This document shows, piece by piece, positions 1 to 64,000 of a stretch of 64,000 nucleotides of DNA. Below the pieces are notes generated by a model that saw only the letters and a list, made by a program, of their open reading frames with translations, made no database searches and had not been told where the DNA came from. The stretch is from Desulfovibrio sp. TomC. Its GTDB lineage: Bacteria > Desulfobacterota > Desulfovibrionia > Desulfovibrionales > Desulfovibrionaceae. Each line of letters starts with the position of its first letter. Position 1 is the first letter of the stretch. The translations under genes were made by a program, and so were the position numbers. The DNA is taken from positions 124,001 through 188,000 of the forward strand of contig NZ_JSEH01000009.1 of assembly GCF_000801335.2 (NCBI RefSeq), written 5' to 3'.

Positions 1-585
1 GAAATCATCAACAACATCACCCTGCTCTCCATTTTGCTCGTGGGCACGGCCCTGGTGCGCGAACGTGAGCACGGCACCCTGGAACATCTGCTGGTCATGC
101 CGCTTTCGGCCACGGAGATTTTGCTGGCCAAGATCTGGCCCACAAGCCTCGTCATCCTGGTCTCGGTCACGGTCTCCCTGTACGGCGTTGTCCGGGGAGC
201 CCTTGGCGTGCCGCTGGCCGGGTCCATTCCCTTGTTTCTTTGCGGAACATTGCTGCAGTTTTTCGCCACCGCCTGCATCGGTATTTTCCTGGGCACGATT
301 TCGCGCAACATGCCGCAATTCGGGCTGCTCATGATCCTGGTCATTTTGCCGCTGCAAATGCTCTCCGGCAGCATCAGCCCGCGCGAGAGCATGCCTGTGG
401 CCGTCCAGGACATCATGCTGGCCGCGCCGACCACCCATTTCGTCAATCTGGCCCAGGCGATTTTGTACCGCGGGGCGGATTTCGAGCAGGTCTGGCCGCG
501 CTTTGTGGCCATTGCCGGCATCGGCGTGGTGTTTTTCGGGCTGGCCCTGGCGCTGTTTCGTCGCAGCCTGTCCCAGTCCCGGTAA
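1..585 (+). CDS. ABC-2 type transporter permease, C-terminal part (5' end outside window)
   Basis: The frame is open from the first base, so the gene starts upstream and only about 194 residues are visible. The motif RERExGTLEHLLVMP followed by repeated hydrophobic spans is typical of ABC-2 exporter permeases of the YhhJ/YbhS type, where a cytoplasmic loop precedes the last four to five membrane helices. It ends in a basic tail (RRSLSQSR). The family exports drugs, polysaccharide or other substrates with a separate ATPase, presumably encoded to the left. Substrate cannot be told. No terminator is obvious after the stop codon. Confidence 0.8.
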   Translation, partial: EIINNITLLSILLVGTALVREREHGTLEHLLVMPLSATEILLAKIWPTSLVILVSVTVSLYGVVRGALGVPLAGSIPLFLCGTLLQFFATACIGIFLGTISRNMPQFGLLMILVILPLQMLSGSISPRESMPVAVQDIMLAAPTTHFVNLAQAILYRGADFEQVWPRFVAIAGIGVVFFGLALALFRRSLSQSR

Positions 586-866
586 CGGGGGCACAGGGAC
601 GCTTTGAAACGGACGCTTAGGCCCGCATCGCCGCCGGAGCTGCCCGTTTGCGCAGCAAGGGCCATGGCCGAAGCCGAGGCGCGCCAGCCACGTTGGCTTA
701 CGGCAACACCGCTGGACGCGCGGCTCTTTTCCTTCACCCTGTCGGGCACAGCTTTGACCACTCCTCACAACGCAACCGCGCGAAAGAATGAGCGGGCAAA
801 CAGGGATTGCCTTTCTCCCCCCAATCTCGTTACTCCTGCGCCGACGGATGGAATCGTGGAGAAGGC
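586..866. other. Intergenic region, nothing recognised
   Basis: About 280 bases between the ABC permease and the DUF202-like operon. A short open frame from about 604 to 870 has no ribosome binding site or recognisable motif and is judged non-coding. A GGCACA...TTGA string near 745-760 resembles a sigma-54 promoter but its spacing is one base short. The promoter of the downstream operon must lie here but I cannot place it. Confidence 0.4.
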
Positions 867-2378
867 ATGAGCGAACAGAGCACCTGGGATCCTTTCGATT
901 TGGCCGGGCTTGATGCGGACTTCGAGGTCCCCAAAATCTTTCGGGGAAGAGGAGCCTTGTCCGCCATGCGAACCGGCCAATGGGCACCCATCCGGCTCGT
1001 TGACGGCAAGGTGCTTGTTGCCGCTGTGGACCCGGGTCCGGCTGTGCTGCGGGCCGCAACGGAAGCCCTGGGCAATGACGCGATCCGCCTCGTGCCGGCC
1101 GATCCCGGCGTTGTCCGCCGCATTCTCGAAAACACCCAGGATGTCTGCCCGGGCTTTCCTCCCGAGGCCTCCCGGCTCGATCTGGCCAAGGTGCGCACGT
1201 ATCTGGCCGGCCGGCGGTCGTTTTTGTCCGGATTTCGCACCACCCTGGCCCGTGGCCGCACCGGGCTTTCCATGTTCCGCACGGGCATCGCGTTTGTAAC
1301 GGTCGTAATGGTGCTGTTCCGGGTCTTTGGCCTCGGCCTGACCCTGCCCCTGGAAGCCGTGCTCCTTGGAGCGGGCGTATTTTTTATCATCGACGGCATC
1401 ATCTGGTATTTGCCGGCCAGACGCATGTCGCGGCGAGGACTGCCGCAGCGTGTTCCCGCGCCCGATCCGGCCCTGGGGAACACGGGCGTGCTGGCCGTAT
1501 CGGCCAATCAGGTGTGGCCCTGTTTCCGGTGGTTGCCCCCTGTGCCCGGAGCCAAGGCCCTGCGGGCCGGGTGGGCGGCGTTGTCCCCCATCGCTCGGCG
1601 ACGATTTTACGCCATGGACCGCACGATGCTTGCCCTGGAACGCACGACCCTGGCCGAACTGCGTTCCATCATGGCCCGCTCCCGCACGGGTCTGGCCCTG
1701 GGGCGCACGGGCATTGCCGTCTCCGGCGTCGGCATCGCCCTGATCCGCCAGTTCCACCACGGCTCCTGGGACATGGCCAGTTACGGACTCATTTGTCTGG
1801 GCAGCGTCATGGCCCTGGAAGGGCTGTCCTGGTATCTGCCGGCCAGGCGCGTCGGCAGCCAGTGCCAGGCGGCAATGTGCCGGGCCGAGGCCTGCCCCAG
1901 TCCCCGGACCATGGATGAAGCACAGTCCGAGGGCGGGCCGCGCGTCGCAGGGCCGGACGCCGGGGCAACGGTCGCGCCGTCGGCCGAGGGCGTGCTGGGG
2001 ACCACGGGGCTGGCCTTGGAGCGCACGCTTTTAGCCGAGCGGCGCAACGCCATGGCCAGACTGCGCACCCATATGGCCCGCAGTCGCACCGGCCTTTCCT
2101 TCATGCGCACCGGTTTTAACGCCGTGGGCGTCGGCCTTGGCCTGCTGGCCTGGTTCGGCACGGCCTCCCTGGGCTGGACCGTATTCAACCTGATCCTTCT
2201 GGTCGGCGGCCTCGTCCTCATTGTCGACGGCTTGTGCTGGCATCTCCCGGCTGATCGGGCCAGACGGGCAACCACCTATTGCACGGCCGATTTCGAACTG
2301 ACGGTGCCGGACTATGCCGTATCCGAAAGGGAGTGGGGCCGGGCCAGCGCCGGACTGGGAGGCGTCGATGCGGCCTGA
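867..2378 (+). CDS. Membrane protein with MshEN-like N-domain and three DUF202-like modules
   Basis: 503 residues from the ATG behind GGAGAAGG. Residues about 20-90 resemble the MshEN/GspE N-terminal fold (VPKIF..., LVDGKVLVAAVDP, then a helix ending VVRRIL); in other proteins this fold binds c-di-GMP or a secretion partner. Three modules follow (about 105-190, 250-330, 380-470). Each has a run of RTxLA/RTGLS repeats, a two-helix membrane hairpin, and an end of the form DGxxWxLPA. The string RTGLSFMRTG matches DUF202 proteins (LANERTFLAWxRTG). Function is unknown. It overlaps the next gene, a two-module relative, and an HK and receiver follow, so it may be a membrane sensor or target of that pair. 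Confidence 0.65.
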   Translation: MSEQSTWDPFDLAGLDADFEVPKIFRGRGALSAMRTGQWAPIRLVDGKVLVAAVDPGPAVLRAATEALGNDAIRLVPADPGVVRRILENTQDVCPGFPPEASRLDLAKVRTYLAGRRSFLSGFRTTLARGRTGLSMFRTGIAFVTVVMVLFRVFGLGLTLPLEAVLLGAGVFFIIDGIIWYLPARRMSRRGLPQRVPAPDPALGNTGVLAVSANQVWPCFRWLPPVPGAKALRAGWAALSPIARRRFYAMDRTMLALERTTLAELRSIMARSRTGLALGRTGIAVSGVGIALIRQFHHGSWDMASYGLICLGSVMALEGLSWYLPARRVGSQCQAAMCRAEACPSPRTMDEAQSEGGPRVAGPDAGATVAPSAEGVLGTTGLALERTLLAERRNAMARLRTHMARSRTGLSFMRTGFNAVGVGLGLLAWFGTASLGWTVFNLILLVGGLVLIVDGLCWHLPADRARRATTYCTADFELTVPDYAVSEREWGRASAGLGGVDAA

Positions 2379-3417
2379 GGCGAGCGCCCCGTTCGTTTAT
2401 GATGAGACTTGCCTGGTTCCCGCCGCACTGCTGGCGCGGCTGACTGCCGACGACTTTGCCCGGGCGCGCTGGTTTCCGGTGGCCCTGGAAGGCGGGAAGA
2501 CCGTGACGGCGGCAGCGGACGATCCGCATGATCCGCAGCTGTTGGCGGCGGTCGGGCAGGTTTTTCCGGAATACGTGGTCCGTCTGATCCCGGCCTCGCC
2601 CGACTGCCTGCGCCGTCTGGCCGCCGATTTCGCGCCGTCGGTCACTGGCGCGCCGGTGGGCGTTGTCCGCACCAATCTGGCCGCCTGGCGCAATACCATG
2701 GCCCTTTGGCGCACCCGGCTGGCCTGCTGGCGGACGGACATGGCCACGGGCCGCACCTGGCTTAACGTCATGCGTTTCGGCCTTGGGCTGACGGCGCTTG
2801 GCAATACGCTGTTGCGCTCGGCCCCAACCCCCCCCGCCCGTCTGGCCGACGCCGCCTGTCTCGGCCTGGGGCTGGCTCTGGCGACCGTGGCCGCCCGGGC
2901 CTATCTGCGCCTTCGCCTGTCCCGTCGCCGCCTGCCGGGCATCCAGACGTTGGTCGAGGTCTCGGCCGCAACGCTCCAGTTCCTGGAGGAGTATCATTTC
3001 ATTGACGAACCGGGGCGGCGGCGCCCGGTTTCACGAGAAACGATGCTGGCCCGTCTGGGCGACCTGCTCGAAAACCACTCCACCATATTGGAAATCGCCT
3101 CGGGCGCGCCGGAACGCATCCATCTGGCCCGGGAACGCAATGTCCTGGCTGCCCAGCGCACGGTCTGCGCCTGCTACCGCACCATTGCCGCCAGAGCCCG
3201 CACCGGTCTGTCCTTCATCCGCACCGGCGTGGCCCTTCTCGGACTGGGTCTTGGGCTGCTGCGCTATTTCGGCGGCGGCTTCGCGTCCCTGCCCGACTGG
3301 CTGTTGGTCGTGGTCGGAGCGGCCATGATCGTTGACGGCTTGCTGTGGTATTGGCCGGTGCGCAAGGAACCGGTGCGCACGCCCCGGTGCATGGACCCTG
3401 TGGGAGAGCGGACGTGA
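2368..3417 (+). CDS. Second MshEN-like/DUF202-like membrane protein
   Basis: 349 residues from the ATG after GGGAGGCG, overlapping the previous gene by 11 bases, so translation is probably coupled. It repeats the upstream design: an MshEN-like N-domain (about residues 15-95, with FPVALEGGKTVTAAADDP), then two DUF202-like modules (about 105-195 and 235-335), each with an arginine/threonine-rich helix and a membrane hairpin. The second ends in VDGLLWYWPV. The linker between modules is polar. No catalytic motif is visible. The shared design suggests duplication of one ancestor. Function is unknown; co-transcription with an HK implies a signalling or stress role. Confidence 0.65.
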   Translation: MRPEASAPFVYDETCLVPAALLARLTADDFARARWFPVALEGGKTVTAAADDPHDPQLLAAVGQVFPEYVVRLIPASPDCLRRLAADFAPSVTGAPVGVVRTNLAAWRNTMALWRTRLACWRTDMATGRTWLNVMRFGLGLTALGNTLLRSAPTPPARLADAACLGLGLALATVAARAYLRLRLSRRRLPGIQTLVEVSAATLQFLEEYHFIDEPGRRRPVSRETMLARLGDLLENHSTILEIASGAPERIHLARERNVLAAQRTVCACYRTIAARARTGLSFIRTGVALLGLGLGLLRYFGGGFASLPDWLLVVVGAAMIVDGLLWYWPVRKEPVRTPRCMDPVGERT

Positions 3418-4832
3418 AGATCAAGACCAAACTGATCGTCGGCAGTTGCGTGAGCCTGGCGCTGCTCGTCCTTTTGGCGCTCCTGGCCCGGCACGATATG
3501 GACCGGGTGGTGGACAAGCTGCGTTTCGTGGAGGTGCAGGACGATCTCAATGCCGATTTTCTGGAAATGCGGCTGGCTGAAAAAAATCTCTTTCTGTTTG
3601 GCGACAAGGCTGCCTTGCGCGAGATCGCGGCCAAGATAGACGAGAGCCGGAATTTGCTGGCCAAATCCAGCGATCGCATAGTGCGCGGAGCCGGCCAGGC
3701 CAATTATCTGGCCCTGCGCAGTCATCTGGACGCCTACGCCGCTGCGGTGGAAAAGGCCGGCCAGACCGACGTGGCCGGACAGGACGCGGAAGGGGCCATG
3801 CGCGAGACCGGCCGGGCCATGCGGGAATTCTCAACAACCCTGGTGTCCCGGGAACGAGAGCAGGTGGGTGAAATTATCAGCCTTTCCCGGCGCACCATGA
3901 CCATTTCCCTGGCCGCCGTGGTCTGCACGGCGGTGTTGGCCGCGCCGCTGTTGTTCTTAAAGATCCTGCGCTCCCTGGCCAAGGTGGAACGTCTGGCCGG
4001 GGCCATCGCCGAGGGCAAGTTCGAGAGCATTGCCGAACCCCGCAGCCACGACGAACTCGATTCGGTCATTCGGGCCGTCAATTCCATGTCGCAGCGCCTG
4101 AGTTCCCGCGAAGCCGAAATCCTGCAATCGAAAAAGCTCGCTTCGCTTGGCACCCTGACCGCTGGCGTGGCCCACGAGATCACCAATCCCGTCAACAACA
4201 TCTCCATGATCGCCGAAACCTACGAATCCCTGCAGGATGATTTGCCCGCATCCGACCGTCTGGAGATGATGCGTCAGATACAGAAGGAATGCGGCCGCAT
4301 TCACGGCATCGTGACCAATCTTCTGGATTTTTCCAAACCCAAGGCCGCCAGCATGCGCCCGGTTGCGGTCAACGCGCTGGTGACCGACACGTTGCCGCTG
4401 GTGCGCAACATGCTCCACGTCTCCAACATCGACCTTAGGCTCGACCTGGCCGAGGACGCCTCCTGGGTGTTGGCCGACGTGTCCCAGATGCATCAGGTGC
4501 TGATCAATCTTATCACCAACGCCATCCAGTCCATGCCCCCGGGCGGCCGCCTGCGCGTGGCCACCAGGGCCGGGGCGCAGACGGCGCGCATCGTCATCGC
4601 CGACAATGGCAAAGGCATCCCTTCCGACGCTTTGCCCCACGTTTTTGATCCCTTCTTCAGCACAAAGGGGACCGAAGGCACGGGACTGGGGCTTTCGGTC
4701 AGCTACGGCATCGTCAAAAACCATGCAGGCCGGCTGTGGGTGGAAAGCATGCTTGGCGCGGGCACCACCTGCTTCATTGAACTGCCGTCCCTGCCCCCAA
4801 CGGAGGTTCCCCATGCAATCACAGAGAGCTAG
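3414..4832 (+). CDS. Membrane histidine kinase
   Basis: 472 residues from a GTG that overlaps the preceding stop (GTGA) and sits behind GGGAGAG. A membrane helix (about 7-25), a helical periplasmic sensor with the signature LEMRLAEKNLFLFGD (50-64), a second membrane helix (about 160-185), HAMP, then the DHp helix with phospho-accepting His254 (GVAHEITNP). The HATPase follows with N-box INLITNAIQSM, G1 DNGKGIP, F-box FDPFFSTK and G2 GTGLGLS, so it looks active. The sensor resembles those of the kinases ending at 24853 and 43788. The natural partner is the receiver that overlaps its 3' end. Confidence 0.9.
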   Translation: MKIKTKLIVGSCVSLALLVLLALLARHDMDRVVDKLRFVEVQDDLNADFLEMRLAEKNLFLFGDKAALREIAAKIDESRNLLAKSSDRIVRGAGQANYLALRSHLDAYAAAVEKAGQTDVAGQDAEGAMRETGRAMREFSTTLVSREREQVGEIISLSRRTMTISLAAVVCTAVLAAPLLFLKILRSLAKVERLAGAIAEGKFESIAEPRSHDELDSVIRAVNSMSQRLSSREAEILQSKKLASLGTLTAGVAHEITNPVNNISMIAETYESLQDDLPASDRLEMMRQIQKECGRIHGIVTNLLDFSKPKAASMRPVAVNALVTDTLPLVRNMLHVSNIDLRLDLAEDASWVLADVSQMHQVLINLITNAIQSMPPGGRLRVATRAGAQTARIVIADNGKGIPSDALPHVFDPFFSTKGTEGTGLGLSVSYGIVKNHAGRLWVESMLGAGTTCFIELPSLPPTEVPHAITES

Positions 4833-5214
4833 AGTCATGGTCATCGACGACGAAAAAGTGGTTGGCGACATGTTGCGCATCCACTTGACCAAGCGCGGCT
4901 ATCAGGTGGAGACGTTTCTCTCCGCCGCGTCGGCCTTGCTGCGACTGGAGCAGGAGCCTTTCGACCTGATCGTCACCGATTTCAAGATGAAAGGCATGGA
5001 CGGCATGGAATTGCTCAAGACCGTCAAGGAGCGCTATCCGGACATCCAGGTCATCATGATCACGGCCTTCGCCCATCTCGACACGGCCATTGAGGCGTTC
5101 CGGGGCCAAGTCCACGATTTTTTCCCCAAGCCATTTAAAATCAAAGATCTTCTGGAATCGATCGAACGGGCCTTGGGCCAAGGGAACCAGCCCCGGACCG
5201 AGGTCGGCCAGTAA
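4813..5214 (+). CDS. Single-domain response regulator
   Basis: 133 residues; ATG inside the 3' end of the kinase gene (20-base overlap) behind GGAGGTTCCCC. It is a complete receiver: acidic pair in MVIDDE (11-14), phospho-acceptor Asp56 (IVTDFKMKGMDG), Thr in MITAF and Lys in FFPKPF. There is no output domain, so it either relays phosphate to another protein or acts through protein contact, perhaps on the DUF202-like membrane proteins in the operon. This is the last gene; a GC hairpin follows. Confidence 0.9.
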   Translation: MQSQRARVMVIDDEKVVGDMLRIHLTKRGYQVETFLSAASALLRLEQEPFDLIVTDFKMKGMDGMELLKTVKERYPDIQVIMITAFAHLDTAIEAFRGQVHDFFPKPFKIKDLLESIERALGQGNQPRTEVGQ

Positions 5215-5231
5215 GACGCCCGTGCTTGTCT

Positions 5232-5249
5232 GGCCGGGTCATCCCGGCC
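5232..5249. terminator. Possible hairpin between convergent genes
   Basis: Perfect 7-bp inverted repeat GGCCGGG-TCAT-CCCGGCC between the receiver gene and phnW, which converge. There is no T-tract on either side, so it is at best a weak or factor-dependent terminator. Confidence 0.35.
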
Positions 5250-5316
5250 CGCCGCATGATTCCGGGTCGGCGGCCGGGCCAGTCCGTCTGCTTCCCGGTC
5301 TGCCCCCGACGCCACG

Positions 5317-6432
5317 CTAGACCAGCCAGTACCGGGCGTCCTTGACTGCCGTAAGGAGCCGTTCGATGTCGTCGGGATAGACCTCGCCGATGTTGCCGAT
5401 GCGAAAGGTGTCGGCTGTGGTGACCTTGCCGGGGTAGATGACGAAGCCCTGGGCCTTGAGGCGGTCATAAAACGGCTTGAAGGCGTAGTCGGGATGGGTG
5501 GGACTGTGAAAGGCGGTGATGATGGGCGACTGGATGGCCCGGGGCAGCAGGGCGGAAAAGTCCAGGGCGGCCATGCCGGCGACCAGGGTTTGCTGGTTTT
5601 GGCTGTAGCGGGCGAAGCGGGCGGCCACGCCGCCTTCGGCTTCGAGTTCGTCCATGGCCTGGGCAAAGGCGCGCACCACGTGGGTGGGCGAGGTGAAGCG
5701 CCATTTGCCGCCGCCGTGCTCCATGGCCTGCCACTGGTCGTAGAGGTCAAGGCTCAGCGACCGGGCCTGGCCGGCGCAGCCCTCGACGACGTCGCGCCGG
5801 GTCAGCACAAAGCCAAACCCAGGCACGCCCTGGATGCACTTGTTGGCGCTGGAAATGAGCGCATCGGCCCCAACCTCGGCCATGTCGATGGGGATGCCGC
5901 CGAAGCTGCTCATGGCGTCGATGAGAAAGATCTTGCCGGCGGCTTTGACCGCCTCTCCGATCTCCCTGATAGGGTTGAGCATGCCGGTGGTGGTCTCGCA
6001 GTGGACCACGGCCACATGGGTCAGCTGGGGCTGGGCGGCCAGGAGCGCCGCGACCCGGGCCGGGTCCACCGGAGACACTTCGCCGAAATCCTCTTCCACG
6101 ACCGGGATGCGCAGCACCCGGGCGATTTTGGCCATGCGCGCCCCGTAGGCCCCGTTGGCCAGGACCAGCAGGCTGCCGCCATCGGGAATGAGCGAGCCGA
6201 GGCAGGATTCCACGCAAAAAGTGCCGCTGCCCTGCATCAGCGTGGCCGTGAAGCCGGGCTGGCGGCTGGCCAGGGCGGCCAGACGGGCGCGCAGGTCGGC
6301 GACATCGGCATTGTAGTCCGCATCCCAGGTGCACCAGTCGCGCAGCATGGCCGCCTTGACCGTCTTGGAGGTGGAAAGCGGCCCCGGGGTGAGCAGGATA
6401 TACGGGTTGTCGGGAATGCAGGACTGGTCCAC
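5317..6432 (-). CDS. phnW: 2-aminoethylphosphonate--pyruvate transaminase
   Basis: 371 residues. A PLP enzyme (class V fold) that moves the amino group of 2-aminoethylphosphonate to pyruvate, giving phosphonoacetaldehyde and alanine. Family signs: N-terminal [10 protein letters not shown], Asp172 in [10 protein letters not shown], and PLP lysine Lys198 in [12 protein letters not shown]. The GTG start is chosen because AAAGGAG lies seven bases before it; the longer frame to 6513 has no such site. It begins five bases after the upstream class III PLP gene, so they are translationally linked. With phnX upstream, this is the first step of the classic AEP degradation route. Confidence 0.93.
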
Positions 6433-6436
6433 GGCA

Positions 6437-7810
6437 TTACTCCTTTGGCGGGCAAACCAGGGCCAGGGCGTGTTCCAGGATGTCAAAAGCCCGGTCCAGG
6501 TCGGTTTCGGCAATGGTCAGCGGCGGGGTCAGGGTCAGGATGTTGCCGTGGGAGGTCTTGAGCGACAGGCCGGCCTCCAGGCAGTGGTAGAGCACGGCGT
6601 CGGCCGCGTCAGGGGCCTTTTCCCGGGTGGCGCGGTTGCGCACCAGTTCCACGGCCAGGGACAGGCCAAGGCCCCGGACGTCGCCGATCAGGGTAAAGCG
6701 GGACGCCATCCCGTTCAGGCGGGCCAGGGCTTTTGCTCCCAGCCGGGCGGCCCGGCCGGGCAGGTCGTCGCGGCGCACAATGGCCAGGGCGGCCAGCCCG
6801 GCGGCGCAGGCCGTGGGGTTTTTTTCGTGGGTGTAGTGGCCAAGGGCCAGCTCCGCCCCGACGTCCAGGGCCGGGTCGGCCATGACGGCGGCCAGGGGCA
6901 TGACGCCGCCGCCAAGGCCCTTGCCGCACACCACCATGTCCGGGGCGGCCCCGAAATGCTCGCAGGCAAACATCTTGCCGGTGCGGCCCAGGCAGGTGGC
7001 GGTCTCGTCAAAAATCAACAGCGCCCCGTGCCGGTCGCAGGCCGCGCGCACGGCCGGCCAATAGCCCGGCGGCGGGATGTTGACCGTGGTGGCCCGCAGC
7101 GGTTCGGTGACGACCGCGCCGACGTCGCCTTCCTTTTCCAGCACATAGTCGAGATAGCGGGCGCAGGTCAGATCGCAGCCGGCGCAGCCGTGCGGGTTGA
7201 GGATGCAGCGGTAGGGGTCTGGCGGCGGCACGTGCTCGGTCCCGGGCAACAGCGGTCCGATGCGGCTGCGAAAAAGCGCCTCGCCCCCCACCGAACAGGC
7301 GTCCAGCGACGCCCCGTGAAAGGCGTCCCACATGGACACGGTCTTGAAGCGCCCGGTGGCCAGCCGGGCGAGCTTGAGCGCCATGCCCACAGCCAGGGTC
7401 CCGGCCGGGGCAAAGAGCGCCTTGCGGCATTTTCCCGGGGCCAGGGAGGAAAGTTCTTCAGCCAGCCGCACCGCCGGTTCGTTGGTGAACCGGCGGGGAC
7501 AAAAGGCCATGGCGTCGAGCTGGGCCTTGATGGCGGCCACGACCTCGGGGTGGGCATGCCCGGTCTGGTGCAGGGAGTTGCCGTGGAAATCAAGCAGCTC
7601 CCGGCCGTCCACGGTGGTCAGGGTCGAGCCGGCGCAGCCGGAGAGCGCGTCCAGGCAGGGCGTGGACAGGGACTGGCGCAAAAACACGGCCTCGTCGCGC
7701 GCAAGCAGTTCCCTGGCGGCCGGCGATCGCCCGGCCCGGAAGGCCGCCCGGCGCGGCGAGGTATTGGCGTCGCCCTCGCCCGGGGGCGGGGCCGGCGGAT
7801 TGGGGGCCAT
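6437..7810 (-). CDS. pbfA: Class III PLP enzyme, probable (R)-1-hydroxy-2-aminoethylphosphonate ammonia-lyase
   Basis: 457 residues. Fold type I, class III aminotransferase family: Asp268 (LLIFDET) and PLP lysine Lys297 (CGKGLGGG). The family mostly catalyses transamination, but members placed between phnW and phnX are known as PbfA, which eliminates ammonia from (R)-1-hydroxy-AEP to give phosphonoacetaldehyde. That would feed the same hydrolase encoded upstream. The call therefore rests on gene context plus family. The start is uncertain because no strong Shine-Dalgarno precedes the first ATG; a perfect 15-bp inverted repeat lies just upstream. The cysteine-rich stretch CAGCDLTC (209-216) is a distinctive feature. 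Confidence 0.7.
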
Positions 7811-7823
7811 GGCTAGTGTGCCG

Positions 7824-7855
7824 TTCGCAAAAAAACATTTATGTTTTTTTGCGAA
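7824..7855. repeat. Perfect 15-bp inverted repeat before pbfA
   Basis: Arms TTCGCAAAAAAACAT and ATGTTTTTTTGCGAA separated by TT, a perfect dyad 14 bases before the pbfA start and 65 bases after the phnX stop. In the transcript it would form an AU-rich hairpin between the two genes. It could be a regulator's operator, an attenuator, or a processing stem that sets the phnX to pbfA-phnW ratio. No T-tract follows in the gene direction, so a simple terminator is less likely. Confidence 0.7.
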
Positions 7856-7919
7856 TAAAAATAATGATTACGGTCTATTGTTGCGCCAAAAAGTATCACG
7901 GCATTTCCCGAACGTGACA

Positions 7920-8750
7920 CTAGCGGCCGCTCCCCGGGCGTTCCCCCCGGGCCAGCCGGGCGTCGATGGCGGTCAGGATGGCCGGGCAGGCCGCCAGATC
8001 CGGGGCCAGATAGTCCGCGCCGGCGTCTCCCAGTCGGGCCTCGACAACCGCCAGACGGCGGGCTTTTTCGGCCTCGGGCAGGGCCGCCAGTTCCGCCTCG
8101 GTCAGGCCCATCTCGTTGCCCCGAAGGGTCAGGGCGATGGTCCACATGCCGGCGCTTTTCCCCTCGGCCACATCGGCCACGGTGTCGCCGATCTTGACCA
8201 TGGCCCAGAAGGGAAAAACGGCCAGATCAAGGGCGGCCTTGTAGCACATGAAGGGCGAGGGACGGCCGGCGGGGACGTCCGAGGAACAGACCATGGCGTC
8301 CGGGACATAGCCTTTGGCGGCGGCCTCCCGGGTCATGACCTCCATCATGGGGCGGGTGTAGCCGGTGGTCGAGCCGACCTTGAGGCCCATGGCCCGGAAG
8401 GCGGCCACGGCGGGGAGCGCCCCGACAATGGGGTCGGCGTGGGCGGCGATGCAGTCGACCATGAGCGGTTCGGTCAGCCGGTACATGGCCTCCACGTCGC
8501 CCTCGTCGGGATCGCGGCCGTGGACGGCGCGCCAGGCCGCGGCCACCCCGGGGTCCCGGGTCATGGCCCGGACGTGGTCCTTTTTCATAAGCCCCATGGG
8601 CTTTCGGGCCTGTTCGGCCGTAACCGCGACGCCCTGGCGGGCAAATACTTCGATAAAAACCGCCACCGGGCCGATGCAGCCGTGGTCCACCACGGTGCCG
8701 GCCCAGTCGAGGATGACGGCCTTGACGGTAGAGAGCGGAGTCGATTCCAT
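7920..8750 (-). CDS. phnX: Phosphonoacetaldehyde hydrolase
   Basis: 276 residues, normal for the family. A HAD-superfamily enzyme that cleaves the C-P bond of phosphonoacetaldehyde to acetaldehyde and phosphate. Asp15 in ILDWAGT is the nucleophile position, Lys56 in PMGLMKKDHVR is the Schiff-base lysine of PhnX, and GRPSPFMCYKA plus KIGDT form the rest of the HAD core. The ATG is chosen for AAAGGAAC upstream; longer frames extend into non-coding sequence. It is first in the three-gene run phnX-pbfA-phnW and is separated from pbfA by 109 bases holding the inverted repeat. Confidence 0.93.
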   Translation of the reverse strand: MESTPLSTVKAVILDWAGTVVDHGCIGPVAVFIEVFARQGVAVTAEQARKPMGLMKKDHVRAMTRDPGVAAAWRAVHGRDPDEGDVEAMYRLTEPLMVDCIAAHADPIVGALPAVAAFRAMGLKVGSTTGYTRPMMEVMTREAAAKGYVPDAMVCSSDVPAGRPSPFMCYKAALDLAVFPFWAMVKIGDTVADVAEGKSAGMWTIALTLRGNEMGLTEAELAALPEAEKARRLAVVEARLGDAGADYLAPDLAACPAILTAIDARLARGERPGSGR

Positions 8751-9145
8751 CGACGTTCCTTTTGCCGCAGCGGTTGGTCCGGCCTCGCGCCGGAAGGCGG
8801 CGGCCGGAGGGATTGCGGATGCGCCCATGCCCGGCGCACAAGACGCCCCCGGCCGCCAAACGCGCGGCGCAGGGAATGCGCCGACGCCGGCGAGACAGGC
8901 CGGGCCGGCGGGGCTTGGGGCGCAGCCGGTGCCTGGGCCATTAATGCCTAAGGATGTGTCAACCGTGTGAAGGGGGCGGTGTTTTGCTGCGGTGTTGCCG
9001 GCTGCCCGCGGATTGTTCATACTGCGTCCCGCGTGCCTGTTCTCCCAAAAACAGGCCTCTTCCTTGGGCAATGACCAGGGCGGGTCTGCTCGTGCGCTGC
9101 CCGCGCCCGGGATTGGCCGCGATACGGGTTAAAGGAGCGATTGCC
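8751..9145. other. Intergenic region between phnX and the TetR gene (divergent promoters)
   Basis: About 395 GC-rich bases separate the divergent phnX and tetR-type genes, so both promoters must lie here. On the minus strand a perfect TTGACA (8962 to 8957) points towards phnX, but I see no good -10 at normal spacing. The several open frames crossing the region look like chance products of high GC. No gene is recognised. Confidence 0.4.
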
Positions 9146-9739
9146 ATGGGTGCTGCCTGCGCCAAACGCCAACCGGGCCGGCCCCGCAGCGATGCCGTGC
9201 GCAGCGCCGTGCTGGAAGCCGCCAACAGTCTGCTTACGGAAGTAGGCTTCTCCGGGCTGACCATGGAAGGCATCGCGGCCCGGGCTGGCGTTGGCAAGGC
9301 CACGCTCTATCGCTGGTGGCCGGGCAAGGGCGCGGTGGCCATGGAAGCCTTTTTGGCCGCTGTTTCACCGAAGATCGCCTTTCCGCAGACCGATTCGGCC
9401 GTGGCCGACATCACCACCCAGATGCTGCGGCTGGCCGAGGCCTACCGAGGCACGACCGGGCGGGTCGTGTGCGAATTCATTGCCCTGGGGCAGGCTGACC
9501 CGGAAATCCTCACCGCCTTCCTTGAGGGCTATATGTACCCCCGCCGCGACGCGGCCAAGGAAGTCCTGCGCCGGGGCATGGCCACCGGGGAGATCCGGGC
9601 GGATGTGGATCCGGACCTCATGGCGGACGCCCTCTACGGTCCCATCTTCCACCGCATGTTGCTGCGCCATCGCCCCCTGGACGATGCCTTCGTGCAACAG
9701 CTCGCCGCCCTGGTTTTTGCCGGACTCACCCGGAGCTAA
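9146..9739 (+). CDS. TetR-family transcriptional repressor
   Basis: 197 residues from the ATG after AAAGGAG. The N-terminal DNA-binding domain is complete: GRPRSDAVRSAVLEAA, then the helix-turn-helix LTMEGIAARAGVGKATLYRWW (about residues 40-60). The C-terminal ligand domain is all-helical and of the TetR_C type. The MFS gene 190 bases downstream has a palindrome over its promoter, the usual layout of a TetR repressor controlling an exporter; the ligand is then probably the exporter's substrate. Direct regulation is inferred. Confidence 0.88.
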   Translation: MGAACAKRQPGRPRSDAVRSAVLEAANSLLTEVGFSGLTMEGIAARAGVGKATLYRWWPGKGAVAMEAFLAAVSPKIAFPQTDSAVADITTQMLRLAEAYRGTTGRVVCEFIALGQADPEILTAFLEGYMYPRRDAAKEVLRRGMATGEIRADVDPDLMADALYGPIFHRMLLRHRPLDDAFVQQLAALVFAGLTRS

Positions 9740-9863
9740 GCCCCGACAACGCCCATGGATCGGCCCTGCTCGGCGGCCACGCCGGCCGGGCCGTCCTTTC
9801 TCGTCTCCATCTTCCTGATTCCAAAATAGAAGTTTGTATTTTGCGGGGTTTCGATTTTCGCCC

Positions 9864-9891
9864 TTGACTGCCGTTTGGGCTTGATTATATA
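9864..9891 (+). promoter_or_regulatory. Sigma-70-type promoter of the MFS gene
   Basis: A -35 TTGACT and a -10 TATATA at 16-base spacing lie 40-70 bases before the MFS start codon. The -10 runs directly into a palindromic operator, so a bound repressor would block RNA polymerase. Confidence 0.6.
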
Positions 9892-9904
9892 CGATACGTA
9901 TCGT
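9891..9904. promoter_or_regulatory. Palindromic operator, probably for the neighbouring TetR protein
   Basis: ACGATACGTATCGT is a perfect 14-bp palindrome touching the -10 element. Size and placement fit a TetR-family operator. I saw no second copy before the tetR gene, so autoregulation is not evident. Confidence 0.65.
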
Positions 9905-9931
9905 TTCGAAATTAAACACAGGAGTCGAGAT

Positions 9932-11137
9932 ATGCCAAGCGCAGCCGCAACAACCACACGAAACGCCGTTGTTCGACAGCCGGGCGCGGGGACCGTGGGC
10001 CTTTTGGCCACAGCCGCCGGCCTTTCCGTGGCAAGCATTTATTATAACCAGCCGATGCTCGGGATTCTGGCCCAGGAATTTCAGGTCGACGCGGCCGCTA
10101 TTTCCTGGATCGCGGTGCTGACGCAAGTCGGTTACGCCCTGGGCCTGGTGGCGCTGGCCCCGCTTGGCGACCGTTTTGAGCGGCGAGGCCTGATCGGCCT
10201 GACCTTTGCGGCCTTGTCGCTTTCCCTGACCATGGCGGCGTTGGCCCCAAGCCTTGGGGTGCTGCTGGTCGCCAGCCTGTTCGTGGGGATATTGGCCACC
10301 GTGGCCCAGCAGGTGGTGCCCATGGCCGCCCAGCTGGCTCCCGAGGCGCGGCGGGGGAGTGTGGTCGGCGTGGTCATGGCCGGATTGCTGGCCGGCATTC
10401 TGCTGTCGCGCACCATAAGCGGGCTGGTCGCCGCCTATGGCTCGTGGCGGGACATGTTCGGTCTTGCCGCCGTGGCGTCGCTTTTCATGAGCGCCGTTTT
10501 GGTCCTGCGCCTGCCCCGGGTGGAACCGGCGACGGCGATTTCCTATCCGCAGATCCTGCTGTCGCTTGGCCGCCTGTTTGGCCGGTATGCAACACTGCGC
10601 CGGGCCGGGCTGGTCCAGGGGCTGCTTTTTGGCGGCTTTGTGGCTTTTTGGGCCAACTTGGCCTTGTTCCTGGAAAAGCCGCCCTTTTCCCAGGGCAGCG
10701 CCGTGGCCGGACTGCTTGGCCTGGTTGGCGTGGCCGGGGTGGTCTGCGCACCCTTGGCCGGCCGATTGGCCGATCGGGGGTCCAAGGGCCGGCTGGTGGC
10801 CTGGGGGGCGGGGGGCGTCCTGGCCGGGTTTGCGGTGCTCGGGCTGTTCCCGTCCTCCTGGACTGCACTGATTCTGGGCATTCTCCTGATGGATATCGGG
10901 CTGCAATCCGCCCTGGTGGCCAATCAGGCCCGGATCTACGGCCTGGACGCCTCGGCCCGCAGCCGGATCAACACTGTCTTTATGACCACGATGTTCCTGG
11001 GCGGGGCGGTTGGGACGGCTGCCAGCGCCCAGGCCTTTGCCGTGTTCGGCTGGGCTGGCGTGTGCGTCATGGGCGGGGGCTTGGCGGCGGCGGCGCTGGC
11101 CATGGAACTGTTTGGCCGGCAGGCCAGGGCCGCGTAA
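9932..11137 (+). CDS. MFS transporter (DHA-type exporter)
   Basis: 401 residues with about 12 hydrophobic helices. The loop between helices 2 and 3 reads GDRFERRGLIG, the major facilitator motif A; a second copy-like loop GRLADRGSKGRL marks the second half. YYNQPMLG near the N-terminus is seen in the YgaY/NepI-like drug and nucleoside exporter branch. The ATG is chosen over the upstream frame because GGAG lies eight bases before it. It is probably repressed by the upstream TetR protein and followed by a strong terminator. Substrate unknown. Confidence 0.88.
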   Translation: MPSAAATTTRNAVVRQPGAGTVGLLATAAGLSVASIYYNQPMLGILAQEFQVDAAAISWIAVLTQVGYALGLVALAPLGDRFERRGLIGLTFAALSLSLTMAALAPSLGVLLVASLFVGILATVAQQVVPMAAQLAPEARRGSVVGVVMAGLLAGILLSRTISGLVAAYGSWRDMFGLAAVASLFMSAVLVLRLPRVEPATAISYPQILLSLGRLFGRYATLRRAGLVQGLLFGGFVAFWANLALFLEKPPFSQGSAVAGLLGLVGVAGVVCAPLAGRLADRGSKGRLVAWGAGGVLAGFAVLGLFPSSWTALILGILLMDIGLQSALVANQARIYGLDASARSRINTVFMTTMFLGGAVGTAASAQAFAVFGWAGVCVMGGGLAAAALAMELFGRQARAA

Positions 11138-11190
11138 CGCGGCAGCCCTCCCAGGGGTATTTGTCTGGATTGTCCGGTGATCGGCCGGAG

Positions 11191-11236
11191 GAGACAAGGG
11201 CTTGCGCCACTCGCGCAAGCCCTTGTCTCGTTTTTT
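11191..11236 (+). terminator. Rho-independent terminator of the MFS gene
   Basis: Perfect 17-bp stem (GAGACAAGGGCTTGCGC paired with its complement), 5-base loop CACTC, then GTTTTTT. It separates the MFS gene from the convergent AraC-type gene. Confidence 0.92.
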
Positions 11237-11258
11237 CAATGTATGTGCCCGCGCCGCT

Positions 11259-12335
11259 TCACACCCCCGGGGGCTGCCTGAACTGCGCCTGCCAGGCTGT
11301 GGGGGAAAGGCCGGTCCAGCGGCGAAAGGCCCGGGTGAAGGCGCTGGTTTCGGCGTACTGGAGCGCGGCTGCGATCTGGCTGACGGACATGGCCGTATTG
11401 CCCAGGAGCTGGCAGGCCAGCACCGAGCGCACCTCCTCCACCAGCCCCTGGAACGTACACCCGGCCTCGGCCAGCCGGCGGTTGAGCGTGCGCGGGTGCA
11501 GGGAAAACAGTTCCGCCGTCCGTTCCAGGGACGCGCCCCGGGTCATGAGCAACGGGGGCAGGGCGCCGCGCAGCCGGCCAACCAGATCGCGCTGTTCCAG
11601 GCGGTCCAGGGCGGCGATCCGGTCTGTAACAAGCTTTATTTGCTGCGGATCAGCTCCTGGCAGCTTGTGGTCAAGCCACTTGGCGGGAAACGCCACCCCC
11701 GGTTGTTCCTGGTCAAAGCGAAGCGGCGCTTGGAAGAAGCGGCGGTACGGTTCGACGTCGGCCGGGGAGCGACGGGCGAAGAGGACAGCGACCGGGGCAA
11801 AGCCAGGGCCGCACAGCGCCCGCAGGGTATTGTGCAAAATGGCGACGACGCCGTCGTAGATCTGGTCCGTGGCTTCCACGTCCGGCTGGTAGATCAGATA
11901 TCCCATCACCGCCGTCTCCGGGCCGACGGACAGCATGGGAACCGCGCCGCGGTCATGGACATGCAAATGTAAAATGAGGCTGCGAAGCGCCGTGCCGACA
12001 TCCGGAGAACAGCCAAGCAATTGCCCGACCAGTCCCATACACTCCGGGCCGGCTCGTTGCCCGACGAGCAGTCCGAAGTGGGGGCAGCGCGTTTGCGCCG
12101 TGCATGAGGCCAGCAGGCGTCCCATGGCGGTGAACGAAATGACGTTTTCGCAATCGTCGAACAGGTCCGTCTCAAGGCCGACGCTGTGAAGCACTGCTGC
12201 CGGGTCGCGGCCAAACTCCCGCAATACCAAAGGCACGCCAATCAACGGACCGAGTCTGACACAGCCTTCCACAACCGGATGTTGCTGGAGATTGTGTATC
12301 TTGTCAGCATGTTCTGGCGTGAGAAAGTGGCTCAT
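11259..12335 (-). CDS. AraC-family regulator with Arabinose_bd-type N-domain
   Basis: 358 residues. The C-terminal 100 residues hold two helix-turn-helices (RTLNRRLAEAGCTFQGLVEE and MSVSQIAAALQYAETSAFTR) and end in FRRWTGLSPTAWQAQFR, the AraC signature. The N-terminal part is a longer ligand domain like OruR/ArgR (PLIGVPLVLREFGRDPAAVL). The ATG at 12335 is chosen (AGGA about 11 bases before); a TTG at 12371 would add 12 residues but has no ribosome site. It is divergent from the beta-barrel/arylsulfatase cluster, which it probably controls (inference). Confidence 0.88.
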   Translation of the reverse strand: MSHFLTPEHADKIHNLQQHPVVEGCVRLGPLIGVPLVLREFGRDPAAVLHSVGLETDLFDDCENVISFTAMGRLLASCTAQTRCPHFGLLVGQRAGPECMGLVGQLLGCSPDVGTALRSLILHLHVHDRGAVPMLSVGPETAVMGYLIYQPDVEATDQIYDGVVAILHNTLRALCGPGFAPVAVLFARRSPADVEPYRRFFQAPLRFDQEQPGVAFPAKWLDHKLPGADPQQIKLVTDRIAALDRLEQRDLVGRLRGALPPLLMTRGASLERTAELFSLHPRTLNRRLAEAGCTFQGLVEEVRSVLACQLLGNTAMSVSQIAAALQYAETSAFTRAFRRWTGLSPTAWQAQFRQPPGV

Positions 12336-12616
12336 GTGAAAATAGTCCTCAAAGTTGTCGTGATCTGTCAAGCGCCGCGTGGATATATTGGCTACACCGT
12401 AATAGAGCTAGGGAGGGTGTTGCGGTCCATCTCCACGGATGGAGGCGTGAACAGAAGGAGAATCCCGACTGTCGCAAGAGGTTTGTTTGATAACCAGTTC
12501 AAGTGAAGCAGCGTGATCCCTGCTCGGAAACGACGCGGTTCTCTGTTGTCGGTCGTCCTTTTTTGCGTTTGCTCGGCTGTCCCTTTGTCGCTTCACAAGA
12601 CGTTGAGGAGTGTTTC

Positions 12617-13408
12617 ATGCGCGGAAAAATGTGCCTACTTTCATTTTTTTTCCTGATGGCAACAGTGCTTGGCAGCCCGGCCCAGGCCCAGATCGGCCAG
12701 AACAAGACGCAGGGCGATTTTCAGTGGACCATTGCGCCCTATGCCTGGCTGACCGGCATCAACGGCACGGTCGGGGCCAAGGGGTACGACGCCAACGTCA
12801 ATGTCTCGTTTGCCGATCTGTCCAAATACCTGAACATGGCGGCCATGGTCCACGCGGAAATGCTCTACCGCGAGCGTTTCGGACTTTTTTCGGATTTCAA
12901 CTATTCCCTGCTCGGGGCCGACGCCTCGGGCAAGCGCGCCTCGATTGACGCCAAGATGAGCCTCGTTTTGGCCGACGTGGCCGGGTTTTACCGGGTCGGA
13001 ACCGTGCCCCTGGGCAAGGCCCTGACCTCGTCCGTGGACTTCGACGTGCTGGCCGGGGCCAGGATCTGGAGTCTGGCCATGAAGCTTGACGCCGATACCA
13101 ACCGGGGCGGCCGCGACGTCTATGCCCAAAAGACCTGGGCCGATCCCATCGTCGGGGCCAGGGCCATCTTTCATCTGACCGATGCCTGGCTCATGAGCCT
13201 TCGCGGCGGCCTGGGCGGGTTTTCCATCAGCTCCGCCCTGACTTGGGATGCCACGGCCCTTCTTGGCTACACCTTCTGGGAACACGGCACGCTGCTGGCC
13301 GGCTACCGGGCCGTCGGCGTCAATCACACCGAGGGCAGCGGCAAGAGCGCATTCAAGTTCGACGCCACCTTAAGCGGCCCCATCCTCGGCGTGGCCTTTA
13401 CGTTCTAG
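12617..13408 (+). CDS. Secreted protein, probable outer-membrane beta-barrel
   Basis: 263 residues from the ATG six bases after GAGGAG. Residues 1-25 are a signal peptide ending AQAQ. The mature protein alternates polar and hydrophobic residues in short strands, is rich in Gly and aromatics, and ends in LGVAFTF with a terminal Phe, as outer-membrane barrels do. Repeated phrases such as ADVAGFYRVG and LLGYTFWEHGTLLAGYR fit strand-turn-strand units. No enzyme motif. It is first in a row of exported proteins upstream of an arylsulfatase, so uptake or surface handling of a substrate is possible but unproven. Confidence 0.65.
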   Translation: MRGKMCLLSFFFLMATVLGSPAQAQIGQNKTQGDFQWTIAPYAWLTGINGTVGAKGYDANVNVSFADLSKYLNMAAMVHAEMLYRERFGLFSDFNYSLLGADASGKRASIDAKMSLVLADVAGFYRVGTVPLGKALTSSVDFDVLAGARIWSLAMKLDADTNRGGRDVYAQKTWADPIVGARAIFHLTDAWLMSLRGGLGGFSISSALTWDATALLGYTFWEHGTLLAGYRAVGVNHTEGSGKSAFKFDATLSGPILGVAFTF

Positions 13409-13519
13409 GGCTGCGCCGGGGTGCACCGCGCCGCCCCCCGCCGCCTCCCGCCTGTGTCCGGCCATGCCCGGGCTGGGCCGTCAGCTGCCAACCCTCGAGC
13501 TATTTCAAGGAGAGCTTTC

Positions 13520-14758
13520 ATGCGCCGAGCCTTTGTCCCTGCCACGGTCCTGGTCTTTTGCGGTCTGCTTCTCGGTCTTGGCTCCCCGGTCCGGGCCACC
13601 GGTCCCTACGACACCCCGTTTGCTCCGGCGGCCAGGGCCATCCTGCCGCCAAGCATGTTGGCCGGGCCGAATTTCACCGTGGACCCGTCTGTTGAGACCG
13701 ACGGCTATCTCTACGTCTATAAACTGCACACCCGCTTCGGCGACCTGCGCGTGGCCTCGACCGCGCTGTTGGCCACACGCATCGCCGAGACAGCCGCCCT
13801 GGCCCAGATGGAGCAGGTGAGTTCCATGCAGGAATTCGGCGGGGGCATCGTGAAAAAAGGCGAGCAGACCGTGCAGGGAGCGGTCAACCTCATCCAGAAC
13901 CCGCTTGGCACCATAAGCGGCGCAGTCACCGGCGTGGGCCGGATGTTTGAGAGCCTCGGCCAGAACATTTCCTCGGGCGGCGGCTCGGCCGGCAATCTGC
14001 TTGGCGTGCCGGCCCTGGCCCGGCAGTACGCCAAACAGTTCGGCGTCGATCCCTACACCGCCAATCCGCTGGTGCAGGCGCGCTTGACCGCCATGGCCCG
14101 GGCCGGGGCGGCCGGCAACATCACCGGCACGGCCCTGTCCGCCCTTATTCCGGGCGGCGTGGGCATCGCCGTGTCCGCCGCCGGGACTACGGCCACGCTC
14201 AACAATATCGACCTCACCGCCTCCCCGGTGACCATCGCCCAGCAAAACCAGACCCAACTTATCAACATGGGCGTCGCCCCGGATGCCGCCGCCGCCTTTG
14301 TTGAGAACCAGATTTTCACGCCCACCGGACAAACCCGCGTGACCGCCGCCCTGGCCAACATGCCCCTGGTGCAAGACAAAACCGCCTTCGTGAATTTCCT
14401 TGCCGGCACCAGCGACCCGGATGTGGCCCTTTTCCGCCAGCGCATGGCCGAAATGTATGTCGGCTACAACGCAGGCGTGTCCCCGCTTTCGGGCTTCGTC
14501 AGCGTCGGTCGGCATGTGGCGGCCTTAAACGCTGCCGGCCGGCTCGTGGTGGTCTTCCCCACGGACTGCTTTTTCTGGACCGAAACCAACGCGGTCATCG
14601 CCCAAAGCCTCAACGACTTTGCCAAGACCCTGCCCGCTGCGGGCGTCGAGCTTTGGGCCGCCAACACGGTCAGCCGCGATTTTGCCCGCCACCTGCGGGC
14701 CATGGGCTGGACCGTGCATGACAAGAGCGCCCGGCGCTTGTTGGGACAAGCCTATTAA
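13520..14758 (+). CDS. Secreted protein of unknown function
   Basis: 412 residues from the ATG after AAGGAGAG. Signal peptide to about residue 27 (FCGLLLGLGSPVRA). The body has amphipathic, small-residue-rich stretches (GTISGAVTGVGRMFESLGQ) and a C-terminal globular part with FVSVGRHVAALNAAGRLVVV, FPTDCFFWTE and a final Rossmann-like alternation. No catalytic signature is recognised. It lies 51 bases before the arylsulfatase gene and is probably in the same transcript. I do not recognise the family. Confidence 0.6.
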   Translation: MRRAFVPATVLVFCGLLLGLGSPVRATGPYDTPFAPAARAILPPSMLAGPNFTVDPSVETDGYLYVYKLHTRFGDLRVASTALLATRIAETAALAQMEQVSSMQEFGGGIVKKGEQTVQGAVNLIQNPLGTISGAVTGVGRMFESLGQNISSGGGSAGNLLGVPALARQYAKQFGVDPYTANPLVQARLTAMARAGAAGNITGTALSALIPGGVGIAVSAAGTTATLNNIDLTASPVTIAQQNQTQLINMGVAPDAAAAFVENQIFTPTGQTRVTAALANMPLVQDKTAFVNFLAGTSDPDVALFRQRMAEMYVGYNAGVSPLSGFVSVGRHVAALNAAGRLVVVFPTDCFFWTETNAVIAQSLNDFAKTLPAAGVELWAANTVSRDFARHLRAMGWTVHDKSARRLLGQAY

Positions 14759-14809
14759 GGGTGTTGCGGCCGGTTGTCCGCAGCGTCCACGAAACTCCCG
14801 GAGGACACG

Positions 14810-17308
14810 ATGAAACGCCTTTTCCTCTCTCTCCTGGCCGCAGCCGTCCTGGCTGTGGGCTGGGGCGGCGCTGCCCAGGCCCAGGGCGACAGCGGCCAGC
14901 CGGGTTCGCCCAGCGCCACCGTCGCCATCCCGGGCGACCAGCTCCCGCCGCCGCCGCAGCCATTTGGCGGCGTTATCAAGGACACTGCGCCCCAGTCGAA
15001 ACCCTACTGGCCGGCGCGCATCGTGCCGCCCAAGGGCGCTCCCAACGTGCTTTTGATCATGACCGACGACTCGGGCTACGGCGTGCCGAGCACCTTCGGC
15101 GGCGTCATCCCCACCCCGGCCCTGGACCGCATTGCCGGGCAGGGGCTTCGCTACACCAACTTTCACTCGACCGCCCTGTGCTCGCCGACCCGGGCGGCGC
15201 TCATTACCGGGCGCAACCACCATTCGGTGGGCTTCGGGGTCATCGCCGAGCAGGCCACCGGCTACCCCGGGTACGACAGCTTCATCACCAAGGACAAGGC
15301 CACCATCGGCCGCATTCTCAAGGACAACGGCTACCGCACCTCCTGGTTTGGCAAGGACCACAACACCCCGGCCTTCCAGGCCAGCCAGGACGGTCCGTTT
15401 GACCAGTGGCCCATCGGCATGGGCTTTGAGTATTTCTACGGCTTTGTCGGCGGCGACGCCAACCAGTGGGAGCCCAACCTCTTTCGCAACACCACCCAAA
15501 TCTATCCCTTCCTGAACAAGCCCGGCTGGAACCTGACCACGGCCATGGCCGACGACGCCATCGCCTATATGAACCGCTTAAACGCCCTGTCCCCGGACCA
15601 GCCCTTTTTCCTCTACTACGTGCCCGGCGGCACCCATGCGCCGCACCACCCGACCCCGGAGTGGATCGACAAGATCAGCCGGATGCACCTCTTCGATCAG
15701 GGCTGGAACGCGCTGCGCGAACAGATTTTCGCCAATCAGAAAAAGCTCGGCGTCATCCCGGCCGACGCCAAGCTGACGCCTTGGCCCGACGATCTGCTCA
15801 AGAAGTGGGACGCGCTGACCGACGACGAGAAAAAGATGTTCATCCGCCAGGTCGACGTCTTCGCCGCCTACGTGGCCTACACCGATCACGAGATCGGCCG
15901 GGTCATCCAGGCGGTCGAGGATTTGGGCAAGCTCGACAATACGCTCATTATTTACATCAACGGCGACAACGGCACGAGTTCCGAAGGCACGCTTATCGGC
16001 ACGCCCAACGAAGTGGCCATGTTTAACGGCGTCGATGTGCCGGTGGCCGACCAGCTCAAGTACTTCTACGACGCCTGGGGGTCGGACAAGACCTACAACC
16101 ACATGGCCGTGCCCTGGGCCTGGGCTTTTGACACGCCGTTCCCCTGGACCAAGCAGATTGCCTCGCACCTCGGCGGCATCCGCCAGGGCATGGCCATCTC
16201 CTGGCCCGGCCACATCACGGACAAGGGCGGCGTGCGCCAGCAGTTCCACCACGTCATCGACATCGTGCCGACCATCCTTGAGGCCACGGGCGTCAAGCAG
16301 CCCAAGACCGTGGACGGCATCAGGCAAAGCCCCATCGAAGGCGTGAGCATGGCCTATACCTTCGACGCGAAAAACGCCAAAGCGCCCTCGACCCACAAGA
16401 CCCAGTACTTCGAGATGATGGGCGACCGCGCCCTCTACCACGAAGGCTGGCTGGCCAGCACCAAGGTCATGCGTCCGCCCTGGGACGTGGTGGCTGCCGC
16501 CAAAGATCCCATGACCTATCCCTGGGAGCTCTACGACCTCGGCGCCGACTGGACCCAGTCCACGGACATTGCCGCCAAGCATCCCGAGAAGCTCAAGCAG
16601 CTGCAGGCGATGTTCATGCAGGAAGCCAAAAAGTATCAGGTGTTGCCGCTTGATACCTCGGTGGTGACGCGCATGATCAACCCGCGGCCGAGCATCACGG
16701 CCGGGCGCAACGTGTTCACCTGGAAGCTGCCGCTGACCGGCACGCCCAACGGCGACGCGCCGTCAATCCTCAATGCCTCATACAACTTCAAGGCCGAAGT
16801 GGAGATTCCCCAGGGCGGGGCCGAGGGCATGCTCATCACCCAGGGCGGCCGCTTTGCCGGCTACGGCTTCTATGTCCTTAAAAACAAGCCGGTGTTCCTG
16901 TGGAATCTGGTCGATCTCAAGCGCGTGCGCTGGGAAGGCCCGGAACTGACGCCGGGCAAGCATGTCCTGGAGTTCGACTTTGCCTACGACGGCCTGGGCA
17001 TGGGGACGTTGGCCTTTAACAACTTCTCCGGCGTCGGGGGCGGCGGCACGGGCGTGCTCAAGGTGGACGGGCAGGCTGTCGACACCCAGAAGATGGAACA
17101 CACCTTGCCGTTCACCCTGCAATGGGACGAGGCCCTGGACATCGGGTCGGACACCCTGACCGGCGTCAATGACGCGGATTACCAGACGCCGTTCGCCTTT
17201 ACCGGCACAATCGACAAGATCACCCTGACCGTCGACCGGCCCAAGCTGTCGCCGGAAGACGTCAAGAAGCTGGAGCAGGCCCAACGCAGCACCAAGGTGA
17301 GTGAATAA
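14810..17308 (+). CDS. Exported arylsulfatase
   Basis: 832 residues with a signal peptide to about residue 26 (GGAAQAQ). Alkaline-phosphatase superfamily sulfatase: metal ligands Asp86-Asp87 (LLIMTDDSGYG), and the formylglycine motif CSPTR with Cys124, followed by LITGR. The Cys must be converted to formylglycine by a maturase that is not in this window. The C-terminal ~200 residues (from about 620) form a beta-rich domain seen in large bacterial AtsA-type enzymes. Start is set by GGAGG eight bases before the ATG. It should release sulfate from organic sulfate esters in the periplasm, a useful sulfur source if the host respires sulfate. Confidence 0.9.
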   Translation: MKRLFLSLLAAAVLAVGWGGAAQAQGDSGQPGSPSATVAIPGDQLPPPPQPFGGVIKDTAPQSKPYWPARIVPPKGAPNVLLIMTDDSGYGVPSTFGGVIPTPALDRIAGQGLRYTNFHSTALCSPTRAALITGRNHHSVGFGVIAEQATGYPGYDSFITKDKATIGRILKDNGYRTSWFGKDHNTPAFQASQDGPFDQWPIGMGFEYFYGFVGGDANQWEPNLFRNTTQIYPFLNKPGWNLTTAMADDAIAYMNRLNALSPDQPFFLYYVPGGTHAPHHPTPEWIDKISRMHLFDQGWNALREQIFANQKKLGVIPADAKLTPWPDDLLKKWDALTDDEKKMFIRQVDVFAAYVAYTDHEIGRVIQAVEDLGKLDNTLIIYINGDNGTSSEGTLIGTPNEVAMFNGVDVPVADQLKYFYDAWGSDKTYNHMAVPWAWAFDTPFPWTKQIASHLGGIRQGMAISWPGHITDKGGVRQQFHHVIDIVPTILEATGVKQPKTVDGIRQSPIEGVSMAYTFDAKNAKAPSTHKTQYFEMMGDRALYHEGWLASTKVMRPPWDVVAAAKDPMTYPWELYDLGADWTQSTDIAAKHPEKLKQLQAMFMQEAKKYQVLPLDTSVVTRMINPRPSITAGRNVFTWKLPLTGTPNGDAPSILNASYNFKAEVEIPQGGAEGMLITQGGRFAGYGFYVLKNKPVFLWNLVDLKRVRWEGPELTPGKHVLEFDFAYDGLGMGTLAFNNFSGVGGGGTGVLKVDGQAVDTQKMEHTLPFTLQWDEALDIGSDTLTGVNDADYQTPFAFTGTIDKITLTVDRPKLSPEDVKKLEQAQRSTKVSE

Positions 17309-17445
17309 CCGCAGCCCGCGCATACCCGCGACGGCATGGAAAACAGTCGGCGGCGCGCTTGCTGCGTCGCCGACTGCGCATATTTCCGAAGCCAGGGTCC
17401 CTGTCCTGGCCTTCTCTGTTCACCTTGCAACGAGGAGGGAGACCA

Positions 17446-18984
17446 ATGTTTCGTTTGACGATCCACCTGGGCGCGGCGCTGTTGGCGCTGCTCGCCGTTG
17501 CCGCCGCGCCGGCCGGCGCCCAGCCGGCGGCCCCGGCCACACCGGCTGCTGCGACCTACAAAATGACCACGCCCATGCCCCCGGGCGTGGCTGCGCCGGA
17601 CACGATGGAGACGCGCCTGGGAACGCTCAAGTTCTTTGACGGCTTTCCCGATCCGGCCAGCGTGGACACGCTGTACGACAACCTGGACTTCCAGCGGGCC
17701 GTCCAGGCCTACTTGCTGGCCTTGCCGGCCGTCAGCCAGGCGACCAACCGCAACGCCATCCGCACCCTTGGGCCGGTCAATGCGACCGTGCCGATTTTTG
17801 AGCAGCTCATGGATTCGCGTTCGACGTTTTTAACCGCCAACGACAACACCGTGTACAGCTGGACCTGGGTCGATCTGAGCCAGGGGCCGCTCGTGGTCGA
17901 AGTGCCGCCCAAGGTGCTTGGGGCCATAAACGACATGTGGTTTCGCTGGGTGGTCGATGTCGGCATCACCGGCCCCGACCACGGCAAGGGCGGCAAGTAC
18001 CTGCTCTTGCCGCCGGGCTACACGGGCGCTGTGCCGTCGGGCTACATTGTCGTGCGTCCGCCGACCGTAAGCAACTGGATTCCCTGGCGCAGCTTCCTCG
18101 TGGACGGCGATCCGAAGCCCGGCGTGGAGCTGGTCAAAAAATACACCCGGATCTATCCGCTGTCCCAGAAGGCCAATCCGCCGAAAATGCAGTTCGTGGA
18201 TCTGTCGGGCAAGCCGTTTAACACGGTGGCTCCGGCCGATGACCGTTTCTGGGGACTGCTTGATCAGGTCGTGCAGGAAGAACCGAGCGCGTCGCTTGAT
18301 CCGGTGACCCTTGGTCTCTTTGCCGCCATCGGCATCGAGAAAGGCAAGCCCTTTAAGCCCGACGCCAGGATGCAGAAGATCCTCGCCGACGCCGCCGCCG
18401 TTGGCGACGCCACGGCCCGGGCCGTGGCCTTCAAGATGCGCCAGAAGGCTGACTATTATTACGACAAGAGTGCCTGGCGTCTGCCGTTCCTGGGCGGCTA
18501 CAAGTTCGAGAGCCAGCCCGGGGTCAGCAATCTTGACGGCGCGATCATGTATTACTTTGCGGCGACGGGCGTGACTCCGGCCATGGAGGAAAAGATGGTC
18601 GGCCGGGGGTCGCAGTACGCCTGGGCCGTTGAAGGAGCCGACGGCAAGCCGCTTGACGGCGGACGCAACTATACCCTGCACCTGCCGCCGAATATCCCGG
18701 TCAAGGATTTCTGGTCGGTCATCGTCTACAGCAACCAGACCCGTTCGATGGTCCAGACCGATCAGGCCCACCCGAGCGTCGGCAGCCAGACCAAGGGCCT
18801 TGCCGTCAACGCCGACGGTTCGGTGGACGTGTACTTTGGTCCCAAGGCTCCGGCCGGCAAGGAAAACAACTGGGTGCAGACCATACCCGGCCAGGGCTGG
18901 AATACAATTTTGCGTTTGTATGGACCGCTTGCCCCATGGTTTGATAAAACGTGGCGTCCGGGTGAAATCGAGCCGCAACAGTGA
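17446..18984 (+). CDS. Secreted DUF1254/DUF1214 protein
   Basis: 512 residues with a signal peptide (residues 1-26). The N-terminal half matches DUF1254 (FFDGFPDPASVDTLYDNLDFQ..., then SQGPLVVEVPP); the C-terminal half is DUF1214 (LPPNIPVKDFWSVIVYSNQT, then VDVYFGPKAPAGKENNW). Members are exported beta-rich proteins of unsettled function often found beside arylsulfatases and DUF2092 proteins, as here. GAGGAGGGAGACC precedes the ATG. It is probably co-transcribed with the arylsulfatase (137-base gap). Confidence 0.85.
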   Translation: MFRLTIHLGAALLALLAVAAAPAGAQPAAPATPAAATYKMTTPMPPGVAAPDTMETRLGTLKFFDGFPDPASVDTLYDNLDFQRAVQAYLLALPAVSQATNRNAIRTLGPVNATVPIFEQLMDSRSTFLTANDNTVYSWTWVDLSQGPLVVEVPPKVLGAINDMWFRWVVDVGITGPDHGKGGKYLLLPPGYTGAVPSGYIVVRPPTVSNWIPWRSFLVDGDPKPGVELVKKYTRIYPLSQKANPPKMQFVDLSGKPFNTVAPADDRFWGLLDQVVQEEPSASLDPVTLGLFAAIGIEKGKPFKPDARMQKILADAAAVGDATARAVAFKMRQKADYYYDKSAWRLPFLGGYKFESQPGVSNLDGAIMYYFAATGVTPAMEEKMVGRGSQYAWAVEGADGKPLDGGRNYTLHLPPNIPVKDFWSVIVYSNQTRSMVQTDQAHPSVGSQTKGLAVNADGSVDVYFGPKAPAGKENNWVQTIPGQGWNTILRLYGPLAPWFDKTWRPGEIEPQQ

Positions 18985-19024
18985 CGCGACAGAGATGGCC
19001 GGCGGGAATCTCAGGGAGGCCGTG

Positions 19025-19858
19025 ATGGGGACGAAACGATGGACTGTGGTTGGAGCGGCAGTGGCCGTGGTTGTGCTGCTGGCCGCCAGCGGCTGGGCCA
19101 AAACCGGCAAGACCGCCGCATCGACGAAACCGGCCGAGGCTGCGCCGCAAGTGACCCTGGAACCGCAGGCCTTGGAGATTTTGAAGGCGGCCGGGGCCAG
19201 GCTTGCCAGCGCCAAGACGCTGTCGTTTACGGCCACGGCCGACTACGAATACCCAAGCCGGCTTGGGCCGCCGCTCGTCTACGCCATGCGTTACGACGTC
19301 GTCATGGCGCGCCCGGACAAGCTCAAAGTGGTCATCCCCGGCGACGGGCCGGCCTCGGAGTTTTACTGCGACGGCAAGGAAATGGCGGCCTTTGTTCCGG
19401 CCGAGAATCTGGCGGCCGTGGCCGAGGCTGCGCCGACCATCGAAGCGACGCTCAAAAAGGCCTTTGACACGGCCGACATCTACTTCCCCTTTACCGACCT
19501 GCTGGTGGCCGATCCGTATACCGCCCTGACCGAGGGCATGACCCATGTCTTTTCCGTGGGCACGTCCATGGTCGTTGGCGGGACCAAAACGGACATCGTG
19601 GCCGTGGCCAACGGCGAGGTGTTCCTGCAACTCTGGATCGGGGCCGAGGACAGGCTGCCGCGTCGCATCCGGGCCGTCTATCAGGCCGATCCGCTGCGTC
19701 TGCGCCATGATCTGGAACTGGCCGACTGGAAGCTGGATATCCCGGTTGCAGCGGAGGTTTTCGTCTCGCAGCCGGCCCATGCGGCCAACCGCATCGGGTT
19801 TGCCCGTCCGGCCCTGACGCCGGCCCCGCAGCCCCGCGCCAAGCCGTCGAAGCCGTAA
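19025..19858 (+). CDS. Exported DUF2092 family protein
   Basis: 277 residues, signal peptide to about residue 26. The order of elements fits DUF2092: a helix, AKTLSFTATADYEY, VMARPDKLKVVIPGDGP, FYCDGKEMAAF, then PFTDLLVADPY and FLQLWIGAEDRLPRRIRAVY. The fold resembles LolA/LppX lipid-carrier barrels, so lipid or hydrophobic ligand binding in the periplasm is possible. ATG chosen after GGGAGG; a GTG one codon earlier is an alternative. It follows the DUF1254/DUF1214 gene by 40 bases. Confidence 0.75.
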   Translation: MGTKRWTVVGAAVAVVVLLAASGWAKTGKTAASTKPAEAAPQVTLEPQALEILKAAGARLASAKTLSFTATADYEYPSRLGPPLVYAMRYDVVMARPDKLKVVIPGDGPASEFYCDGKEMAAFVPAENLAAVAEAAPTIEATLKKAFDTADIYFPFTDLLVADPYTALTEGMTHVFSVGTSMVVGGTKTDIVAVANGEVFLQLWIGAEDRLPRRIRAVYQADPLRLRHDLELADWKLDIPVAAEVFVSQPAHAANRIGFARPALTPAPQPRAKPSKP

Positions 19859-19912
19859 TCGTCGGTGGCAGCGGCCAGGGTCTTACGGTCCAACAGGAAT
19901 GGGGGCAAGGAT

Positions 19913-20569
19913 ATGAAAAAGAGCATCACCGGCATCGCCATCGTGCTGGCCATACTGGTTCTGGCCGGGCCGGCCTCGGCCTGGCGAAGCGCCAACCGCT
20001 GGGGCGGCGGCAGTTATCACGGCTTTGGCGGATCGGCTCATGTCAACGCCTTTGGCGGCGCGACGGTTCACACCTGGGGCGGCGACACGATGCACGCCAA
20101 TGCCTGGGGGGGCAGCACCGCCCGGGCCTGGGGCGGCGAGACCATGCACGTCAACGCCTATGGCGGGCGCACGTACGGCGGCGACGGAGCCGGGGTCCTC
20201 CATACCGGCCCGGTCGGCCCTGTCGGACCTATCGGGCCGGTCGGACCGGTCGGGCCGGGCGGCTACCCGCACCCGGGCTATCCCGGCTATCCGGGCTACC
20301 CGGCCTACCATCCCCCGGTGGCCGTGCCCTATTACGCCGGGGGCTGCGTCGGCTGCGCGGCTGCGGCCGGGGCCGTCATGGGCATGGCGGCCGGCGCGGC
20401 CATGGCCGGGGCCGCTGCCTACGCCATGGGCGCGAATTATGCGTCGCTGCCGGCCGGATGCAGCATGCAAAACGTCTACGGCTCGACCTACTATCTGTGC
20501 GGCGACGCCTGGATGCGGCCGGCCTACGGGGCCAGCGGCGTCTATTACACCGTTGTCCCGGCGCCGTAA
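19913..20569 (+). CDS. Secreted Gly-rich protein with collagen-like and PGY repeats
   Basis: 218 residues. Signal peptide to about residue 23 (GPASA). Then repeats of the form HxNAxGGxTxxxWGG (about 33-90), a short collagen-like run of GPV/GPI triplets (98-115), PGYPGYPGYP, a cysteine pair CVGC before an Ala/Gly-rich helix (about 147-175), and a C-terminal part with two further Cys (CSMQ and LCGD). Such proteins are usually surface or envelope structural proteins. No enzyme motif. It lies within the arylsulfatase/DUF2092 cluster and shares its strand. Confidence 0.7.
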   Translation: MKKSITGIAIVLAILVLAGPASAWRSANRWGGGSYHGFGGSAHVNAFGGATVHTWGGDTMHANAWGGSTARAWGGETMHVNAYGGRTYGGDGAGVLHTGPVGPVGPIGPVGPVGPGGYPHPGYPGYPGYPAYHPPVAVPYYAGGCVGCAAAAGAVMGMAAGAAMAGAAAYAMGANYASLPAGCSMQNVYGSTYYLCGDAWMRPAYGASGVYYTVVPAP

Positions 20570-20636
20570 GGCCGGGCGCCGGCAAACGCTGCCGTGCTTT
20601 GGGGAGAAACGACCGTCAACGCCAATGGAGGGCCTC

Positions 20637-20975
20637 ATGAAACGTCTGGGCATTTTCATGTTCGTCGGATTGGCGCTGTGCGCCGCGATGAGCGGTTGCG
20701 CTCCGCTCAAGCCGGCCTCGCCGTCGATGTTTTTCGGCAACTGCATCACCCCGATGGGGCCTGACCCCTGCGATTCGGACATGAGCATCTGCCAGGTCTA
20801 TGAAAACGTCATCACCCGGAAATACGCCACGGCCGGGGCCTGCCGCACGGCCTGCAACCAGGCCTTTAACCAGTTGAGCTACCAGTATATGGCCCAGGAC
20901 TGCGGGTATATGTTCAATCGCGGCAGCGACCTGTGCGAGCAGGAATGCCTGCGCCAGTATCCGACGGGCAAGTAG
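20637..20975 (+). CDS. Small cysteine-rich lipoprotein
   Basis: 112 residues. Signal peptide with lipobox MSGC (Cys at residue 22). The mature part has eight Cys in spaced pairs (NC, PC, IC, AC..AC, DC, LC..EC), suggesting disulfides in the periplasm. The start is the second of two in-frame ATGs because GGAGGG lies between them. It is the last gene of the envelope cluster and is followed by a terminator. Function unknown. Confidence 0.75.
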   Translation: MKRLGIFMFVGLALCAAMSGCAPLKPASPSMFFGNCITPMGPDPCDSDMSICQVYENVITRKYATAGACRTACNQAFNQLSYQYMAQDCGYMFNRGSDLCEQECLRQYPTGK

Positions 20976-21058
20976 GCGCTGCCCGGAGACCGGGACAAGG
21001 GAAACGCATCGCGCGGCATGTCCGGCTGGCAGGCCGGGCGTGCCGCACGATGCACGGG

Positions 21059-21089
21059 ACGGGCGTTTCGAAAGGGCCGCCCGTTTTTT
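21059..21089 (+). terminator. Rho-independent terminator after the lipoprotein gene
   Basis: ACGGGCG pairs with CGCCCGT across a 12-base loop and is followed by TTTTTT. It ends the envelope cluster, immediately before the convergent AAA+ gene. Confidence 0.75.
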
Positions 21090-21106
21090 GCCGGGCCGGC
21101 GCAGCC

Positions 21107-21898
21107 CTATCCGATTTCGTCCGGCGGGCAGGCCGCGCCCCCGCCGATCTCCAGGCTGACCACGGATTGCAGCTCGCGCACATTGCCGTGAAACGCCCGG
21201 CGCGAGAGCCGGTTGGCCAGGACTTCCAGACTTTGCAGCGAAGTCTCCCGCGAGGCGGCCAGCCGGGAGAAATGGGCCACCAGGGCCGGGATGTCCTGCT
21301 TGCGTTCCCGAAGCGGCGGCACGTGGATACGTAAAAACCGGTCCAGAAATTCCGGCAGCATGGCCTGGGGCGGGCGCAAGGCCCGTAGCGGCAGGTTGGT
21401 GGCGGCGATCCACTGGACCGGTCCGCCCGTGATTTCGCCCGAGGCCTGCCCGTCCCAGTAACGCAACAGCCGCCGTTGGATGGACACGGGCAGATCCCCC
21501 ATCTCTTCAATGACCAGCGTCCCCCCGCCGGCTTCCTCCACCATGGCCGGGCCGCCCGGCTGGCCATCTGTTGTACCGAAAATCCATTTGTCGAGGACGT
21601 CGGCCTCCAGGCCCGCGGTCATGCGCGAGAAAAACGGGGCGTAGGGATTGCGGCTGGCGTGGATGAAGCGGCACAGCAGGCTCTTGCCCACCCCGGTCTC
21701 GCCGGTCAACAGCACCGGGGCTGGATGCTCGGCCACGGACCGGCACAGGGCCACGATGGCGTGCATGGTCTCATGGCAGACCACCAGGGCCAGATTGTCG
21801 TCGAGCGGGATGACCTCCCGCTGGGTGAACCAGCCGGGCAGTTCGGCCAGCAGGTTCGGTTCCGGGCCATCGTCTTGGGGCAGGGGATGGTCGTTCAT
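21107..21898 (-). CDS. Sigma-54-activator-like AAA+ protein lacking the GAFTGA loop and HTH
   Basis: 263 residues: only an AAA+ domain. Walker A GETGVGKS (67-74), Walker B GGTLVIEEMGDLP, the PPLRERKQDIP arginine region and GNVREL sensor II are present. The GAFTGA loop that contacts sigma-54 is replaced by GTTDGQPGG, and there is no DNA-binding domain or receiver. It is therefore unlikely to activate sigma-54 promoters; a regulatory, chaperone-like or hetero-oligomer role is possible. A sigma-54-like promoter abuts its start codon and a likely activator site lies further up, so the neighbouring RR probably controls it. Confidence 0.8.
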   Translation of the reverse strand: MNDHPLPQDDGPEPNLLAELPGWFTQREVIPLDDNLALVVCHETMHAIVALCRSVAEHPAPVLLTGETGVGKSLLCRFIHASRNPYAPFFSRMTAGLEADVLDKWIFGTTDGQPGGPAMVEEAGGGTLVIEEMGDLPVSIQRRLLRYWDGQASGEITGGPVQWIAATNLPLRALRPPQAMLPEFLDRFLRIHVPPLRERKQDIPALVAHFSRLAASRETSLQSLEVLANRLSRRAFHGNVRELQSVVSLEIGGGAACPPDEIG

Positions 21899-21909
21899 GG
21901 CTGGACACT

Positions 21910-21925
21910 AACAAGATGCGTGCCA
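21910..21925 (-). promoter_or_regulatory. Sigma-54 (-24/-12) promoter of the AAA+ gene
   Basis: On the minus strand TGGCACG-CATC-TTGTT matches the consensus TGGCACG-N4-TTGCW except for GT in place of GC at -12. The predicted start point is one base before the annotated ATG, which would make the message almost leaderless; no Shine-Dalgarno is visible there. Confidence 0.65.
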
Positions 21926-22043
21926 GCCGCTGGACCGGGCGGCTCGGCGGCGAAGGCGACGACAAGAGTCGGAAATTGCTCCGGAAATGTGAACGGGCAA
22001 CGAGTCCGGCCAGGGCTGCGGGTCGGGATAGGGCGACCGGGGC

Positions 22044-22058
22044 GTTTCATTTTGGAAC
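22044..22058. promoter_or_regulatory. Likely activator binding site, GTTTCA/TGGAAC type
   Basis: GTTTCATTTTGGAAC, a near-palindrome about 150 bp upstream of the predicted start of the AAA+ gene. It resembles the two sites at 24896 and 24931, pointing to the same sigma-54 response regulator. Confidence 0.5.
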
Positions 22059-22065
22059 AGGACGG

Positions 22066-23409
22066 TCAGTCGAGCTGGAACTGCTTGAGCTTTCGCCACA
22101 GCGTGGTGCGCGGAATCTCCAGAATCTGGGCGGCCAGGCCTTTGTTGTGCCCGGTGCGGGCCAGGACCCGGGCGATGTGGCGGCGCTCGACGGCCTCCAG
22201 GCTCTCCAGGCGTTCGCCCTCGACCGACGCGAAATCCATCTGCTGCAGATCGCGCGGCAGATCGGCCACCTCCAGGGTTTGGGAGTCGCACAGGGCCACG
22301 GCCCGCTCCACGATGTTTTCAAGCTCCCGCACGTTGCCCGGAAAGCCGTAGCTCATGAGGATTTGCAGGGCTTGGGGGCTGACCTCGCCCACCACTTTGT
22401 GAAAGAGCAGGCTGTACTTGTCCATGAAATGGCGCGCCAGAAGCGGGATGTCCTCCTTGCGTTCGGTCAGGCGCGGCAGCCGGATATTGACGACGTTCAA
22501 GCGGTAATACAGGTCTTCCCGGAAAAGGCCCTTGGCCATTTCCTGCTTGAGGTCGCGGTTGGTGGCGGCAATGACCCGGATGTCCAGATCAATGGGTCGA
22601 ACGCCCCCCACCCGCAGGATCTGGCGCTCCTGGATGACGTGGAGCAGCTTGACCTGCATGGAGAGCGGCATCTCGCCGATTTCGTCCAAAAAGACCGTGC
22701 CCCCGCCGGCGGATTCGAGCAGGCCCACCCGGGTGGCGGCGGCTCCGGTGAAGGCCCCTTTCTCATAGCCAAAAAGTTCGCTGGAGATGAGTTCCTCGGT
22801 AAAACCCCCGCAGTTAAACGAGACAAAGGCCTGGTCCTTGCGGGTCGACAGGCGGTGGATGGCCCGGGCCACTAGGGCCTTGCCGGTGCCGCTGGCCCCT
22901 TCGATCAGCACATTGCAGCCAACCGGGGCGATCTTGCGGATCAGCTCAAAGACCTCGCGCATGGACTGGCTGGCCCCGATCATGGATTCCAGCCCGGTCT
23001 CTTCCCGGAGCGCCTGCCGCAGCCGCCGGTTCTCCCGGCCCATGGCCACCTTGTCGCAGGCCCCTTGCACCAGACTGCGGATTTCCGCCAGTTTGGCCGG
23101 CTTGGTCACGAAATGGTAGGCCCCGAGCTTGATGGCCTCGATGGCTGTTTCCAGGCTCCCAAAGCCGGTGACCAGGATGACCTCGGTGTCCGCGCCGTGT
23201 TTTTTAAGACGCTTGAGCGCCTCCAGGCCGCTTATGCCCGGCAGGCGCATATCGAGAAGGGCCACGTCAAAAGGGGCCTGCCCCGACTGCTCCAGAAAGG
23301 ATTCGGCGTCCGGGAACAGGGCCACGTCGCAGCCGTCGCGGGTAAAGGCCTTGCCCAGGCGTTTGCGGGCCATGGCCTCGTCGTCGACAACGGCCAACCT
23401 AGCCGACAT
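22066..23409 (-). CDS. Sigma-54-dependent response regulator (NtrC family)
   Basis: 447 residues. Receiver (1-120; Asp53 in LLDMRLPG, Lys103 in FVTKPAK), AAA+ domain with Walker A GASGTGKA, an intact GAFTGA loop (YEKGAFTGA), Walker [14 protein letters not shown] and [11 protein letters not shown], then a C-terminal Fis-type helix-turn-helix ([20 protein letters not shown]). Start chosen after AAGGAGG, overlapping the kinase gene by 11 bases. It is the cognate regulator of that kinase and, from shared palindromes, probably activates the divergent TauE/PEP-like operon and the AAA+ gene. Confidence 0.94.
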
Positions 23410-24853
23410 GGCCGGCCTCCTTGGGCGCCACCGGGTTGGCCGGGGCCTTGGGCAGGCAGACGACAAAGGCGGTTCCCTGGCCCGGGGCGCTTTCCACCTC
23501 GATGCGCCCGCCGTGGCGCTTGATGATGGAATAGGTCACGGCCAGCCCCAGGCCCGTGCCCTTGCCCACCTCCTTGGTGGTGAAAAACGGCTCGAAAATA
23601 TGCGGCAGGTGTTCGGGATCAATGCCTTTGCCGGTGTCGCGCACCGACAGGCACACCGCGTCGCCGGCATCCAGGCCGGTCACCTCGATGCTGCCCCCGG
23701 CCGGGGTGGCGTGGGCGGCGTTTTGCATGAGGTTTAAAAACACCTGCTGCAGATGGCGCAGGTTCCCGGACACCTGGGCCAGATCATGGGGCACGGCCAC
23801 GTGGATGGTCAGCCCGGAAATGAGCAGTTCGTTTTTGAGCAGGGCCACCGAGCTTTTGATGATCACATCCGGGGCCAGCCGGCTGAACTGGGCCTTTTCC
23901 GTGCGGGAGAAATCCAGCAGGTTGCGCACGATCTCCCCGGCCCGGTCGGCCTGGGCCAGGATGTCGCCGGCGATTTCCCGGGCATCCTCGTCCAGGGCGT
24001 CGCCGTGGACTTCCAGCAGGCTTTCGGCTGACAGGGCGATGTTGTTGATGGGGTTGTTGATCTCGTGGGCGATGCCGGCGGTGAGCGTCCCCAGGGCAGC
24101 AATCTTGCGGGCTTGCAGCAGGTCTTCCTGATTGGCGGTCAGCTCCAGGGCCATGCGGTTAAGGGCATCGAGCAGCCCGGCCACCTCCTCGATATGGTGC
24201 CCTCCGGTCTCGACCGGGCTGAAATCGCCCTTGGCCACCCGGGCCGTGATATTGCCGATCATGCTCAGGGGCTTAAGCAGGCTTTTGGCGATGACGTTTA
24301 TTAAAATGGCCATGAAGACCAGGAAGATGCCCAGGTAGGCAAAGGGCAGAAGCGACACCTCGAAGATGGTCTTGTGGATGCGTTCGCGCTTGGTGGCAAT
24401 AAGCTCCTCGGCTACGTCCACCAGCTGTTTGCCCGTGCTTCGGGCCAGATCCTTGCCCGAGGCGTGGGCGGCGTCGAGAGAGGAAAATTCCCGCCTGTAC
24501 TGGGAAAGCGCCTGGCGAAAATCGTCCAGGGCCTTTGGTCCGGCGACGTGGCCGATGTCCGCTTCGAGATCGGCCAGGGCCGCATCGGCCAGATCCAGAT
24601 AGAGCAGCCCGTCACGCCGGTTTTCCGCCCCGCCGTAGATCAGCAGGTTTTTTTCAAAGCGTCTGGCTTCCAGGATGTCGTTGAACAGATCGTCGTAGCG
24701 CTCCGAGAGGTGCAGGCGCTCGCGCACGGCGGAAAGCGTCCAGACATTGAGCAGCGTAAGCCCGCAAGCCGCCAGAAAGGCCACCAGGAACAGCGTAAAT
24801 ATCTTTCCTTTAATGGAATTGAAAAAGATCCTGAACCGATTGGCGGCGCACAT
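23399..24853 (-). CDS. Membrane histidine kinase (NtrB type)
   Basis: 484 residues; ATG after AAGGAGG. Membrane helix (17-40), helical periplasmic sensor with ILEARRFEKNLLIYGG (60-75), second helix (about 165-188), HAMP, DHp with His263 (GIAHEINNP), and a complete HATPase (LNLMQNAAHA, RDTGKGI, FEPFFTTKE, GTGLGLAVTY). It phosphorylates the overlapping sigma-54 regulator. The sensor motif is shared with the kinases starting at 3414 and 43788. The stimulus is unknown; sulfite or another anion exported by the controlled TauE protein is a reasonable guess. Confidence 0.92.
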   Translation of the reverse strand: MCAANRFRIFFNSIKGKIFTLFLVAFLAACGLTLLNVWTLSAVRERLHLSERYDDLFNDILEARRFEKNLLIYGGAENRRDGLLYLDLADAALADLEADIGHVAGPKALDDFRQALSQYRREFSSLDAAHASGKDLARSTGKQLVDVAEELIATKRERIHKTIFEVSLLPFAYLGIFLVFMAILINVIAKSLLKPLSMIGNITARVAKGDFSPVETGGHHIEEVAGLLDALNRMALELTANQEDLLQARKIAALGTLTAGIAHEINNPINNIALSAESLLEVHGDALDEDAREIAGDILAQADRAGEIVRNLLDFSRTEKAQFSRLAPDVIIKSSVALLKNELLISGLTIHVAVPHDLAQVSGNLRHLQQVFLNLMQNAAHATPAGGSIEVTGLDAGDAVCLSVRDTGKGIDPEHLPHIFEPFFTTKEVGKGTGLGLAVTYSIIKRHGGRIEVESAPGQGTAFVVCLPKAPANPVAPKEAGHVG

Positions 24854-24882
24854 GACGAAGCCCTCCTTGGTCGCAACGCCTT

Positions 24883-24896
24883 CATGCTAGAGCATG
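24883..24896. repeat. Inverted repeat in the HK/operon divergent promoter region
   Basis: CATGCT-AG-AGCATG, six-base arms, 30-43 bases before the kinase start codon. It may be part of the kinase promoter control, overlapping by one base the adjacent activator-type site. Confidence 0.4.
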
Positions 24897-24910
24897 TTCC
24901 ATTTTGGTAC
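24896..24910. promoter_or_regulatory. Likely activator site 2 (GTTCCA/TGGTAC)
   Basis: GTTCCATTTTGGTAC, one mismatch from a perfect dyad, centred about 142 bp before the predicted sigma-54 start of the divergent Usp-TauE-PEP operon. Same 15-bp layout as sites at 22044 and 24931. Confidence 0.5.
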
Positions 24911-24930
24911 AAGCGCTTTCCCGGCCGCTG

Positions 24931-24945
24931 GTTTCAAATTGAAAC
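24931..24945. promoter_or_regulatory. Likely activator site 1 (GTTTCAAATTGAAAC)
   Basis: GTTTCAAATTGAAAC has perfect 7-bp arms about one base and lies about 107 bp before the predicted sigma-54 start, a normal enhancer distance. Best member of the three-site set in this cluster. Confidence 0.6.
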
Positions 24946-25018
24946 AGGGCGTTCCGGCTTCTTTCGGCTGATCTGAAAAAATGGCAAAATTCCAGATGGT
25001 TGGTTGTTGATTCGATTC

Positions 25019-25034
25019 TGGCCCCTGGCTTGCT
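25019..25034 (+). promoter_or_regulatory. Sigma-54 (-24/-12) promoter of the Usp-TauE-PEP operon
   Basis: TGGCCCC-TGGC-TTGCT with the invariant GG and GC exactly ten bases apart. The predicted start point is near 25045, 17 bases before the first gene. Two palindromic sites lie 100-150 bp upstream. Confidence 0.75.
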
Positions 25035-25061
25035 TTAGGGCGGGCGGCGGAACGCAAATCT

Positions 25062-25487
25062 ATGGAACGAATCCTCGTCGGCATCGACGCACGCAATCCC
25101 TTCTGGGAAGCCCTGGACCGGGCCATGTGCCTGGGACCGCGCATTCAGGCCAGGGTGAGCGTTTTGGTGGTGTTTCCCCCAGGCGAGGGGAGCGGGGGAG
25201 AGGCTGCCGGGTCCATCCTGCGGCGGGTCGAATCCGAGATTGCCGCCGCCACGGCGACTGGGGCCAACGTTGAGCTGTTTGTGACCGAGGGGCGCTTTGG
25301 GCCGGAGCTTATCGGCGCGGCGCGGCAGCTGAAAACGACCTTGCTGGTGGCGACAGCCACGGGCTGGGATGAACAGGGCGGGGAACGGGAAACCGAAGAC
25401 CTGGGCAGAATCCTTGCCGGAGTGGATTGCCGGGTGGAACTGGTTTCGCCAAAGCGGGGTCTCGCACCCAAAAAGGACGGGCTATGA
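25062..25487 (+). CDS. Universal stress protein family (UspA-like)
   Basis: 141 residues. Opens with ERILVGIDARN, a Usp beta-1 strand, and has the alternating strand-helix pattern of the Usp alpha/beta fold with LLVATATG near the end. The usual ATP-binding G-2x-G-9x-G(S/T) motif is not clear, so nucleotide binding is doubtful. First gene of the sigma-54 operon; its stop overlaps the ATG of the TauE gene. The Shine-Dalgarno is weak (GGCGGAA). A Usp-like protein also starts the second TauE operon at 38 kb, suggesting a linked job. Confidence 0.7.
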   Translation: MERILVGIDARNPFWEALDRAMCLGPRIQARVSVLVVFPPGEGSGGEAAGSILRRVESEIAAATATGANVELFVTEGRFGPELIGAARQLKTTLLVATATGWDEQGGERETEDLGRILAGVDCRVELVSPKRGLAPKKDGL

Positions 25488-26425
25488 CCATACCCATGGA
25501 ACTCTATCTGCCTATCGCAGGCAACAGCGTGAACATTGCGGCCGTATTCGGCCTGGGCGGGGCGGTGGGCCTGCTCTCGGGCATCTTTGGCGTCGGCGGC
25601 GGGTTCCTGATGACCCCGCTCCTCATCATGATGGGCATTCCCGCCACCGTGGCCGCGGCCTCGGACTCCAACCAGATCGTCGGCGCGTCCACGTCGGGCA
25701 CGCTGGCCCACCTGCGCCTGGGCAACGTCGACGTCAAGATGGGCCTGCTGCTGCTCATTGGCGGCGTGCTCGGCGGCACGGTCGGCGTCGGCATCATCAA
25801 GGTGCTGCGCCAGATGGGCAACGCCGACTTCCTGATCAACATCACCTACGTCCTGATGCTCGGTCTGGTTGGCGGCTACATGTTCGTGGAGAGCCTGCAA
25901 TCCATGCGCAAGGCCAAGGCCCCGGCCAAGGCCGAACCGGAAAAGCACGTCAAGTCCAGCGCCTTTGGCCGACTGGTCGGCAGCCTGCCCTGGCAGATGG
26001 ACTTTGTGCGCTCGGGCGTGCGCATGTCGCCGCTGCTGCCGCTGTTTCTCGGCGTCCTGGTTGGCGTCTTGTCGGCCATCATGGGCGTTGGCGGCGGCTT
26101 CATCATGGTCCCGGTCATGGTCTACCTGCTGCGCATGCCCATGCACGTGGTGGTGGGAACTAGCCTGTTCCAGATTCTTTTCACCTGCATAAACGTCACG
26201 GTGATGCAGTCTGCGACCAACCACACCGTGGACTTTGTCCTGGCGCTCATTTTGCTTATCGGCTCGTCCCTTGGGGCCCAGCTCGGGGCCAAGGTCGGCA
26301 AGAAACTGCACGGCGACCAGCTCAAGATCCTTCTGGCCACCCTGGTCCTCGTGGTGATGTTCAAGATCCTCTACGAACTGATTGCCCGGCCGGATGTTCT
26401 GCTGGCCTATGTCGGAGGTCATTAG
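25484..26425 (+). CDS. TauE/SafE family anion exporter (copy 1)
   Basis: 313 residues, about eight membrane helices in two halves. Each half opens with the family's glycine-rich motif: LSGIFGVGGGFLMTPLL (about 31-47) and LSAIMGVGGGFIMVPVM. Family members export sulfite, sulfoacetate or other organosulfonates, or import them. ATG overlaps the Usp stop (ATGA) behind AAAAGGACGG. The next gene is a TIGR02186 protein, a common partner of TauE/SafE. In an organism that may make sulfite as an intermediate, sulfite relief is a plausible role. Confidence 0.9.
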   Translation: MTIPMELYLPIAGNSVNIAAVFGLGGAVGLLSGIFGVGGGFLMTPLLIMMGIPATVAAASDSNQIVGASTSGTLAHLRLGNVDVKMGLLLLIGGVLGGTVGVGIIKVLRQMGNADFLINITYVLMLGLVGGYMFVESLQSMRKAKAPAKAEPEKHVKSSAFGRLVGSLPWQMDFVRSGVRMSPLLPLFLGVLVGVLSAIMGVGGGFIMVPVMVYLLRMPMHVVVGTSLFQILFTCINVTVMQSATNHTVDFVLALILLIGSSLGAQLGAKVGKKLHGDQLKILLATLVLVVMFKILYELIARPDVLLAYVGGH

Positions 26426-26427
26426 CC

Positions 26428-27174
26428 ATGAAACGCTTGCTGTTTGCCCTCACCCTCGTTGTGGCCCTGCCGGTCCTGGCTGCGGCCGCGGGCCTGGATT
26501 TCACGGTCGCGCCGGCAACCATCGACATCCATGCCCTCTATAACGGCACAACCCTGCAGATCGACGGGCAGGTCCCGGCCGGCAGCCAGGTGGTGCTGCG
26601 GTTCATTGGCGCGCCCGAGAGCGTGGCCCTCAAGCAGAAGGGCAAGGTGTTTGGCCTGTTGTGGATGAACATGAACACCCTGCACTTTGACAATGTCCCC
26701 AAGGTCTGCCTGATCGAATCCTCGACGCCGCTGACAGATATGGGCACTGCCGGGACCGAGCTTGGACTGGAAAGTCTGGCCAAGGGCTTTGGCATCGAAC
26801 CGGCCACGGCCGACCGCGCCATGCTCCTGCCGGAATTCCTGCTTCTGAAAAGCCAGGAAGGCCTTTATCGCCAGGAGGCCGGCGCGGTGGCCATGGGCGA
26901 AATCCGGGACGGCAACCAGTCCTTCCGGGCCACCATGCGCATCCCCTCGCGCCTCTCGCCCGGCAGCTACGCCATCGAAGCCTATGCCGTGAAAGACGGG
27001 GCCATTAAGGCCCGCGACGTCCAGGCCGTCGAGGCGGCGCTGAGCGGCGCGCCCGCCTTCCTGGCCAACCTCGCCTTCAACCATGGGGCATGGTACGGTA
27101 TCCTGGCCTCGATCATCGCCATCCTGGGCGGCCTTGGCATCGGTCTGGTCTTCCAGAGCAAGGGAGCGCACTAG
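26428..27174 (+). CDS. TIGR02186 / Alph_Pro_TM family membrane-anchored protein
   Basis: 248 residues starting two bases after the TauE stop. Signal peptide (1-21), a large periplasmic part beginning LDFTVAPATIDIHALYNG and including GSQVVLRFIGAP, and a single C-terminal membrane helix (about 222-243). This is the layout of TIGR02186 (Alph_Pro_TM) proteins, which are usually encoded next to TauE/SafE and are thought to work with it; no enzymatic role is known. Immediate spacing in the operon supports a shared complex. Confidence 0.8.
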   Translation: MKRLLFALTLVVALPVLAAAAGLDFTVAPATIDIHALYNGTTLQIDGQVPAGSQVVLRFIGAPESVALKQKGKVFGLLWMNMNTLHFDNVPKVCLIESSTPLTDMGTAGTELGLESLAKGFGIEPATADRAMLLPEFLLLKSQEGLYRQEAGAVAMGEIRDGNQSFRATMRIPSRLSPGSYAIEAYAVKDGAIKARDVQAVEAALSGAPAFLANLAFNHGAWYGILASIIAILGGLGIGLVFQSKGAH

Positions 27175-27179
27175 GTCCT

Positions 27180-29735
27180 ATGAGACTTTCCGGCATCATA
27201 GACAGGCTTACGTGGTGGCACAGAAAGCCGCCCGTGCCCTTCTCGGTGCTTTTTAAGAAATTCAAAAGCATCCTGGAGCGCAACAACGCCATCCTGGAGC
27301 TTATCGCCGACATGGGCGATAAGCTCGGGGGCGACTACGTCTATGACCGGCAGTACATCTTCGATTCCTGCGAAAAGCTCGGCGATCAGGTTTTCAAGCT
27401 CGTTTCGGATCTAAGCCTCCTGTGTCAGCGCAAGAACGTGGCCCTTTTCAACACCTTCGAGCGCATCCAGCAGCAGATCCAGGCCGAGCTGGCCGGTCGT
27501 CGGGCCCTTTCGCGCCCCGACCACATTTTGCCCCTGGCCGAACTGACCCACGATCTGGCCGACGAGGGCGGCAACAAGATGGCCAACGTGGGCGACATCC
27601 GAAACATCCTCGGCTTCACCGTCCCCGAGGGCTTCGTCATTACGGCCGGAGCCTATTTCGAGGTCATGGAACGGGCCGGCCTGCGCCAGCAGGCGGCCGA
27701 GACCACCCGCCGCCTGTGCGACAGCCAGGGGGCGGAATTGGCTGCGGAGGCCGAACGCCTGGGCCGGACCATCCGGGAAATGCCGCTGCCCAAGGGCCTG
27801 GCCAGGGCCATCGAGCAGGCGGCCAAGCGGCTGTCCGAGGGCGGACGCTACTTGCTTGCCGTGCGCTCCAGCGCCTGGGGCGAGGATGGCGAATCAAGCT
27901 TCGCCGGCATGTACGAAAGCGTGCTCGGCGTTGCCCCGGGCGACATCCTGGCGGCCTACCGCCGGGTGCTGGCCAGTCTTTTTTGCGAAGAGGCTCTGCG
28001 CTACCGGCTGCACCGCGAGCAATGCGGCGAGGAGCCGGCCATGGCCGTCGGGGTGATGCGCATGGTGGAGGCCACGGTCAGCGGGGGGCTTTACACCTAC
28101 GCGCCGCTGGAAGAGCAGGACCAGGCCATGGTGGTCAGCGCCGCCTGGGGCCTGGGCAAGCCCATTGTGGACGGCACGGCTGAAACCGACACCTATCTGG
28201 TCGGGCGCGAACCGCCGCATACCCTGATTTCTTCCGACATCGCCGCCAAAACGACCATGCTGTGCCTGGACCCGGCCGGGGGCACGTCCACCTGCGACGT
28301 TCCGCCGCCGGAGCGCGACGCGCCCTGCTTAAGCGCCGGCCAGCTCGACCGGCTGGCCCGGACGGCCATGGCCCTGGAGCGGTTTTTCAAACGTCCCCTG
28401 GACGTGGAATGGGCTCTGACGGACGCCGACGAGTTGGTGATCCTGCAGGCCCGTCCCCTGTCCATTCGTCCCCGATACTGCGCTTTGTCGGCCGACGCCG
28501 CCGATGCGGCCGGGGATGCGCCCGTACTGCTCTCGGGCCGGGGCATCACGGCCATGGGCGGCGTGTCCTCCGGTCCGGTCCATCTGGTGACCGAGGGCCA
28601 GGACCTCTCGGACTTTCCCTACGGGGCCATCCTGGTGGCCCGGCATTCCTCGCCCCGCTACGCCAAGGTGATGCCCAAGTGCCGGGGCATCATCACCGAC
28701 GTCGGCTCGGCCACCGGCCATATGGCCACCATCGCCCGCGAGCTGCGCGTGCCCACCCTGGTCGGGGCCGGCAGCGCCACCCGCACGCTGCGCCAGGGCC
28801 AGGAGATCACCCTTGATGCCGACCACATCATTGTCTACGAGGGCTTTGTGGAAGCGCTTTGCCGCAACGAGCTGGTGCGCGAGGACGTCTTCGAGGAATC
28901 CTGGGAATACCGGACCCTCAAACGGGTGCTTAGGCACATAAGCCCCCTGACCCTGCTCGATCCCAAGGCCGATTCCTTCCGGCCGGAAGGCTGCAAGACC
29001 TTCCACGACATCGCCCGCTACGTCCACCAGCGGGCCGTGGACAAGCTTATTTCCCTGTCGGAAACCCACCAGGAGCTGACCAAGGGCGCACGCAAGCTCG
29101 CCACCCAGCTGCCCCTGGGCCTGACCGTCATCGACGTGGAAGGCGGCCTGGACCCGGCCGCCGGCAACGACGCCACCGAGGACGACATCCGCTGCCGGCC
29201 GCTTCGGGCCATCCTGGACGGCATGAACGCGACCGGCATGTGGGAGACCGCCCCGGTGGCCGTGGATATGAGCAGCTTCATGTCGAGCGTCACCCGCACC
29301 CTGTCGGCCGACATGGCCCATCCCGCGGCCATGGGGCGCAATCTGGCCGTTATCTCCAAGGAATACTTGAACCTCCACCTGCGCCTGGGCTACCACTTCA
29401 CCGTAGTGGATGCCTTCCTGGGTGGTTCGGTCAACGACAATGTCATTTTTTTCCGGTTCATGGGCGGGGTAACGGATTTCACCCGCCGGTCCCGCCGGGC
29501 GACGCTGGTGGCTGCGGTGCTCGAACATTTCGATTTTGTGGCGGAGATCAAGGGGGATATGGTCATGGGGCGGGTCAAAAAACACCCCACCCGGGCCATG
29601 CTGGACAAGATGTTCATGCTCGGCGGGCTGATCGGCTACACCCGCCAGCTGGACGCCAAGCTCGACTCCGACGAAGCCGGGCAACGCCACCTTGAGCTTT
29701 TTTTGAACCGTATTGCCGCCGTGAGGGAGACGTGA
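27180..29735 (+). CDS. PEP-synthase/PPDK-related protein A (ATP-grasp + phospho-His domain + unknown C-domain)
   Basis: 851 residues. Helical N-terminus (about 20-110), PPDK_N-type ATP-grasp domain (about 115-427) with GNKMANVGD, AVRSSAWGEDGESSFAG and ILQARP, then a PEP-utiliser mobile domain (about 450-555) with the phospho-carrier His514 in TDVGSATGHMATIARE. There is no PEP/pyruvate TIM barrel; residues about 560-851 are instead an unknown domain shared with proteins B and C (HDIARYVHQRAVDKL, then LRLGYHF). It cannot be a normal PEP synthase. ATP-dependent His phosphorylation of a different acceptor is the simplest idea. Member of the sigma-54 operon. Confidence 0.75.
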   Translation: MRLSGIIDRLTWWHRKPPVPFSVLFKKFKSILERNNAILELIADMGDKLGGDYVYDRQYIFDSCEKLGDQVFKLVSDLSLLCQRKNVALFNTFERIQQQIQAELAGRRALSRPDHILPLAELTHDLADEGGNKMANVGDIRNILGFTVPEGFVITAGAYFEVMERAGLRQQAAETTRRLCDSQGAELAAEAERLGRTIREMPLPKGLARAIEQAAKRLSEGGRYLLAVRSSAWGEDGESSFAGMYESVLGVAPGDILAAYRRVLASLFCEEALRYRLHREQCGEEPAMAVGVMRMVEATVSGGLYTYAPLEEQDQAMVVSAAWGLGKPIVDGTAETDTYLVGREPPHTLISSDIAAKTTMLCLDPAGGTSTCDVPPPERDAPCLSAGQLDRLARTAMALERFFKRPLDVEWALTDADELVILQARPLSIRPRYCALSADAADAAGDAPVLLSGRGITAMGGVSSGPVHLVTEGQDLSDFPYGAILVARHSSPRYAKVMPKCRGIITDVGSATGHMATIARELRVPTLVGAGSATRTLRQGQEITLDADHIIVYEGFVEALCRNELVREDVFEESWEYRTLKRVLRHISPLTLLDPKADSFRPEGCKTFHDIARYVHQRAVDKLISLSETHQELTKGARKLATQLPLGLTVIDVEGGLDPAAGNDATEDDIRCRPLRAILDGMNATGMWETAPVAVDMSSFMSSVTRTLSADMAHPAAMGRNLAVISKEYLNLHLRLGYHFTVVDAFLGGSVNDNVIFFRFMGGVTDFTRRSRRATLVAAVLEHFDFVAEIKGDMVMGRVKKHPTRAMLDKMFMLGGLIGYTRQLDAKLDSDEAGQRHLELFLNRIAAVRET

Positions 29736-30172
29736 GCGTGACCCCCGACACCCCCGAGACCCCGGCTTCCGGCCCGGACGCGCCGGCCCAGCGACCCAGA
29801 ACCAGCATCCTGGTCCTTGACGACGAACCCATTGTCTGCAAGCGCCTCAAACCGTTTTTCCAGAAGGCGGGCTACGAGGTGGAAGCCTTCAACCTGCCGG
29901 CCGAGGCCCTGTCCCGGGTCGAGGAACGCCGCTTCGACGTGGTCATCACCGACCTCAAGATGCAGGGCCTGGACGGTCTGGCCTTTCTCGGCAAGGTCAA
30001 GGCCCTGTACCCGGATACCGACGTCATCGTCATCACCGGGTTCGCCACCATGGAAACCGCCCGGGAATCCTTCCGCAAGGGCGTGTTCGACTTCGTGGCC
30101 AAGCCGTTTAAGCTGGCCAAGATCCTCGACGGCGTGCGCCGCATCGAAAAGGAGCGGGGGCTCGTCCCCTAG
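29732..30172 (+). CDS. Single-domain response regulator within the PEP-like operon
   Basis: 146 residues from a GTG overlapping the end of protein A. A 23-residue proline-rich leader precedes a full receiver: LVLDDE (28-32), phospho-acceptor Asp74 in VITDLKMQGLDG, Thr in VITGF, Lys in VAKPFK. No output domain. It sits between the first and second PEP-like genes, so it may be phosphorylated by an HK and bind these proteins, or accept phosphate from their His domains; the latter is speculation. Confidence 0.88.
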   Translation: MSVTPDTPETPASGPDAPAQRPRTSILVLDDEPIVCKRLKPFFQKAGYEVEAFNLPAEALSRVEERRFDVVITDLKMQGLDGLAFLGKVKALYPDTDVIVITGFATMETARESFRKGVFDFVAKPFKLAKILDGVRRIEKERGLVP

Positions 30173-30182
30173 GCGCGCCACG

Positions 30183-32576
30183 ATGGGCAAAAACCGGGAC
30201 CACAAGGAACACGAAGCCATGGGGCCGGGGTCCGCCCGGTTTTTGTTTCGCACGTTCAAACGCATTCTGGCCTGCAACACCGCCGCCCTGGAAGGCATGG
30301 CCCGCATGGACCGGGCTCTTGGCGGCGAGTACGTCTTCGATACGGCCTATCTCGAAAGCGCCGTGCGCGACGTCTGCCGCCTGACCCACCTCTCGGCCTA
30401 CCACTTAAACGGCATGGCCGGGGAAGGGTATGTGGCCCTCTACGACGCCGCCCTGGCCGTCAAGGACGCCCTGGAAGACATCCTGGCCGGCGGCATGGGA
30501 CCGCTGGCCGGCCGTTGGCTGCTCCCTTTTGCCGAAATCGGCTGGGAGATGGAGCCGCTGGTCGGGCTGGCTGGCGTTGGGCTGGCCGTTCTCGGCCGGC
30601 GCATGGGACTGCCGGCTCCGGACGGACTGGCGGTCACGGTCACGGGCATGGCCGAGGCTGCAACCGGGGAGCGGGCGGCCGTTTTGGCCGAGGTGGAAGC
30701 GGGTGTTGGCGAACTCGTTTCGCGCCTGGGCGGTCCCCGGCCCCTGGAACTGACCCTGGTCGCCGCCGGGGCCGAGGGCGCGGGAACGGTGCTGGCTACG
30801 GCCTATGCCGCCGGTCCTCGCGAGGCCGGACAGGCCGTGGCGGGCTTTGCCGAGACGCACGGGCACGCCGGCCCTGTGGCCGTCTGTGTGCGGCCGCACC
30901 TGACCGGGTCCGTGGCCGGCACGCTGCAAACCCTGGCCCACGACCCCAATCTTCCCCCAGCCATGCTGGCCGTGGCCCAGGGCCGGCCCCAGGCCGGGAC
31001 GCCAGCCGGCCTGATGGACCGTTCCTGGCTGTCCCGCAATGCGCCGCACGCCCCGCTGCGCACCCGGCTGGCCGTCAAACCCCTGGACGGTCCCCTGCCC
31101 GGCGGCAGTCCTGCCGGCCCGGGGCGGGGCCATTCGCTTCGCGGCTCAAGCTGGCTCACCCCGCCCCAGACCGCTCTGTTGGCCGAGCTTGGGCTGGCCG
31201 CCGAACGCGCCCTGGGCGGCCCATGCCTGCTGTCCTGGGTCCTGGCCGAGGACGGCGGTTTCTGGCTGACCGGTCTGGAACCGGTGGCCACGGCCTATCC
31301 GGATTGGCCCGAGGATGCCGGCGAGACCTACCCCGCTCCCGGGGAGGCCGACCGGCTGCTGGTCGGCGGCCAGATGGCCTGCGGCGGGGTCGGGGCCGGG
31401 CCGGTGGTCCTGCTTAACGACGACACCCCGCCGGCTTCGGTTCCGCTCGGCTCCGTGGGCGTGGCCCGCACGGCCAGTCCGGCCCTTTCGCGCCTCGTTC
31501 CCCGGCTTGGGGCGCTGTTGGCCGAGGTGGGCACCCCGGCCAGCCATCTGGCCACGGTTGTCCGGGAAAACCGGGTGCCGGCGGTCTTTGGCCTGAAAGA
31601 GGCCGCCTCGCTGCCGGTCGGGACCATGGTCACGGTGGACGCCGAGGAGACCGCCGTCTACCGGGGCGTGGTCGAGCCGCTTTTGCGCCAGGCCGCCATG
31701 CAGGGCGCGCGTCTGGGGTCGGAACCCGAATACCTGATCCTGCGCCGGCTGCTGCGCCATATCCGGCCGCTCAACCTGGTGGACCCCAAGACTGCGAATT
31801 TTGTCCCGGAACAGTGCCGTACCTGCCACGACATCATCCATTTCGCCCACGAAAAGGCTGTGGATCGGCTCCTGGCCCTTGACGCAACCGGGCAGGGGGG
31901 GCTTGGCGCGCCCCGGCGGCTGCGGGAGGAATCGCCCTTTGAACTCGGCATCGTGGACGTGGGCGGCGGGCTGGCCGGGACCGGCGGCCCGGTGGGTCTT
32001 GACGACGTGCTCAGCCGGCCGCTGCGGGCGTTTCTGGAGGGCCTGCTGCTGCGCTCGGTCTGGCGTCAGGGTCCGGCCCGGTTGCGCCTGGGCGACATCA
32101 TGGCCGGGCTTGGCCGCACCTCCCAGGCCCTGGCTGCCGCCCCGGGCATGGTCGGCAGCAATCTGGCCCTGGCGGCGGCTGATTACGCCAACATCACCCT
32201 GCGCCTGGGCTACCATTTCAGCGTGATCGATGCCGTGGTGTCGGACCGGCCGGAACACACCTTCATCTATTTCCGGTTTGCCGGCGGCTTTGCCGACAGC
32301 GACCGCCGCGCCCGGCGGGCCGGGCTTATCCTGACCGTGCTGTCGCGCCTGGGCTTTCGGGCCAGCCGGCAGGGCGATCTGGTGGTCGGCAAGCGAAAAC
32401 TCATGGAAGCCGGGGAGGCTTTGGCAGTCCTGCGCCTGTTGGGGGCGCTTTCCGCCTACACCCGCCAGCTCGATGTGGAACTGGCCAGCGAGGACGCCGT
32501 GGCCCGGCTGGCCAGGGAATTCCTGGACATCTGTGGCCTGGACGCCGTCGAGGCCCTCTCGCAGGAGGCGCTATGA
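30183..32576 (+). CDS. PEP-utiliser-like protein B (degenerate ATP-grasp)
   Basis: 797 residues. Same plan as protein A: helical N-terminus with LGGEYVFDTAYLESAV, a middle region where PPDK_N motifs are no longer recognisable (no RSSAxxED string), a mobile phospho-His domain with His455 in VGTPASHLATVVREN, and the shared C-terminal domain (CRTCHDIIHFAHEKAVDRLL; ITLRLGYHFSVIDAV; FIYFRFAGGF). The lost ATP-binding motifs suggest it can carry or receive phosphate but not load it from ATP. A and C keep the motifs, so a three-part relay or hetero-complex is plausible. Confidence 0.7.
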   Translation: MGKNRDHKEHEAMGPGSARFLFRTFKRILACNTAALEGMARMDRALGGEYVFDTAYLESAVRDVCRLTHLSAYHLNGMAGEGYVALYDAALAVKDALEDILAGGMGPLAGRWLLPFAEIGWEMEPLVGLAGVGLAVLGRRMGLPAPDGLAVTVTGMAEAATGERAAVLAEVEAGVGELVSRLGGPRPLELTLVAAGAEGAGTVLATAYAAGPREAGQAVAGFAETHGHAGPVAVCVRPHLTGSVAGTLQTLAHDPNLPPAMLAVAQGRPQAGTPAGLMDRSWLSRNAPHAPLRTRLAVKPLDGPLPGGSPAGPGRGHSLRGSSWLTPPQTALLAELGLAAERALGGPCLLSWVLAEDGGFWLTGLEPVATAYPDWPEDAGETYPAPGEADRLLVGGQMACGGVGAGPVVLLNDDTPPASVPLGSVGVARTASPALSRLVPRLGALLAEVGTPASHLATVVRENRVPAVFGLKEAASLPVGTMVTVDAEETAVYRGVVEPLLRQAAMQGARLGSEPEYLILRRLLRHIRPLNLVDPKTANFVPEQCRTCHDIIHFAHEKAVDRLLALDATGQGGLGAPRRLREESPFELGIVDVGGGLAGTGGPVGLDDVLSRPLRAFLEGLLLRSVWRQGPARLRLGDIMAGLGRTSQALAAAPGMVGSNLALAAADYANITLRLGYHFSVIDAVVSDRPEHTFIYFRFAGGFADSDRRARRAGLILTVLSRLGFRASRQGDLVVGKRKLMEAGEALAVLRLLGALSAYTRQLDVELASEDAVARLAREFLDICGLDAVEALSQEAL

Positions 32577-35152
32577 CCCCGGGATGGTGGGCCTGGCTGA
32601 CCGCGCCCTGGCGTCGGCGGCGTGCGCGCAAAAGCACGGTGGCCCTGGGCTGGATCAAGGCCCGCTACCACATCTTCCGCGTTCTTTTGGCCAACAACGA
32701 ACGGGCCCTCGAAACCCTGGCCGAGGTGGACAGGCTTCTGCGCGAGAATGAGCCGTCCCGGCTGGCCGAAACGCTTCGGGAGCTGCGGGCCATTGTGCTG
32801 GAGCTGGCCGACGGCCTCAATCGCCTGACCGACGGCGAACATGAGGCCCTCTATCCCCGGCTGGCCGGCCTGGAACGCCGCCTGGACGCCGCCCTGGAAC
32901 GCTACAGCCGGGCCCCGCGCCGGTTGTGGCTGGCCCTTGGCGAGGTCACGCCGGATATGCGCGAACAGGCCGGCGGCAAGGCCACGCCCCTTGGCGGCCT
33001 CATTCGGGCCGGGCTGCCCGTGCCGGACGGCGTGTGCCTCACCCGCCGGGCCTGCCGGGTCTACCTGCGCCAGACCGGCCTGGAGGATCGCCTCAAGGCG
33101 CTGTTGCAACAGGCCCGGGCCCCCGGGGCCGATCTCGGCGATCTGGCCCGGCAGGCCCGGGACATGATCGTCGCCTCGACCCCGACCGCAGCCTTTGCAG
33201 CCGAACTGCGCGCCGCCTGGGACAGCCTGTCCGACGGCGAAACCCGGGCCGTCTCCATTCGCAGCAGCGCCTCTTCGGAAGACGGCGCCGAGCACTCCTT
33301 TGCCGGACAGTATGCCAGCGTGCTTGGGGTGCGCACCTTCCCGGCCGCCGTGGCCGCCTTCAAGGACGTGCTGGCCAGCGCCTTTTCGGCCCGGGCCATG
33401 GCCTATAGGGCCGCCGCCGGGCTGGCCCGGGAGTCGGTGGACATGGCTGTCCTCGGCCAGCGGATGGTCGATGCCCGCACGGCCGGCGTGCTTTTCACCC
33501 TGGACCCCATGGACCCGGACAGCGGGCGCATGGTGCTCTCGGCCGTGCCTGGCCTGGGCACCCAGGCCGTGTCCGGGCAGGCCCCGGCCGATCTCTACCG
33601 CCCCAGCCGGGACATCGGCCGGGAACCCATCGAAGCAACACCGGCCGTTGTGGCCGAAAAAACCGTGCGCGAGGTCCTGGCCGACGACGGCGGCCTTCGC
33701 CTGGAAACCGTCCCGGACCAGGACCGGCTGGCTGCCCTGCTTGCTCCGACGGAAATCGGCCTGCTGCGCGACCACGGGCTGCGCATCGAAGCCCTGGCCG
33801 GCTGTCCCCAGGACATCGAATGGGCCATTGACCAGGATGGCGCGGTCTGGATTCTCCAGGCCCGCCCGGCCAGACTCGTCCGGCCGGCAGCCCCGGCCCA
33901 ACCCGGCTTCCCGGATGGCCGAGGCGCGGGGCAGATTTTGTTGTCCGGCGGGGTGGCGGCCTCGCCGGGCAAGGCTGCCGGCCGGCTGGCCGTGGTCCGT
34001 ACCCGCCAGGAGCTTGACCGGGCGGCCAAGGCCCCCAGGCCGGTGGTGCTGGCCCTGCACCAGAGCCTTGTGGACGCGGCCTCCCTGGTGCCGGAAGTGG
34101 CCGCACTCCTGGTGGACATGGGCAATCCCCTGGACCATCTGGCCGGGCTGTCCCGGGAACTGGGCATCCCCATGATCATTGGCCTGGGCACGGCCACCAC
34201 GGCCCTGCCCGAGGGGGAGTGGGTGCTGGCCGACGCCGACCGGGGCATGGTCCTGGCCGCCGATCCGCTGGTGTGGCAAAGCGCGCCGGCCCCGATCTCC
34301 CGCCGGGCCGCGCGCCCCGACGACGCCGCCGCCTCGCTGCGCGAGTTGGTGCTGCCGCTCAACCTCACCGATGCCTACGGCCCGACCTTTTCCATCCTGG
34401 AGTGCCAAAGCCTGCACGATATGGTGCGCTACAGCCATGAAAAGGCGGTCATTGCCCTGTTCGAGGCCGGCGACGCCATTGCCGAAGAGACCTTTTCCCT
34501 GGTGCGCCGGCTCAAGGACGACCAGGGCCTGTCCTTTCTCATCATCGACCTGGGCGGCGGCATGGCGGCCGGGAGCGGGGCCGTGGTCGGGGTCGAGGCC
34601 ATCGCCTGCGAACCGCTTGCCGCCCTGTGCCGGGGTATGGCCACGCCGGGGCTTCGCTGGGGCAAGGCCCCGCCCATTGCCGGGGTGACCGGGTTGCTGT
34701 CGCGCTCGCTCCTGGACGGACGCAGCGAACGGCCGGTCGGCAATCCCAACTACGCCCTGGTGGCCCGGGACTATCTCAACTTAAACGCCCGGGTGGACTA
34801 CCATTTCGCCATGATCGACGCGGTCTGCGGGGCCAATCCGCGGGAAAATTCCATCCGCTTCCGGTTCAAAGGCGGCGGCACGGCCGAGATTCAGCGCAAC
34901 CGCCGGGCCGTGTTCGTGGAAACCGTCATGCGCCAGGAAGAGTTCTTCACCACCCGCCAGGGCGACATGGTCACAGCCGTGCTGGTGGAAGGCTCCCGGG
35001 AGACGATCCGGGCCAAGATGGAGATGCTCGGCCGGTTCCTGGGCTTTAGCCGCTTGCTCGACGCAGCCATGATCGACGACGACATGCCCGGCCGCGTGGC
35101 CGCCGCCTTCCTGGCTGGCGACTACGGCCTGGAGCGTTTGGAGAGCGAGTAG
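32573..35152 (+). CDS. PEP-synthase/PPDK-related protein C
   Basis: 859 residues; ATG overlaps the stop of B (ATGA) behind GGAGG. Helical N-terminus with a likely coiled coil (about 35-112), PPDK_N-type ATP-grasp (about 115-432) with GGKATPLGGLIRAGLPVPDG, IRSSASSEDGAEHSFAGQY and ILQARP, a phospho-His domain with His522 in VDMGNPLDHLAGLSREL, and the shared C-terminal domain (SLHDMVRYSHEKAVIALF; NARVDYHFAMIDAV). No TIM barrel. Last gene of the operon; a hairpin-rich repeat follows 23 bases later. Same functional limits as protein A. Confidence 0.75.
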   Translation: MTPGWWAWLTAPWRRRRARKSTVALGWIKARYHIFRVLLANNERALETLAEVDRLLRENEPSRLAETLRELRAIVLELADGLNRLTDGEHEALYPRLAGLERRLDAALERYSRAPRRLWLALGEVTPDMREQAGGKATPLGGLIRAGLPVPDGVCLTRRACRVYLRQTGLEDRLKALLQQARAPGADLGDLARQARDMIVASTPTAAFAAELRAAWDSLSDGETRAVSIRSSASSEDGAEHSFAGQYASVLGVRTFPAAVAAFKDVLASAFSARAMAYRAAAGLARESVDMAVLGQRMVDARTAGVLFTLDPMDPDSGRMVLSAVPGLGTQAVSGQAPADLYRPSRDIGREPIEATPAVVAEKTVREVLADDGGLRLETVPDQDRLAALLAPTEIGLLRDHGLRIEALAGCPQDIEWAIDQDGAVWILQARPARLVRPAAPAQPGFPDGRGAGQILLSGGVAASPGKAAGRLAVVRTRQELDRAAKAPRPVVLALHQSLVDAASLVPEVAALLVDMGNPLDHLAGLSRELGIPMIIGLGTATTALPEGEWVLADADRGMVLAADPLVWQSAPAPISRRAARPDDAAASLRELVLPLNLTDAYGPTFSILECQSLHDMVRYSHEKAVIALFEAGDAIAEETFSLVRRLKDDQGLSFLIIDLGGGMAAGSGAVVGVEAIACEPLAALCRGMATPGLRWGKAPPIAGVTGLLSRSLLDGRSERPVGNPNYALVARDYLNLNARVDYHFAMIDAVCGANPRENSIRFRFKGGGTAEIQRNRRAVFVETVMRQEEFFTTRQGDMVTAVLVEGSRETIRAKMEMLGRFLGFSRLLDAAMIDDDMPGRVAAAFLAGDYGLERLESE

Positions 35153-35175
35153 AGGGGAGGGGAGGAGAGAAAGGC

Positions 35176-35363
35176 ATGCCTCCGGCGGCCAAAGGGCAGT
35201 GCCCTTTGGAATCCCACCTCGTCTGCAGGCCACGCTATGCCCTTCCCCGTATCCTTCCCGTTTGGGGCGCGGCTGTGCCCTCGGGCCAAGCCCGAGGGCA
35301 CAGCCGCGCCCCGGGCAGGGAGGGTCCGGGAGGGGGTTACCCCCTCCCGGCCGCCGGAGGCAT
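35176..35363. repeat. Interspersed hairpin-rich repeat, copy A (188 bp)
   Basis: Ends in perfect 15-bp inverted repeats (ATGCCTCCGGCGGCC and GGCCGCCGGAGGCAT). Inside are three hairpins: 35189-35209, a 23-bp perfect stem with 3-base loop (35264-35312), and a GGGAGGGGGTTACCCCCTCCC stem near the right end. A second full copy lies inverted at 43913-44101 and partial copies at 46033 and 40915. It separates two convergent genes and may serve as a two-way terminator or be a miniature mobile element. Confidence 0.85.
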
Positions 35364-35385
35364 TCTTACGACTTCAGCGTCTCAT

Positions 35386-36057
35386 TTAGGCGTGGTGAAA
35401 GCGCAGCATCGGCAGTTCCACGGCTGTGAGCACCCGGCCCCAGCCTGCGCCGGTGTCCACGCCGATCAGCCCCGGGGCGACCAGCGGCGTCTCCAGGGGC
35501 ACATGGCCAAAGACCAGGGTCCGGCCGCTCTCTGCCCAGCCCTGCCGGGGCAGGGTCCGGTTGGACAGCAGGCTTTCCAGGGCCAGGCCCTGGGCAGCGT
35601 CCGGGTCGGCGTCGTCTGGCAGGGGCGCGTGGAAAAAGACATAGGGACCGGCTTGATGCCAGCGGTGCAGATTCCGGAAAAAATCCTGATGTTCCTGGGG
35701 CATGAAGTCGATGCCCTGGTCCCCGGGGGCGCTTTCGTAGCTGTCAAGCGTGGCCTGAAAGCCAAAACGCCGCAGCAGGCGCAGGTCTTCCGGGGAGCGC
35801 GAGGCGTCGTAGCGCAGCAGGGCGGCTTCGTGGTTGCCAAGGAGAAAGACGGTGTCCGGGCGTTTGTTCCCCAGGGCCGCCAGCCGGTCGATCACCTGCC
35901 GGGAGTCTGGGCCCCGGTCGATGTAATCTCCCAGAAATACCAGTTGGGCCGTGGGGTCGAGGCCATCCAGACGGCCGAGCAGGGCGTCGAGCTTCTCTGC
36001 CTGACCGTGGATGTCGCCGACGGCGAAGAGGGTGTGGGGAAGCGGCGTGACAGGCAT
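35386..36057 (-). CDS. PPP-family metallophosphatase (Ser/Thr phosphatase or ApaH-like)
   Basis: 223 residues. The three signatures of the PPP family are all present: GDIHG (14-18), GDYIDRG (43-49) and GNHE (74-77), with later His ligands in FVFFHAPLP and LVFGHVP. Size and sequence fit bacterial PrpA/PrpB-like protein phosphatases; diadenosine tetraphosphatase (ApaH, about 275 residues) is less likely by length. ATG chosen six bases after GGAGAA. Monocistronic; it converges on the PEP-like operon. Confidence 0.88.
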   Translation of the reverse strand: MPVTPLPHTLFAVGDIHGQAEKLDALLGRLDGLDPTAQLVFLGDYIDRGPDSRQVIDRLAALGNKRPDTVFLLGNHEAALLRYDASRSPEDLRLLRRFGFQATLDSYESAPGDQGIDFMPQEHQDFFRNLHRWHQAGPYVFFHAPLPDDADPDAAQGLALESLLSNRTLPRQGWAESGRTLVFGHVPLETPLVAPGLIGVDTGAGWGRVLTAVELPMLRFHHA

Positions 36058-36369
36058 GGAGGTTCTCCGGTCGGCCCCGGTTGCTGGCTGTGCCGCTGCC
36101 GGGAAGCGGCCCCAGGCGCGGCGTGCGTGGTTACGATCAGGCGCATGAGCGGTCTGACTACGCCTTGGCCGCTTCCCCGACAAGGCCGGGAAGGTGGGCG
36201 GGTCGCGGCCGGGCTGGTGAAGCTGGTGTGTGCGGCGAGCTGTCGGGCACTTGCCGCAGCCGGGAGGCTGGCGCGGCAGCGGGGGGGCAAAACGGTCATG
36301 GCGGGACCTTTTTGCAAAGGCCCCGCCATGGTCTGCCATGGTGCGCCATGGCCTGAAGGCTGTGTCGGA
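36058..36369. other. Intergenic region with a hairpin and 10-bp tandem repeats
   Basis: Lies between the phosphatase start and the end of the second TauE gene. It contains a hairpin (36297-36330) and three tandem 10-bp units of the form GCCATGGNNN (36325-36354). The promoter of the phosphatase gene must be at the left, but no convincing sigma-70 or sigma-54 elements were found. No gene seen. Confidence 0.5.
36297..36330 (-). terminator. Probable terminator hairpin after TauE copy 2
   Basis: CATGGCGGG ... CCCGCCATG with an inner CCTTT/AAAGG stem, 40 bases after the TauE stop on the minus strand; followed only by GTTTTG, so the T-tract is weak. Confidence 0.5.
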
Positions 36370-37428
36370 CTAGGCTTCCTGGGCCACGGCCTCGTCCGCC
36401 GGCCGCTTGGCCCGGAACATGCTGCCCAGGATGATGACCGCGCCGACCACCAGCGAGACGACCATGAAGCCGAAGCTTACTTTGCTGAGCAGTTCCAAGG
36501 TGGCTTCGCTGGTGTCCATCATGCCGAGCTTGACCAGATACTTCGGCATGGCCAAGGCCCGCGAGACCGCCACGATCAGCATGATGGTGCCCATGACGAT
36601 CTTGATCATGTGTTCCTTGACGTAGGTGGTGCCGATAGCGCCGAGCTGCACGCCGAGGAGCGAACCGCCGAGGATGATAAGGGTCAGGCGGATGTCGATC
36701 ATGCCCTGCATGGCCCAGTTGACGGAACCGGCCAGACCCATGACGAAGGCGATGACCAGCTCGGTGGCCGAGGCGACCAGGCTGGTGGCCCCCAGGATGT
36801 AGATCATGCCCGGGACGCCGACGAAGCCGCCGACGGCGATGGTGGCGGCCAGCAGGCCGGTGGCCAGACCCACGGGCAGCAGGAACCACAGGGAGATGCG
36901 CAGGTTGGCCTTTTTAAAGGTCATCATGGGCCACAGTTCGATTTTCTGCAGGCGAAGGGCCAGGGAGCAGGTCTGCTCCGTGCTGCACGAGGAGCGGGCG
37001 GACTTGACTGCGTCAGCCATGACGATGCCGCCCACAACCACCAGCACGATGACAAACGAGACGCTCACGTACAGGTCGGAACCGGCCGTTCCCCACAAAT
37101 TCAGGATGTAGTTCTGGATCTTGATGCCGATTTGCACGCCGATGCCGGCAAAAGCCGCCAGATAGAGGCCCAGCTTGATGTCCACCTGACCGTACTTATA
37201 GCGCTTGATGGACCCGACCAGGGCTTTGGGAAATTTGTGGCACATGTTGGAGGCGACGGCCACGGTGCCGGGCACGCCAAGGCTCATCATGCCCGGAGTG
37301 AGGACGAAAGCCCCGCCGGAACCAATAAACCCGCTGACCAGACCGCCAATGAAACCGACGATGAAAAGAAAGGTGATCCCGGCGGGGTCCAGCTGGATAA
37401 ACCGGGTGGCTTCGCTCATCATATCCAT
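36370..37428 (-). CDS. TauE/SafE family anion exporter (copy 2)
   Basis: 352 residues from the ATG after AAGGAGAG. About eight helices in two halves; the family glycine motifs are GGLVSGFIGSGGAFVLTPGM (about 29-48) and TGLLAATIAVGGFVGVPGM. A cytoplasmic insert with CSTEQTC (about 147-153) lies between the halves. The substrate is likely an anion such as sulfite or an organosulfonate. It is the last gene of a four-gene minus-strand operon (53-residue protein, Usp, small membrane protein, TauE) with a sigma-54 promoter at its head. Confidence 0.88.
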   Translation of the reverse strand: MDMMSEATRFIQLDPAGITFLFIVGFIGGLVSGFIGSGGAFVLTPGMMSLGVPGTVAVASNMCHKFPKALVGSIKRYKYGQVDIKLGLYLAAFAGIGVQIGIKIQNYILNLWGTAGSDLYVSVSFVIVLVVVGGIVMADAVKSARSSCSTEQTCSLALRLQKIELWPMMTFKKANLRISLWFLLPVGLATGLLAATIAVGGFVGVPGMIYILGATSLVASATELVIAFVMGLAGSVNWAMQGMIDIRLTLIILGGSLLGVQLGAIGTTYVKEHMIKIVMGTIMLIVAVSRALAMPKYLVKLGMMDTSEATLELLSKVSFGFMVVSLVVGAVIILGSMFRAKRPADEAVAQEA

Positions 37429-37532
37429 GTCTTGCTCTCCTTCAAATCGTGCGGAGCGACGTTACAGTTGCTGCCGTCCTCCTGAAACCAGTTGGGGGGT
37501 CCGGAGGCCTCTTCTCTCGGATGCGCGACGCC

Positions 37533-37829
37533 TTAGGCGCTGACCGTGGCCCGGGGGCGCGTGTCTTTGCGCGGGGCGGCAACCGGAGCCTGGACAGAGG
37601 CCTTCTTGACGGCGTTGATGCCCAGCACTTCCCACAGGGTGCCGGCAAAGGTGCCGTGAACCCAGGAGAAGAGGAAGACCGTGGCGATCGGCACCGCCGT
37701 GTACATTCCGCCCTTGGCCGCAGTGGTCAACAGCGGCTCCTGGAACAGGTACACGCAGGCGTACAGGATTGCGCTGCCAAGGCCGTAAGCCGCCAATTTG
37801 CCCATGGGCTTTTTTTTCTGCACTTTCAT
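37533..37829 (-). CDS. Small two-helix membrane protein
   Basis: 98 residues; good AAGGAAAG site before the ATG. Basic N-terminus (KVQKKKPMGK), two predicted membrane helices (about 11-29 and 44-63) and a basic Ala-rich C-tail. I do not recognise the family. It lies 104 bases before the TauE gene in the same operon, so it may be a small partner subunit of the transporter. Confidence 0.75.
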   Translation of the reverse strand: MKVQKKKPMGKLAAYGLGSAILYACVYLFQEPLLTTAAKGGMYTAVPIATVFLFSWVHGTFAGTLWEVLGINAVKKASVQAPVAAPRKDTRPRATVSA

Positions 37830-37883
37830 AACCGTCTTTCCTTCCTTCTTGGCTGTCGTCGTGGCGGTGGAACGGCGTCCACC

Positions 37884-38423
37884 TTAGCCTGTGACCTCAA
37901 ACAGGGGCATGCTGACCTGAAAACCGTCTTTTGCCCGCTGTTCCCTGGCCGCCAATACGAATTCGACCCGTCGCAGTCGTCCACATTCCGCTTCAACCAC
38001 ATCCGCCGGCCGGCCAAACCGCACCACATGGCGAAATCCAACCCCAAGCCGTTTGGCTTCCAGGGCGAACTCCCCGGCGGAACGGCTGGCCTGTTGCAGG
38101 AACAACTCCCGGGCTTTGCCGGGCTGGCCTGCCTGGTCGGCCTCTTCCGGCTGGGCCACCGTCAGCCCCACGATCTCCGTTCCCAGGCGACCGGCCACGC
38201 CCAGGGCGCGGCGGATCAGGGATTGGGGAAATTCCGGCGCGGTGGAAACAGCCACGATCTTCTTCTCTTCGATCCCGGAGGTCATCGGCTCCTGGTCGAT
38301 GCCGTACAGACCGTGCTCGGCAAGGCCGACGTTCTGTCCGGCATCTTCCAGGTATTTGCGCAGACGGGACATGCGCTTGGGGCGGATTCCCGTTTCCGGC
38401 GCATCGCCGAAACGCTTGACCAT
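37884..38423 (-). CDS. Universal stress protein-like protein
   Basis: 179 residues. After a 50-residue polar leader, KKIVAVSTAPEFPQSLIRRAL begins a Usp-like alpha/beta fold (strand-helix repeats, VVGLTVAQPE, FGRPADVVEAE, FVLAARE). No clear ATP-binding glycine motif. The Shine-Dalgarno is weak and the start lies six bases after the upstream stop, so translation is probably coupled. Counterpart of the Usp-like gene at 25062: both TauE operons pair a Usp with the exporter. Confidence 0.7.
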   Translation of the reverse strand: MVKRFGDAPETGIRPKRMSRLRKYLEDAGQNVGLAEHGLYGIDQEPMTSGIEEKKIVAVSTAPEFPQSLIRRALGVAGRLGTEIVGLTVAQPEEADQAGQPGKARELFLQQASRSAGEFALEAKRLGVGFRHVVRFGRPADVVEAECGRLRRVEFVLAAREQRAKDGFQVSMPLFEVTG

Positions 38424-38429
38424 GACCGT

Positions 38430-38591
38430 CTAGACCCGCACCCGCGGCCGCTTGTCGGTCCGCTTGGCCGTGGCGGCCGTCTTCTTCTGTTCCGTTTGCG
38501 CTGTCATTTCGAGCGCTTCCTCGGACAGATTGTGTTCGGCAAAGGCCAGGGCGGCAAAAACGGTTTCCACACGTTCCCTGAAACTGGCCAT
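38430..38591 (-). CDS. Small 53-residue protein, first gene of the second TauE operon
   Basis: 53 residues from ATG after a strong AAGGAGG. Acidic N-terminal helix (MASFRERVETVFAALAFAEH) then EEALEMTAQTE and a lysine/arginine-rich tail (KKTAATAKRTDKRPRVRV). A longer in-frame extension to 38753 is rejected since it crosses the sigma-54 promoter and has no ribosome site. Unknown family; the basic tail could bind nucleic acid or an acidic partner. Confidence 0.7.
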   Translation of the reverse strand: MASFRERVETVFAALAFAEHNLSEEALEMTAQTEQKKTAATAKRTDKRPRVRV

Positions 38592-38627
38592 GACAGTGTC
38601 CTCCTTGATCTCGATGTTCTCCTCTAT

Positions 38628-38643
38628 AACAAGAAGCGTGCCG
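38628..38643 (-). promoter_or_regulatory. Sigma-54 promoter of the second TauE operon
   Basis: Minus strand CGGCACG-CTTC-TTGTT: GG and GT ten bases apart, same -12 variant as the promoter at 21910. Predicted start near 38617, 26 bases before the ATG at 38591 and upstream of its AAGGAGG. Confidence 0.68.
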
Positions 38644-38695
38644 AGATATTGTTCCTTGAAATTATTAGGTATATTTGAGGGAAGAAAAAAATATC

Positions 38696-38710
38696 GTTGC
38701 GATGTGCAAC
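38696..38710. promoter_or_regulatory. Likely activator site (GTTGC...GCAAC), proximal
   Basis: GTTGCGATGTGCAAC, 15 bp with 5-bp perfect arms, centred about 86 bp upstream of the predicted sigma-54 start. Confidence 0.55.
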
Positions 38711-38739
38711 GCGATTTCGCCAAGTGCTTTTTTAAGGCC

Positions 38740-38754
38740 GTTGCGTTACGCAAC
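38740..38754. promoter_or_regulatory. Likely activator site (GTTGC...GCAAC), distal
   Basis: GTTGCGTTACGCAAC; the dyad extends to 9-bp arms (GCCGTTGCG and CGCAACGGC). It is centred about 130 bp upstream of the start, 44 bp (about four turns) from the proximal site, so both sit on one helix face. It also lies about 100 bp before the REC-Lon start codon. Confidence 0.6.
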
Positions 38755-38842
38755 GGCTATTGCAAAATGCACCACCTTGAAAACTGGCAGTTGCGCCGGG
38801 ACCGAAAAACCACGTACCAGGGGGGAAACCATCGGAGAGACC

Positions 38843-40867
38843 ATGCTCTTTTTTCAAAAACGCACCGAGGGGGCGCTGCCGCCGTCCCCCACCAGCGATC
38901 TGGAGCAGTTGACCGCCCGCATCGAGACCGCCCAGTTGCCGCAGCACGCCCGGGAGGCGGCCCGGCGGGAACTGGAACGGCTCACCAAAACCGATCCGTC
39001 GGTGGCCGAATACGGCGTCGGTCTGGCCTATCTGGATTATCTGCTGGGGCTGCCCTGGAACGTGGCCACGCCGGACCGGCTGGATCTGCCCGGGGCCGAG
39101 GCGGTGCTTTCCGGCCGGCATCACGGCCTGGGGCAGGTCAAGGACCGGGTGCTTGAGTATCTGGCCTCCCGGTCGCTGCGAAACGCCACGGGTTTTCATG
39201 TACTGGTGGTGGACGACGAGGACATTGCCCGGGCCAATCTGGAGCATGTGCTGCGCAAGGAAGGCTATCAGGTGCGCGGCGCGTCCAACGGGCTTGAGGC
39301 CTTGGAGGAAGTGCGGCGTTGGGAGTTCGATCTCATCATCACCGATCTCAAGATGGACAAGATGGACGGGCTGGAGCTTTTGGCCGAAGCCCGGGTCCTC
39401 TCGCCGGCCACCCGGGTGATGCTGGTGACCGGTTTTGCCACGGTGGACACGGCGGTTGCGGCCATGCGCCAGGGCGCGGTCTATTATCTGGCCAAGCCGG
39501 TCAATCTTGATGAGTTGCGCTCCACGGTGGCCAGGTTGTCCCGGGAAAAGGCGGCTCCCACGGCCTTTCGCAGCCCGGTATTGTGTTTTTCCGGGCCTCC
39601 GGGCACGGGCAAGACTTCGGTCGGGCAGGCCATCGCCGAGGCTCTTGGCCGCAAGTTCCACCGCATTTCCCTGGCCGGGCTGCGGGATGAGGCCGAGCTT
39701 CGCGGCCACCGCCGCACCTATGTGGGGGCGCTGCCCGGCCGGGTGCTCCAGTCCCTAAGCCGGCTGGGCGTCCGCAATCCGGTCTTCATGCTCGATGAGA
39801 TCGACAAGGTCGGGAAGGATTTCCGGGGCGATCCGGCGGCGGTCTTTCTGGAGATGCTGGATCCCGAGCAGAACGGCCAGTTTGTGGACAACTATCTGGA
39901 AGTGCCCTTCGACCTGTCCCAGGTGCTGTTTATTGCCACGGCCAACGACGTCGGGGAACTGTCCGGCCCGTTGCTCGACCGGCTGGAGGTGGTGCCGTTT
40001 CAGGGCTACAGCGCCGGGGAAAAGATCCGCATCGCCGAGGACCATCTCTTGCCGCGCCAGCTGCGGGAGCATGGCCTGACCCATCCCTATCCGGTGGTCA
40101 CGCCCGAGGCCGTGCGCGTGGTGGTGGACGGCTATACCCGCGAGGCCGGGGTGCGCAATCTCGACCGCGAGCTTGGCCGCATCTGCCGCAAGCTGGCCAA
40201 GCTGCGCCTGGAGGGCGGGGCCGGCGCTTCGGCTGTTGGGGCAACGCCGGTGACCGTTGACGCGGCCCTGGTGCCGGCCTTGCTCGGCCCGCCGCGCTTT
40301 GTCCGGGAAGCCGCCGGGGCCAGCCCCCGGGTGGGCGTGGCCACCGGGCTGGTCTACGCCGGCTACGGCGGGGAGATCATTTTCGTGGAAGCCATCCGCA
40401 TGCAGGGGGTTGGCGCGCTGACCATGACCGGGTCTTTGGGCGAGGTGCTGTGCGAGTCGGCCAAAACGGCGCTCAGTTTCGTGCGCTCCCAGGCCGAAAC
40501 ACTCGGCATCGAGCCGCAGGTCTTTCTCACCGACGACCTGCATCTGCACATTCCGGCCGGCTCCATTCCCAAGGAGGGCAGTTCCGCCGGCCTGACCCTG
40601 GCCCTGGCCCTGGCCTCGCTCTACACCGGCCGGGCGTTGCGTTCCGACGTGGCCATGACCGGGGAAATCACCCTGACCGGCCATGTCCTGCCCGTGGGCG
40701 GCATTCGGGAGAAGATGCTGGCCGCGGCCCGGGCCGGGGTCCGGCGGGTCATCCTGCCCGAGGGCAACCGCCCGGACGCCCTGGGGCTGGCCGAGGGGGA
40801 CGGCCTGGAGCTGGAGACGGTCTTTGTGCGCACGGTCCTGGAGGCGCTGCCCCTGGCCCTGGCCTGA
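38843..40867 (+). CDS. Lon-type protease with an internal response-regulator receiver domain
   Basis: 674 residues; ATG after GGAGAG. It lacks the usual Lon substrate-binding N-domain. A Lon-like helical part (about 20-110, YLDYLLGLPWN and AEAVL...GLGQVKDRVLEYLA) is followed by a full receiver (about 117-235; LVVDDED, phospho-acceptor Asp168 in IITDLKM, Lys218 in LAKPVN), then the Lon AAA+ domain (Walker A GPPGTGKT 251-258, Walker B VFMLDEID 314-321) and a protease domain with the Ser581/Lys624 dyad (PKEGSSAG, GGIREKMLAA). The receiver sits exactly between the helical part and the P-loop strand. Probably a phosphorylation-controlled protease. Confidence 0.9.
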   Translation: MLFFQKRTEGALPPSPTSDLEQLTARIETAQLPQHAREAARRELERLTKTDPSVAEYGVGLAYLDYLLGLPWNVATPDRLDLPGAEAVLSGRHHGLGQVKDRVLEYLASRSLRNATGFHVLVVDDEDIARANLEHVLRKEGYQVRGASNGLEALEEVRRWEFDLIITDLKMDKMDGLELLAEARVLSPATRVMLVTGFATVDTAVAAMRQGAVYYLAKPVNLDELRSTVARLSREKAAPTAFRSPVLCFSGPPGTGKTSVGQAIAEALGRKFHRISLAGLRDEAELRGHRRTYVGALPGRVLQSLSRLGVRNPVFMLDEIDKVGKDFRGDPAAVFLEMLDPEQNGQFVDNYLEVPFDLSQVLFIATANDVGELSGPLLDRLEVVPFQGYSAGEKIRIAEDHLLPRQLREHGLTHPYPVVTPEAVRVVVDGYTREAGVRNLDRELGRICRKLAKLRLEGGAGASAVGATPVTVDAALVPALLGPPRFVREAAGASPRVGVATGLVYAGYGGEIIFVEAIRMQGVGALTMTGSLGEVLCESAKTALSFVRSQAETLGIEPQVFLTDDLHLHIPAGSIPKEGSSAGLTLALALASLYTGRALRSDVAMTGEITLTGHVLPVGGIREKMLAAARAGVRRVILPEGNRPDALGLAEGDGLELETVFVRTVLEALPLALA

Positions 40868-40914
40868 GGGGCCGCCGGCGCCAAGCCCCTCGAAACACTT
40901 CTCCCATCCCATCA

Positions 40915-40957
40915 AGGGGGTCCGGGGGGGATTCTCCCCCCCGGCCGCCGGAGGCAT
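40915..40957. repeat. Interspersed repeat, partial copy D
   Basis: Right-end portion only: GGTCCGGGGGGGATT, its CCCCCC partner, then CCGCCGGAGGCAT. It lies between the convergent REC-Lon and response-regulator genes, 21 bases after the latter's stop. Confidence 0.7.
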
Positions 40958-40978
40958 CGCTTTTTCTTCCTGCCTCTC

Positions 40979-42337
40979 CTACGCCCCATCCAGGCCCAGG
41001 CGCTTGACCTTGCGCCACAGCGACACCCGGTCGATGCCGAGGATTTCGGCCGCCCGGGTCTTGTTGCCGTCGCAGGCGGCCATGACGGCCTGGATATGGC
41101 GGCGCTCCAGCTCTTCCAGGGTGACCAGCGGCGGGGCCTCGTGCTTGACCAGGCTCGGCGCGTCGCCGCTTAAATCCTGGGGCAGGTCGCCGGCCTCGAT
41201 GACGTCGCCCTTGGCCATGATGACGGTGCGCTGGACGATGTTTTCCAGCTCCCGGATGTTGCCGGGATATTCGTAGGCCATCAGCCGCCGCACCGCCTCG
41301 GAGGAAAAGCCCGAAAGCTTTTTGCCCATGGCGGCGGCGTACTTGGCGATAAAATAGGCGGCCAAAAGCGGGATGTCCTGGCGGCGGCCGGAGAGCGGCG
41401 GCACGCGCAGGGTGATGACGTTTAACCGGTAATAGAGGTCGGCGCGAAACAGCCCGCGCTCCACGTCGCCCTTGAGGTCCTTGTTGGTGGCGGCCAGGAT
41501 GCGCGCGGTCACCGGGATTTCCTGGGTGCCGCCCACCCGGAAGAAATGGCGTTCCTGGAGCACGCGCAACAGACGCACCTGCATGGTCAGCGACATCTCC
41601 CCGATCTCGTCGAGAAAAAGCGTCCCCTCGCCAGCCACTTCCAGGAGGCCCTTTTTAAGCGTCGAGGCCCCGGAAAACGCCCCCTTTTCATGGCCGAAGA
41701 GTTCGTTGGCCAGGAGATCCTCGTTAAACGCGCCGCAGTTGATGGCCAAAAAGCGCCGGTCGTTGCGCAGGCTGGCCTCGTGGATGGCCCGGGCCACCAG
41801 TTCCTTGCCCGTGCCGGTCTCGCCGAGGATGAGCACCGTGGAATCGGTCGGGGCGATGTGGTGGATATTGTCTTTGAGCGCCTGGACCGCCGGACTTTCG
41901 CCGATAATGAGCGGCGTGCGGCCCATCTCGGCCACCTGCCGGGACAGCCGGGCCACCTCCAGGCGCAGCCGCCGCTTGTCCATGGCCTCGGCCACGGTGG
42001 CCCGGACCTCGGCCAGGCCATAGGGCTTGGTCAGGTAGTGGCAGGCCCCCAGGCGCATGGCTTCCACGGCCGTGGCCACGGTGGCGTGCCCGGTCATGAC
42101 CACCACTTCGGTGTCCGGCCACAGCCGCTTGGATTCGGCCAGCACGGCCAGCCCATCCAGGCCCTTCATCCGCAAATCCGTCAGCACCAGATCGAACTCG
42201 CGCTCGGTCAGGATGGTCAGCGCCTCTTCGCCGCTGGCCGCGGTCGAGACGACATAGCCTTCCCGGGTCAGGATGTGGCCGAGGTTTTCCACGGCAATGG
42301 CTTCGTCGTCGACGATGAGGATGGCGCCGCCCTTCAT
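40979..42337 (-). CDS. Sigma-54-dependent response regulator (NtrC family)
   Basis: 452 residues. Receiver with Asp54 (VLTDLRMKGLDG) and Lys in LTKPYG; AAA+ with Walker A GETGTGKE, L1 loop GAFSGA (Ser for the usual Thr, a tolerated variant), Walker [24 protein letters not shown]-terminal Fis-like HTH (KTRAAEILGIDRVSLWRKV). Its ATG overlaps the stop of the kinase gene. Its likely targets are the GTTGC/GCAAC sites at 38.7 kb and so the second TauE operon; this is inferred from closeness only. Confidence 0.93.
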   Translation of the reverse strand: MKGGAILIVDDEAIAVENLGHILTREGYVVSTAASGEEALTILTEREFDLVLTDLRMKGLDGLAVLAESKRLWPDTEVVVMTGHATVATAVEAMRLGACHYLTKPYGLAEVRATVAEAMDKRRLRLEVARLSRQVAEMGRTPLIIGESPAVQALKDNIHHIAPTDSTVLILGETGTGKELVARAIHEASLRNDRRFLAINCGAFNEDLLANELFGHEKGAFSGASTLKKGLLEVAGEGTLFLDEIGEMSLTMQVRLLRVLQERHFFRVGGTQEIPVTARILAATNKDLKGDVERGLFRADLYYRLNVITLRVPPLSGRRQDIPLLAAYFIAKYAAAMGKKLSGFSSEAVRRLMAYEYPGNIRELENIVQRTVIMAKGDVIEAGDLPQDLSGDAPSLVKHEAPPLVTLEELERRHIQAVMAACDGNKTRAAEILGIDRVSLWRKVKRLGLDGA

Positions 42338-43788
42338 GCCGTTTCCGGGAGACTGCCGGGGAGCGGCAGGCGGATGACGAAACGCGCCCCCTTGCCGGCG
42401 GATTTTTCCGCCGCAATGGAGCCGTGGTGCTTTTCGATGATGCCAAAGACGATGGACAGGCCAAGGCCCGTGCCCTTGCCCACCTCCTTGGTGGTGTAGA
42501 AGGGATCAAACACCTTGCCGAGGTCCTCATCCGGGATGCCGACGCCGGTGTCTTCCACGACAATGGCGGCCATGCCCGGGGTCGCGTCCGGCCCGGCCGT
42601 GACGGTGATGGAGCCGGGGGGCGTCTCGATGGCCTGGGCGGCGTTTAACAGCAGGTTGATCAGGACCTCCTGCATCCGGGCGGCGTCGAGATCGAGCACG
42701 AGGTCGGGCGGGACGTTCTGGGACAGGGTGATCCCGGACGGCACCTGGCTTGAGACCAGCCGGAAGGCATTGGCCACCACGCCGGCCAGGGGCGTGGGTT
42801 TGACGCTGAAGTCCTTGGCCCGGGAAAATTCGAGCAGGCCTTTGACGATGTCCCTGGCCCGCAGCATCTCCTGCTGGATGTTGCCGAGCATCTTGGCGGC
42901 AAAGACCGGATCGCACTCGCCTTGTTCCTCGATAAGGATCTGGCAGGAGGTGGAGATGTTGTTGAGGGGATTGTTGAGCTGATGGGCGATGCCGGAGGTC
43001 AGAACACCCAGGGAGGACAGTTTTTTCTCCTGGATCAGCTGTTCCTGGCGGCGTTTGAGCTCCCGGGTCATGCGGTTAAAGGCCTCCAGCACGTGGCGCG
43101 TCTCGTCGTTGGACGAGGGCACGTCCAGGGTCTTGAAATTGCCCTGGCCGATCTCGGCCGTGGCCTGGGTGATGACCGAGAGCGCCCGCAGAATCTTGCG
43201 GGCCAGGAGCAGGGCCAGGACGATGCCGGATACGGTGATGAATATCCCCGAGACCAGGAGCTGGCGCTTGAGGGTGGCGACCAACTGGAGGGTGCGGCTG
43301 CGTTCGGTGTTTTTGATTTCCAGGGACAGGTCCACCATGTCCTTGCCGGACTGGCGCAGATCGTCCAGGAGTTGGGCGGACGCGGCCGCCCCCTGGTCGG
43401 CGCGAAGGGCCAGGCCCCTGGCCTGGTAGTCGTCCAGGGCCTGGGACAGGGTGGCGATACCCTGTCTGGCCCGGCCGTCCCGGACGTCGGCCGCCATGGC
43501 GGAAACCATGGCGCGGGCCTGTTCGATGTAGCGCAGGGATTCGTCGAAGTCTTCGCTGTGGCCGTAGAGCAGGAAGTTCTTTTCGTAGCGCCGCACTTCC
43601 AGGATGTCGTTGGAAAGGTCGTCGGCCATTTCCATGAGGCCAAGTGTTCCTTCCAGACGAATCAGGTAGTTAAAGGACACCACCCCGACCACAGTGAAGA
43701 TCAGCACGGGAATGATGACGCCGACCAACACCTTCTGGCGAATGGTGAGATGGGGCAGGGATGCCCAGGGAAGGGTCAACGTGCGCAA
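42334..43788 (-). CDS. Membrane histidine kinase (NtrB type)
   Basis: 484 residues from a TTG start behind GGGGGGAC. Membrane helix (16-40), helical periplasmic sensor with ILEVRRYEKNFLLYG (62-76), second helix (about 178-197), HAMP, DHp with His269 in GIAHQLNNP, and HATPase (INLLLNAAQAI, EDTGVGIP, FDPFYTTKE, GTGLGLSIVF). The residue after the phospho-His is Gln, not the usual acidic Glu, which may change phosphatase or kinase balance. Partner of the overlapping sigma-54 regulator. The start is less certain because of the TTG codon. Confidence 0.9.
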   Translation of the reverse strand: MRTLTLPWASLPHLTIRQKVLVGVIIPVLIFTVVGVVSFNYLIRLEGTLGLMEMADDLSNDILEVRRYEKNFLLYGHSEDFDESLRYIEQARAMVSAMAADVRDGRARQGIATLSQALDDYQARGLALRADQGAAASAQLLDDLRQSGKDMVDLSLEIKNTERSRTLQLVATLKRQLLVSGIFITVSGIVLALLLARKILRALSVITQATAEIGQGNFKTLDVPSSNDETRHVLEAFNRMTRELKRRQEQLIQEKKLSSLGVLTSGIAHQLNNPLNNISTSCQILIEEQGECDPVFAAKMLGNIQQEMLRARDIVKGLLEFSRAKDFSVKPTPLAGVVANAFRLVSSQVPSGITLSQNVPPDLVLDLDAARMQEVLINLLLNAAQAIETPPGSITVTAGPDATPGMAAIVVEDTGVGIPDEDLGKVFDPFYTTKEVGKGTGLGLSIVFGIIEKHHGSIAAEKSAGKGARFVIRLPLPGSLPETA

Positions 43789-43912
43789 TGCGTCCCCCCA
43801 AGGTTAACGGCCGAAGCGATCGCTTGTTTCGTCCCAAGGGTACGCGGGCAAGCGCACTTTGTCAGCCGCCACGATTGAGGCAAAAAGAGCGGGAGGACGG
43901 AAGGCGGGAGAG

Positions 43913-44101
43913 GCCTCCGGCGGCCGGGAGGGGGTAACCCCCTCCCGGACCCTCCCTGCCTGGGGCGCGCATTTGGCCTCGGGCCAGGCCCGAGGCCAAA
44001 TGCGCGCCCCAAACAGGAAGGCTACGGGGAAGGAAATAACGGAGACCGTAGACGAGGTGGGGTTTCCAAAGGGGTTCAACCCCGTTGGCCGCCGGAGGCA
44101 T
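43913..44101. repeat. Interspersed hairpin-rich repeat, copy B (inverted)
   Basis: Reverse-orientation copy of the element at 35176. GGGAGGGGGTAACCCCCTCCC stem at the left, a 23-bp perfect stem with 3-base loop (43962-44010), conserved AGACGAGGTGGG, then CCGCCGGAGGCAT. The central stem sequence differs from copy A at the inner positions, yet both arms changed together and pairing is perfect. It lies between prfC's 3' end and the kinase gene; I see no gene in the 343-base gap. Confidence 0.85.
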
Positions 44102-44131
44102 GCCTTTCTCTCCCCGCATCGCCCGCTGGCG

Positions 44132-45754
<1,623 letters not shown>

Positions 45755-46098
45755 GTCGTGGCCTCAATGGCGTTTGGGGTACCGTGTTGGGCCGGCGTTG
45801 CCGGCTTGGCGTCGTCAGGGGAAAGGGTGCATCCGGGATGGCCGCAGCCAGGGAGGGCTTCGGCTGTGCGCCGCAGCCTCGATCGGGCACTGCCGTTACA
45901 AATAAGAGTGGATGCGCGAAAGGCCATAGGCTGCCCGGGCGCGCAGGTCAACGGCCTTGCATCCCGGGACTGGTGGCGGGGCGCGTTTGGACGGGCCGGC
46001 CAGAGTGGAAATGCGTCCCCCTTAACCCCTGTCAGGGAGGGTCCGGGAGGGGGTTACCCCCTCCCGGCCGCCGGAGGCATCTTCCCTCTTTTCTTCTC
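45755..46098. other. Intergenic region upstream of prfC containing repeat copy C
   Basis: About 344 bases. The left part should hold the prfC promoter (not placed). Open frames on both strands have no ribosome sites or motifs. The right 50 bases are the partial repeat copy C. Confidence 0.4.
46033..46080. repeat. Interspersed repeat, partial copy C (48 bp)
   Basis: Matches the right 48 bases of copy A throughout: CAGGGAGGGTCCGGGAGGGG, its palindromic TTACCCCC partner, and GGCCGCCGGAGGCAT. It lies 18 bases after the stop of the sigma-54 activator gene. Confidence 0.8.
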
Positions 46099-47136
46099 TT
46101 ATATCTTCCGAATGCCCAATTCGCGCACCAGATGGCGCAGGGTGCGGGGGCTTATATCCAGGCGTTCGGCGGTTTTGGCCCGGTCGCCGCCGCAGGCGGC
46201 AAAGGCCCGCAGGATGGCCTGGGTCTTGGCCTGCTTCACGGCCTCGTCCAGGGTGACGGCGGCATTGGGATCGGACCCCCGGGGGGCGATTTCGCCGCCA
46301 AGGCGCATGTCCTCGGGCAAGTCGCCGGCGTCGATGGGGCCTTCGCGGCTGAGAAGGGCCAGGCGTTCGATGAGGTTTTTAAGCTCCCGCACATTGCCCG
46401 GCCAGTCATGACCGGTCAATTCCGTCAGGGCCGCCTTGGTGAAGCGCAGACCGGGCTTGTGGTAGCGCTGGCGGTAGATGGACAGGAAATACTCGGCCAG
46501 AAAAACGATGTCTCCGCTACGCTCTCGCAGGGGCGGCAGGACAAGCGGCACGACGTTTAGGCGGTAGTAGAGATCGGCCCGGAAGGCTCCCTGGCGCACC
46601 ATTTCGGTGAGTGTGCGGTTGGTGGCGGCCACGATCCGGGCGGCAAAGCGGATGGGCCGCTCTCCGCCGAGCCGGCGAAAGGAGCGTTCTTCCAGCACGC
46701 GCAGGAAATCGACTTGGTTTATGCCTGGGATTTCGCCCACTTCATCCAGAAACAGGGTGCCGTCGCCGGCCATCTCGAAGATGCCGCGCGAGACCTTGGC
46801 TGCGCCGGTGAAGGCTCCGGCCTCGTGGCCGAAGAATTTGTCGGCAAAGAGTTCGCCTTTGAGCACGCCGCAGTTGACCGGGACAAAGGGTTTTTTGCGC
46901 CGCCGGCTGAGGTTGTGGATGCACTGGGCCAGCAGTTCCTTGCCGGTGCCGGTTTCGCCGGAAATGAGCACGCAGGCGTCGGAGGGGGCGATCTGGGTGG
47001 CGAGGTCGTAGACGGCCTGCATCTCTGCGGAACAAAAGAGGAATTCTGCTTCAGGCGGGGCCTGTCCGGCGGTGACGGGATCGTCCGCGTCCAGCGGCAA
47101 ATATTTGCCGCAAAGCAACATGCTGGAATCAATCAT
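46099..47136 (-). CDS. Orphan sigma-54 enhancer-binding protein
   Basis: 345 residues from the ATG preceded by GGTGA; longer frames cross two palindromes. No receiver or PAS domain: a 30-residue leader, then AAA+ with Walker A GETGTGKE, intact GAFTGA (HEAGAFTGAA), Walker B GTLFLDEVGEIP, PPLRERSGDIV, and C-terminal HTH (RAKTAERLDISPRTLRHLV). Without an input domain it may be constitutive or controlled in trans, for instance by the GAFTGA-less PAS-AAA+ protein in the divergent operon. A palindrome lies inside its first codons, suggesting self-control. Confidence 0.88.
   Translation of the reverse strand: MIDSSMLLCGKYLPLDADDPVTAGQAPPEAEFLFCSAEMQAVYDLATQIAPSDACVLISGETGTGKELLAQCIHNLSRRRKKPFVPVNCGVLKGELFADKFFGHEAGAFTGAAKVSRGIFEMAGDGTLFLDEVGEIPGINQVDFLRVLEERSFRRLGGERPIRFAARIVAATNRTLTEMVRQGAFRADLYYRLNVVPLVLPPLRERSGDIVFLAEYFLSIYRQRYHKPGLRFTKAALTELTGHDWPGNVRELKNLIERLALLSREGPIDAGDLPEDMRLGGEIAPRGSDPNAAVTLDEAVKQAKTQAILRAFAACGGDRAKTAERLDISPRTLRHLVRELGIRKI
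47094..47111. promoter_or_regulatory. Palindromic activator site inside the regulator's 5' end
   Basis: GCGGCAAATATTTGCCGC is a perfect 18-bp palindrome spanning codons 9-14 or so of the sigma-54 activator. Two similar sites lie between the divergent genes, so it is probably the activator's own site. Confidence 0.6.
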
Positions 47137-47219
47137 GTTTGGCGTCACCGTCCGTGGCGTCGGGCATCGTGGCATTTGTCGGGACGGCCCACCATGCGCT
47201 ATTGGCCCCAAAATGACAA

Positions 47220-47235
47220 CGGCAAAAATTTGCCG
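47220..47235. promoter_or_regulatory. Activator site GGCAAA/TTTGCC, intergenic 1
   Basis: CGGCAAA-AA-TTTGCCG, perfect 7-bp arms, centred about 108 bp before the predicted sigma-54 start of the third TauE operon. Confidence 0.62.
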
Positions 47236-47240
47236 CAGGC

Positions 47241-47256
47241 CGGCAGATGTTTGCCG
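47241..47256. promoter_or_regulatory. Activator site GGCAAA/TTTGCC, intergenic 2
   Basis: CGGCAGATGTTTGCCG, one mismatch from a dyad, centred about 87 bp before the predicted start and 21 bp (two helical turns) from the previous site. Confidence 0.58.
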
Positions 47257-47308
47257 TCCTGGGGGTGGCGAGAAATGTTAATGTACTGAAATTAAAACTA
47301 ATTCAAAA

Positions 47309-47324
47309 AGGCACAATCCTTGAT
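47309..47324 (+). promoter_or_regulatory. Probable sigma-54 promoter of the third TauE operon
   Basis: AGGCACA-ATCC-TTGAT: GG and GA ten bases apart, a weaker match at -12 (GA for GC). Predicted start near 47335 gives a 107-base leader before the TauE ATG. Confidence 0.5.
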
Positions 47325-47441
47325 AAGAGGGGTGGCAAGGGACGGTTCGCACCGATTGCCGCGGACCACGGCCTTGCCCGCGCCATCGGCCGGAGCCGGG
47401 CCTGCCCACCACACCACTTGGAAAAGGAGAACGAGAGGATC

Positions 47442-48413
47442 ATGAAACGGCAAATTTTTCTGAAAGCGGGCCTGCCGGTCCTCGCGGCTGCCCTGCTGAT
47501 CGCGGTCTTCGCCATGGCGGCCCAGAACGACGCGGCCGTGACCCAGGCCCTGACCCAGGCCGGGGCCTCCGGCCCCTGGTGGATGTGGCCCCTCATCTTG
47601 TTGTTTTTCTGCTTCATCCTCGGCATCATCGCGGTGTTGGCCGGGGTTGGCGGCGGCGTGCTCTACGTGCCGCTGGTCAGCGGATTTTTCCCGTTCCACC
47701 TCGACTTCGTGCGCGGCGCGGGCCTGATGGTGGCCCTGGCCGGAGCCCTGGCCGCCGGACCGGGTCTGCTCAAACGCAACCTGGCCTCGCTGCGTCTGGC
47801 CCTGCCCGTGGCCCTTATCGCCTCGTCCTGCGCCATCGTCGGGGCCATGATCGGTCTGGCCCTGCCCACCAACGTCGTGCAGACCTGCCTTGGGGCCACC
47901 ATTCTTTTCATCGCCATCCTCATTCTCAAATCGAAGAACGTGGCCGTGCCTGAAGTGAAAAATCCCGATGCCCTGGGCATTGCCCTGGGGATGAACGGCG
48001 TCTACCACGACGCCTCGTCGGGCCAGGACTATGCCTGGAAGACCCACCGCACCCTGCCCGGCCTTTTGATGTTCATCATCATCGGCGTCATGGCCGGTAT
48101 GTTCGGTCTGGGCGCGGGCTGGGCCAACGTTCCGGTGTTGAACCTCATGATGGGCGTGCCGCTCAAGGTCGCGGTCGGCACTTCCAAGTTCCTGCTGTCG
48201 ATCACCGACACCTCGGCCGCCTGGATCTATTTGAACCAGGGCTGCGTCATTCCGCTCATGGCCATTCCGTCCATCGTGGGCCTCATGTTTGGTTCCTTCG
48301 TGGGCGTGCGGCTTCTGGCCAAAGCCAAGCCGAAGTTTATTCGCTACATGGTTATTGGCGTGCTCCTTTTCTCCGGAGCCAAGGCGCTGCTCAAGGGCCT
48401 GGGCATCGGCTGA
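47442..48413 (+). CDS. TauE/SafE family anion exporter (copy 3)
   Basis: 323 residues from ATG after GAGAGGATC. An extra N-terminal helix (about 8-26) may be a signal anchor; then two four-helix halves with AVLAGVGGGVLYVPLVSGF and MAGMFGLGAGWANVPVLNL as the family glycine motifs. A cytoplasmic loop (about 168-195) joins them. Divergent from the orphan sigma-54 activator and first in a long plus-strand run. The next gene is a DUF1634-like membrane protein, a frequent TauE partner. Confidence 0.9.
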   Translation: MKRQIFLKAGLPVLAAALLIAVFAMAAQNDAAVTQALTQAGASGPWWMWPLILLFFCFILGIIAVLAGVGGGVLYVPLVSGFFPFHLDFVRGAGLMVALAGALAAGPGLLKRNLASLRLALPVALIASSCAIVGAMIGLALPTNVVQTCLGATILFIAILILKSKNVAVPEVKNPDALGIALGMNGVYHDASSGQDYAWKTHRTLPGLLMFIIIGVMAGMFGLGAGWANVPVLNLMMGVPLKVAVGTSKFLLSITDTSAAWIYLNQGCVIPLMAIPSIVGLMFGSFVGVRLLAKAKPKFIRYMVIGVLLFSGAKALLKGLGIG

Positions 48414-48459
48414 GCCTCGTTTACAACCACTCACGACACGACACGAAACGGAGATTTCC

Positions 48460-48879
48460 ATGAGCACCGATACCTCGAAGACCCCACCGGAACAGGTCCT
48501 GTACTCCAACATGCTCTTTTATGGCTGCTGGGGCTCCCTGGCCCTCATGGCCGTGACCTATGTGCTCTACATAAGCGGCGTGGTCACCCCCCATGTGCCG
48601 CTTGATACCGTGACCCAGCTGTGGTCCCAGCCGGTCAAGGCCTACCTGGCCCAGGGCAACGTGCCCACGGGCTGGGGCTGGTTCAAACTTATCGGCCAGG
48701 GTGATTTTCTCAATTTTATCGGCATCGTGCTTTTGGCCGGCATGACCATCCTGTGCTATGTGCCGCTTATTGGCGCGTACCTGAAAAAGAAGGAGCCGAT
48801 TTTCGCCGCCATCGCCGTGCTGGAAATCCTGGTGCTTGCCTTTGCCGCTTCCGGCATCGTCGGCGGCGGGGGACACTAG
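48460..48879 (+). CDS. DUF1634-like membrane protein
   Basis: 139 residues; ACGGAG before the ATG. Three predicted helices (about 25-42, 83-105, 112-133) with a periplasmic loop. The segment GDFLNFIGIVLLAGMTILCY followed by a short KKKE loop and a last helix resembles DUF1634, a family encoded next to TauE/SafE exporters. Role is presumably as transporter partner. Family assignment is moderate. Confidence 0.65.
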   Translation: MSTDTSKTPPEQVLYSNMLFYGCWGSLALMAVTYVLYISGVVTPHVPLDTVTQLWSQPVKAYLAQGNVPTGWGWFKLIGQGDFLNFIGIVLLAGMTILCYVPLIGAYLKKKEPIFAAIAVLEILVLAFAASGIVGGGGH

Positions 48880-48963
48880 GCCTGCCCGCTTCCCTGTGGC
48901 CGGCGGTTCGACTATCGTGACACCTCGCAGTATGCGAAGCGCCGCAGGCATGGAGGAGTGAGC

Positions 48964-50241
48964 GTGGCAACAACGGACAAGGCGGTTTGGTTTGCCGAGA
49001 GTGGGTTGGACTTGCCCGGTTTCCTGGACGCGCTGCCGCTCGGGGCCGCCGTCTACGACAGCCTCGGGCGAGTCCTCTACCTCAATGGGTATCTGCAACG
49101 GTTGACCGGCTTCAGCCTGGACGAGGCCCGGGGACTGCCCTGCCGGCACGTGCTGCGCACAGCCCAGTGCGGCCGGGACTGTCCCCTGACGCGCCAGGAC
49201 GGCTGCGAGCCGTCCCTGGACACGGACATCGTCAACCGGGGCCGACGCAAGATACCCGTGCGCTTAAGCTCCCGGCTGGTGCGCACTACGGACGGCCAAC
49301 CCCTGTACCGCGTGGACTTTGTGGAAGAACTGGCCCAGCGGGGGACCGACGGCATGTTGACGAAAAAGTCCGGCCTGGGGGCGCTGATCGGCAAGAGCGC
49401 GGTGATGGAGGACATCCTCTCGGTGCTGCCGGAGTTTGCCCGGTCCGACCGGCCGGTGCTCCTGGTCGGCGAGACCGGCACGGGCAAGGATCTCATCGCC
49501 GAGCTGATCCATGAAAGTTCCCTGCGGGCCAAACGACCGTTTTTGCGGATGAATCTGGGTTTTTTGCCGGCCGATCTGCTGGAGGCCGAACTCTTTGGCC
49601 GCGCGGCCGAGGAAGGCTCTGGCCTGGAGGGGATTCGCGGCCGCTTTCAGGAAGCGGCCGGGGGAAGCATGTTCTTCCCGGAACTCTCCGATGTGCCGCT
49701 GCCCCTGCAACAGCGTCTGGCCGCCTTTCTCGAAACCGGCAGCGTGTGCCCCCAGGGCGAAACGACGCCGCAACCCCTCGACCTCAGGCTGCTCTTCGCC
49801 ACCCAGCGAAATCCCGAAGAACTGGCCGAAAAGGGCCTGCTCGATCCGGATTTTTACAAAGAGCTCAGCGTGCTGCGCCTCGACCTGCCGCCGCTTCGGG
49901 CCAGGGGCGAGGACCTGCCCTTTTTGCTGGCCTATTTTGCCGAACGCTTTGCCGAACGCTTCAAGAAAAACGTCAAGGGATTTTCCCCGGAGGCCATGAG
50001 CGTCCTGGCCGAATATCCCTACCCCGGCAATGTGCGCGAGCTGCGCAACATCGTCGAATACGCCGTCATGACCTCCAAGACCTCCCTGATCGTGCCGGCC
50101 AACCTGCCGGTCTACGTGCCGGTGCGCCCGGCCCCGGCCGCGGCCGCCGGATCGGGGACGGCCGGGACGTCTGGGGACGCGCCCAAACCCAAGGCGGCCA
50201 AAGCCAGGAAAGAGCCGGCCGGCAAAAGGAGCGGGTCATGA
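48964..50241 (+). CDS. PAS-AAA+ sigma-54-activator relative lacking GAFTGA and HTH
   Basis: 425 residues from the GTG seven bases after GGAGG. PAS domain (about 18-125) with a four-cysteine cluster Cys60-Cys69-Cys73-Cys81, of the kind seen in anaerobe PAS activators and possibly an Fe-S or redox centre. The AAA+ domain has Walker A GETGTGKD, but GAFTGA is replaced by GRAAEEGSG, Walker B reads GGSMFFPELSDVP without the acidic DE pair, and the HTH is replaced by a basic Ala/Pro/Lys tail. So it probably neither hydrolyses ATP well nor activates sigma-54 alone; it may sense redox and modulate the orphan activator at 46 kb. Confidence 0.8.
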   Translation: MATTDKAVWFAESGLDLPGFLDALPLGAAVYDSLGRVLYLNGYLQRLTGFSLDEARGLPCRHVLRTAQCGRDCPLTRQDGCEPSLDTDIVNRGRRKIPVRLSSRLVRTTDGQPLYRVDFVEELAQRGTDGMLTKKSGLGALIGKSAVMEDILSVLPEFARSDRPVLLVGETGTGKDLIAELIHESSLRAKRPFLRMNLGFLPADLLEAELFGRAAEEGSGLEGIRGRFQEAAGGSMFFPELSDVPLPLQQRLAAFLETGSVCPQGETTPQPLDLRLLFATQRNPEELAEKGLLDPDFYKELSVLRLDLPPLRARGEDLPFLLAYFAERFAERFKKNVKGFSPEAMSVLAEYPYPGNVRELRNIVEYAVMTSKTSLIVPANLPVYVPVRPAPAAAAGSGTAGTSGDAPKPKAAKARKEPAGKRSGS

Positions 50242-50588
50242 GCGGACACAGGGTGCTCATTGCCCTTCGCGGCAACGAGGTGGCCTGGCGTTTTGACAAG
50301 ACGGCCGAGGCCCTGGTGTGCGATATTGACGATGCTGGCGAGGTGACATCCCGCTCCGAGATCATTTTCGCCCGCAATTCCGGTGAAGACCTCTGCGAAT
50401 ACGTCCTGGCCCACAACATCGACACCGTCGTGGCCGGGGGGGTGGAAGAGGAATATTACCACTACCTGCGCTGGAAGCGGGTGGACGTCATCGACAACGT
50501 GGCCGGCGAACTTGGCCCGGTGCTGGATCGTCTGGCCCGGGGGCGGCTCACTTCAGGGGACATCCTGTTTCCCCAGGGCGGGGCATGA
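50238..50588 (+). CDS. NifX/NifB-C-type small protein (dinitrogenase iron-molybdenum cofactor family)
   Basis: 116 residues; ATG overlaps the previous stop, AAAAGGAG before it. RNase-H-like fold pattern of PF02579: VLIALRGNEVAWRFDKTAEALVC, then IDTVVAGGVEEEYYHYLRW and VIDNVAGELGPVLDRLARG. Family members bind metal-sulfur cofactors or act as small regulators; many stand-alone copies in sulfate reducers and methanogens are uncharacterised. Its place between a Cys-cluster PAS protein and an HK suggests a signalling role and not nitrogenase assembly; there are no nif genes here. Confidence 0.7.
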   Translation: MSGHRVLIALRGNEVAWRFDKTAEALVCDIDDAGEVTSRSEIIFARNSGEDLCEYVLAHNIDTVVAGGVEEEYYHYLRWKRVDVIDNVAGELGPVLDRLARGRLTSGDILFPQGGA

Positions 50589-52303
50589 GCATGTTTGGCG
50601 CAGCTTTCAAACGACATCTGGAAGGTCTCGGTTCCTCCGACGTGATCGTCACCCCCCGGGTCTATAAGTCGCTTCGCCGCAAGATCACGGCCTTGATGCT
50701 CATTACCGCCACCTTGCCCCTGGCCATCATGGCCTGGCTCAACTACCACGAATACCAGAAAGCCCTGTCGCGCGAGATCCAAAACCCGCTGCGGGTCATC
50801 GTCAACAAGTCGAAAAACTCCTTCGAGCTGTTTCTGGCCGAACGTACCTCGGCCGTGGGCTTCATTGCCCAGGCCTACACCTTTAACGAGCTGGCCAATG
50901 AACCGGATCTGGCCCGGATTCTCAAGATCCTGCAGACAGAATACGTCGGGTTCGTCGACATCGGCCTCATTAACGACAAGGGCGAGCTGGTCAATTACGT
51001 CGGTCCCTATGCCCTCAAAGGCCACAACTACGCCGAACAGACCTGGTTTAACGAGGTGCGCGTCAAGGGCCGCTATATTTCCGATGTGTTCATGGGGTTC
51101 CGTAAATTTCCCCACGTGGTCGTGGCCGTGCGCCACACCCTGGCCTCTGGCGAACCCTTTATCGTGCGGGCCACGCTTGATACCCACCAGTTCGACAAGA
51201 TCATTGCCTCCATGGGGCTGGAACCGGGCTCCGACGCCTTTCTGCTCAACCGGGCCGGCATCCTCCAGACCAGTTCCCAGCGCTTCGGCAAGGTGCTCGA
51301 CACCTTTTCCCTGCCCATGCCGCCGCCGACCTTCGAAGCCACGGTGCTCCAGCAGCAGGACGCCGACGGCGAAGACATCTTTTTGGCCTATACCTATTTC
51401 CCGGAAAGCGATTTCGTGCTGGCGGCGATCAAGCCCAAGGCCCAGATGCTGCGGACCTGGTACACGGTGCGCGGCGATCTGGTCTTTATCTTCTGCGCCG
51501 GGGTGCTGGCCGTGTTCCTGGCCTCCTACAAGCTGACCGATCTGCTCCTTCGCCGGATGCGCGAGGCCGAGGAACACCGCGAGCTGGCCCTGCGCCAGGT
51601 GGAACACGCCCAGAAACTTTCTTCCATCGGCCGGCTGGCGGCCGGCGTGGCCCACGAGATCAACAACCCCCTGGCGGTCATCAACGAAAAGACCGGACTG
51701 ATGCGCGATCTGATCGGGATGCGCGAGGATTTCCCGGACAAGGAGCGCTACCTGCTCCTGATCGATTCGGTGTTAAAGACCGTCATGCGCTGCCGCGACA
51801 TCACCCGGCGCATGCTCGGCTTCGCCCGCCGCCTCGACGTCAGCCTGGAGGAACTCGACCTCAACGACGTGATCACCGAAACCAGCGGCTTTCTCACCCA
51901 GGAGGCCCTGCACCGCAAGATCGAGCTGATCCTTGATCTCGACCACAACGCCCCGCGCATCATGTCCGACCGGGGCCAGCTGCAGCAGGTGTTCTTGAAC
52001 ATCTTAAACAACGCCCTGGCCGCCGTCCCGGACAACGGCCACATCGAGGTGCGGACCCGGGGCGAGGCCGAGGGCATTGTGGTCGAAGTGCGCGACAACG
52101 GCTGCGGCATGAGCAAGGACACCCTGGCCTGCATTTTCGAGCCGTTTTTCACCACCAAAAAGACCAAGGGCACGGGCCTGGGGCTGTCCATCACCTATGG
52201 CATCGTCAAGCGCCTTGGCGGCGAGATCGGCGTTGAGAGCGAGATCGACCATGGCACGGCCTTTACCCTGCGCTTTCCCAAACATCCCAAACACGAGGCG
52301 TAG
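50585..52303 (+). CDS. Membrane histidine kinase with dCache-type sensor
   Basis: 572 residues; ATG overlaps the previous stop. Membrane helix (about 33-52), a large periplasmic double-Cache sensor (about 55-290) with QTWFNEVRVKGRYISDVFMG and DAFLLNRAGILQTSS, second helix (about 297-318), coiled linker, DHp with His357 (GVAHEINNP), HATPase (LNILNNALAA, RDNGCGM, FEPFFTTKKTKGTGLGLS). Different sensor class from the other three kinases. Its partners are probably the receiver six bases downstream and the others in the run. Confidence 0.92.
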   Translation: MSMFGAAFKRHLEGLGSSDVIVTPRVYKSLRRKITALMLITATLPLAIMAWLNYHEYQKALSREIQNPLRVIVNKSKNSFELFLAERTSAVGFIAQAYTFNELANEPDLARILKILQTEYVGFVDIGLINDKGELVNYVGPYALKGHNYAEQTWFNEVRVKGRYISDVFMGFRKFPHVVVAVRHTLASGEPFIVRATLDTHQFDKIIASMGLEPGSDAFLLNRAGILQTSSQRFGKVLDTFSLPMPPPTFEATVLQQQDADGEDIFLAYTYFPESDFVLAAIKPKAQMLRTWYTVRGDLVFIFCAGVLAVFLASYKLTDLLLRRMREAEEHRELALRQVEHAQKLSSIGRLAAGVAHEINNPLAVINEKTGLMRDLIGMREDFPDKERYLLLIDSVLKTVMRCRDITRRMLGFARRLDVSLEELDLNDVITETSGFLTQEALHRKIELILDLDHNAPRIMSDRGQLQQVFLNILNNALAAVPDNGHIEVRTRGEAEGIVVEVRDNGCGMSKDTLACIFEPFFTTKKTKGTGLGLSITYGIVKRLGGEIGVESEIDHGTAFTLRFPKHPKHEA

Positions 52304-52309
52304 CACGCG

Positions 52310-52696
52310 ATGCGCATACACGACGTCAATATCCTGCTTGTGGACGATGAGAAGGAATTTACCGCCACCCTGGCCGAACGCATGGCGCTTCGGGGACTGC
52401 GGGTGCGCTGCGTCTATTCCGGCGAGGAGGCCTTGCGGGAAATCGCAACCGAAAAACCCGACGTGGTGGTCATGGACGTCATGATGCCGGGGCTTAAGGG
52501 CCTGGACATCCTGCGCCACTTGAAGGCCACCAACCCGGAAATCCAGGTCATCCTGCTCACCGGGCAGGCCGGCACCCGCGACGGCATGGAAGGCATGAAG
52601 CTTGGGGCCTTTGATTACCTGTTAAAGCCCCTGGAACTCGACGCCCTGCTGGCCAAGATCGCCGAGGCGGCCGCCGTGGCCGGGAAAGCCCAATGA
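52310..52696 (+). CDS. Single-domain response regulator
   Basis: 128 residues, six bases after the kinase. Receiver with LLVDDE, phospho-acceptor Asp56 (VVMDVMMPGLKG), Thr in LLTGQAG, Lys in LLKPLE. No output domain. Overlaps the next gene by four bases. It resembles the receiver at 53417 (same TLxERxxxR and VVYSGEEAL-type phrases), so the two likely arose by duplication. Confidence 0.9.
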   Translation: MRIHDVNILLVDDEKEFTATLAERMALRGLRVRCVYSGEEALREIATEKPDVVVMDVMMPGLKGLDILRHLKATNPEIQVILLTGQAGTRDGMEGMKLGAFDYLLKPLELDALLAKIAEAAAVAGKAQ

Positions 52697-53406
52697 GCGC
52701 CGCCGTACCCGAGAACGGCGACGGCCTGTTTCTTTCCACGGTGACGGGAACGGCCTGCCACGATCTCATGAACATCTACGCCACCTTCACCCAGGCGTTT
52801 GGCCTGATGGAGGACTGTCTGGCCGCCGATGTCCGCACCCGCCGCCGTACGCTCGGCATCAAGGGCGGCTTTGAGTATCGCGAACGCTTTGTGGAACTCC
52901 TGGCCATGCTGCGCGGCCAGCTGGCCCGGGCCGTGGGCCTGACCGAAGCCCTGGCCCTGGCCGCCCACAGCCTGGACCGGGACGGCCGGCCGGCCAGCCC
53001 GCCGGAAGCCCTGGCGGCCGTGCTGCTGTTGGCCGAACGGCTGCTCAAGCGCCGCAAGATCACTGCCGTGCTTTCTGCGCCTCAGGCCGACGACGCAAAG
53101 GACTGGCCGGCGATACGCCGGGCCGACTACCTGGGGCCGGTTCTGCTGGCGCTTTTGGCCTGCCTGCCCCATCTGCCCATGGGCGGGGAGGTGCGCCTGA
53201 CCTGCCAGGCGGCCGGCGACGCCCTGACCGTGACCTTTGCCTCGGGCGAAGGCGGATTTTGCGACGAAGCCCGGCAGGCCTGCCTGGATGCGGCCCGGGC
53301 CGCCGGGGCCGAGATTGTCCCTGGCGACCGCCTGACCCTTGTTTTTCGGGAACAGCCAACGACACCACCGGCTTCATGTCCGCCCGCAGCGGACGGGGCC
53401 TCATAA
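52693..53406 (+). CDS. Degenerate histidine-kinase-like or phosphotransfer protein
   Basis: 237 residues. Near the N-terminus TACHDLMNIYATFTQAFGLM looks like a DHp helix: HDLMN matches the HExxN kinase box. Residues about 100-215 keep the strand pattern of the ATPase domain end (GGEVRLTCQAAGDALTVTF) but no N, G1 or G2 box is visible. It probably cannot bind ATP and may be a His phosphotransfer or DHp-only partner shuttling phosphate between the flanking receivers. Translationally coupled to both neighbours. Confidence 0.6.
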   Translation: MSAAVPENGDGLFLSTVTGTACHDLMNIYATFTQAFGLMEDCLAADVRTRRRTLGIKGGFEYRERFVELLAMLRGQLARAVGLTEALALAAHSLDRDGRPASPPEALAAVLLLAERLLKRRKITAVLSAPQADDAKDWPAIRRADYLGPVLLALLACLPHLPMGGEVRLTCQAAGDALTVTFASGEGGFCDEARQACLDAARAAGAEIVPGDRLTLVFREQPTTPPASCPPAADGAS

Positions 53407-53416
53407 GGAGACTGCC

Positions 53417-53869
53417 ATGAAAAAGATCAAGCTGCTGCTGGTCGATGATGAGGAAAACTTCGTCAACACCCTGTCTGAGCGCCTCAAGATGCGCGACGTG
53501 CCCTCCCGGGTGGTCTACTCCGGCGAGGAAGCCCTGGAGGCGGTGCAGTCCGACGCCCCGGACGTGGTGGTGCTCGACTTGCGGATGCCTGGCATCGACG
53601 GCATGGAAGTGCTGCGCAAGGTCCGCAAGAGCAACCCCGAGGTGCGCGTCGTCATTTTGACCGGCCACGGCAACGAGGCCATTGAAGAGGAAGTCAAAAA
53701 GCTCGGCGCCTTCCACTACCACAAAAAGCCGGTGGAAATCGACGAACTGCTCGGCACGGTCAAAAAGGCCTACCGCGACAAGCTCGACGACGCCATGGTG
53801 GCCGCCACCTTTGCCCAGGCCGGCGCGTTTGATGAGGCCCATGACATCTTAAACGAGGACAAAGAGTAG
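53417..53869 (+). CDS. Response regulator with short helical tail
   Basis: 150 residues; AAGGAG before ATG. Receiver with LLVDDE, phospho-acceptor Asp54 (VVLDLRMPGIDG), Thr in ILTGHG, Lys in HKKPVE. The C-terminal 30 residues (DKLDDAMVAATFAQAGAFDEAHDIL) are a helical extension, not a DNA-binding domain. Third receiver-bearing step of the run counting the one fused to the kinase downstream. Confidence 0.88.
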   Translation: MKKIKLLLVDDEENFVNTLSERLKMRDVPSRVVYSGEEALEAVQSDAPDVVVLDLRMPGIDGMEVLRKVRKSNPEVRVVILTGHGNEAIEEEVKKLGAFHYHKKPVEIDELLGTVKKAYRDKLDDAMVAATFAQAGAFDEAHDILNEDKE

Positions 53870-53952
53870 GGCGCACCGTCCGCAGGAAGGTCCCGCGTGT
53901 GGCCGCGCCGCAAGGCGCGGGGCGCAGGCAGGGACCATGGAGGAGACGGCCG

Positions 53953-55038
53953 ATGCCGATATCCGTCCTGCTCGTTGACGACGAGCCACTCTATGCAGCG
54001 CTGCTGGCGCAGCGGCTGACCAGCCGCGACTTCTCGGTGACGGTTGCGGCCGACGGGGACGAGGCGCTGCGCGCGGCGGCCGCGTCCCCGCCGGATCTGG
54101 TGCTGCTCGACGTCAATTTGCCGGGGAAAAACGGCATCGAGGTGCTGGCCGATCTGAAACAGGCCGGGTTTGCCGGCGAGGCCCTGATGCTGACCGGCCA
54201 GGCCGGGGTGGAATCGGCTGTGGCCGGCATGAAGCTCGGAGCAGCCGATTATCTGTCCAAGAGCCTGGATTTCGACGAACTTGTGGCGGCGCTGACCCGG
54301 GCCTACGGCCGCAAGCTGGACCGGGCCGAGTCCTCCCGGGTTATCGAAGTCGACCGTCTGGCCGCGCTGGGCCGGGTGGCCGAGGGAGCGGCCCACGAAA
54401 TCAACAACCCGGTCACGGTCATGACCACCCTGGCCGGCTGGATCGAGGACCTGTGCGACGATCTGCCCGAGTCCTGCGCCGAGACGGCGGACGAAATCCG
54501 CCAGTCGGCCCGCCAGATTGCCGGGCAAGGCACGCGGATCAAGGGGATCATGCTCAACCTGCTCAAGTGCGGCGGCCGCTTCGATCCGCGCCCCGCGAGC
54601 ATCCGTCCCCGCGAGGCCGTGGATGCTGTCCTGGCCGACCGGGCCGGGCGCATCCAGGAACTTGGCGTCGTGTGCGACAACGCCGCCCCCCAGAATCTGG
54701 TGGTCTGTTTCCCGCCCGGGGCCTTGGAATTGGTCTGTTCGGTGCTGGTGGACAACGCCCTGGACGCGGTGGCCGGCCGGGACGGCCGGGTCCGCATCGA
54801 GGCCGCCGCCGGCGACGGGGCCTTTACCTTGACCGTGTCCGACGACGGGCCGGGCATTGCCGCGGCCGTGGCCGGACGCATCTTCGAACCGTTTTTTTCC
54901 ACCCGCGACTCCAACACCCGAAGCGGCCTGGGGCTGGCGGCGGCGCGCGGCGTGGCCCGGGGCCTTGGCGGCGACATCACCTACGAGGACCGCCCCGGCG
55001 GCGGCTGCCGGTTTATCGCCCGTTTCCCCGGTTTCTGA
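53953..55038 (+). CDS. Soluble REC-histidine kinase hybrid
   Basis: 361 residues; GGAGGAGACGG before the ATG. An N-terminal receiver (1-120; Asp53 in LLDVNLPG, Lys in LSKSLD) is joined to a DHp with His148 (GAAHEINNP) and an HATPase ([39 protein letters not shown]). No membrane helix, so it is cytoplasmic. A receiver ahead of a kinase core suggests that an upstream phosphorelay step controls its activity. Last gene of the third TauE/phosphorelay run. Confidence 0.9.
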   Translation: MPISVLLVDDEPLYAALLAQRLTSRDFSVTVAADGDEALRAAAASPPDLVLLDVNLPGKNGIEVLADLKQAGFAGEALMLTGQAGVESAVAGMKLGAADYLSKSLDFDELVAALTRAYGRKLDRAESSRVIEVDRLAALGRVAEGAAHEINNPVTVMTTLAGWIEDLCDDLPESCAETADEIRQSARQIAGQGTRIKGIMLNLLKCGGRFDPRPASIRPREAVDAVLADRAGRIQELGVVCDNAAPQNLVVCFPPGALELVCSVLVDNALDAVAGRDGRVRIEAAAGDGAFTLTVSDDGPGIAAAVAGRIFEPFFSTRDSNTRSGLGLAAARGVARGLGGDITYEDRPGGGCRFIARFPGF

Positions 55039-55074
55039 TTTATCCGTTTCCCCTTTTCCCTCGTGCGTTGCCGG

Positions 55075-56010
55075 TCAGGCCGGCTGCCGGCTGTCCTCGC
55101 GGCGCTCCAGCCGTTCGGACTGGGCCTGGATGAATTCCCGGGTCTCGATGGTCGGGAGGCAGTGGGCCGTGCGTTCGAAATCGGCCTGCCGGTAGATGTC
55201 GCTCTGGTAAAAGCCCCGGCCCACCTTGGTCATCACGTCCTGGACCCCTTCAATGCGCATGGCTACGGCGCGCAACTGCTTTTCCAACCGCTCCAGAAAC
55301 AGAACCCGCCGGTTGATGGTCAGGGTGACCCGGCCGTTTCTGGCCGCGACGGCCACGCCGTGGCCATGGCCGGCGAGGACGGTTTCCACCCGTGCGCCCA
55401 GGAGAAAGTCCCGGGCAGCGGCCCGGGAGGCCTCGGTCGGGCGCACGGCCGGATCGTTCTGGTGGCCGAGGATCAGGGCGGCGGCGGCCTCGGGGGCGGT
55501 CTTGTCCATGGGCACGAGCAGGTCGTACAGGGCCGGGTCCCAGGGGTCGGCCTGGCCGGTGACCAGACGGGTCCAGGCAACGTGGTCCGTGTCGTTTCGT
55601 TCCAGGGCCGGCCGGGCCTCGGCGGCCGGCAACCCGGCCTGCGTTGCGACATGCAGACGGCTGGCGGCGTCGGCAATGAGGCACACGGCCAGAACGTGGG
55701 TGATGCGGCGCGGCACAAGCACGGCGCACCATCCGGTCAACAGCAGGTTCTCGTCCTCGACCAGCCGGGTGGCCAAGGCCAGGCGCAGCCAGGCGAGCCC
55801 CTGCTCTTTGGCGTGGCTACACCGGGCCAGAAACGGCGTCCTGGCCGCAAAGACCTGGCTGATCCGGTCCGGCTCCAGCCCCGACAGGTCGGCGGCGGCC
55901 TGGATGAGCGCGCTGTCGGTGACGATGGGGCGTCCCGTGGCCTTGGCCAGGGCAGCGACAACGGCCTCTTCCTGGCAGTAGAGTCCGCTGGAAAGCGATA
56001 CAACGGTCAT
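55075..56010 (-). CDS. Cytidylate-kinase-like protein with BON-like C-terminal domain
   Basis: 311 residues; AAGGAG before the ATG. The N-terminal part (VVSLSSGLYCQEEAVVAALAKATG ... TDSALIQAAADLSGL) follows the Cytidylate_kin2 pattern, but the nucleotide P-loop is degenerate (SGLYCQEEA with no GK[ST]). Residues about 225-285 (VAVAARNGRVTLTINRRV ... RIEGVQDVM) look like a BON domain, which binds membranes or ligands. Probably a non-catalytic sensor or regulator. Convergent with the phosphorelay genes. Confidence 0.6.
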   Translation of the reverse strand: MTVVSLSSGLYCQEEAVVAALAKATGRPIVTDSALIQAAADLSGLEPDRISQVFAARTPFLARCSHAKEQGLAWLRLALATRLVEDENLLLTGWCAVLVPRRITHVLAVCLIADAASRLHVATQAGLPAAEARPALERNDTDHVAWTRLVTGQADPWDPALYDLLVPMDKTAPEAAAALILGHQNDPAVRPTEASRAAARDFLLGARVETVLAGHGHGVAVAARNGRVTLTINRRVLFLERLEKQLRAVAMRIEGVQDVMTKVGRGFYQSDIYRQADFERTAHCLPTIETREFIQAQSERLERREDSRQPA

Positions 56011-56235
56011 TGGCGACTCCTTGGTGCGCATGCACGGCGCTTGCGGTGTTTTTGTATACGCCGGTTGGGGCTGGTGCGCCAGAGGAGGAGGCCACGGTCC
56101 GGGCTGGTCAGGCTGGTTGGTCAGGAGAGGGGGGCTTGGCCGAGCGTTTCTGGGGCGCTGCCGCCCGGCCCTGACCGTAGGGTCCAGGGGCCGGGCGGCA
56201 GGCCGCAGCGGCACAGGCGGCCGGAGATTGCGCGC

Positions 56236-57867
56236 TTAAGCGTAGGAGCGGGTATGGGTGTTGTTGGCCAGGGTCTTCTTTTTCATGGCCAAAATAACAT
56301 CGACCACAGCCGCCACCACGTCCTCGACGTCTTTGGCGTTGTTGCAGATGGTTGGCGAAACGCGCAGCAAATCGTGGCCCATGACCTTGAGGTTGGCGAT
56401 GGCGAAGCGGTGCTGCTCGTACACGTGCTTCATGACGTCGCCGGCGACGATGCCGTCGGGCGTCTTAAAGAGATAGACCGAGCTGCGCAGCCGGGCGTTG
56501 CTGGTTGGCGTGGCGATCCACTGGGCCGCGGTTTTCGGGGTGAAGTCTGGGAAGACCTTGGGCAGGTGTTTGAACAGCGCCTGCTGGACCTGTCCGCCCA
56601 GGTAATGGATGCGGGCTTCGATTTTGGCCGGGGTCACGCCCGGGTGCAGCTGGCCGGTGTGGAACAGGGCCGCCATCCAGGTGGCGACCAGGGTGGCGTC
56701 GTTTTGCTGGCCGAGATAGGAAAACCGCTTGGCGTTGGGGTCGATGGTCCCGGTACTGGCCGCAAAGCCGTAATCAGCCGGGGTGTTGATGTATTCGTCG
56801 TAGCCCCAGATGCTTGGGGTGAAGCGCTCGGCCGCGCCGTGCTTGTTGTTCATGTACAGGATGCCGACCATTTTCGGGCCGCAGGGCCATTTGTGGAAGC
56901 TGCCGGCGATGCTGTCCACGTCCACCTGTCCGAGCTTGAGGTCGAGGACGCCGAAGGTCTGGGCGCTGTCGGCGTGGATGTGGATGTTCTTGTTGACCGC
57001 GCGCAGCTCCGAGACGATGCGCTGCATGGGCAGGACCATGCCGCATTCGTTGGACTGCCAGGACAGGGTCACCAGTTTGGTCCGCTCGTCGACCAGGGCG
57101 AGCAGGGCGGCGATGATCTCGTCCTCGTTTTGCGGGTCCGAGGGGATGGTGCCGGCCTTGCGTTCCGCCTCGGTCACGGAGCTGGCAAACATCTTGGTTT
57201 TGAGAATGCGAATCGAGTCCGCGCCCCATCCCTGGGTGGCCTTGCGGTACATCCAGGCGTCGTAGTTGGTGGGATGGTTGACGTCCCAGACCACGATATT
57301 GTCCTTTTGCGGGTCCATGAAGCCGGAGGTCACGAGGCCGTTATTCACGAAGTTGTTGCCCATGGTGGAATTGGCTGTGAGCGCCAACAGGAAATCGGCC
57401 TTGGCGTCCGATCCGCCGAGGCCGAACCAGTCCTTGACCGCGGTCAGGCCATGGCCAAGGCTGGCCTTTGCCAGTTCGCCGCGCATGGGAAAGGAGATGT
57501 CGGCTTCGAGCAAATCGCGCACCAGGGCGGCCATCCGGTTGACCGGCTTCAAGGACGGGCACAGGTTGGCGGCGTTGACCGAGATGGAGGCGAACCCTTT
57601 GCGGTCGAAATAGTGGTTGAGCAGGCGATCCCACTGGGCGTTGTTGTCGCTGGCCAGGGCGTCGGCGGCAAAGGCCCGGCCCTCGGCGCGCAGTTCGTCG
57701 ATCAGCGCCTTGATGCGGGCCATGGCCTGTCCGGCGGCCAGACTGGTTTGTCCGGGTGCGGACGTTTTGGCTTTGGCGGCCCCGAAGGCCATGCCGGGCA
57801 GCATGGCCATGGAGCCCGCGCCAAGAGCCATCAGGCCAAAAAATTTGCGACGGGAGACGCTATTCAT
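56236..57867 (-). CDS. Tat-exported class V aminotransferase-fold PLP protein
   Basis: 543 residues; AAGGAGGGA before the ATG. The N-terminus has a twin-arginine signal (SRRKFFGLMALGAG), so the folded, cofactor-loaded protein should be exported. The body is an aminotransferase class V fold: Asp300 in HADSAQTFG and PLP lysine Lys326 in GSFHKWPCGP. Relatives include isopenicillin N epimerase-like and cysteine desulfurase-like proteins; the reaction cannot be read from sequence. A periplasmic PLP enzyme is unusual. Confidence 0.85.
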   Translation of the reverse strand: MNSVSRRKFFGLMALGAGSMAMLPGMAFGAAKAKTSAPGQTSLAAGQAMARIKALIDELRAEGRAFAADALASDNNAQWDRLLNHYFDRKGFASISVNAANLCPSLKPVNRMAALVRDLLEADISFPMRGELAKASLGHGLTAVKDWFGLGGSDAKADFLLALTANSTMGNNFVNNGLVTSGFMDPQKDNIVVWDVNHPTNYDAWMYRKATQGWGADSIRILKTKMFASSVTEAERKAGTIPSDPQNEDEIIAALLALVDERTKLVTLSWQSNECGMVLPMQRIVSELRAVNKNIHIHADSAQTFGVLDLKLGQVDVDSIAGSFHKWPCGPKMVGILYMNNKHGAAERFTPSIWGYDEYINTPADYGFAASTGTIDPNAKRFSYLGQQNDATLVATWMAALFHTGQLHPGVTPAKIEARIHYLGGQVQQALFKHLPKVFPDFTPKTAAQWIATPTSNARLRSSVYLFKTPDGIVAGDVMKHVYEQHRFAIANLKVMGHDLLRVSPTICNNAKDVEDVVAAVVDVILAMKKKTLANNTHTRSYA

Positions 57868-58376
57868 GGGAGAGTCCCTCCTTGAAGGGTTTCGAGCTTT
57901 ACCGGGGTGAATGGTCGGGAAAGCGCCCCGGAGGATGCGTTCGTTTCGTCTGCTGGCGACCGATGCGGATTTCACCTTGTCTGTTAGCACTGCAACGGAC
58001 TGTCTGGAAAGCCGGTTCGCAAAGAAAACAACCTGAAGTTTCCGTTTCAGGCCCGGGGCGGCTGTTGTGGCGCCGTCGCAGCGGTCTGGCAGAGATCTGG
58101 CAAGGCGGCGCACGGCTGCAGCGCAAGGGGGGGCGTGTTGCGCCGCTGCGGTCCTGGGTGCGGCGAATGTATCTTGTGATATTCTACAGCGCCCAGATAT
58201 GGATTCGGCATTATTGGTATACAGTGTAAACTTATGCTTCAGGCGAATCCTTCCTTCTGTATAGATACTATCCACCAGCTTTCTCACAAAAACAGCAACA
58301 GGCTTGAATAACCGCGTGTTTTCCTATGGCATCGCTTTTGCTTGGAAAGGTTCATTCTGTTTCCATGGAGGACACA
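57868..58376. other. Divergent intergenic region (509 bp)
   Basis: Separates the Tat PLP gene from the small secreted protein. The left half should hold the PLP gene promoter (not placed). The right 50 bases contain the sigma-54 promoter at 58327. Base composition falls towards AT between about 58160 and 58330. No convincing gene or clear enhancer palindrome is seen. Confidence 0.45.
58327..58342 (+). promoter_or_regulatory. Sigma-54 promoter of the small secreted protein
   Basis: TGGCATC-GCTT-TTGCT: a close match with GG and GC ten bases apart. Predicted start near 58353 leaves a 24-base leader with GGAGG. Confidence 0.75.
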
Positions 58377-58652
58377 ATGAGAGCGATTGCAGCGGGATTG
58401 GCTTTGGCCGTGGTGTTGATGACTGGCGCCCAGGCCCTGGCCTCTTGGGGGGACGGGACCGGGGCGTGGTGGATGGACGGCGACGAAGCCCCTGTCGCGG
58501 CGGGAACCGGCGTGTGCGGCACGTGCACCGGTGGTCAGGCCTTGGGCGGCCAGGGCGCAGGAACCGGCCTCGGCCTTGGTCTTGGCTTTGGCGACGGCAC
58601 CATGCCGGCCCCCCAGGACGGCACGGGTTTCGGCAGCCCCTGGACGCGCTAG
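58377..58652 (+). CDS. Small secreted Gly-rich protein
   Basis: 91 residues. Signal peptide (1-22, ending QALA), then a short Trp/Asp segment (WGDGTGAWWMDGDE), a Cys pair CGTC (47-50) and a glycine-rich tail with alternating hydrophobics (GTGLGLGLGFGDG). GGAGGACACA precedes the ATG; sigma-54 promoter upstream and strong terminator downstream make it a stand-alone unit. Function unknown. The strict promoter suggests high, conditional expression. Confidence 0.75.
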   Translation: MRAIAAGLALAVVLMTGAQALASWGDGTGAWWMDGDEAPVAAGTGVCGTCTGGQALGGQGAGTGLGLGLGFGDGTMPAPQDGTGFGSPWTR

Positions 58653-58680
58653 ATAATTTTACAGCCGACTGATTTGCGAA

Positions 58681-58720
58681 AAAGCGCGTTGCGGTGTGTC
58701 CTCCCGCAGCGCGTTTTTTT
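58681..58720 (+). terminator. Rho-independent terminator
   Basis: GCGCG-T-TGCGG pairs with CCGCA-GCGCG (one bulged T) and is followed by seven Ts. It ends the small secreted protein gene and marks the left edge of the low-GC island. Confidence 0.9.
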
Positions 58721-58898
58721 ATTTTGGGAGCGTGGGGGGACTATTCAGCATGACGATGGCCTTTGTGGCTGGCCTTACAATTCTTAGCTGTGATATCAGA
58801 CAGGGGAAATGTCACACTAAAGACAGTTCTTCATGAGTTTTTATTTGGAGAACGCTAATGAATTTCGAACGGATGTTCTCTGTTTATGGTTTAATATA

Positions 58899-60860
58899 TT
58901 AAGTACCACTTGTCTTGGCTGTTTTGAATATGTTTTCGTACTTATCAAAAAGGTGCTGGATGCCTTCTTCGCGAGAAGCTTCAATTTCGAGTTTTTGCCT
59001 AAAGAATTCATAACGATACTTTGCTTCGTGCAAAATATCACTCCATTTTTTTATCCAGATAGTCGCATTGCCTTTGCTAAAGATGCAACCGTATGGTCGG
59101 TCGTCTGAATTTGCTTTAGTTTCTGCAAACTTGCTAAAATCATTGCTTATTAAGTAAAATGTCCATATCACGTCGCTTTTTGAAAAACGTTCGTCGTCGA
59201 TCACTGAAAACGCATATTTTTCAATCTGTGTGATTTCGTCGGGTCCGATCTTAACCCTTGGTGCCTTTAGCTCAAGTACTAAATGCTCAAATTTTTTATC
59301 AGGCCGGGTGATCTTCCTTGACATCATTATGTCAGGAATTCCGCCTTCGTCAGTTATTAACTTGACATCACCAATCTGTTCGGCGAGGTCGGAACGGTCC
59401 AAATGCCGTAAGTGTTTTATTAGTACTTGTTTTAAAGATTCGTCATCGGTGTCTAGAGTGTATTGTTCTCCAAAAACCCACAATTCATGGACTAGTAGTC
59501 TGTGAAGCTGTGTTCGTTCGCGAAGATGCTTTTTCCATTCTTTGGAAAATATAATTTCTTCAAGCCCAAGAATCGTGTCAATGCGCTTTGTGACTATGTT
59601 CGCTGCATTTAGTACTGATTCTAGGCTTGTTCTTTCAAGTAGCTCAGCGAGTTCGTCTTGCTTGTCTTTGGGAAGTCGCAATACTTCATTGATTATTTTG
59701 ATTGCATTTTGTGGTTTATTTTCTATGGCTTGACGCAAAAGACGTAAAGTTAATTCTTTGGCGTCATTTTCTCCGTCTCTGAAGGGTTTGTGGTGTTCGT
59801 ATACGCGAGCGGCGACAATATCAAAAACTTGCGATTCTGCTTTTTTGACAGGATGAGAAATCTCATCTTCTGTGAACGGGTAGATTTTGTCCTCTTTCCA
59901 TTTCTCGACAATTTTTGAGGCTTCTTCTGCCGCGAGTTCCGTGAAGTAGTTTCTAATTTTATCTTTGGCTGTGTCTAATAAAGCTTTGTACTTTTGGTTT
60001 AAAGTTTTGGCAGCGAGTTCATTCGTTTTGTATAGTTCGTCAATTGATTCTGATTGTAAATATGCAGTAAAATCATATCCTGGGAACTTAATAATCCCAT
60101 CGATCTCATCTCGTGAGAAGCCTTGCGTGTCGCACAAATATAGTTTTTTGCCCTTGTATGCTATATTCCACTCAATGATAGTCAGCTCTGCCTCTCCAGT
60201 TATATCTTGGATCGTCTCCAGTATGAATTTCTTCTTTCGTTTAATCGTAAGGGATGGATCTAGAGCTTTGCGATCATATGTAACATTTACATCTTTGTAC
60301 TGCATCAAATACAAAGCTATGCTCTGAAGAATATCGACCTGAGAAGTATTTGCAACGAGTGTGTCCACCTTTTTGTCGGATATTTGGTCAATCCTTAATA
60401 CCGTTCCCGTCTTGTGAAAGGTTGTTTCTTTGGGTTCGGTAGAACGATAGGAATTTAACTTGTCTTTTATTACGCTAATTTGGTAGGAATAGAGTTTCTC
60501 GTTGCGCTTGAAAGTTGTGTTCCATGTTGCATGCGCTCCAAGTGCGAAGGCTTTGAATCTTCCTTGGCCAAGTGATCCATGGACAGTGCGACCTTCTGGT
60601 GTTCTTGTTCGAATTTTTTTTAGAGAATCTCCAATTTTCCCAAATGATGAATCAAGTTCACTCGGATCAATCCCATCTCCGAAGTCTTTTACTTCAATTG
60701 CAGAAATTCCACCAAGATTTGAAGTTTCAAAAGTAACTTCTACTGCGGAGCCTCCGGCATCAAGGGCATTCCAGATCAACTCAACAATGGCCGTTGTAGG
60801 ATTAGATCGTGAAAGCCTATCTAGATGGTCTTGCGTTGTCTTAACGTTCCCTATTGCCAT
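58899..60860 (-). CDS. GHKL (HSP90-like) ATPase with C-terminal PD-(D/E)XK-type nuclease domain, candidate defence gene
   Basis: 653 residues. N-terminal Bergerat ATPase: Glu27-Asn31-Asp34 (VELIWNALDAGG), DFGDGI (59-64), and GSLGQGRFKAF (95-105). A long helical middle (about 250-480). The C-terminal domain has IPDIMMS (Asp510), LVLELKAP (Glu530, Lys532) and EITQIEKY (Gln545), a D-x19-ExK nuclease core, followed by IWTFYLISND and IWIKKWSDIL, reminiscent of DUF4263/Shedu-like nucleases. Base composition is near 40% GC against about 65% for neighbours, with AT-rich codons: strong sign of transfer. A single-gene anti-phage system is the leading idea; no partner gene is present. Confidence 0.75.
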   Translation of the reverse strand: MAIGNVKTTQDHLDRLSRSNPTTAIVELIWNALDAGGSAVEVTFETSNLGGISAIEVKDFGDGIDPSELDSSFGKIGDSLKKIRTRTPEGRTVHGSLGQGRFKAFALGAHATWNTTFKRNEKLYSYQISVIKDKLNSYRSTEPKETTFHKTGTVLRIDQISDKKVDTLVANTSQVDILQSIALYLMQYKDVNVTYDRKALDPSLTIKRKKKFILETIQDITGEAELTIIEWNIAYKGKKLYLCDTQGFSRDEIDGIIKFPGYDFTAYLQSESIDELYKTNELAAKTLNQKYKALLDTAKDKIRNYFTELAAEEASKIVEKWKEDKIYPFTEDEISHPVKKAESQVFDIVAARVYEHHKPFRDGENDAKELTLRLLRQAIENKPQNAIKIINEVLRLPKDKQDELAELLERTSLESVLNAANIVTKRIDTILGLEEIIFSKEWKKHLRERTQLHRLLVHELWVFGEQYTLDTDDESLKQVLIKHLRHLDRSDLAEQIGDVKLITDEGGIPDIMMSRKITRPDKKFEHLVLELKAPRVKIGPDEITQIEKYAFSVIDDERFSKSDVIWTFYLISNDFSKFAETKANSDDRPYGCIFSKGNATIWIKKWSDILHEAKYRYEFFRQKLEIEASREEGIQHLFDKYENIFKTAKTSGT

Positions 60861-61223
60861 GCTTCACCATAACTATTGTTCTATAGTGTTCGGACGCAAT
60901 CATTTAAGACGATTCCTTTCAATTTCCAGGGAACATCCCAAATTACAAACTTTGACTAAATTAACTTCCCAGTGCTCATAACGCAACCCATATATTTGGG
61001 GCCCTTCCGTGTTTTTCAGGGGTTGCCCTGCTAACGCCTGGTTTGCTATTCTCAGGAAGTACAGGCGTACTGGAAAGAACACTTCCAGCCAGTGCCGAAA
61101 CGGTAACGGGTCGGAGCCGGCGTTGTGCCGGTTCCGACCCGTTGGCGCTACGCCAGGGGCGCTTTCCCCCCGGCTTCGCAGTCCGGGAGCGGCAGGCCGC
61201 CACTCCCGGTTGTATGACGCACT
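60861..61223. other. Intergenic region right of the island
   Basis: AT-rich to about 61000 (promoter side of the ATPase-nuclease gene, TTAAAT and TATAGA at 16-base spacing possible), then GC-rich with stacked hairpins. A 60-codon frame on the minus strand (60900-61082) has no ribosome site or known motif and is not annotated. No integrase, tRNA or clear attachment repeat. Confidence 0.4.
61105..61143 (-). terminator. Strong hairpin downstream of glyA
   Basis: AACGGGTCGG-A-GCCGGC, 4-6 base loop, then GCCGG-TT-CCGACCCGTT: an almost perfect 17-18-bp stem about 80 bases after the glyA stop. No T-tract, so it is a probable factor-dependent terminator or a 3' end stabiliser. Confidence 0.5.
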
Positions 61224-62462
61224 CTACCACGCGAAAAGCGGAAAGCTCTTGGCAAAGGGCTGCACTTCTTTGCGGATCTCTTCGAGCTTGGTGTCGTTGC
61301 CCACAGCCTTGATGGCCGCGTCGATCCAGGTCACGATCCTGGCCATGTCGGCCTCGACCAGACCGCGGGTGGTCAGGGCCGCCGTGCCCAGACGCACGCC
61401 CGAGGTGACAAAGGGCGAACGGGTCTCAAAGGGCACGGTGTTCTTGTTCGAGGTGATGCCGGCCAGATCCAGGGCGTGCTCGGCGTCTTTGCCGGTCACG
61501 TCCGTGTTGGTCAGGTCCATCAGCACCAGATGGTTGTCCGTGCCGCCGGAGACCAGATCATAGCCCAGGGCGGTCAGCCCGGTGGCCAGGGCCTGACAGT
61601 TTTTCACCACCTGGCCCTGATAGACCTTGAAGGTGGGTTTGAGCGCCTCGCCAAAGGCCACGGCCTTGGCCGCGATCACGTGCATGAGCGGGCCGCCCTG
61701 GATGCCGGGGAAGATCTGGGAATTAAGCGTCTTCCCGTTGTCCTCGGTGGACAGGATCAGGCCGCCGCGCGGACCGCGCAGGGTCTTGTGCGTGGTCGAG
61801 GTGGTGTAGTGGGCATACGGAATGGGCGAAGGGTGGTGGCCGGTGGCCACCAGACCGGCGATATGGGCCATGTCGACCACGAGCTTGGCCCCGACTTCGT
61901 CGGCAATGGCCCGGAAGCGCGGGAAGTCGATGATGCGCGGGTAGGCACTGGCTCCGGCCACGATGACCGTCGGGCGGTGCTCTTTGGCCAGCCGTTCGAC
62001 CTCGTCATAGTCGATGGTGCCGGTCTCTTTGCGGACGTGGTAGAAAACGATGTTGAAAAGCTTGCCCGAGAAGTTGACCGGCGAGCCGTGGGTGAGATGG
62101 CCGCCGTGGGAGAGGTCCATGCCAAGCAGGGTGTCGCCGGGCTTCATGGCGGCGAAATAGACGGCCATGTTGGCCTGGGAGCCGGAATGGGGCTGGACGT
62201 TGGCGTACTCGGCTCCAAACAGGGTCTTGACCCGGTCGCGGGCCAGATCCTCGGCCATGTCCACGTACTCGCAGCCGCCGTAGTAGCGCTTGCCCGGATA
62301 ACCTTCGGCGTACTTGTTGGTGAGCACGCTGCCCTGGGCCTGGCGGACGGCCACGGAGACGAAATTTTCAGAAGCGATCATTTCGAGCTTGCCGGTCTGG
62401 CGCTCGATTTCCAGGCACACGGCCCGCCCGACTTCGGGATCGGCAATAAGCAGGTCTTCCAT
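61224..62462 (-). CDS. glyA: Serine hydroxymethyltransferase
   Basis: 412 residues, normal length. PLP enzyme that interconverts serine and glycine with tetrahydrofolate, main source of one-carbon units. Signatures: [34 protein letters not shown] and PLP lysine Lys226 in [18 protein letters not shown] chosen after AAGGAGACG; a longer frame has no ribosome site. It follows fabF by 96 bases in the same direction. Confidence 0.97.
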
Positions 62463-62558
62463 GGGCGTCTCCTTCTCAATGCGTTCGGGGGGAGGCCCGA
62501 TCATCGGACATCCCCCCGTGTGCGGCAATGTGGCCGGGCGCGCGGTCCGGCCTCGTCA

Positions 62559-63803
62559 CTACTCGGCAAAGGCCTTGAAGATCAGGCTGGCGTTGGTGCC
62601 GCCAAACCCGAACGAGTTGCAAAGCACACTTCCCACGGCCATCGTGCGGGCGACGTTTGGCGTATAGTCCAGGTCGCACACCGGGTCCGGGGTGTCCAGG
62701 TTGATGGTGGGCGGGATGACGCCCTCCATGATGGTCTTAACACTCATGACCGACTCGATGCCGCCGGCAGCGCCTAAGCAGTGGCCGATCATGGACTTGT
62801 TGGAGGTCACCGGCACCTTGTAGGCATGGTCGCCGAACACGGTCTTGATGGCCGTGGTCTCGCAAGAGTCGTTGAGCGAGGTGGAGGTGCCGTGGGCGTT
62901 GATGTGGGCGATCTCGGAGGGGGCCATGCGCGCCTCGCGCAGGGCGGCCCGCATGGCCAGGGCCATGCCGGAACCGTCCTCGGGCGGAGCGGTCATGTGG
63001 TAGGCGTCGCCCGATGCGCCAAACCCGGCCACTTCGGCCAGGATGCGCGCGCCGCGGGCGGTTGCGTGTTCCAGGGATTCGAGCAGCAGCAGGCCGCAGC
63101 CCTCGCCCATGACAAACCCGTCGCGGTCGGCGTCAAAGGGACGCGAGGCCTTGGCCGGATCGTCATTGCGGGTGGACAGGGCCTTTAAGGCATTAAATCC
63201 GCCAACCGCCAGGGGCGTGATGGTGGATTCGACGCCGCCGCAGATGGCGGCCGTGGCCCGGCCGAGCATGATGTCCGAGGCGGCGTAGCCGATGCCGTGC
63301 AGTCCCGAGGCGCAGGCCGAGGTGGTGCAGACATTGGAGCCGCGCGCGCCGGTGGCAATGGAGACCTGCCCGGCGGCCATGTTGGCGATCATGGTCGGGA
63401 TGAAAAAGGGCGAGACACGCGAAGGGCCCTGTTCCATGAGCTTGGCGTGGGTGGCTTCGAGGGTTTCGAGGCCGCCCAGACCGCAGCCGATGATGACGGA
63501 AACCATCTCGGCTTCCTCAGGGGCGATCGTGTACCCTGCGCTCTCCATGAGCATCATGGCGGTGGACAGGGCGTAAATGGTGAAACGGTCGAGACGTTTG
63601 GCCAGCTTGGCCGCGACAAACGGTTTGGAATCGAAGTCTTTGACTTCGCAGGCAAAGCGCGTGTCGTAGGCCGTGGCGTCGAACCTGGTGATGGGGGCCG
63701 CGCCAGAGACGCCGGCCACAAGGTTCTGCCAGCTGCTGGCCAGATCGTTGCCGAGGGGGGTGATGGCCGCAAGGCCGGTAACGACTACCCGATGTAAGGT
63801 CAT
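62559..63803 (-). CDS. fabF: 3-oxoacyl-ACP synthase II
   Basis: 414 residues. Condensing enzyme of fatty acid elongation. Catalytic Cys164 in NVCTTSACASGLHG, and the two His of the triad in INAHGTSTSLND and NKSMIGHCLGAAGG; terminal NSFGFGGTNASLIF is typical. ATG after GGAAG. It follows acpP directly, the usual order in bacteria. Confidence 0.97.
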   Translation of the reverse strand: MTLHRVVVTGLAAITPLGNDLASSWQNLVAGVSGAAPITRFDATAYDTRFACEVKDFDSKPFVAAKLAKRLDRFTIYALSTAMMLMESAGYTIAPEEAEMVSVIIGCGLGGLETLEATHAKLMEQGPSRVSPFFIPTMIANMAAGQVSIATGARGSNVCTTSACASGLHGIGYAASDIMLGRATAAICGGVESTITPLAVGGFNALKALSTRNDDPAKASRPFDADRDGFVMGEGCGLLLLESLEHATARGARILAEVAGFGASGDAYHMTAPPEDGSGMALAMRAALREARMAPSEIAHINAHGTSTSLNDSCETTAIKTVFGDHAYKVPVTSNKSMIGHCLGAAGGIESVMSVKTIMEGVIPPTINLDTPDPVCDLDYTPNVARTMAVGSVLCNSFGFGGTNASLIFKAFAE

Positions 63804-63875
63804 GGCGCTTCCGTCCGCAAGCCGGGGCGGGCAGAAAGCCGCAACGCCGCCCCGGCCCGACTGGGCGTTTGGGGC

Positions 63876-64000
63876 TTATTCGCCCTTTTTCTTTTCGATA
63901 AAGGAGATGGCGTCCTGGACTTTCTGGATCGTCTGGGCATCCTCGTCCGAGATTTCGACGCCAAATTCTTCTTCCATGGCCATGATCAGCTCGGTCAGAT
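63876..64000 (-). CDS. acpP: Acyl carrier protein, C-terminal half (5' end outside window)
   Basis: Only the last 41 codons are visible: [20 protein letters not shown] followed by [20 protein letters not shown]. This is the helix II to C-terminus part of ACP. The phosphopantetheine serine (DSL) would lie just beyond the right edge. Gene order acpP-fabF supports the call. Confidence 0.93.

Follow-up and report, generated by a model that had tools for sequence, protein, structure and literature searches.

A laterally acquired GHKL ATPase-nuclease gene of the paraMORC3 kind in Desulfovibrio sp. TomC, a probable stand-alone anti-phage system

The window analysed here is a stretch of 64,000 nucleotides from Desulfovibrio sp. 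TomC (contig NZ_JSEH01000009.1, positions 124,001 to 188,000). It contains a gene of 653 codons, open from ATG to TAA, whose product joins an N-terminal GHKL ATPase domain to a C-terminal restriction-endonuclease-like domain (Table 1). The frame lies where an earlier note, made from the sequence alone, had placed it, and the residues named there (E27, N31, D34, DFGDG at 59-63, GSLGQGRF at 95-102, D510, E530, K532 and Q545) all stand at the numbers assigned to them. When the 2.3-kb insert that carries the gene was shuffled 300 times by mononucleotides, the longest open stretch reached 168 codons, as compared to the 653 codons of the real sequence, and inspection of the ORF list by eye showed this one long ORF only in the insert. 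The low GC content of the gene relative to its surroundings, also noticed earlier, holds (39.9% as opposed to 63.9% for glyA and 61.4% for the aminotransferase ORF on the opposite side) and is more pronounced at third codon positions (37% versus 85% in glyA); the dip is limited to about positions 58738-61076.

Table 1. Features of the locus, in window coordinates
Feature	Position	Strand	Evidence
Gene for a 653-aa GHKL ATPase / PD-(D/E)XK nuclease of paraMORC3 architecture	58899..60860	(-)	ORF, alignments, model
GHKL (Bergerat-fold) ATP-binding domain, residues 1-165 (approximate boundary); E27, N31, D34, D59-G-x-G63, G98-x-G-R101	60366..60860	(-)	Pfam HATPase_c_3, E 1.8e-14; MORC/TRAP1 folds
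S5/transducer-type domain, residues 166-315 (approximate boundary)	59916..60365	(-)	Fold comparison, alignment
Middle segment, mostly helical, residues 316-435	59556..59915	(-)	Secondary structure of the model
Restriction-endonuclease-like nuclease domain, residues 436-653; E448-D510-E530-x-K532-Q545	58902..59555	(-)	C-part model, pTM 0.82; nuclease folds; SduA_C profile match
Low-GC segment missing in congener G489; single-gene insertion between two convergent genes	58738..61076		Congener comparison, GC
glyA (serine hydroxymethyltransferase), flanking host gene, conserved in congeners, outside the system	61224..62528	(-)	Congener DNA matches, Pfam
Small flanking ORF, DNA partly conserved in congeners, outside the system, no Pfam match	58326..58652	(+)	ORF list, congener DNA

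In the genus, 14 of 14 genomes searched, that of TomC included, have DNA that matches the flanks, but no match overlaps the gene in any of the other 13. When these 13 congeners were searched at the protein level no orthologue came up, the full protein being found in its own genome only. Two weak matches were not counted as orthologues, namely one in G491 (26% identity over residues 19-549, E 2e-8), which lies elsewhere in that genome, and one in G489 that is confined to residues 20-74. The insertion site was compared in eight regions from seven congeners, among which the interval of G483, with its flanks on two contigs, is not informative. In G489 both flanks lie on one contig and adjoin one another without the gene, 134 bp taking the place of the 2339 bp found here, which agrees with the earlier claim that the gene has no partner. 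Five other congeners have 2.1-3.2 kb of different sequence between the small ORF and glyA, and in one of them (G449; L206:1531-3323) this interval carries a gene for an AAA_21 ATPase and an overlapping DUF4276 gene, with a GC content of 52% versus 61% for the fetched locus; for L203, L204, L205 and L207 the interval translations were inspected only visually. Varied cargo thus seems to be accepted downstream of glyA, a site that may act as a minor cargo hotspot in the genus. As for traces of the insertion event, the insert is surrounded by short, chance-like repeats, and neither a target duplication nor an inverted repeat was clearly visible. Promoter and terminator scans stayed near chance level, Rfam gave no match within 55000-64000, and the window contains no tRNA. 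An artefact of contamination was considered and rejected, as the gene is located inside a contig of 214,943 bases and is flanked by genes common to the congeners. These results support the conclusion that the gene is mobile and recently acquired. The possibility, raised earlier as one that would speak against a defence role, that it is a vertically inherited housekeeping gene is not borne out within its genus, given the 13 congeners and the empty site.

Single-sequence scans of genome contigs and of viral contigs found no relatives, and the matches of such scans at family and phylum level, most of them short (about residues 20-75), were read as MutL-type and excluded from the family. The genome scan worked once plasmid and phage matches had yielded an alignment and a profile-derived motif. 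By tblastn, 46 plasmid records carry a relative, and in 36 of these the match covers 80% of the query or more, at identities of 24-38%. The hosts include Streptomyces, rhizobia, Phaeobacter, Psychrobacter and Deinococcus, and 24 of the 46 records are predicted to be conjugative or mobilizable. Two Pasteurella phage records carry a relative as well, and the PHROG family phrog_6203 spans nearly the entire protein (E 2e-64). One motif, followed by tblastn, gave 358 candidate loci in species-representative genomes. The 80 best were fetched; their matches each span at least about 620 residues, large chromosomal contigs are among these loci, and the encoded relatives measure 649-699 aa except for one with an early stop (L144). 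At 72 of the 80 loci, a count that includes the cut ORF of L144, the GC content of the gene is lower than that of the locus. Full-length matches occur in only 2 of the 395 genomes of a phylum sample, TomC included. Among 196 Vibrio genomes scanned, five contain full-length window-like relatives and four contain full-length proteins at 21-23% identity, the remaining matches being partial. Some plasmid copies are broken by, or end beside, insertion elements (L060, IS5, Methylobacterium; L065, IS3, Paracoccus yeei; L070, IS21, Sinorhizobium meliloti Rm41), which is consistent with a dispensable gene.

Three alignments underlie the residue counts. A1 consists of 20 rows (the window protein, 18 hand-picked plasmid and phage homologues and one genome homologue), for which the motif was no criterion; A2 has 73 rows, the window protein and 72 of the 80 genome loci by our own selection; and A3, an alignment of the C-terminal domain, took 61 of the 80 loci, again by our selection. 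L144 was among the loci left out of these sets. In A1 the residues E27, N31, D59, G61, G63, K81, G98, G100, R101, E448, D510, E530, K532 and Q545 are present in 20 of 20 rows and D34 in 19. In A2 E27, N31, D34, D59, G61, K81, G98, G100, R101, E448, D510, E530 and K532 are invariant in all 73 rows and G63 and Q545 are each kept in 72, the invariance at the N-terminus being partly built in because the A2 loci were gathered by an N-terminal motif. The nuclease core D510-E530-K532-Q545 proposed earlier thus stands, but it had overlooked a further invariant acid, E448, which is the first glutamate of the E-D-ExK set. In the GHKL superfamily E27 corresponds to the general base and N31 serves Mg binding. 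At position 238, where 68 of the 73 A2 rows have R or K, lies a candidate for the basic finger of the S5/transducer-type domain.

The A2 tree places the window protein, with support 100, together with four sequences from Planctomycetota, which at 41-45% identity are also its nearest relatives. When the tree is labelled by phylum it requires 19 label changes, the least possible number being 14 and the shuffled mean 43.7; it therefore clusters by phylum, so that transfer between phyla looks infrequent and the family does not appear to be freely exchanged. The TomC genome contains dsrA above its curated cut-off, suggesting a sulfate or sulfite reducer, and the grouping with Planctomycetota therefore does not look vertical.

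An AlphaFold2 model of the full-length protein built on A2 has a mean pLDDT of 89.9, and its pTM of 0.61 leaves the arrangement of the domains uncertain. Residues 7-315 best match the ATPase module of MORC3 (Z 20.5, 283 aligned residues, 3.8 A, 14% identity) and also those of MORC2 and MORC4, TRAP1 and Hsp90 coming after; by sequence, the ATPase is closest among solved structures to MutL-family proteins. MORC proteins and TRAP1/Hsp90 act in chromatin or as chaperones and are not known to carry a nuclease domain, and their likeness to the window protein, at about 14% identity, is one of the ATPase module fold. Since the structure search with the whole model gave exclusively ATPase-type entries among the matches listed, the C-terminal domain was modelled separately. 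Folded alone, these 218 residues reach a pLDDT of 85.2 and a pTM of 0.82 and match mainly nucleases, so that the C-terminus is nuclease-like, as had been proposed. The best match is 2vld, which we take to be NucS (Z 9.9, 105 aligned residues, 2.3 A), followed by EndoMS (Z 9.7), AF1548, an entry titled as of unknown function (Z 8.9), the small subunit of R.BspD6I (Z 8.7), the nuclease domain of B. cereus Shedu (Z 8.4, 133 aligned residues, 3.8 A), the defence protein Upx (Z 8.4) and E. coli SduA (Z 7.5). In Foldseek the C-terminal domain had two matches at E<=0.001, 2vld and EndoMS, and ranked third was a domain of a rhomboid protease (E 1e-3, rmsd 10.6). NucS and EndoMS, which rank slightly above Shedu, are mismatch nucleases with a role in mismatch repair, and to our knowledge they carry no fused GHKL ATPase. 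As Z scores near 8 can reflect a common arrangement, more weight is due to the conserved E-D-ExK set and to a profile link: hhalign of A3 against 11 SduA_C proteins gave 94.5% and E 7.5e-8, with the D, the E-x-K and the Q aligned.

The relation to DUF4263/Shedu nucleases suspected from the sequence therefore holds at the level of profile and fold but does not extend to recognition by the Pfam SduA_C model, which is absent among the matches of the window protein at E<=1. This model gave no match anywhere in the TomC genome, was equally silent on 14 controls and did match 14 of the 395 phylum genomes. Because it fails on the window protein, we file the protein as paraMORC3 and say that it works like the GHKL-Shedu proteins instead of filing it as Shedu. 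At E<=1 the Pfam families HSDR_N_2 and PDDEXK_9 are touched by 18 and 2 of the 20 A1 members, all 20 of which match HATPase_c_3. Two PADLOC models of type II restriction enzymes are touched by 17 and 14 A1 members and the SduA model by 2, and against PADLOC-DB 2.0.0 the relatives give only partial restriction-enzyme, Cas4-type and similar matches. A sequence search of the PDB with the nuclease profile returned a single designed repeat protein (E 0.22) and nothing else. For the window protein itself PADLOC-DB 2.0.0 has no match and Pfam names the ATPase domain alone, an annotation gap that a profile such as A2 would close for the candidate loci.

The earlier note knew of no named architecture that fits the protein; comparison with the literature supplies one. 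Iyer, Abhiman and Aravind (2008) defined paraMORC3 as GHKL + S5 proteins with an extra C-terminal domain of restriction-endonuclease fold carrying E-D-ExK, and described the group as sporadic across distant bacteria, with a subset of stand-alone genes (PMC2292703). Four features were compared, by description rather than residue by residue, and all four are shared with no difference among them: a GHKL domain with intact ATP motifs at the N-terminus, an S5-type domain behind it (Z 18.7-20.5 when residues 7-315 are compared by VIA-align with the ATPase modules of MORC proteins), the additional C-terminal nuclease domain with E-D-ExK (all rows of A1 and of A2; nuclease folds), and a wide but sporadic distribution with lateral mobility, though the tree clusters by phylum. 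A GHKL-type single-gene Shedu protein of equal layout, VcSduA from pandemic Vibrio cholerae, was tested against phages in a study of 2025 (Nat Microbiol). According to that report it protects against Drexlerviridae in E. coli and against vibriophage X29 in its own host, activity is abolished by E27A and by K557A, cultures were protected at all MOIs tested, which its authors read as direct restriction with host survival, and the layout is connected by them with paraMORC3 and with Shedu type I-D (PMC12137116). The window protein shares with VcSduA, as described there, the GHKL ATPase with Glu27, the C-terminal PD-(D/E)xK domain and the single-gene layout, a likeness of architecture only. Both features that we compared with Shedu type I-D at the level of alignments, folds and insert are present, namely the GHKL N-terminus with a PD-(D/E)xK C-terminus in a single-gene system and a C-terminal nuclease homologous to DUF4263/SduA_C proteins (hhalign; Shedu structures). 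The distance between the glutamate and the lysine differs, being 530 residues in VcSduA (27 to 557) and 505 in the window protein (27 to 532); it is 497-525 across the 73 rows of the subfamily, so that the value of VcSduA falls outside, and an attempt to place VcSduA by this spacing failed, as none of the relatives measured, those from Vibrio included, has a spacing of 530. Canonical SduA (E. coli 8ps4; B. cereus 8ti8/8ti9) is related by profile and fold in its C-terminal nuclease. The E. coli protein carries an N-terminal DNA-end clamp. We know of no GHKL ATPase at its N-terminus. In the open-licence literature we found no functional test of the window protein or of close relatives and no recognisable paper on the window-like branch besides PMC2292703 and PMC12137116.

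The neighbourhoods of the relatives are rich in defence genes. At E<=1e-10, the products of the two nearest genes on either side at 33 loci (132 proteins) hit 139 PADLOC models, as opposed to 20 models hit by 132 control proteins encoded far away on the same contigs; these figures count models, which overlap one another, and not proteins. Both sets began with 34 loci, the pair L143 and its control L235 being left out, and the neighbouring genes were called by a simple script. Among the matches listed, the models of the neighbours include type I restriction, DRT4, DRT6, DarTG, SoFic and Mads, and those of the controls include ShosA, PsyrA, Zorya, SoFic and BrxL. In plasmid and phage records, the gene at L050 overlaps by 4 bp with that of a type IIG/ISP restriction enzyme. 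At L052 its surroundings encode Drt2 together with a methylase and an endonuclease of the LlaMI family, at L062 a DRT-group reverse transcriptase-nitrilase, and at L059 a IIG-type enzyme two small genes away. Hachiman-like helicases are nearby at L061 and L064; at the former (L061:7944-14604, Paracoccus versutus) the gene is followed after a 2-bp gap by a weak HamA-like gene and then by a HamB-like helicase gene, a possible composite operon with a Hachiman-type system. Ordinary neighbours are found at several loci too, such as L056 with conjugation genes, L065 with min genes and transposases, and L067, and in the Pasteurella phages the gene lies amid tail genes (L054:9759-11717 and L055:8001-9959). 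Of nine neighbours selected by visual inspection, PADLOC matched all but two. Since the neighbours vary by locus, we rejected the idea of a fixed partner gene. As separate observations, the Pmp3 phage copy has anti-repressor genes both upstream and downstream, and a 1258-aa protein encoded upstream of the Salmonella copy (L051:3017-6793) is matched by neither Pfam nor PADLOC at E<=0.001.

Conservation, predicted folds, the empty site and the defence-rich neighbourhoods of the relatives support the view taken earlier of a GHKL ATPase and PD-(D/E)XK nuclease encoded by a stand-alone, laterally acquired gene. We consider it very probable that this gene specifies an ATP-gated DNA nuclease of the paraMORC3 / GHKL-Shedu kind that acts against phages and other mobile elements, cutting invading DNA while the host survives. 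By analogy to VcSduA, Shedu and MORC/MutL proteins, binding of ATP at the Bergerat site would cause the GHKL-S5 module to close as a dimeric clamp on the invading DNA; closure and hydrolysis would then bring the C-terminal PD-(D/E)XK domains, with E448, D510, E530 and K532, onto that DNA, which would be cut without the host being killed.

But would the host be the one to benefit? The plasmids and prophages that carry the gene may use it to exclude rivals, the host copy being a relic of such an element, and with the mechanism unchanged such a weapon of mobile elements is compatible with the reading preferred here. The many plasmid records, more than half of them predicted to move or be mobilized, the position amid tail genes in two Pasteurella phage records and the near-complete coverage by a PHROG family all point in this direction, and yet the insert has just this one long ORF and large chromosomal contigs are among the fetched loci. 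We regard this alternative as possible, if doubtful. An outcome by abortive infection, in which host DNA is cut too and the infected cell is killed instead of the phage being restricted directly, would suit a stand-alone nuclease with no methyltransferase in the 2.3-kb insert, and heterologous expression of Shedu can be toxic, as stated in PMC12904381. The protection of VcSduA cultures at every MOI tested (PMC12137116) argues against it, and we think it unlikely.

Least of all do we expect a vertically inherited ATPase-nuclease of DNA repair, a housekeeping gene in the manner of MutL or NucS. The solved sequence relatives of the ATPase, the nearest nuclease folds and the clustering of the tree by phylum could be taken in its favour, but an orthologue is found in 0 of 13 congeners and is absent from the orthologous G489 site, full-length matches occur in only 2 genomes of the phylum sample, TomC included, and the GC content is low; this explanation is already disfavoured and highly improbable.

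Direct restriction of invading DNA remains our preferred reading, and the protein adds a further member to a family that was predicted in 2008 and of which one protein of equal layout was tested in 2025, so that its novelty is low. Single proteins of this kind could show in vitro what triggers a nuclease-coupled ATPase of the MORC type, the candidates being DNA ends, branched or unmodified DNA, and DNA topology. We also entertain, with little confidence, the idea that the large window-like branch, distinct from a second branch in Vibrio (21-23% identity), is not simply Shedu but combines a MutL/MORC clamp with a NucS-like nuclease in one polypeptide, which would sense a DNA structure of the replicating phage (a branch, a mismatch or an end) by ATP-driven closure and cut there. 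If true, this would be the logic of mismatch repair turned to immunity, and it would offer a bacterial model for the compaction or looping of DNA by MORC ATPases.

The second Vibrio branch of GHKL-nuclease proteins is represented by L179, L180, L181 and L182. A reverse-strand ORF of 655 aa at L189 encodes a more divergent GHKL protein with a nuclease-like IELKK...Q end and perhaps belongs to a separate family, and the weak match in congener G491 lies in an open frame of 645 aa (G491:C1:2519104-2520672), whose product may be a remote member of the kind to which the window protein belongs.
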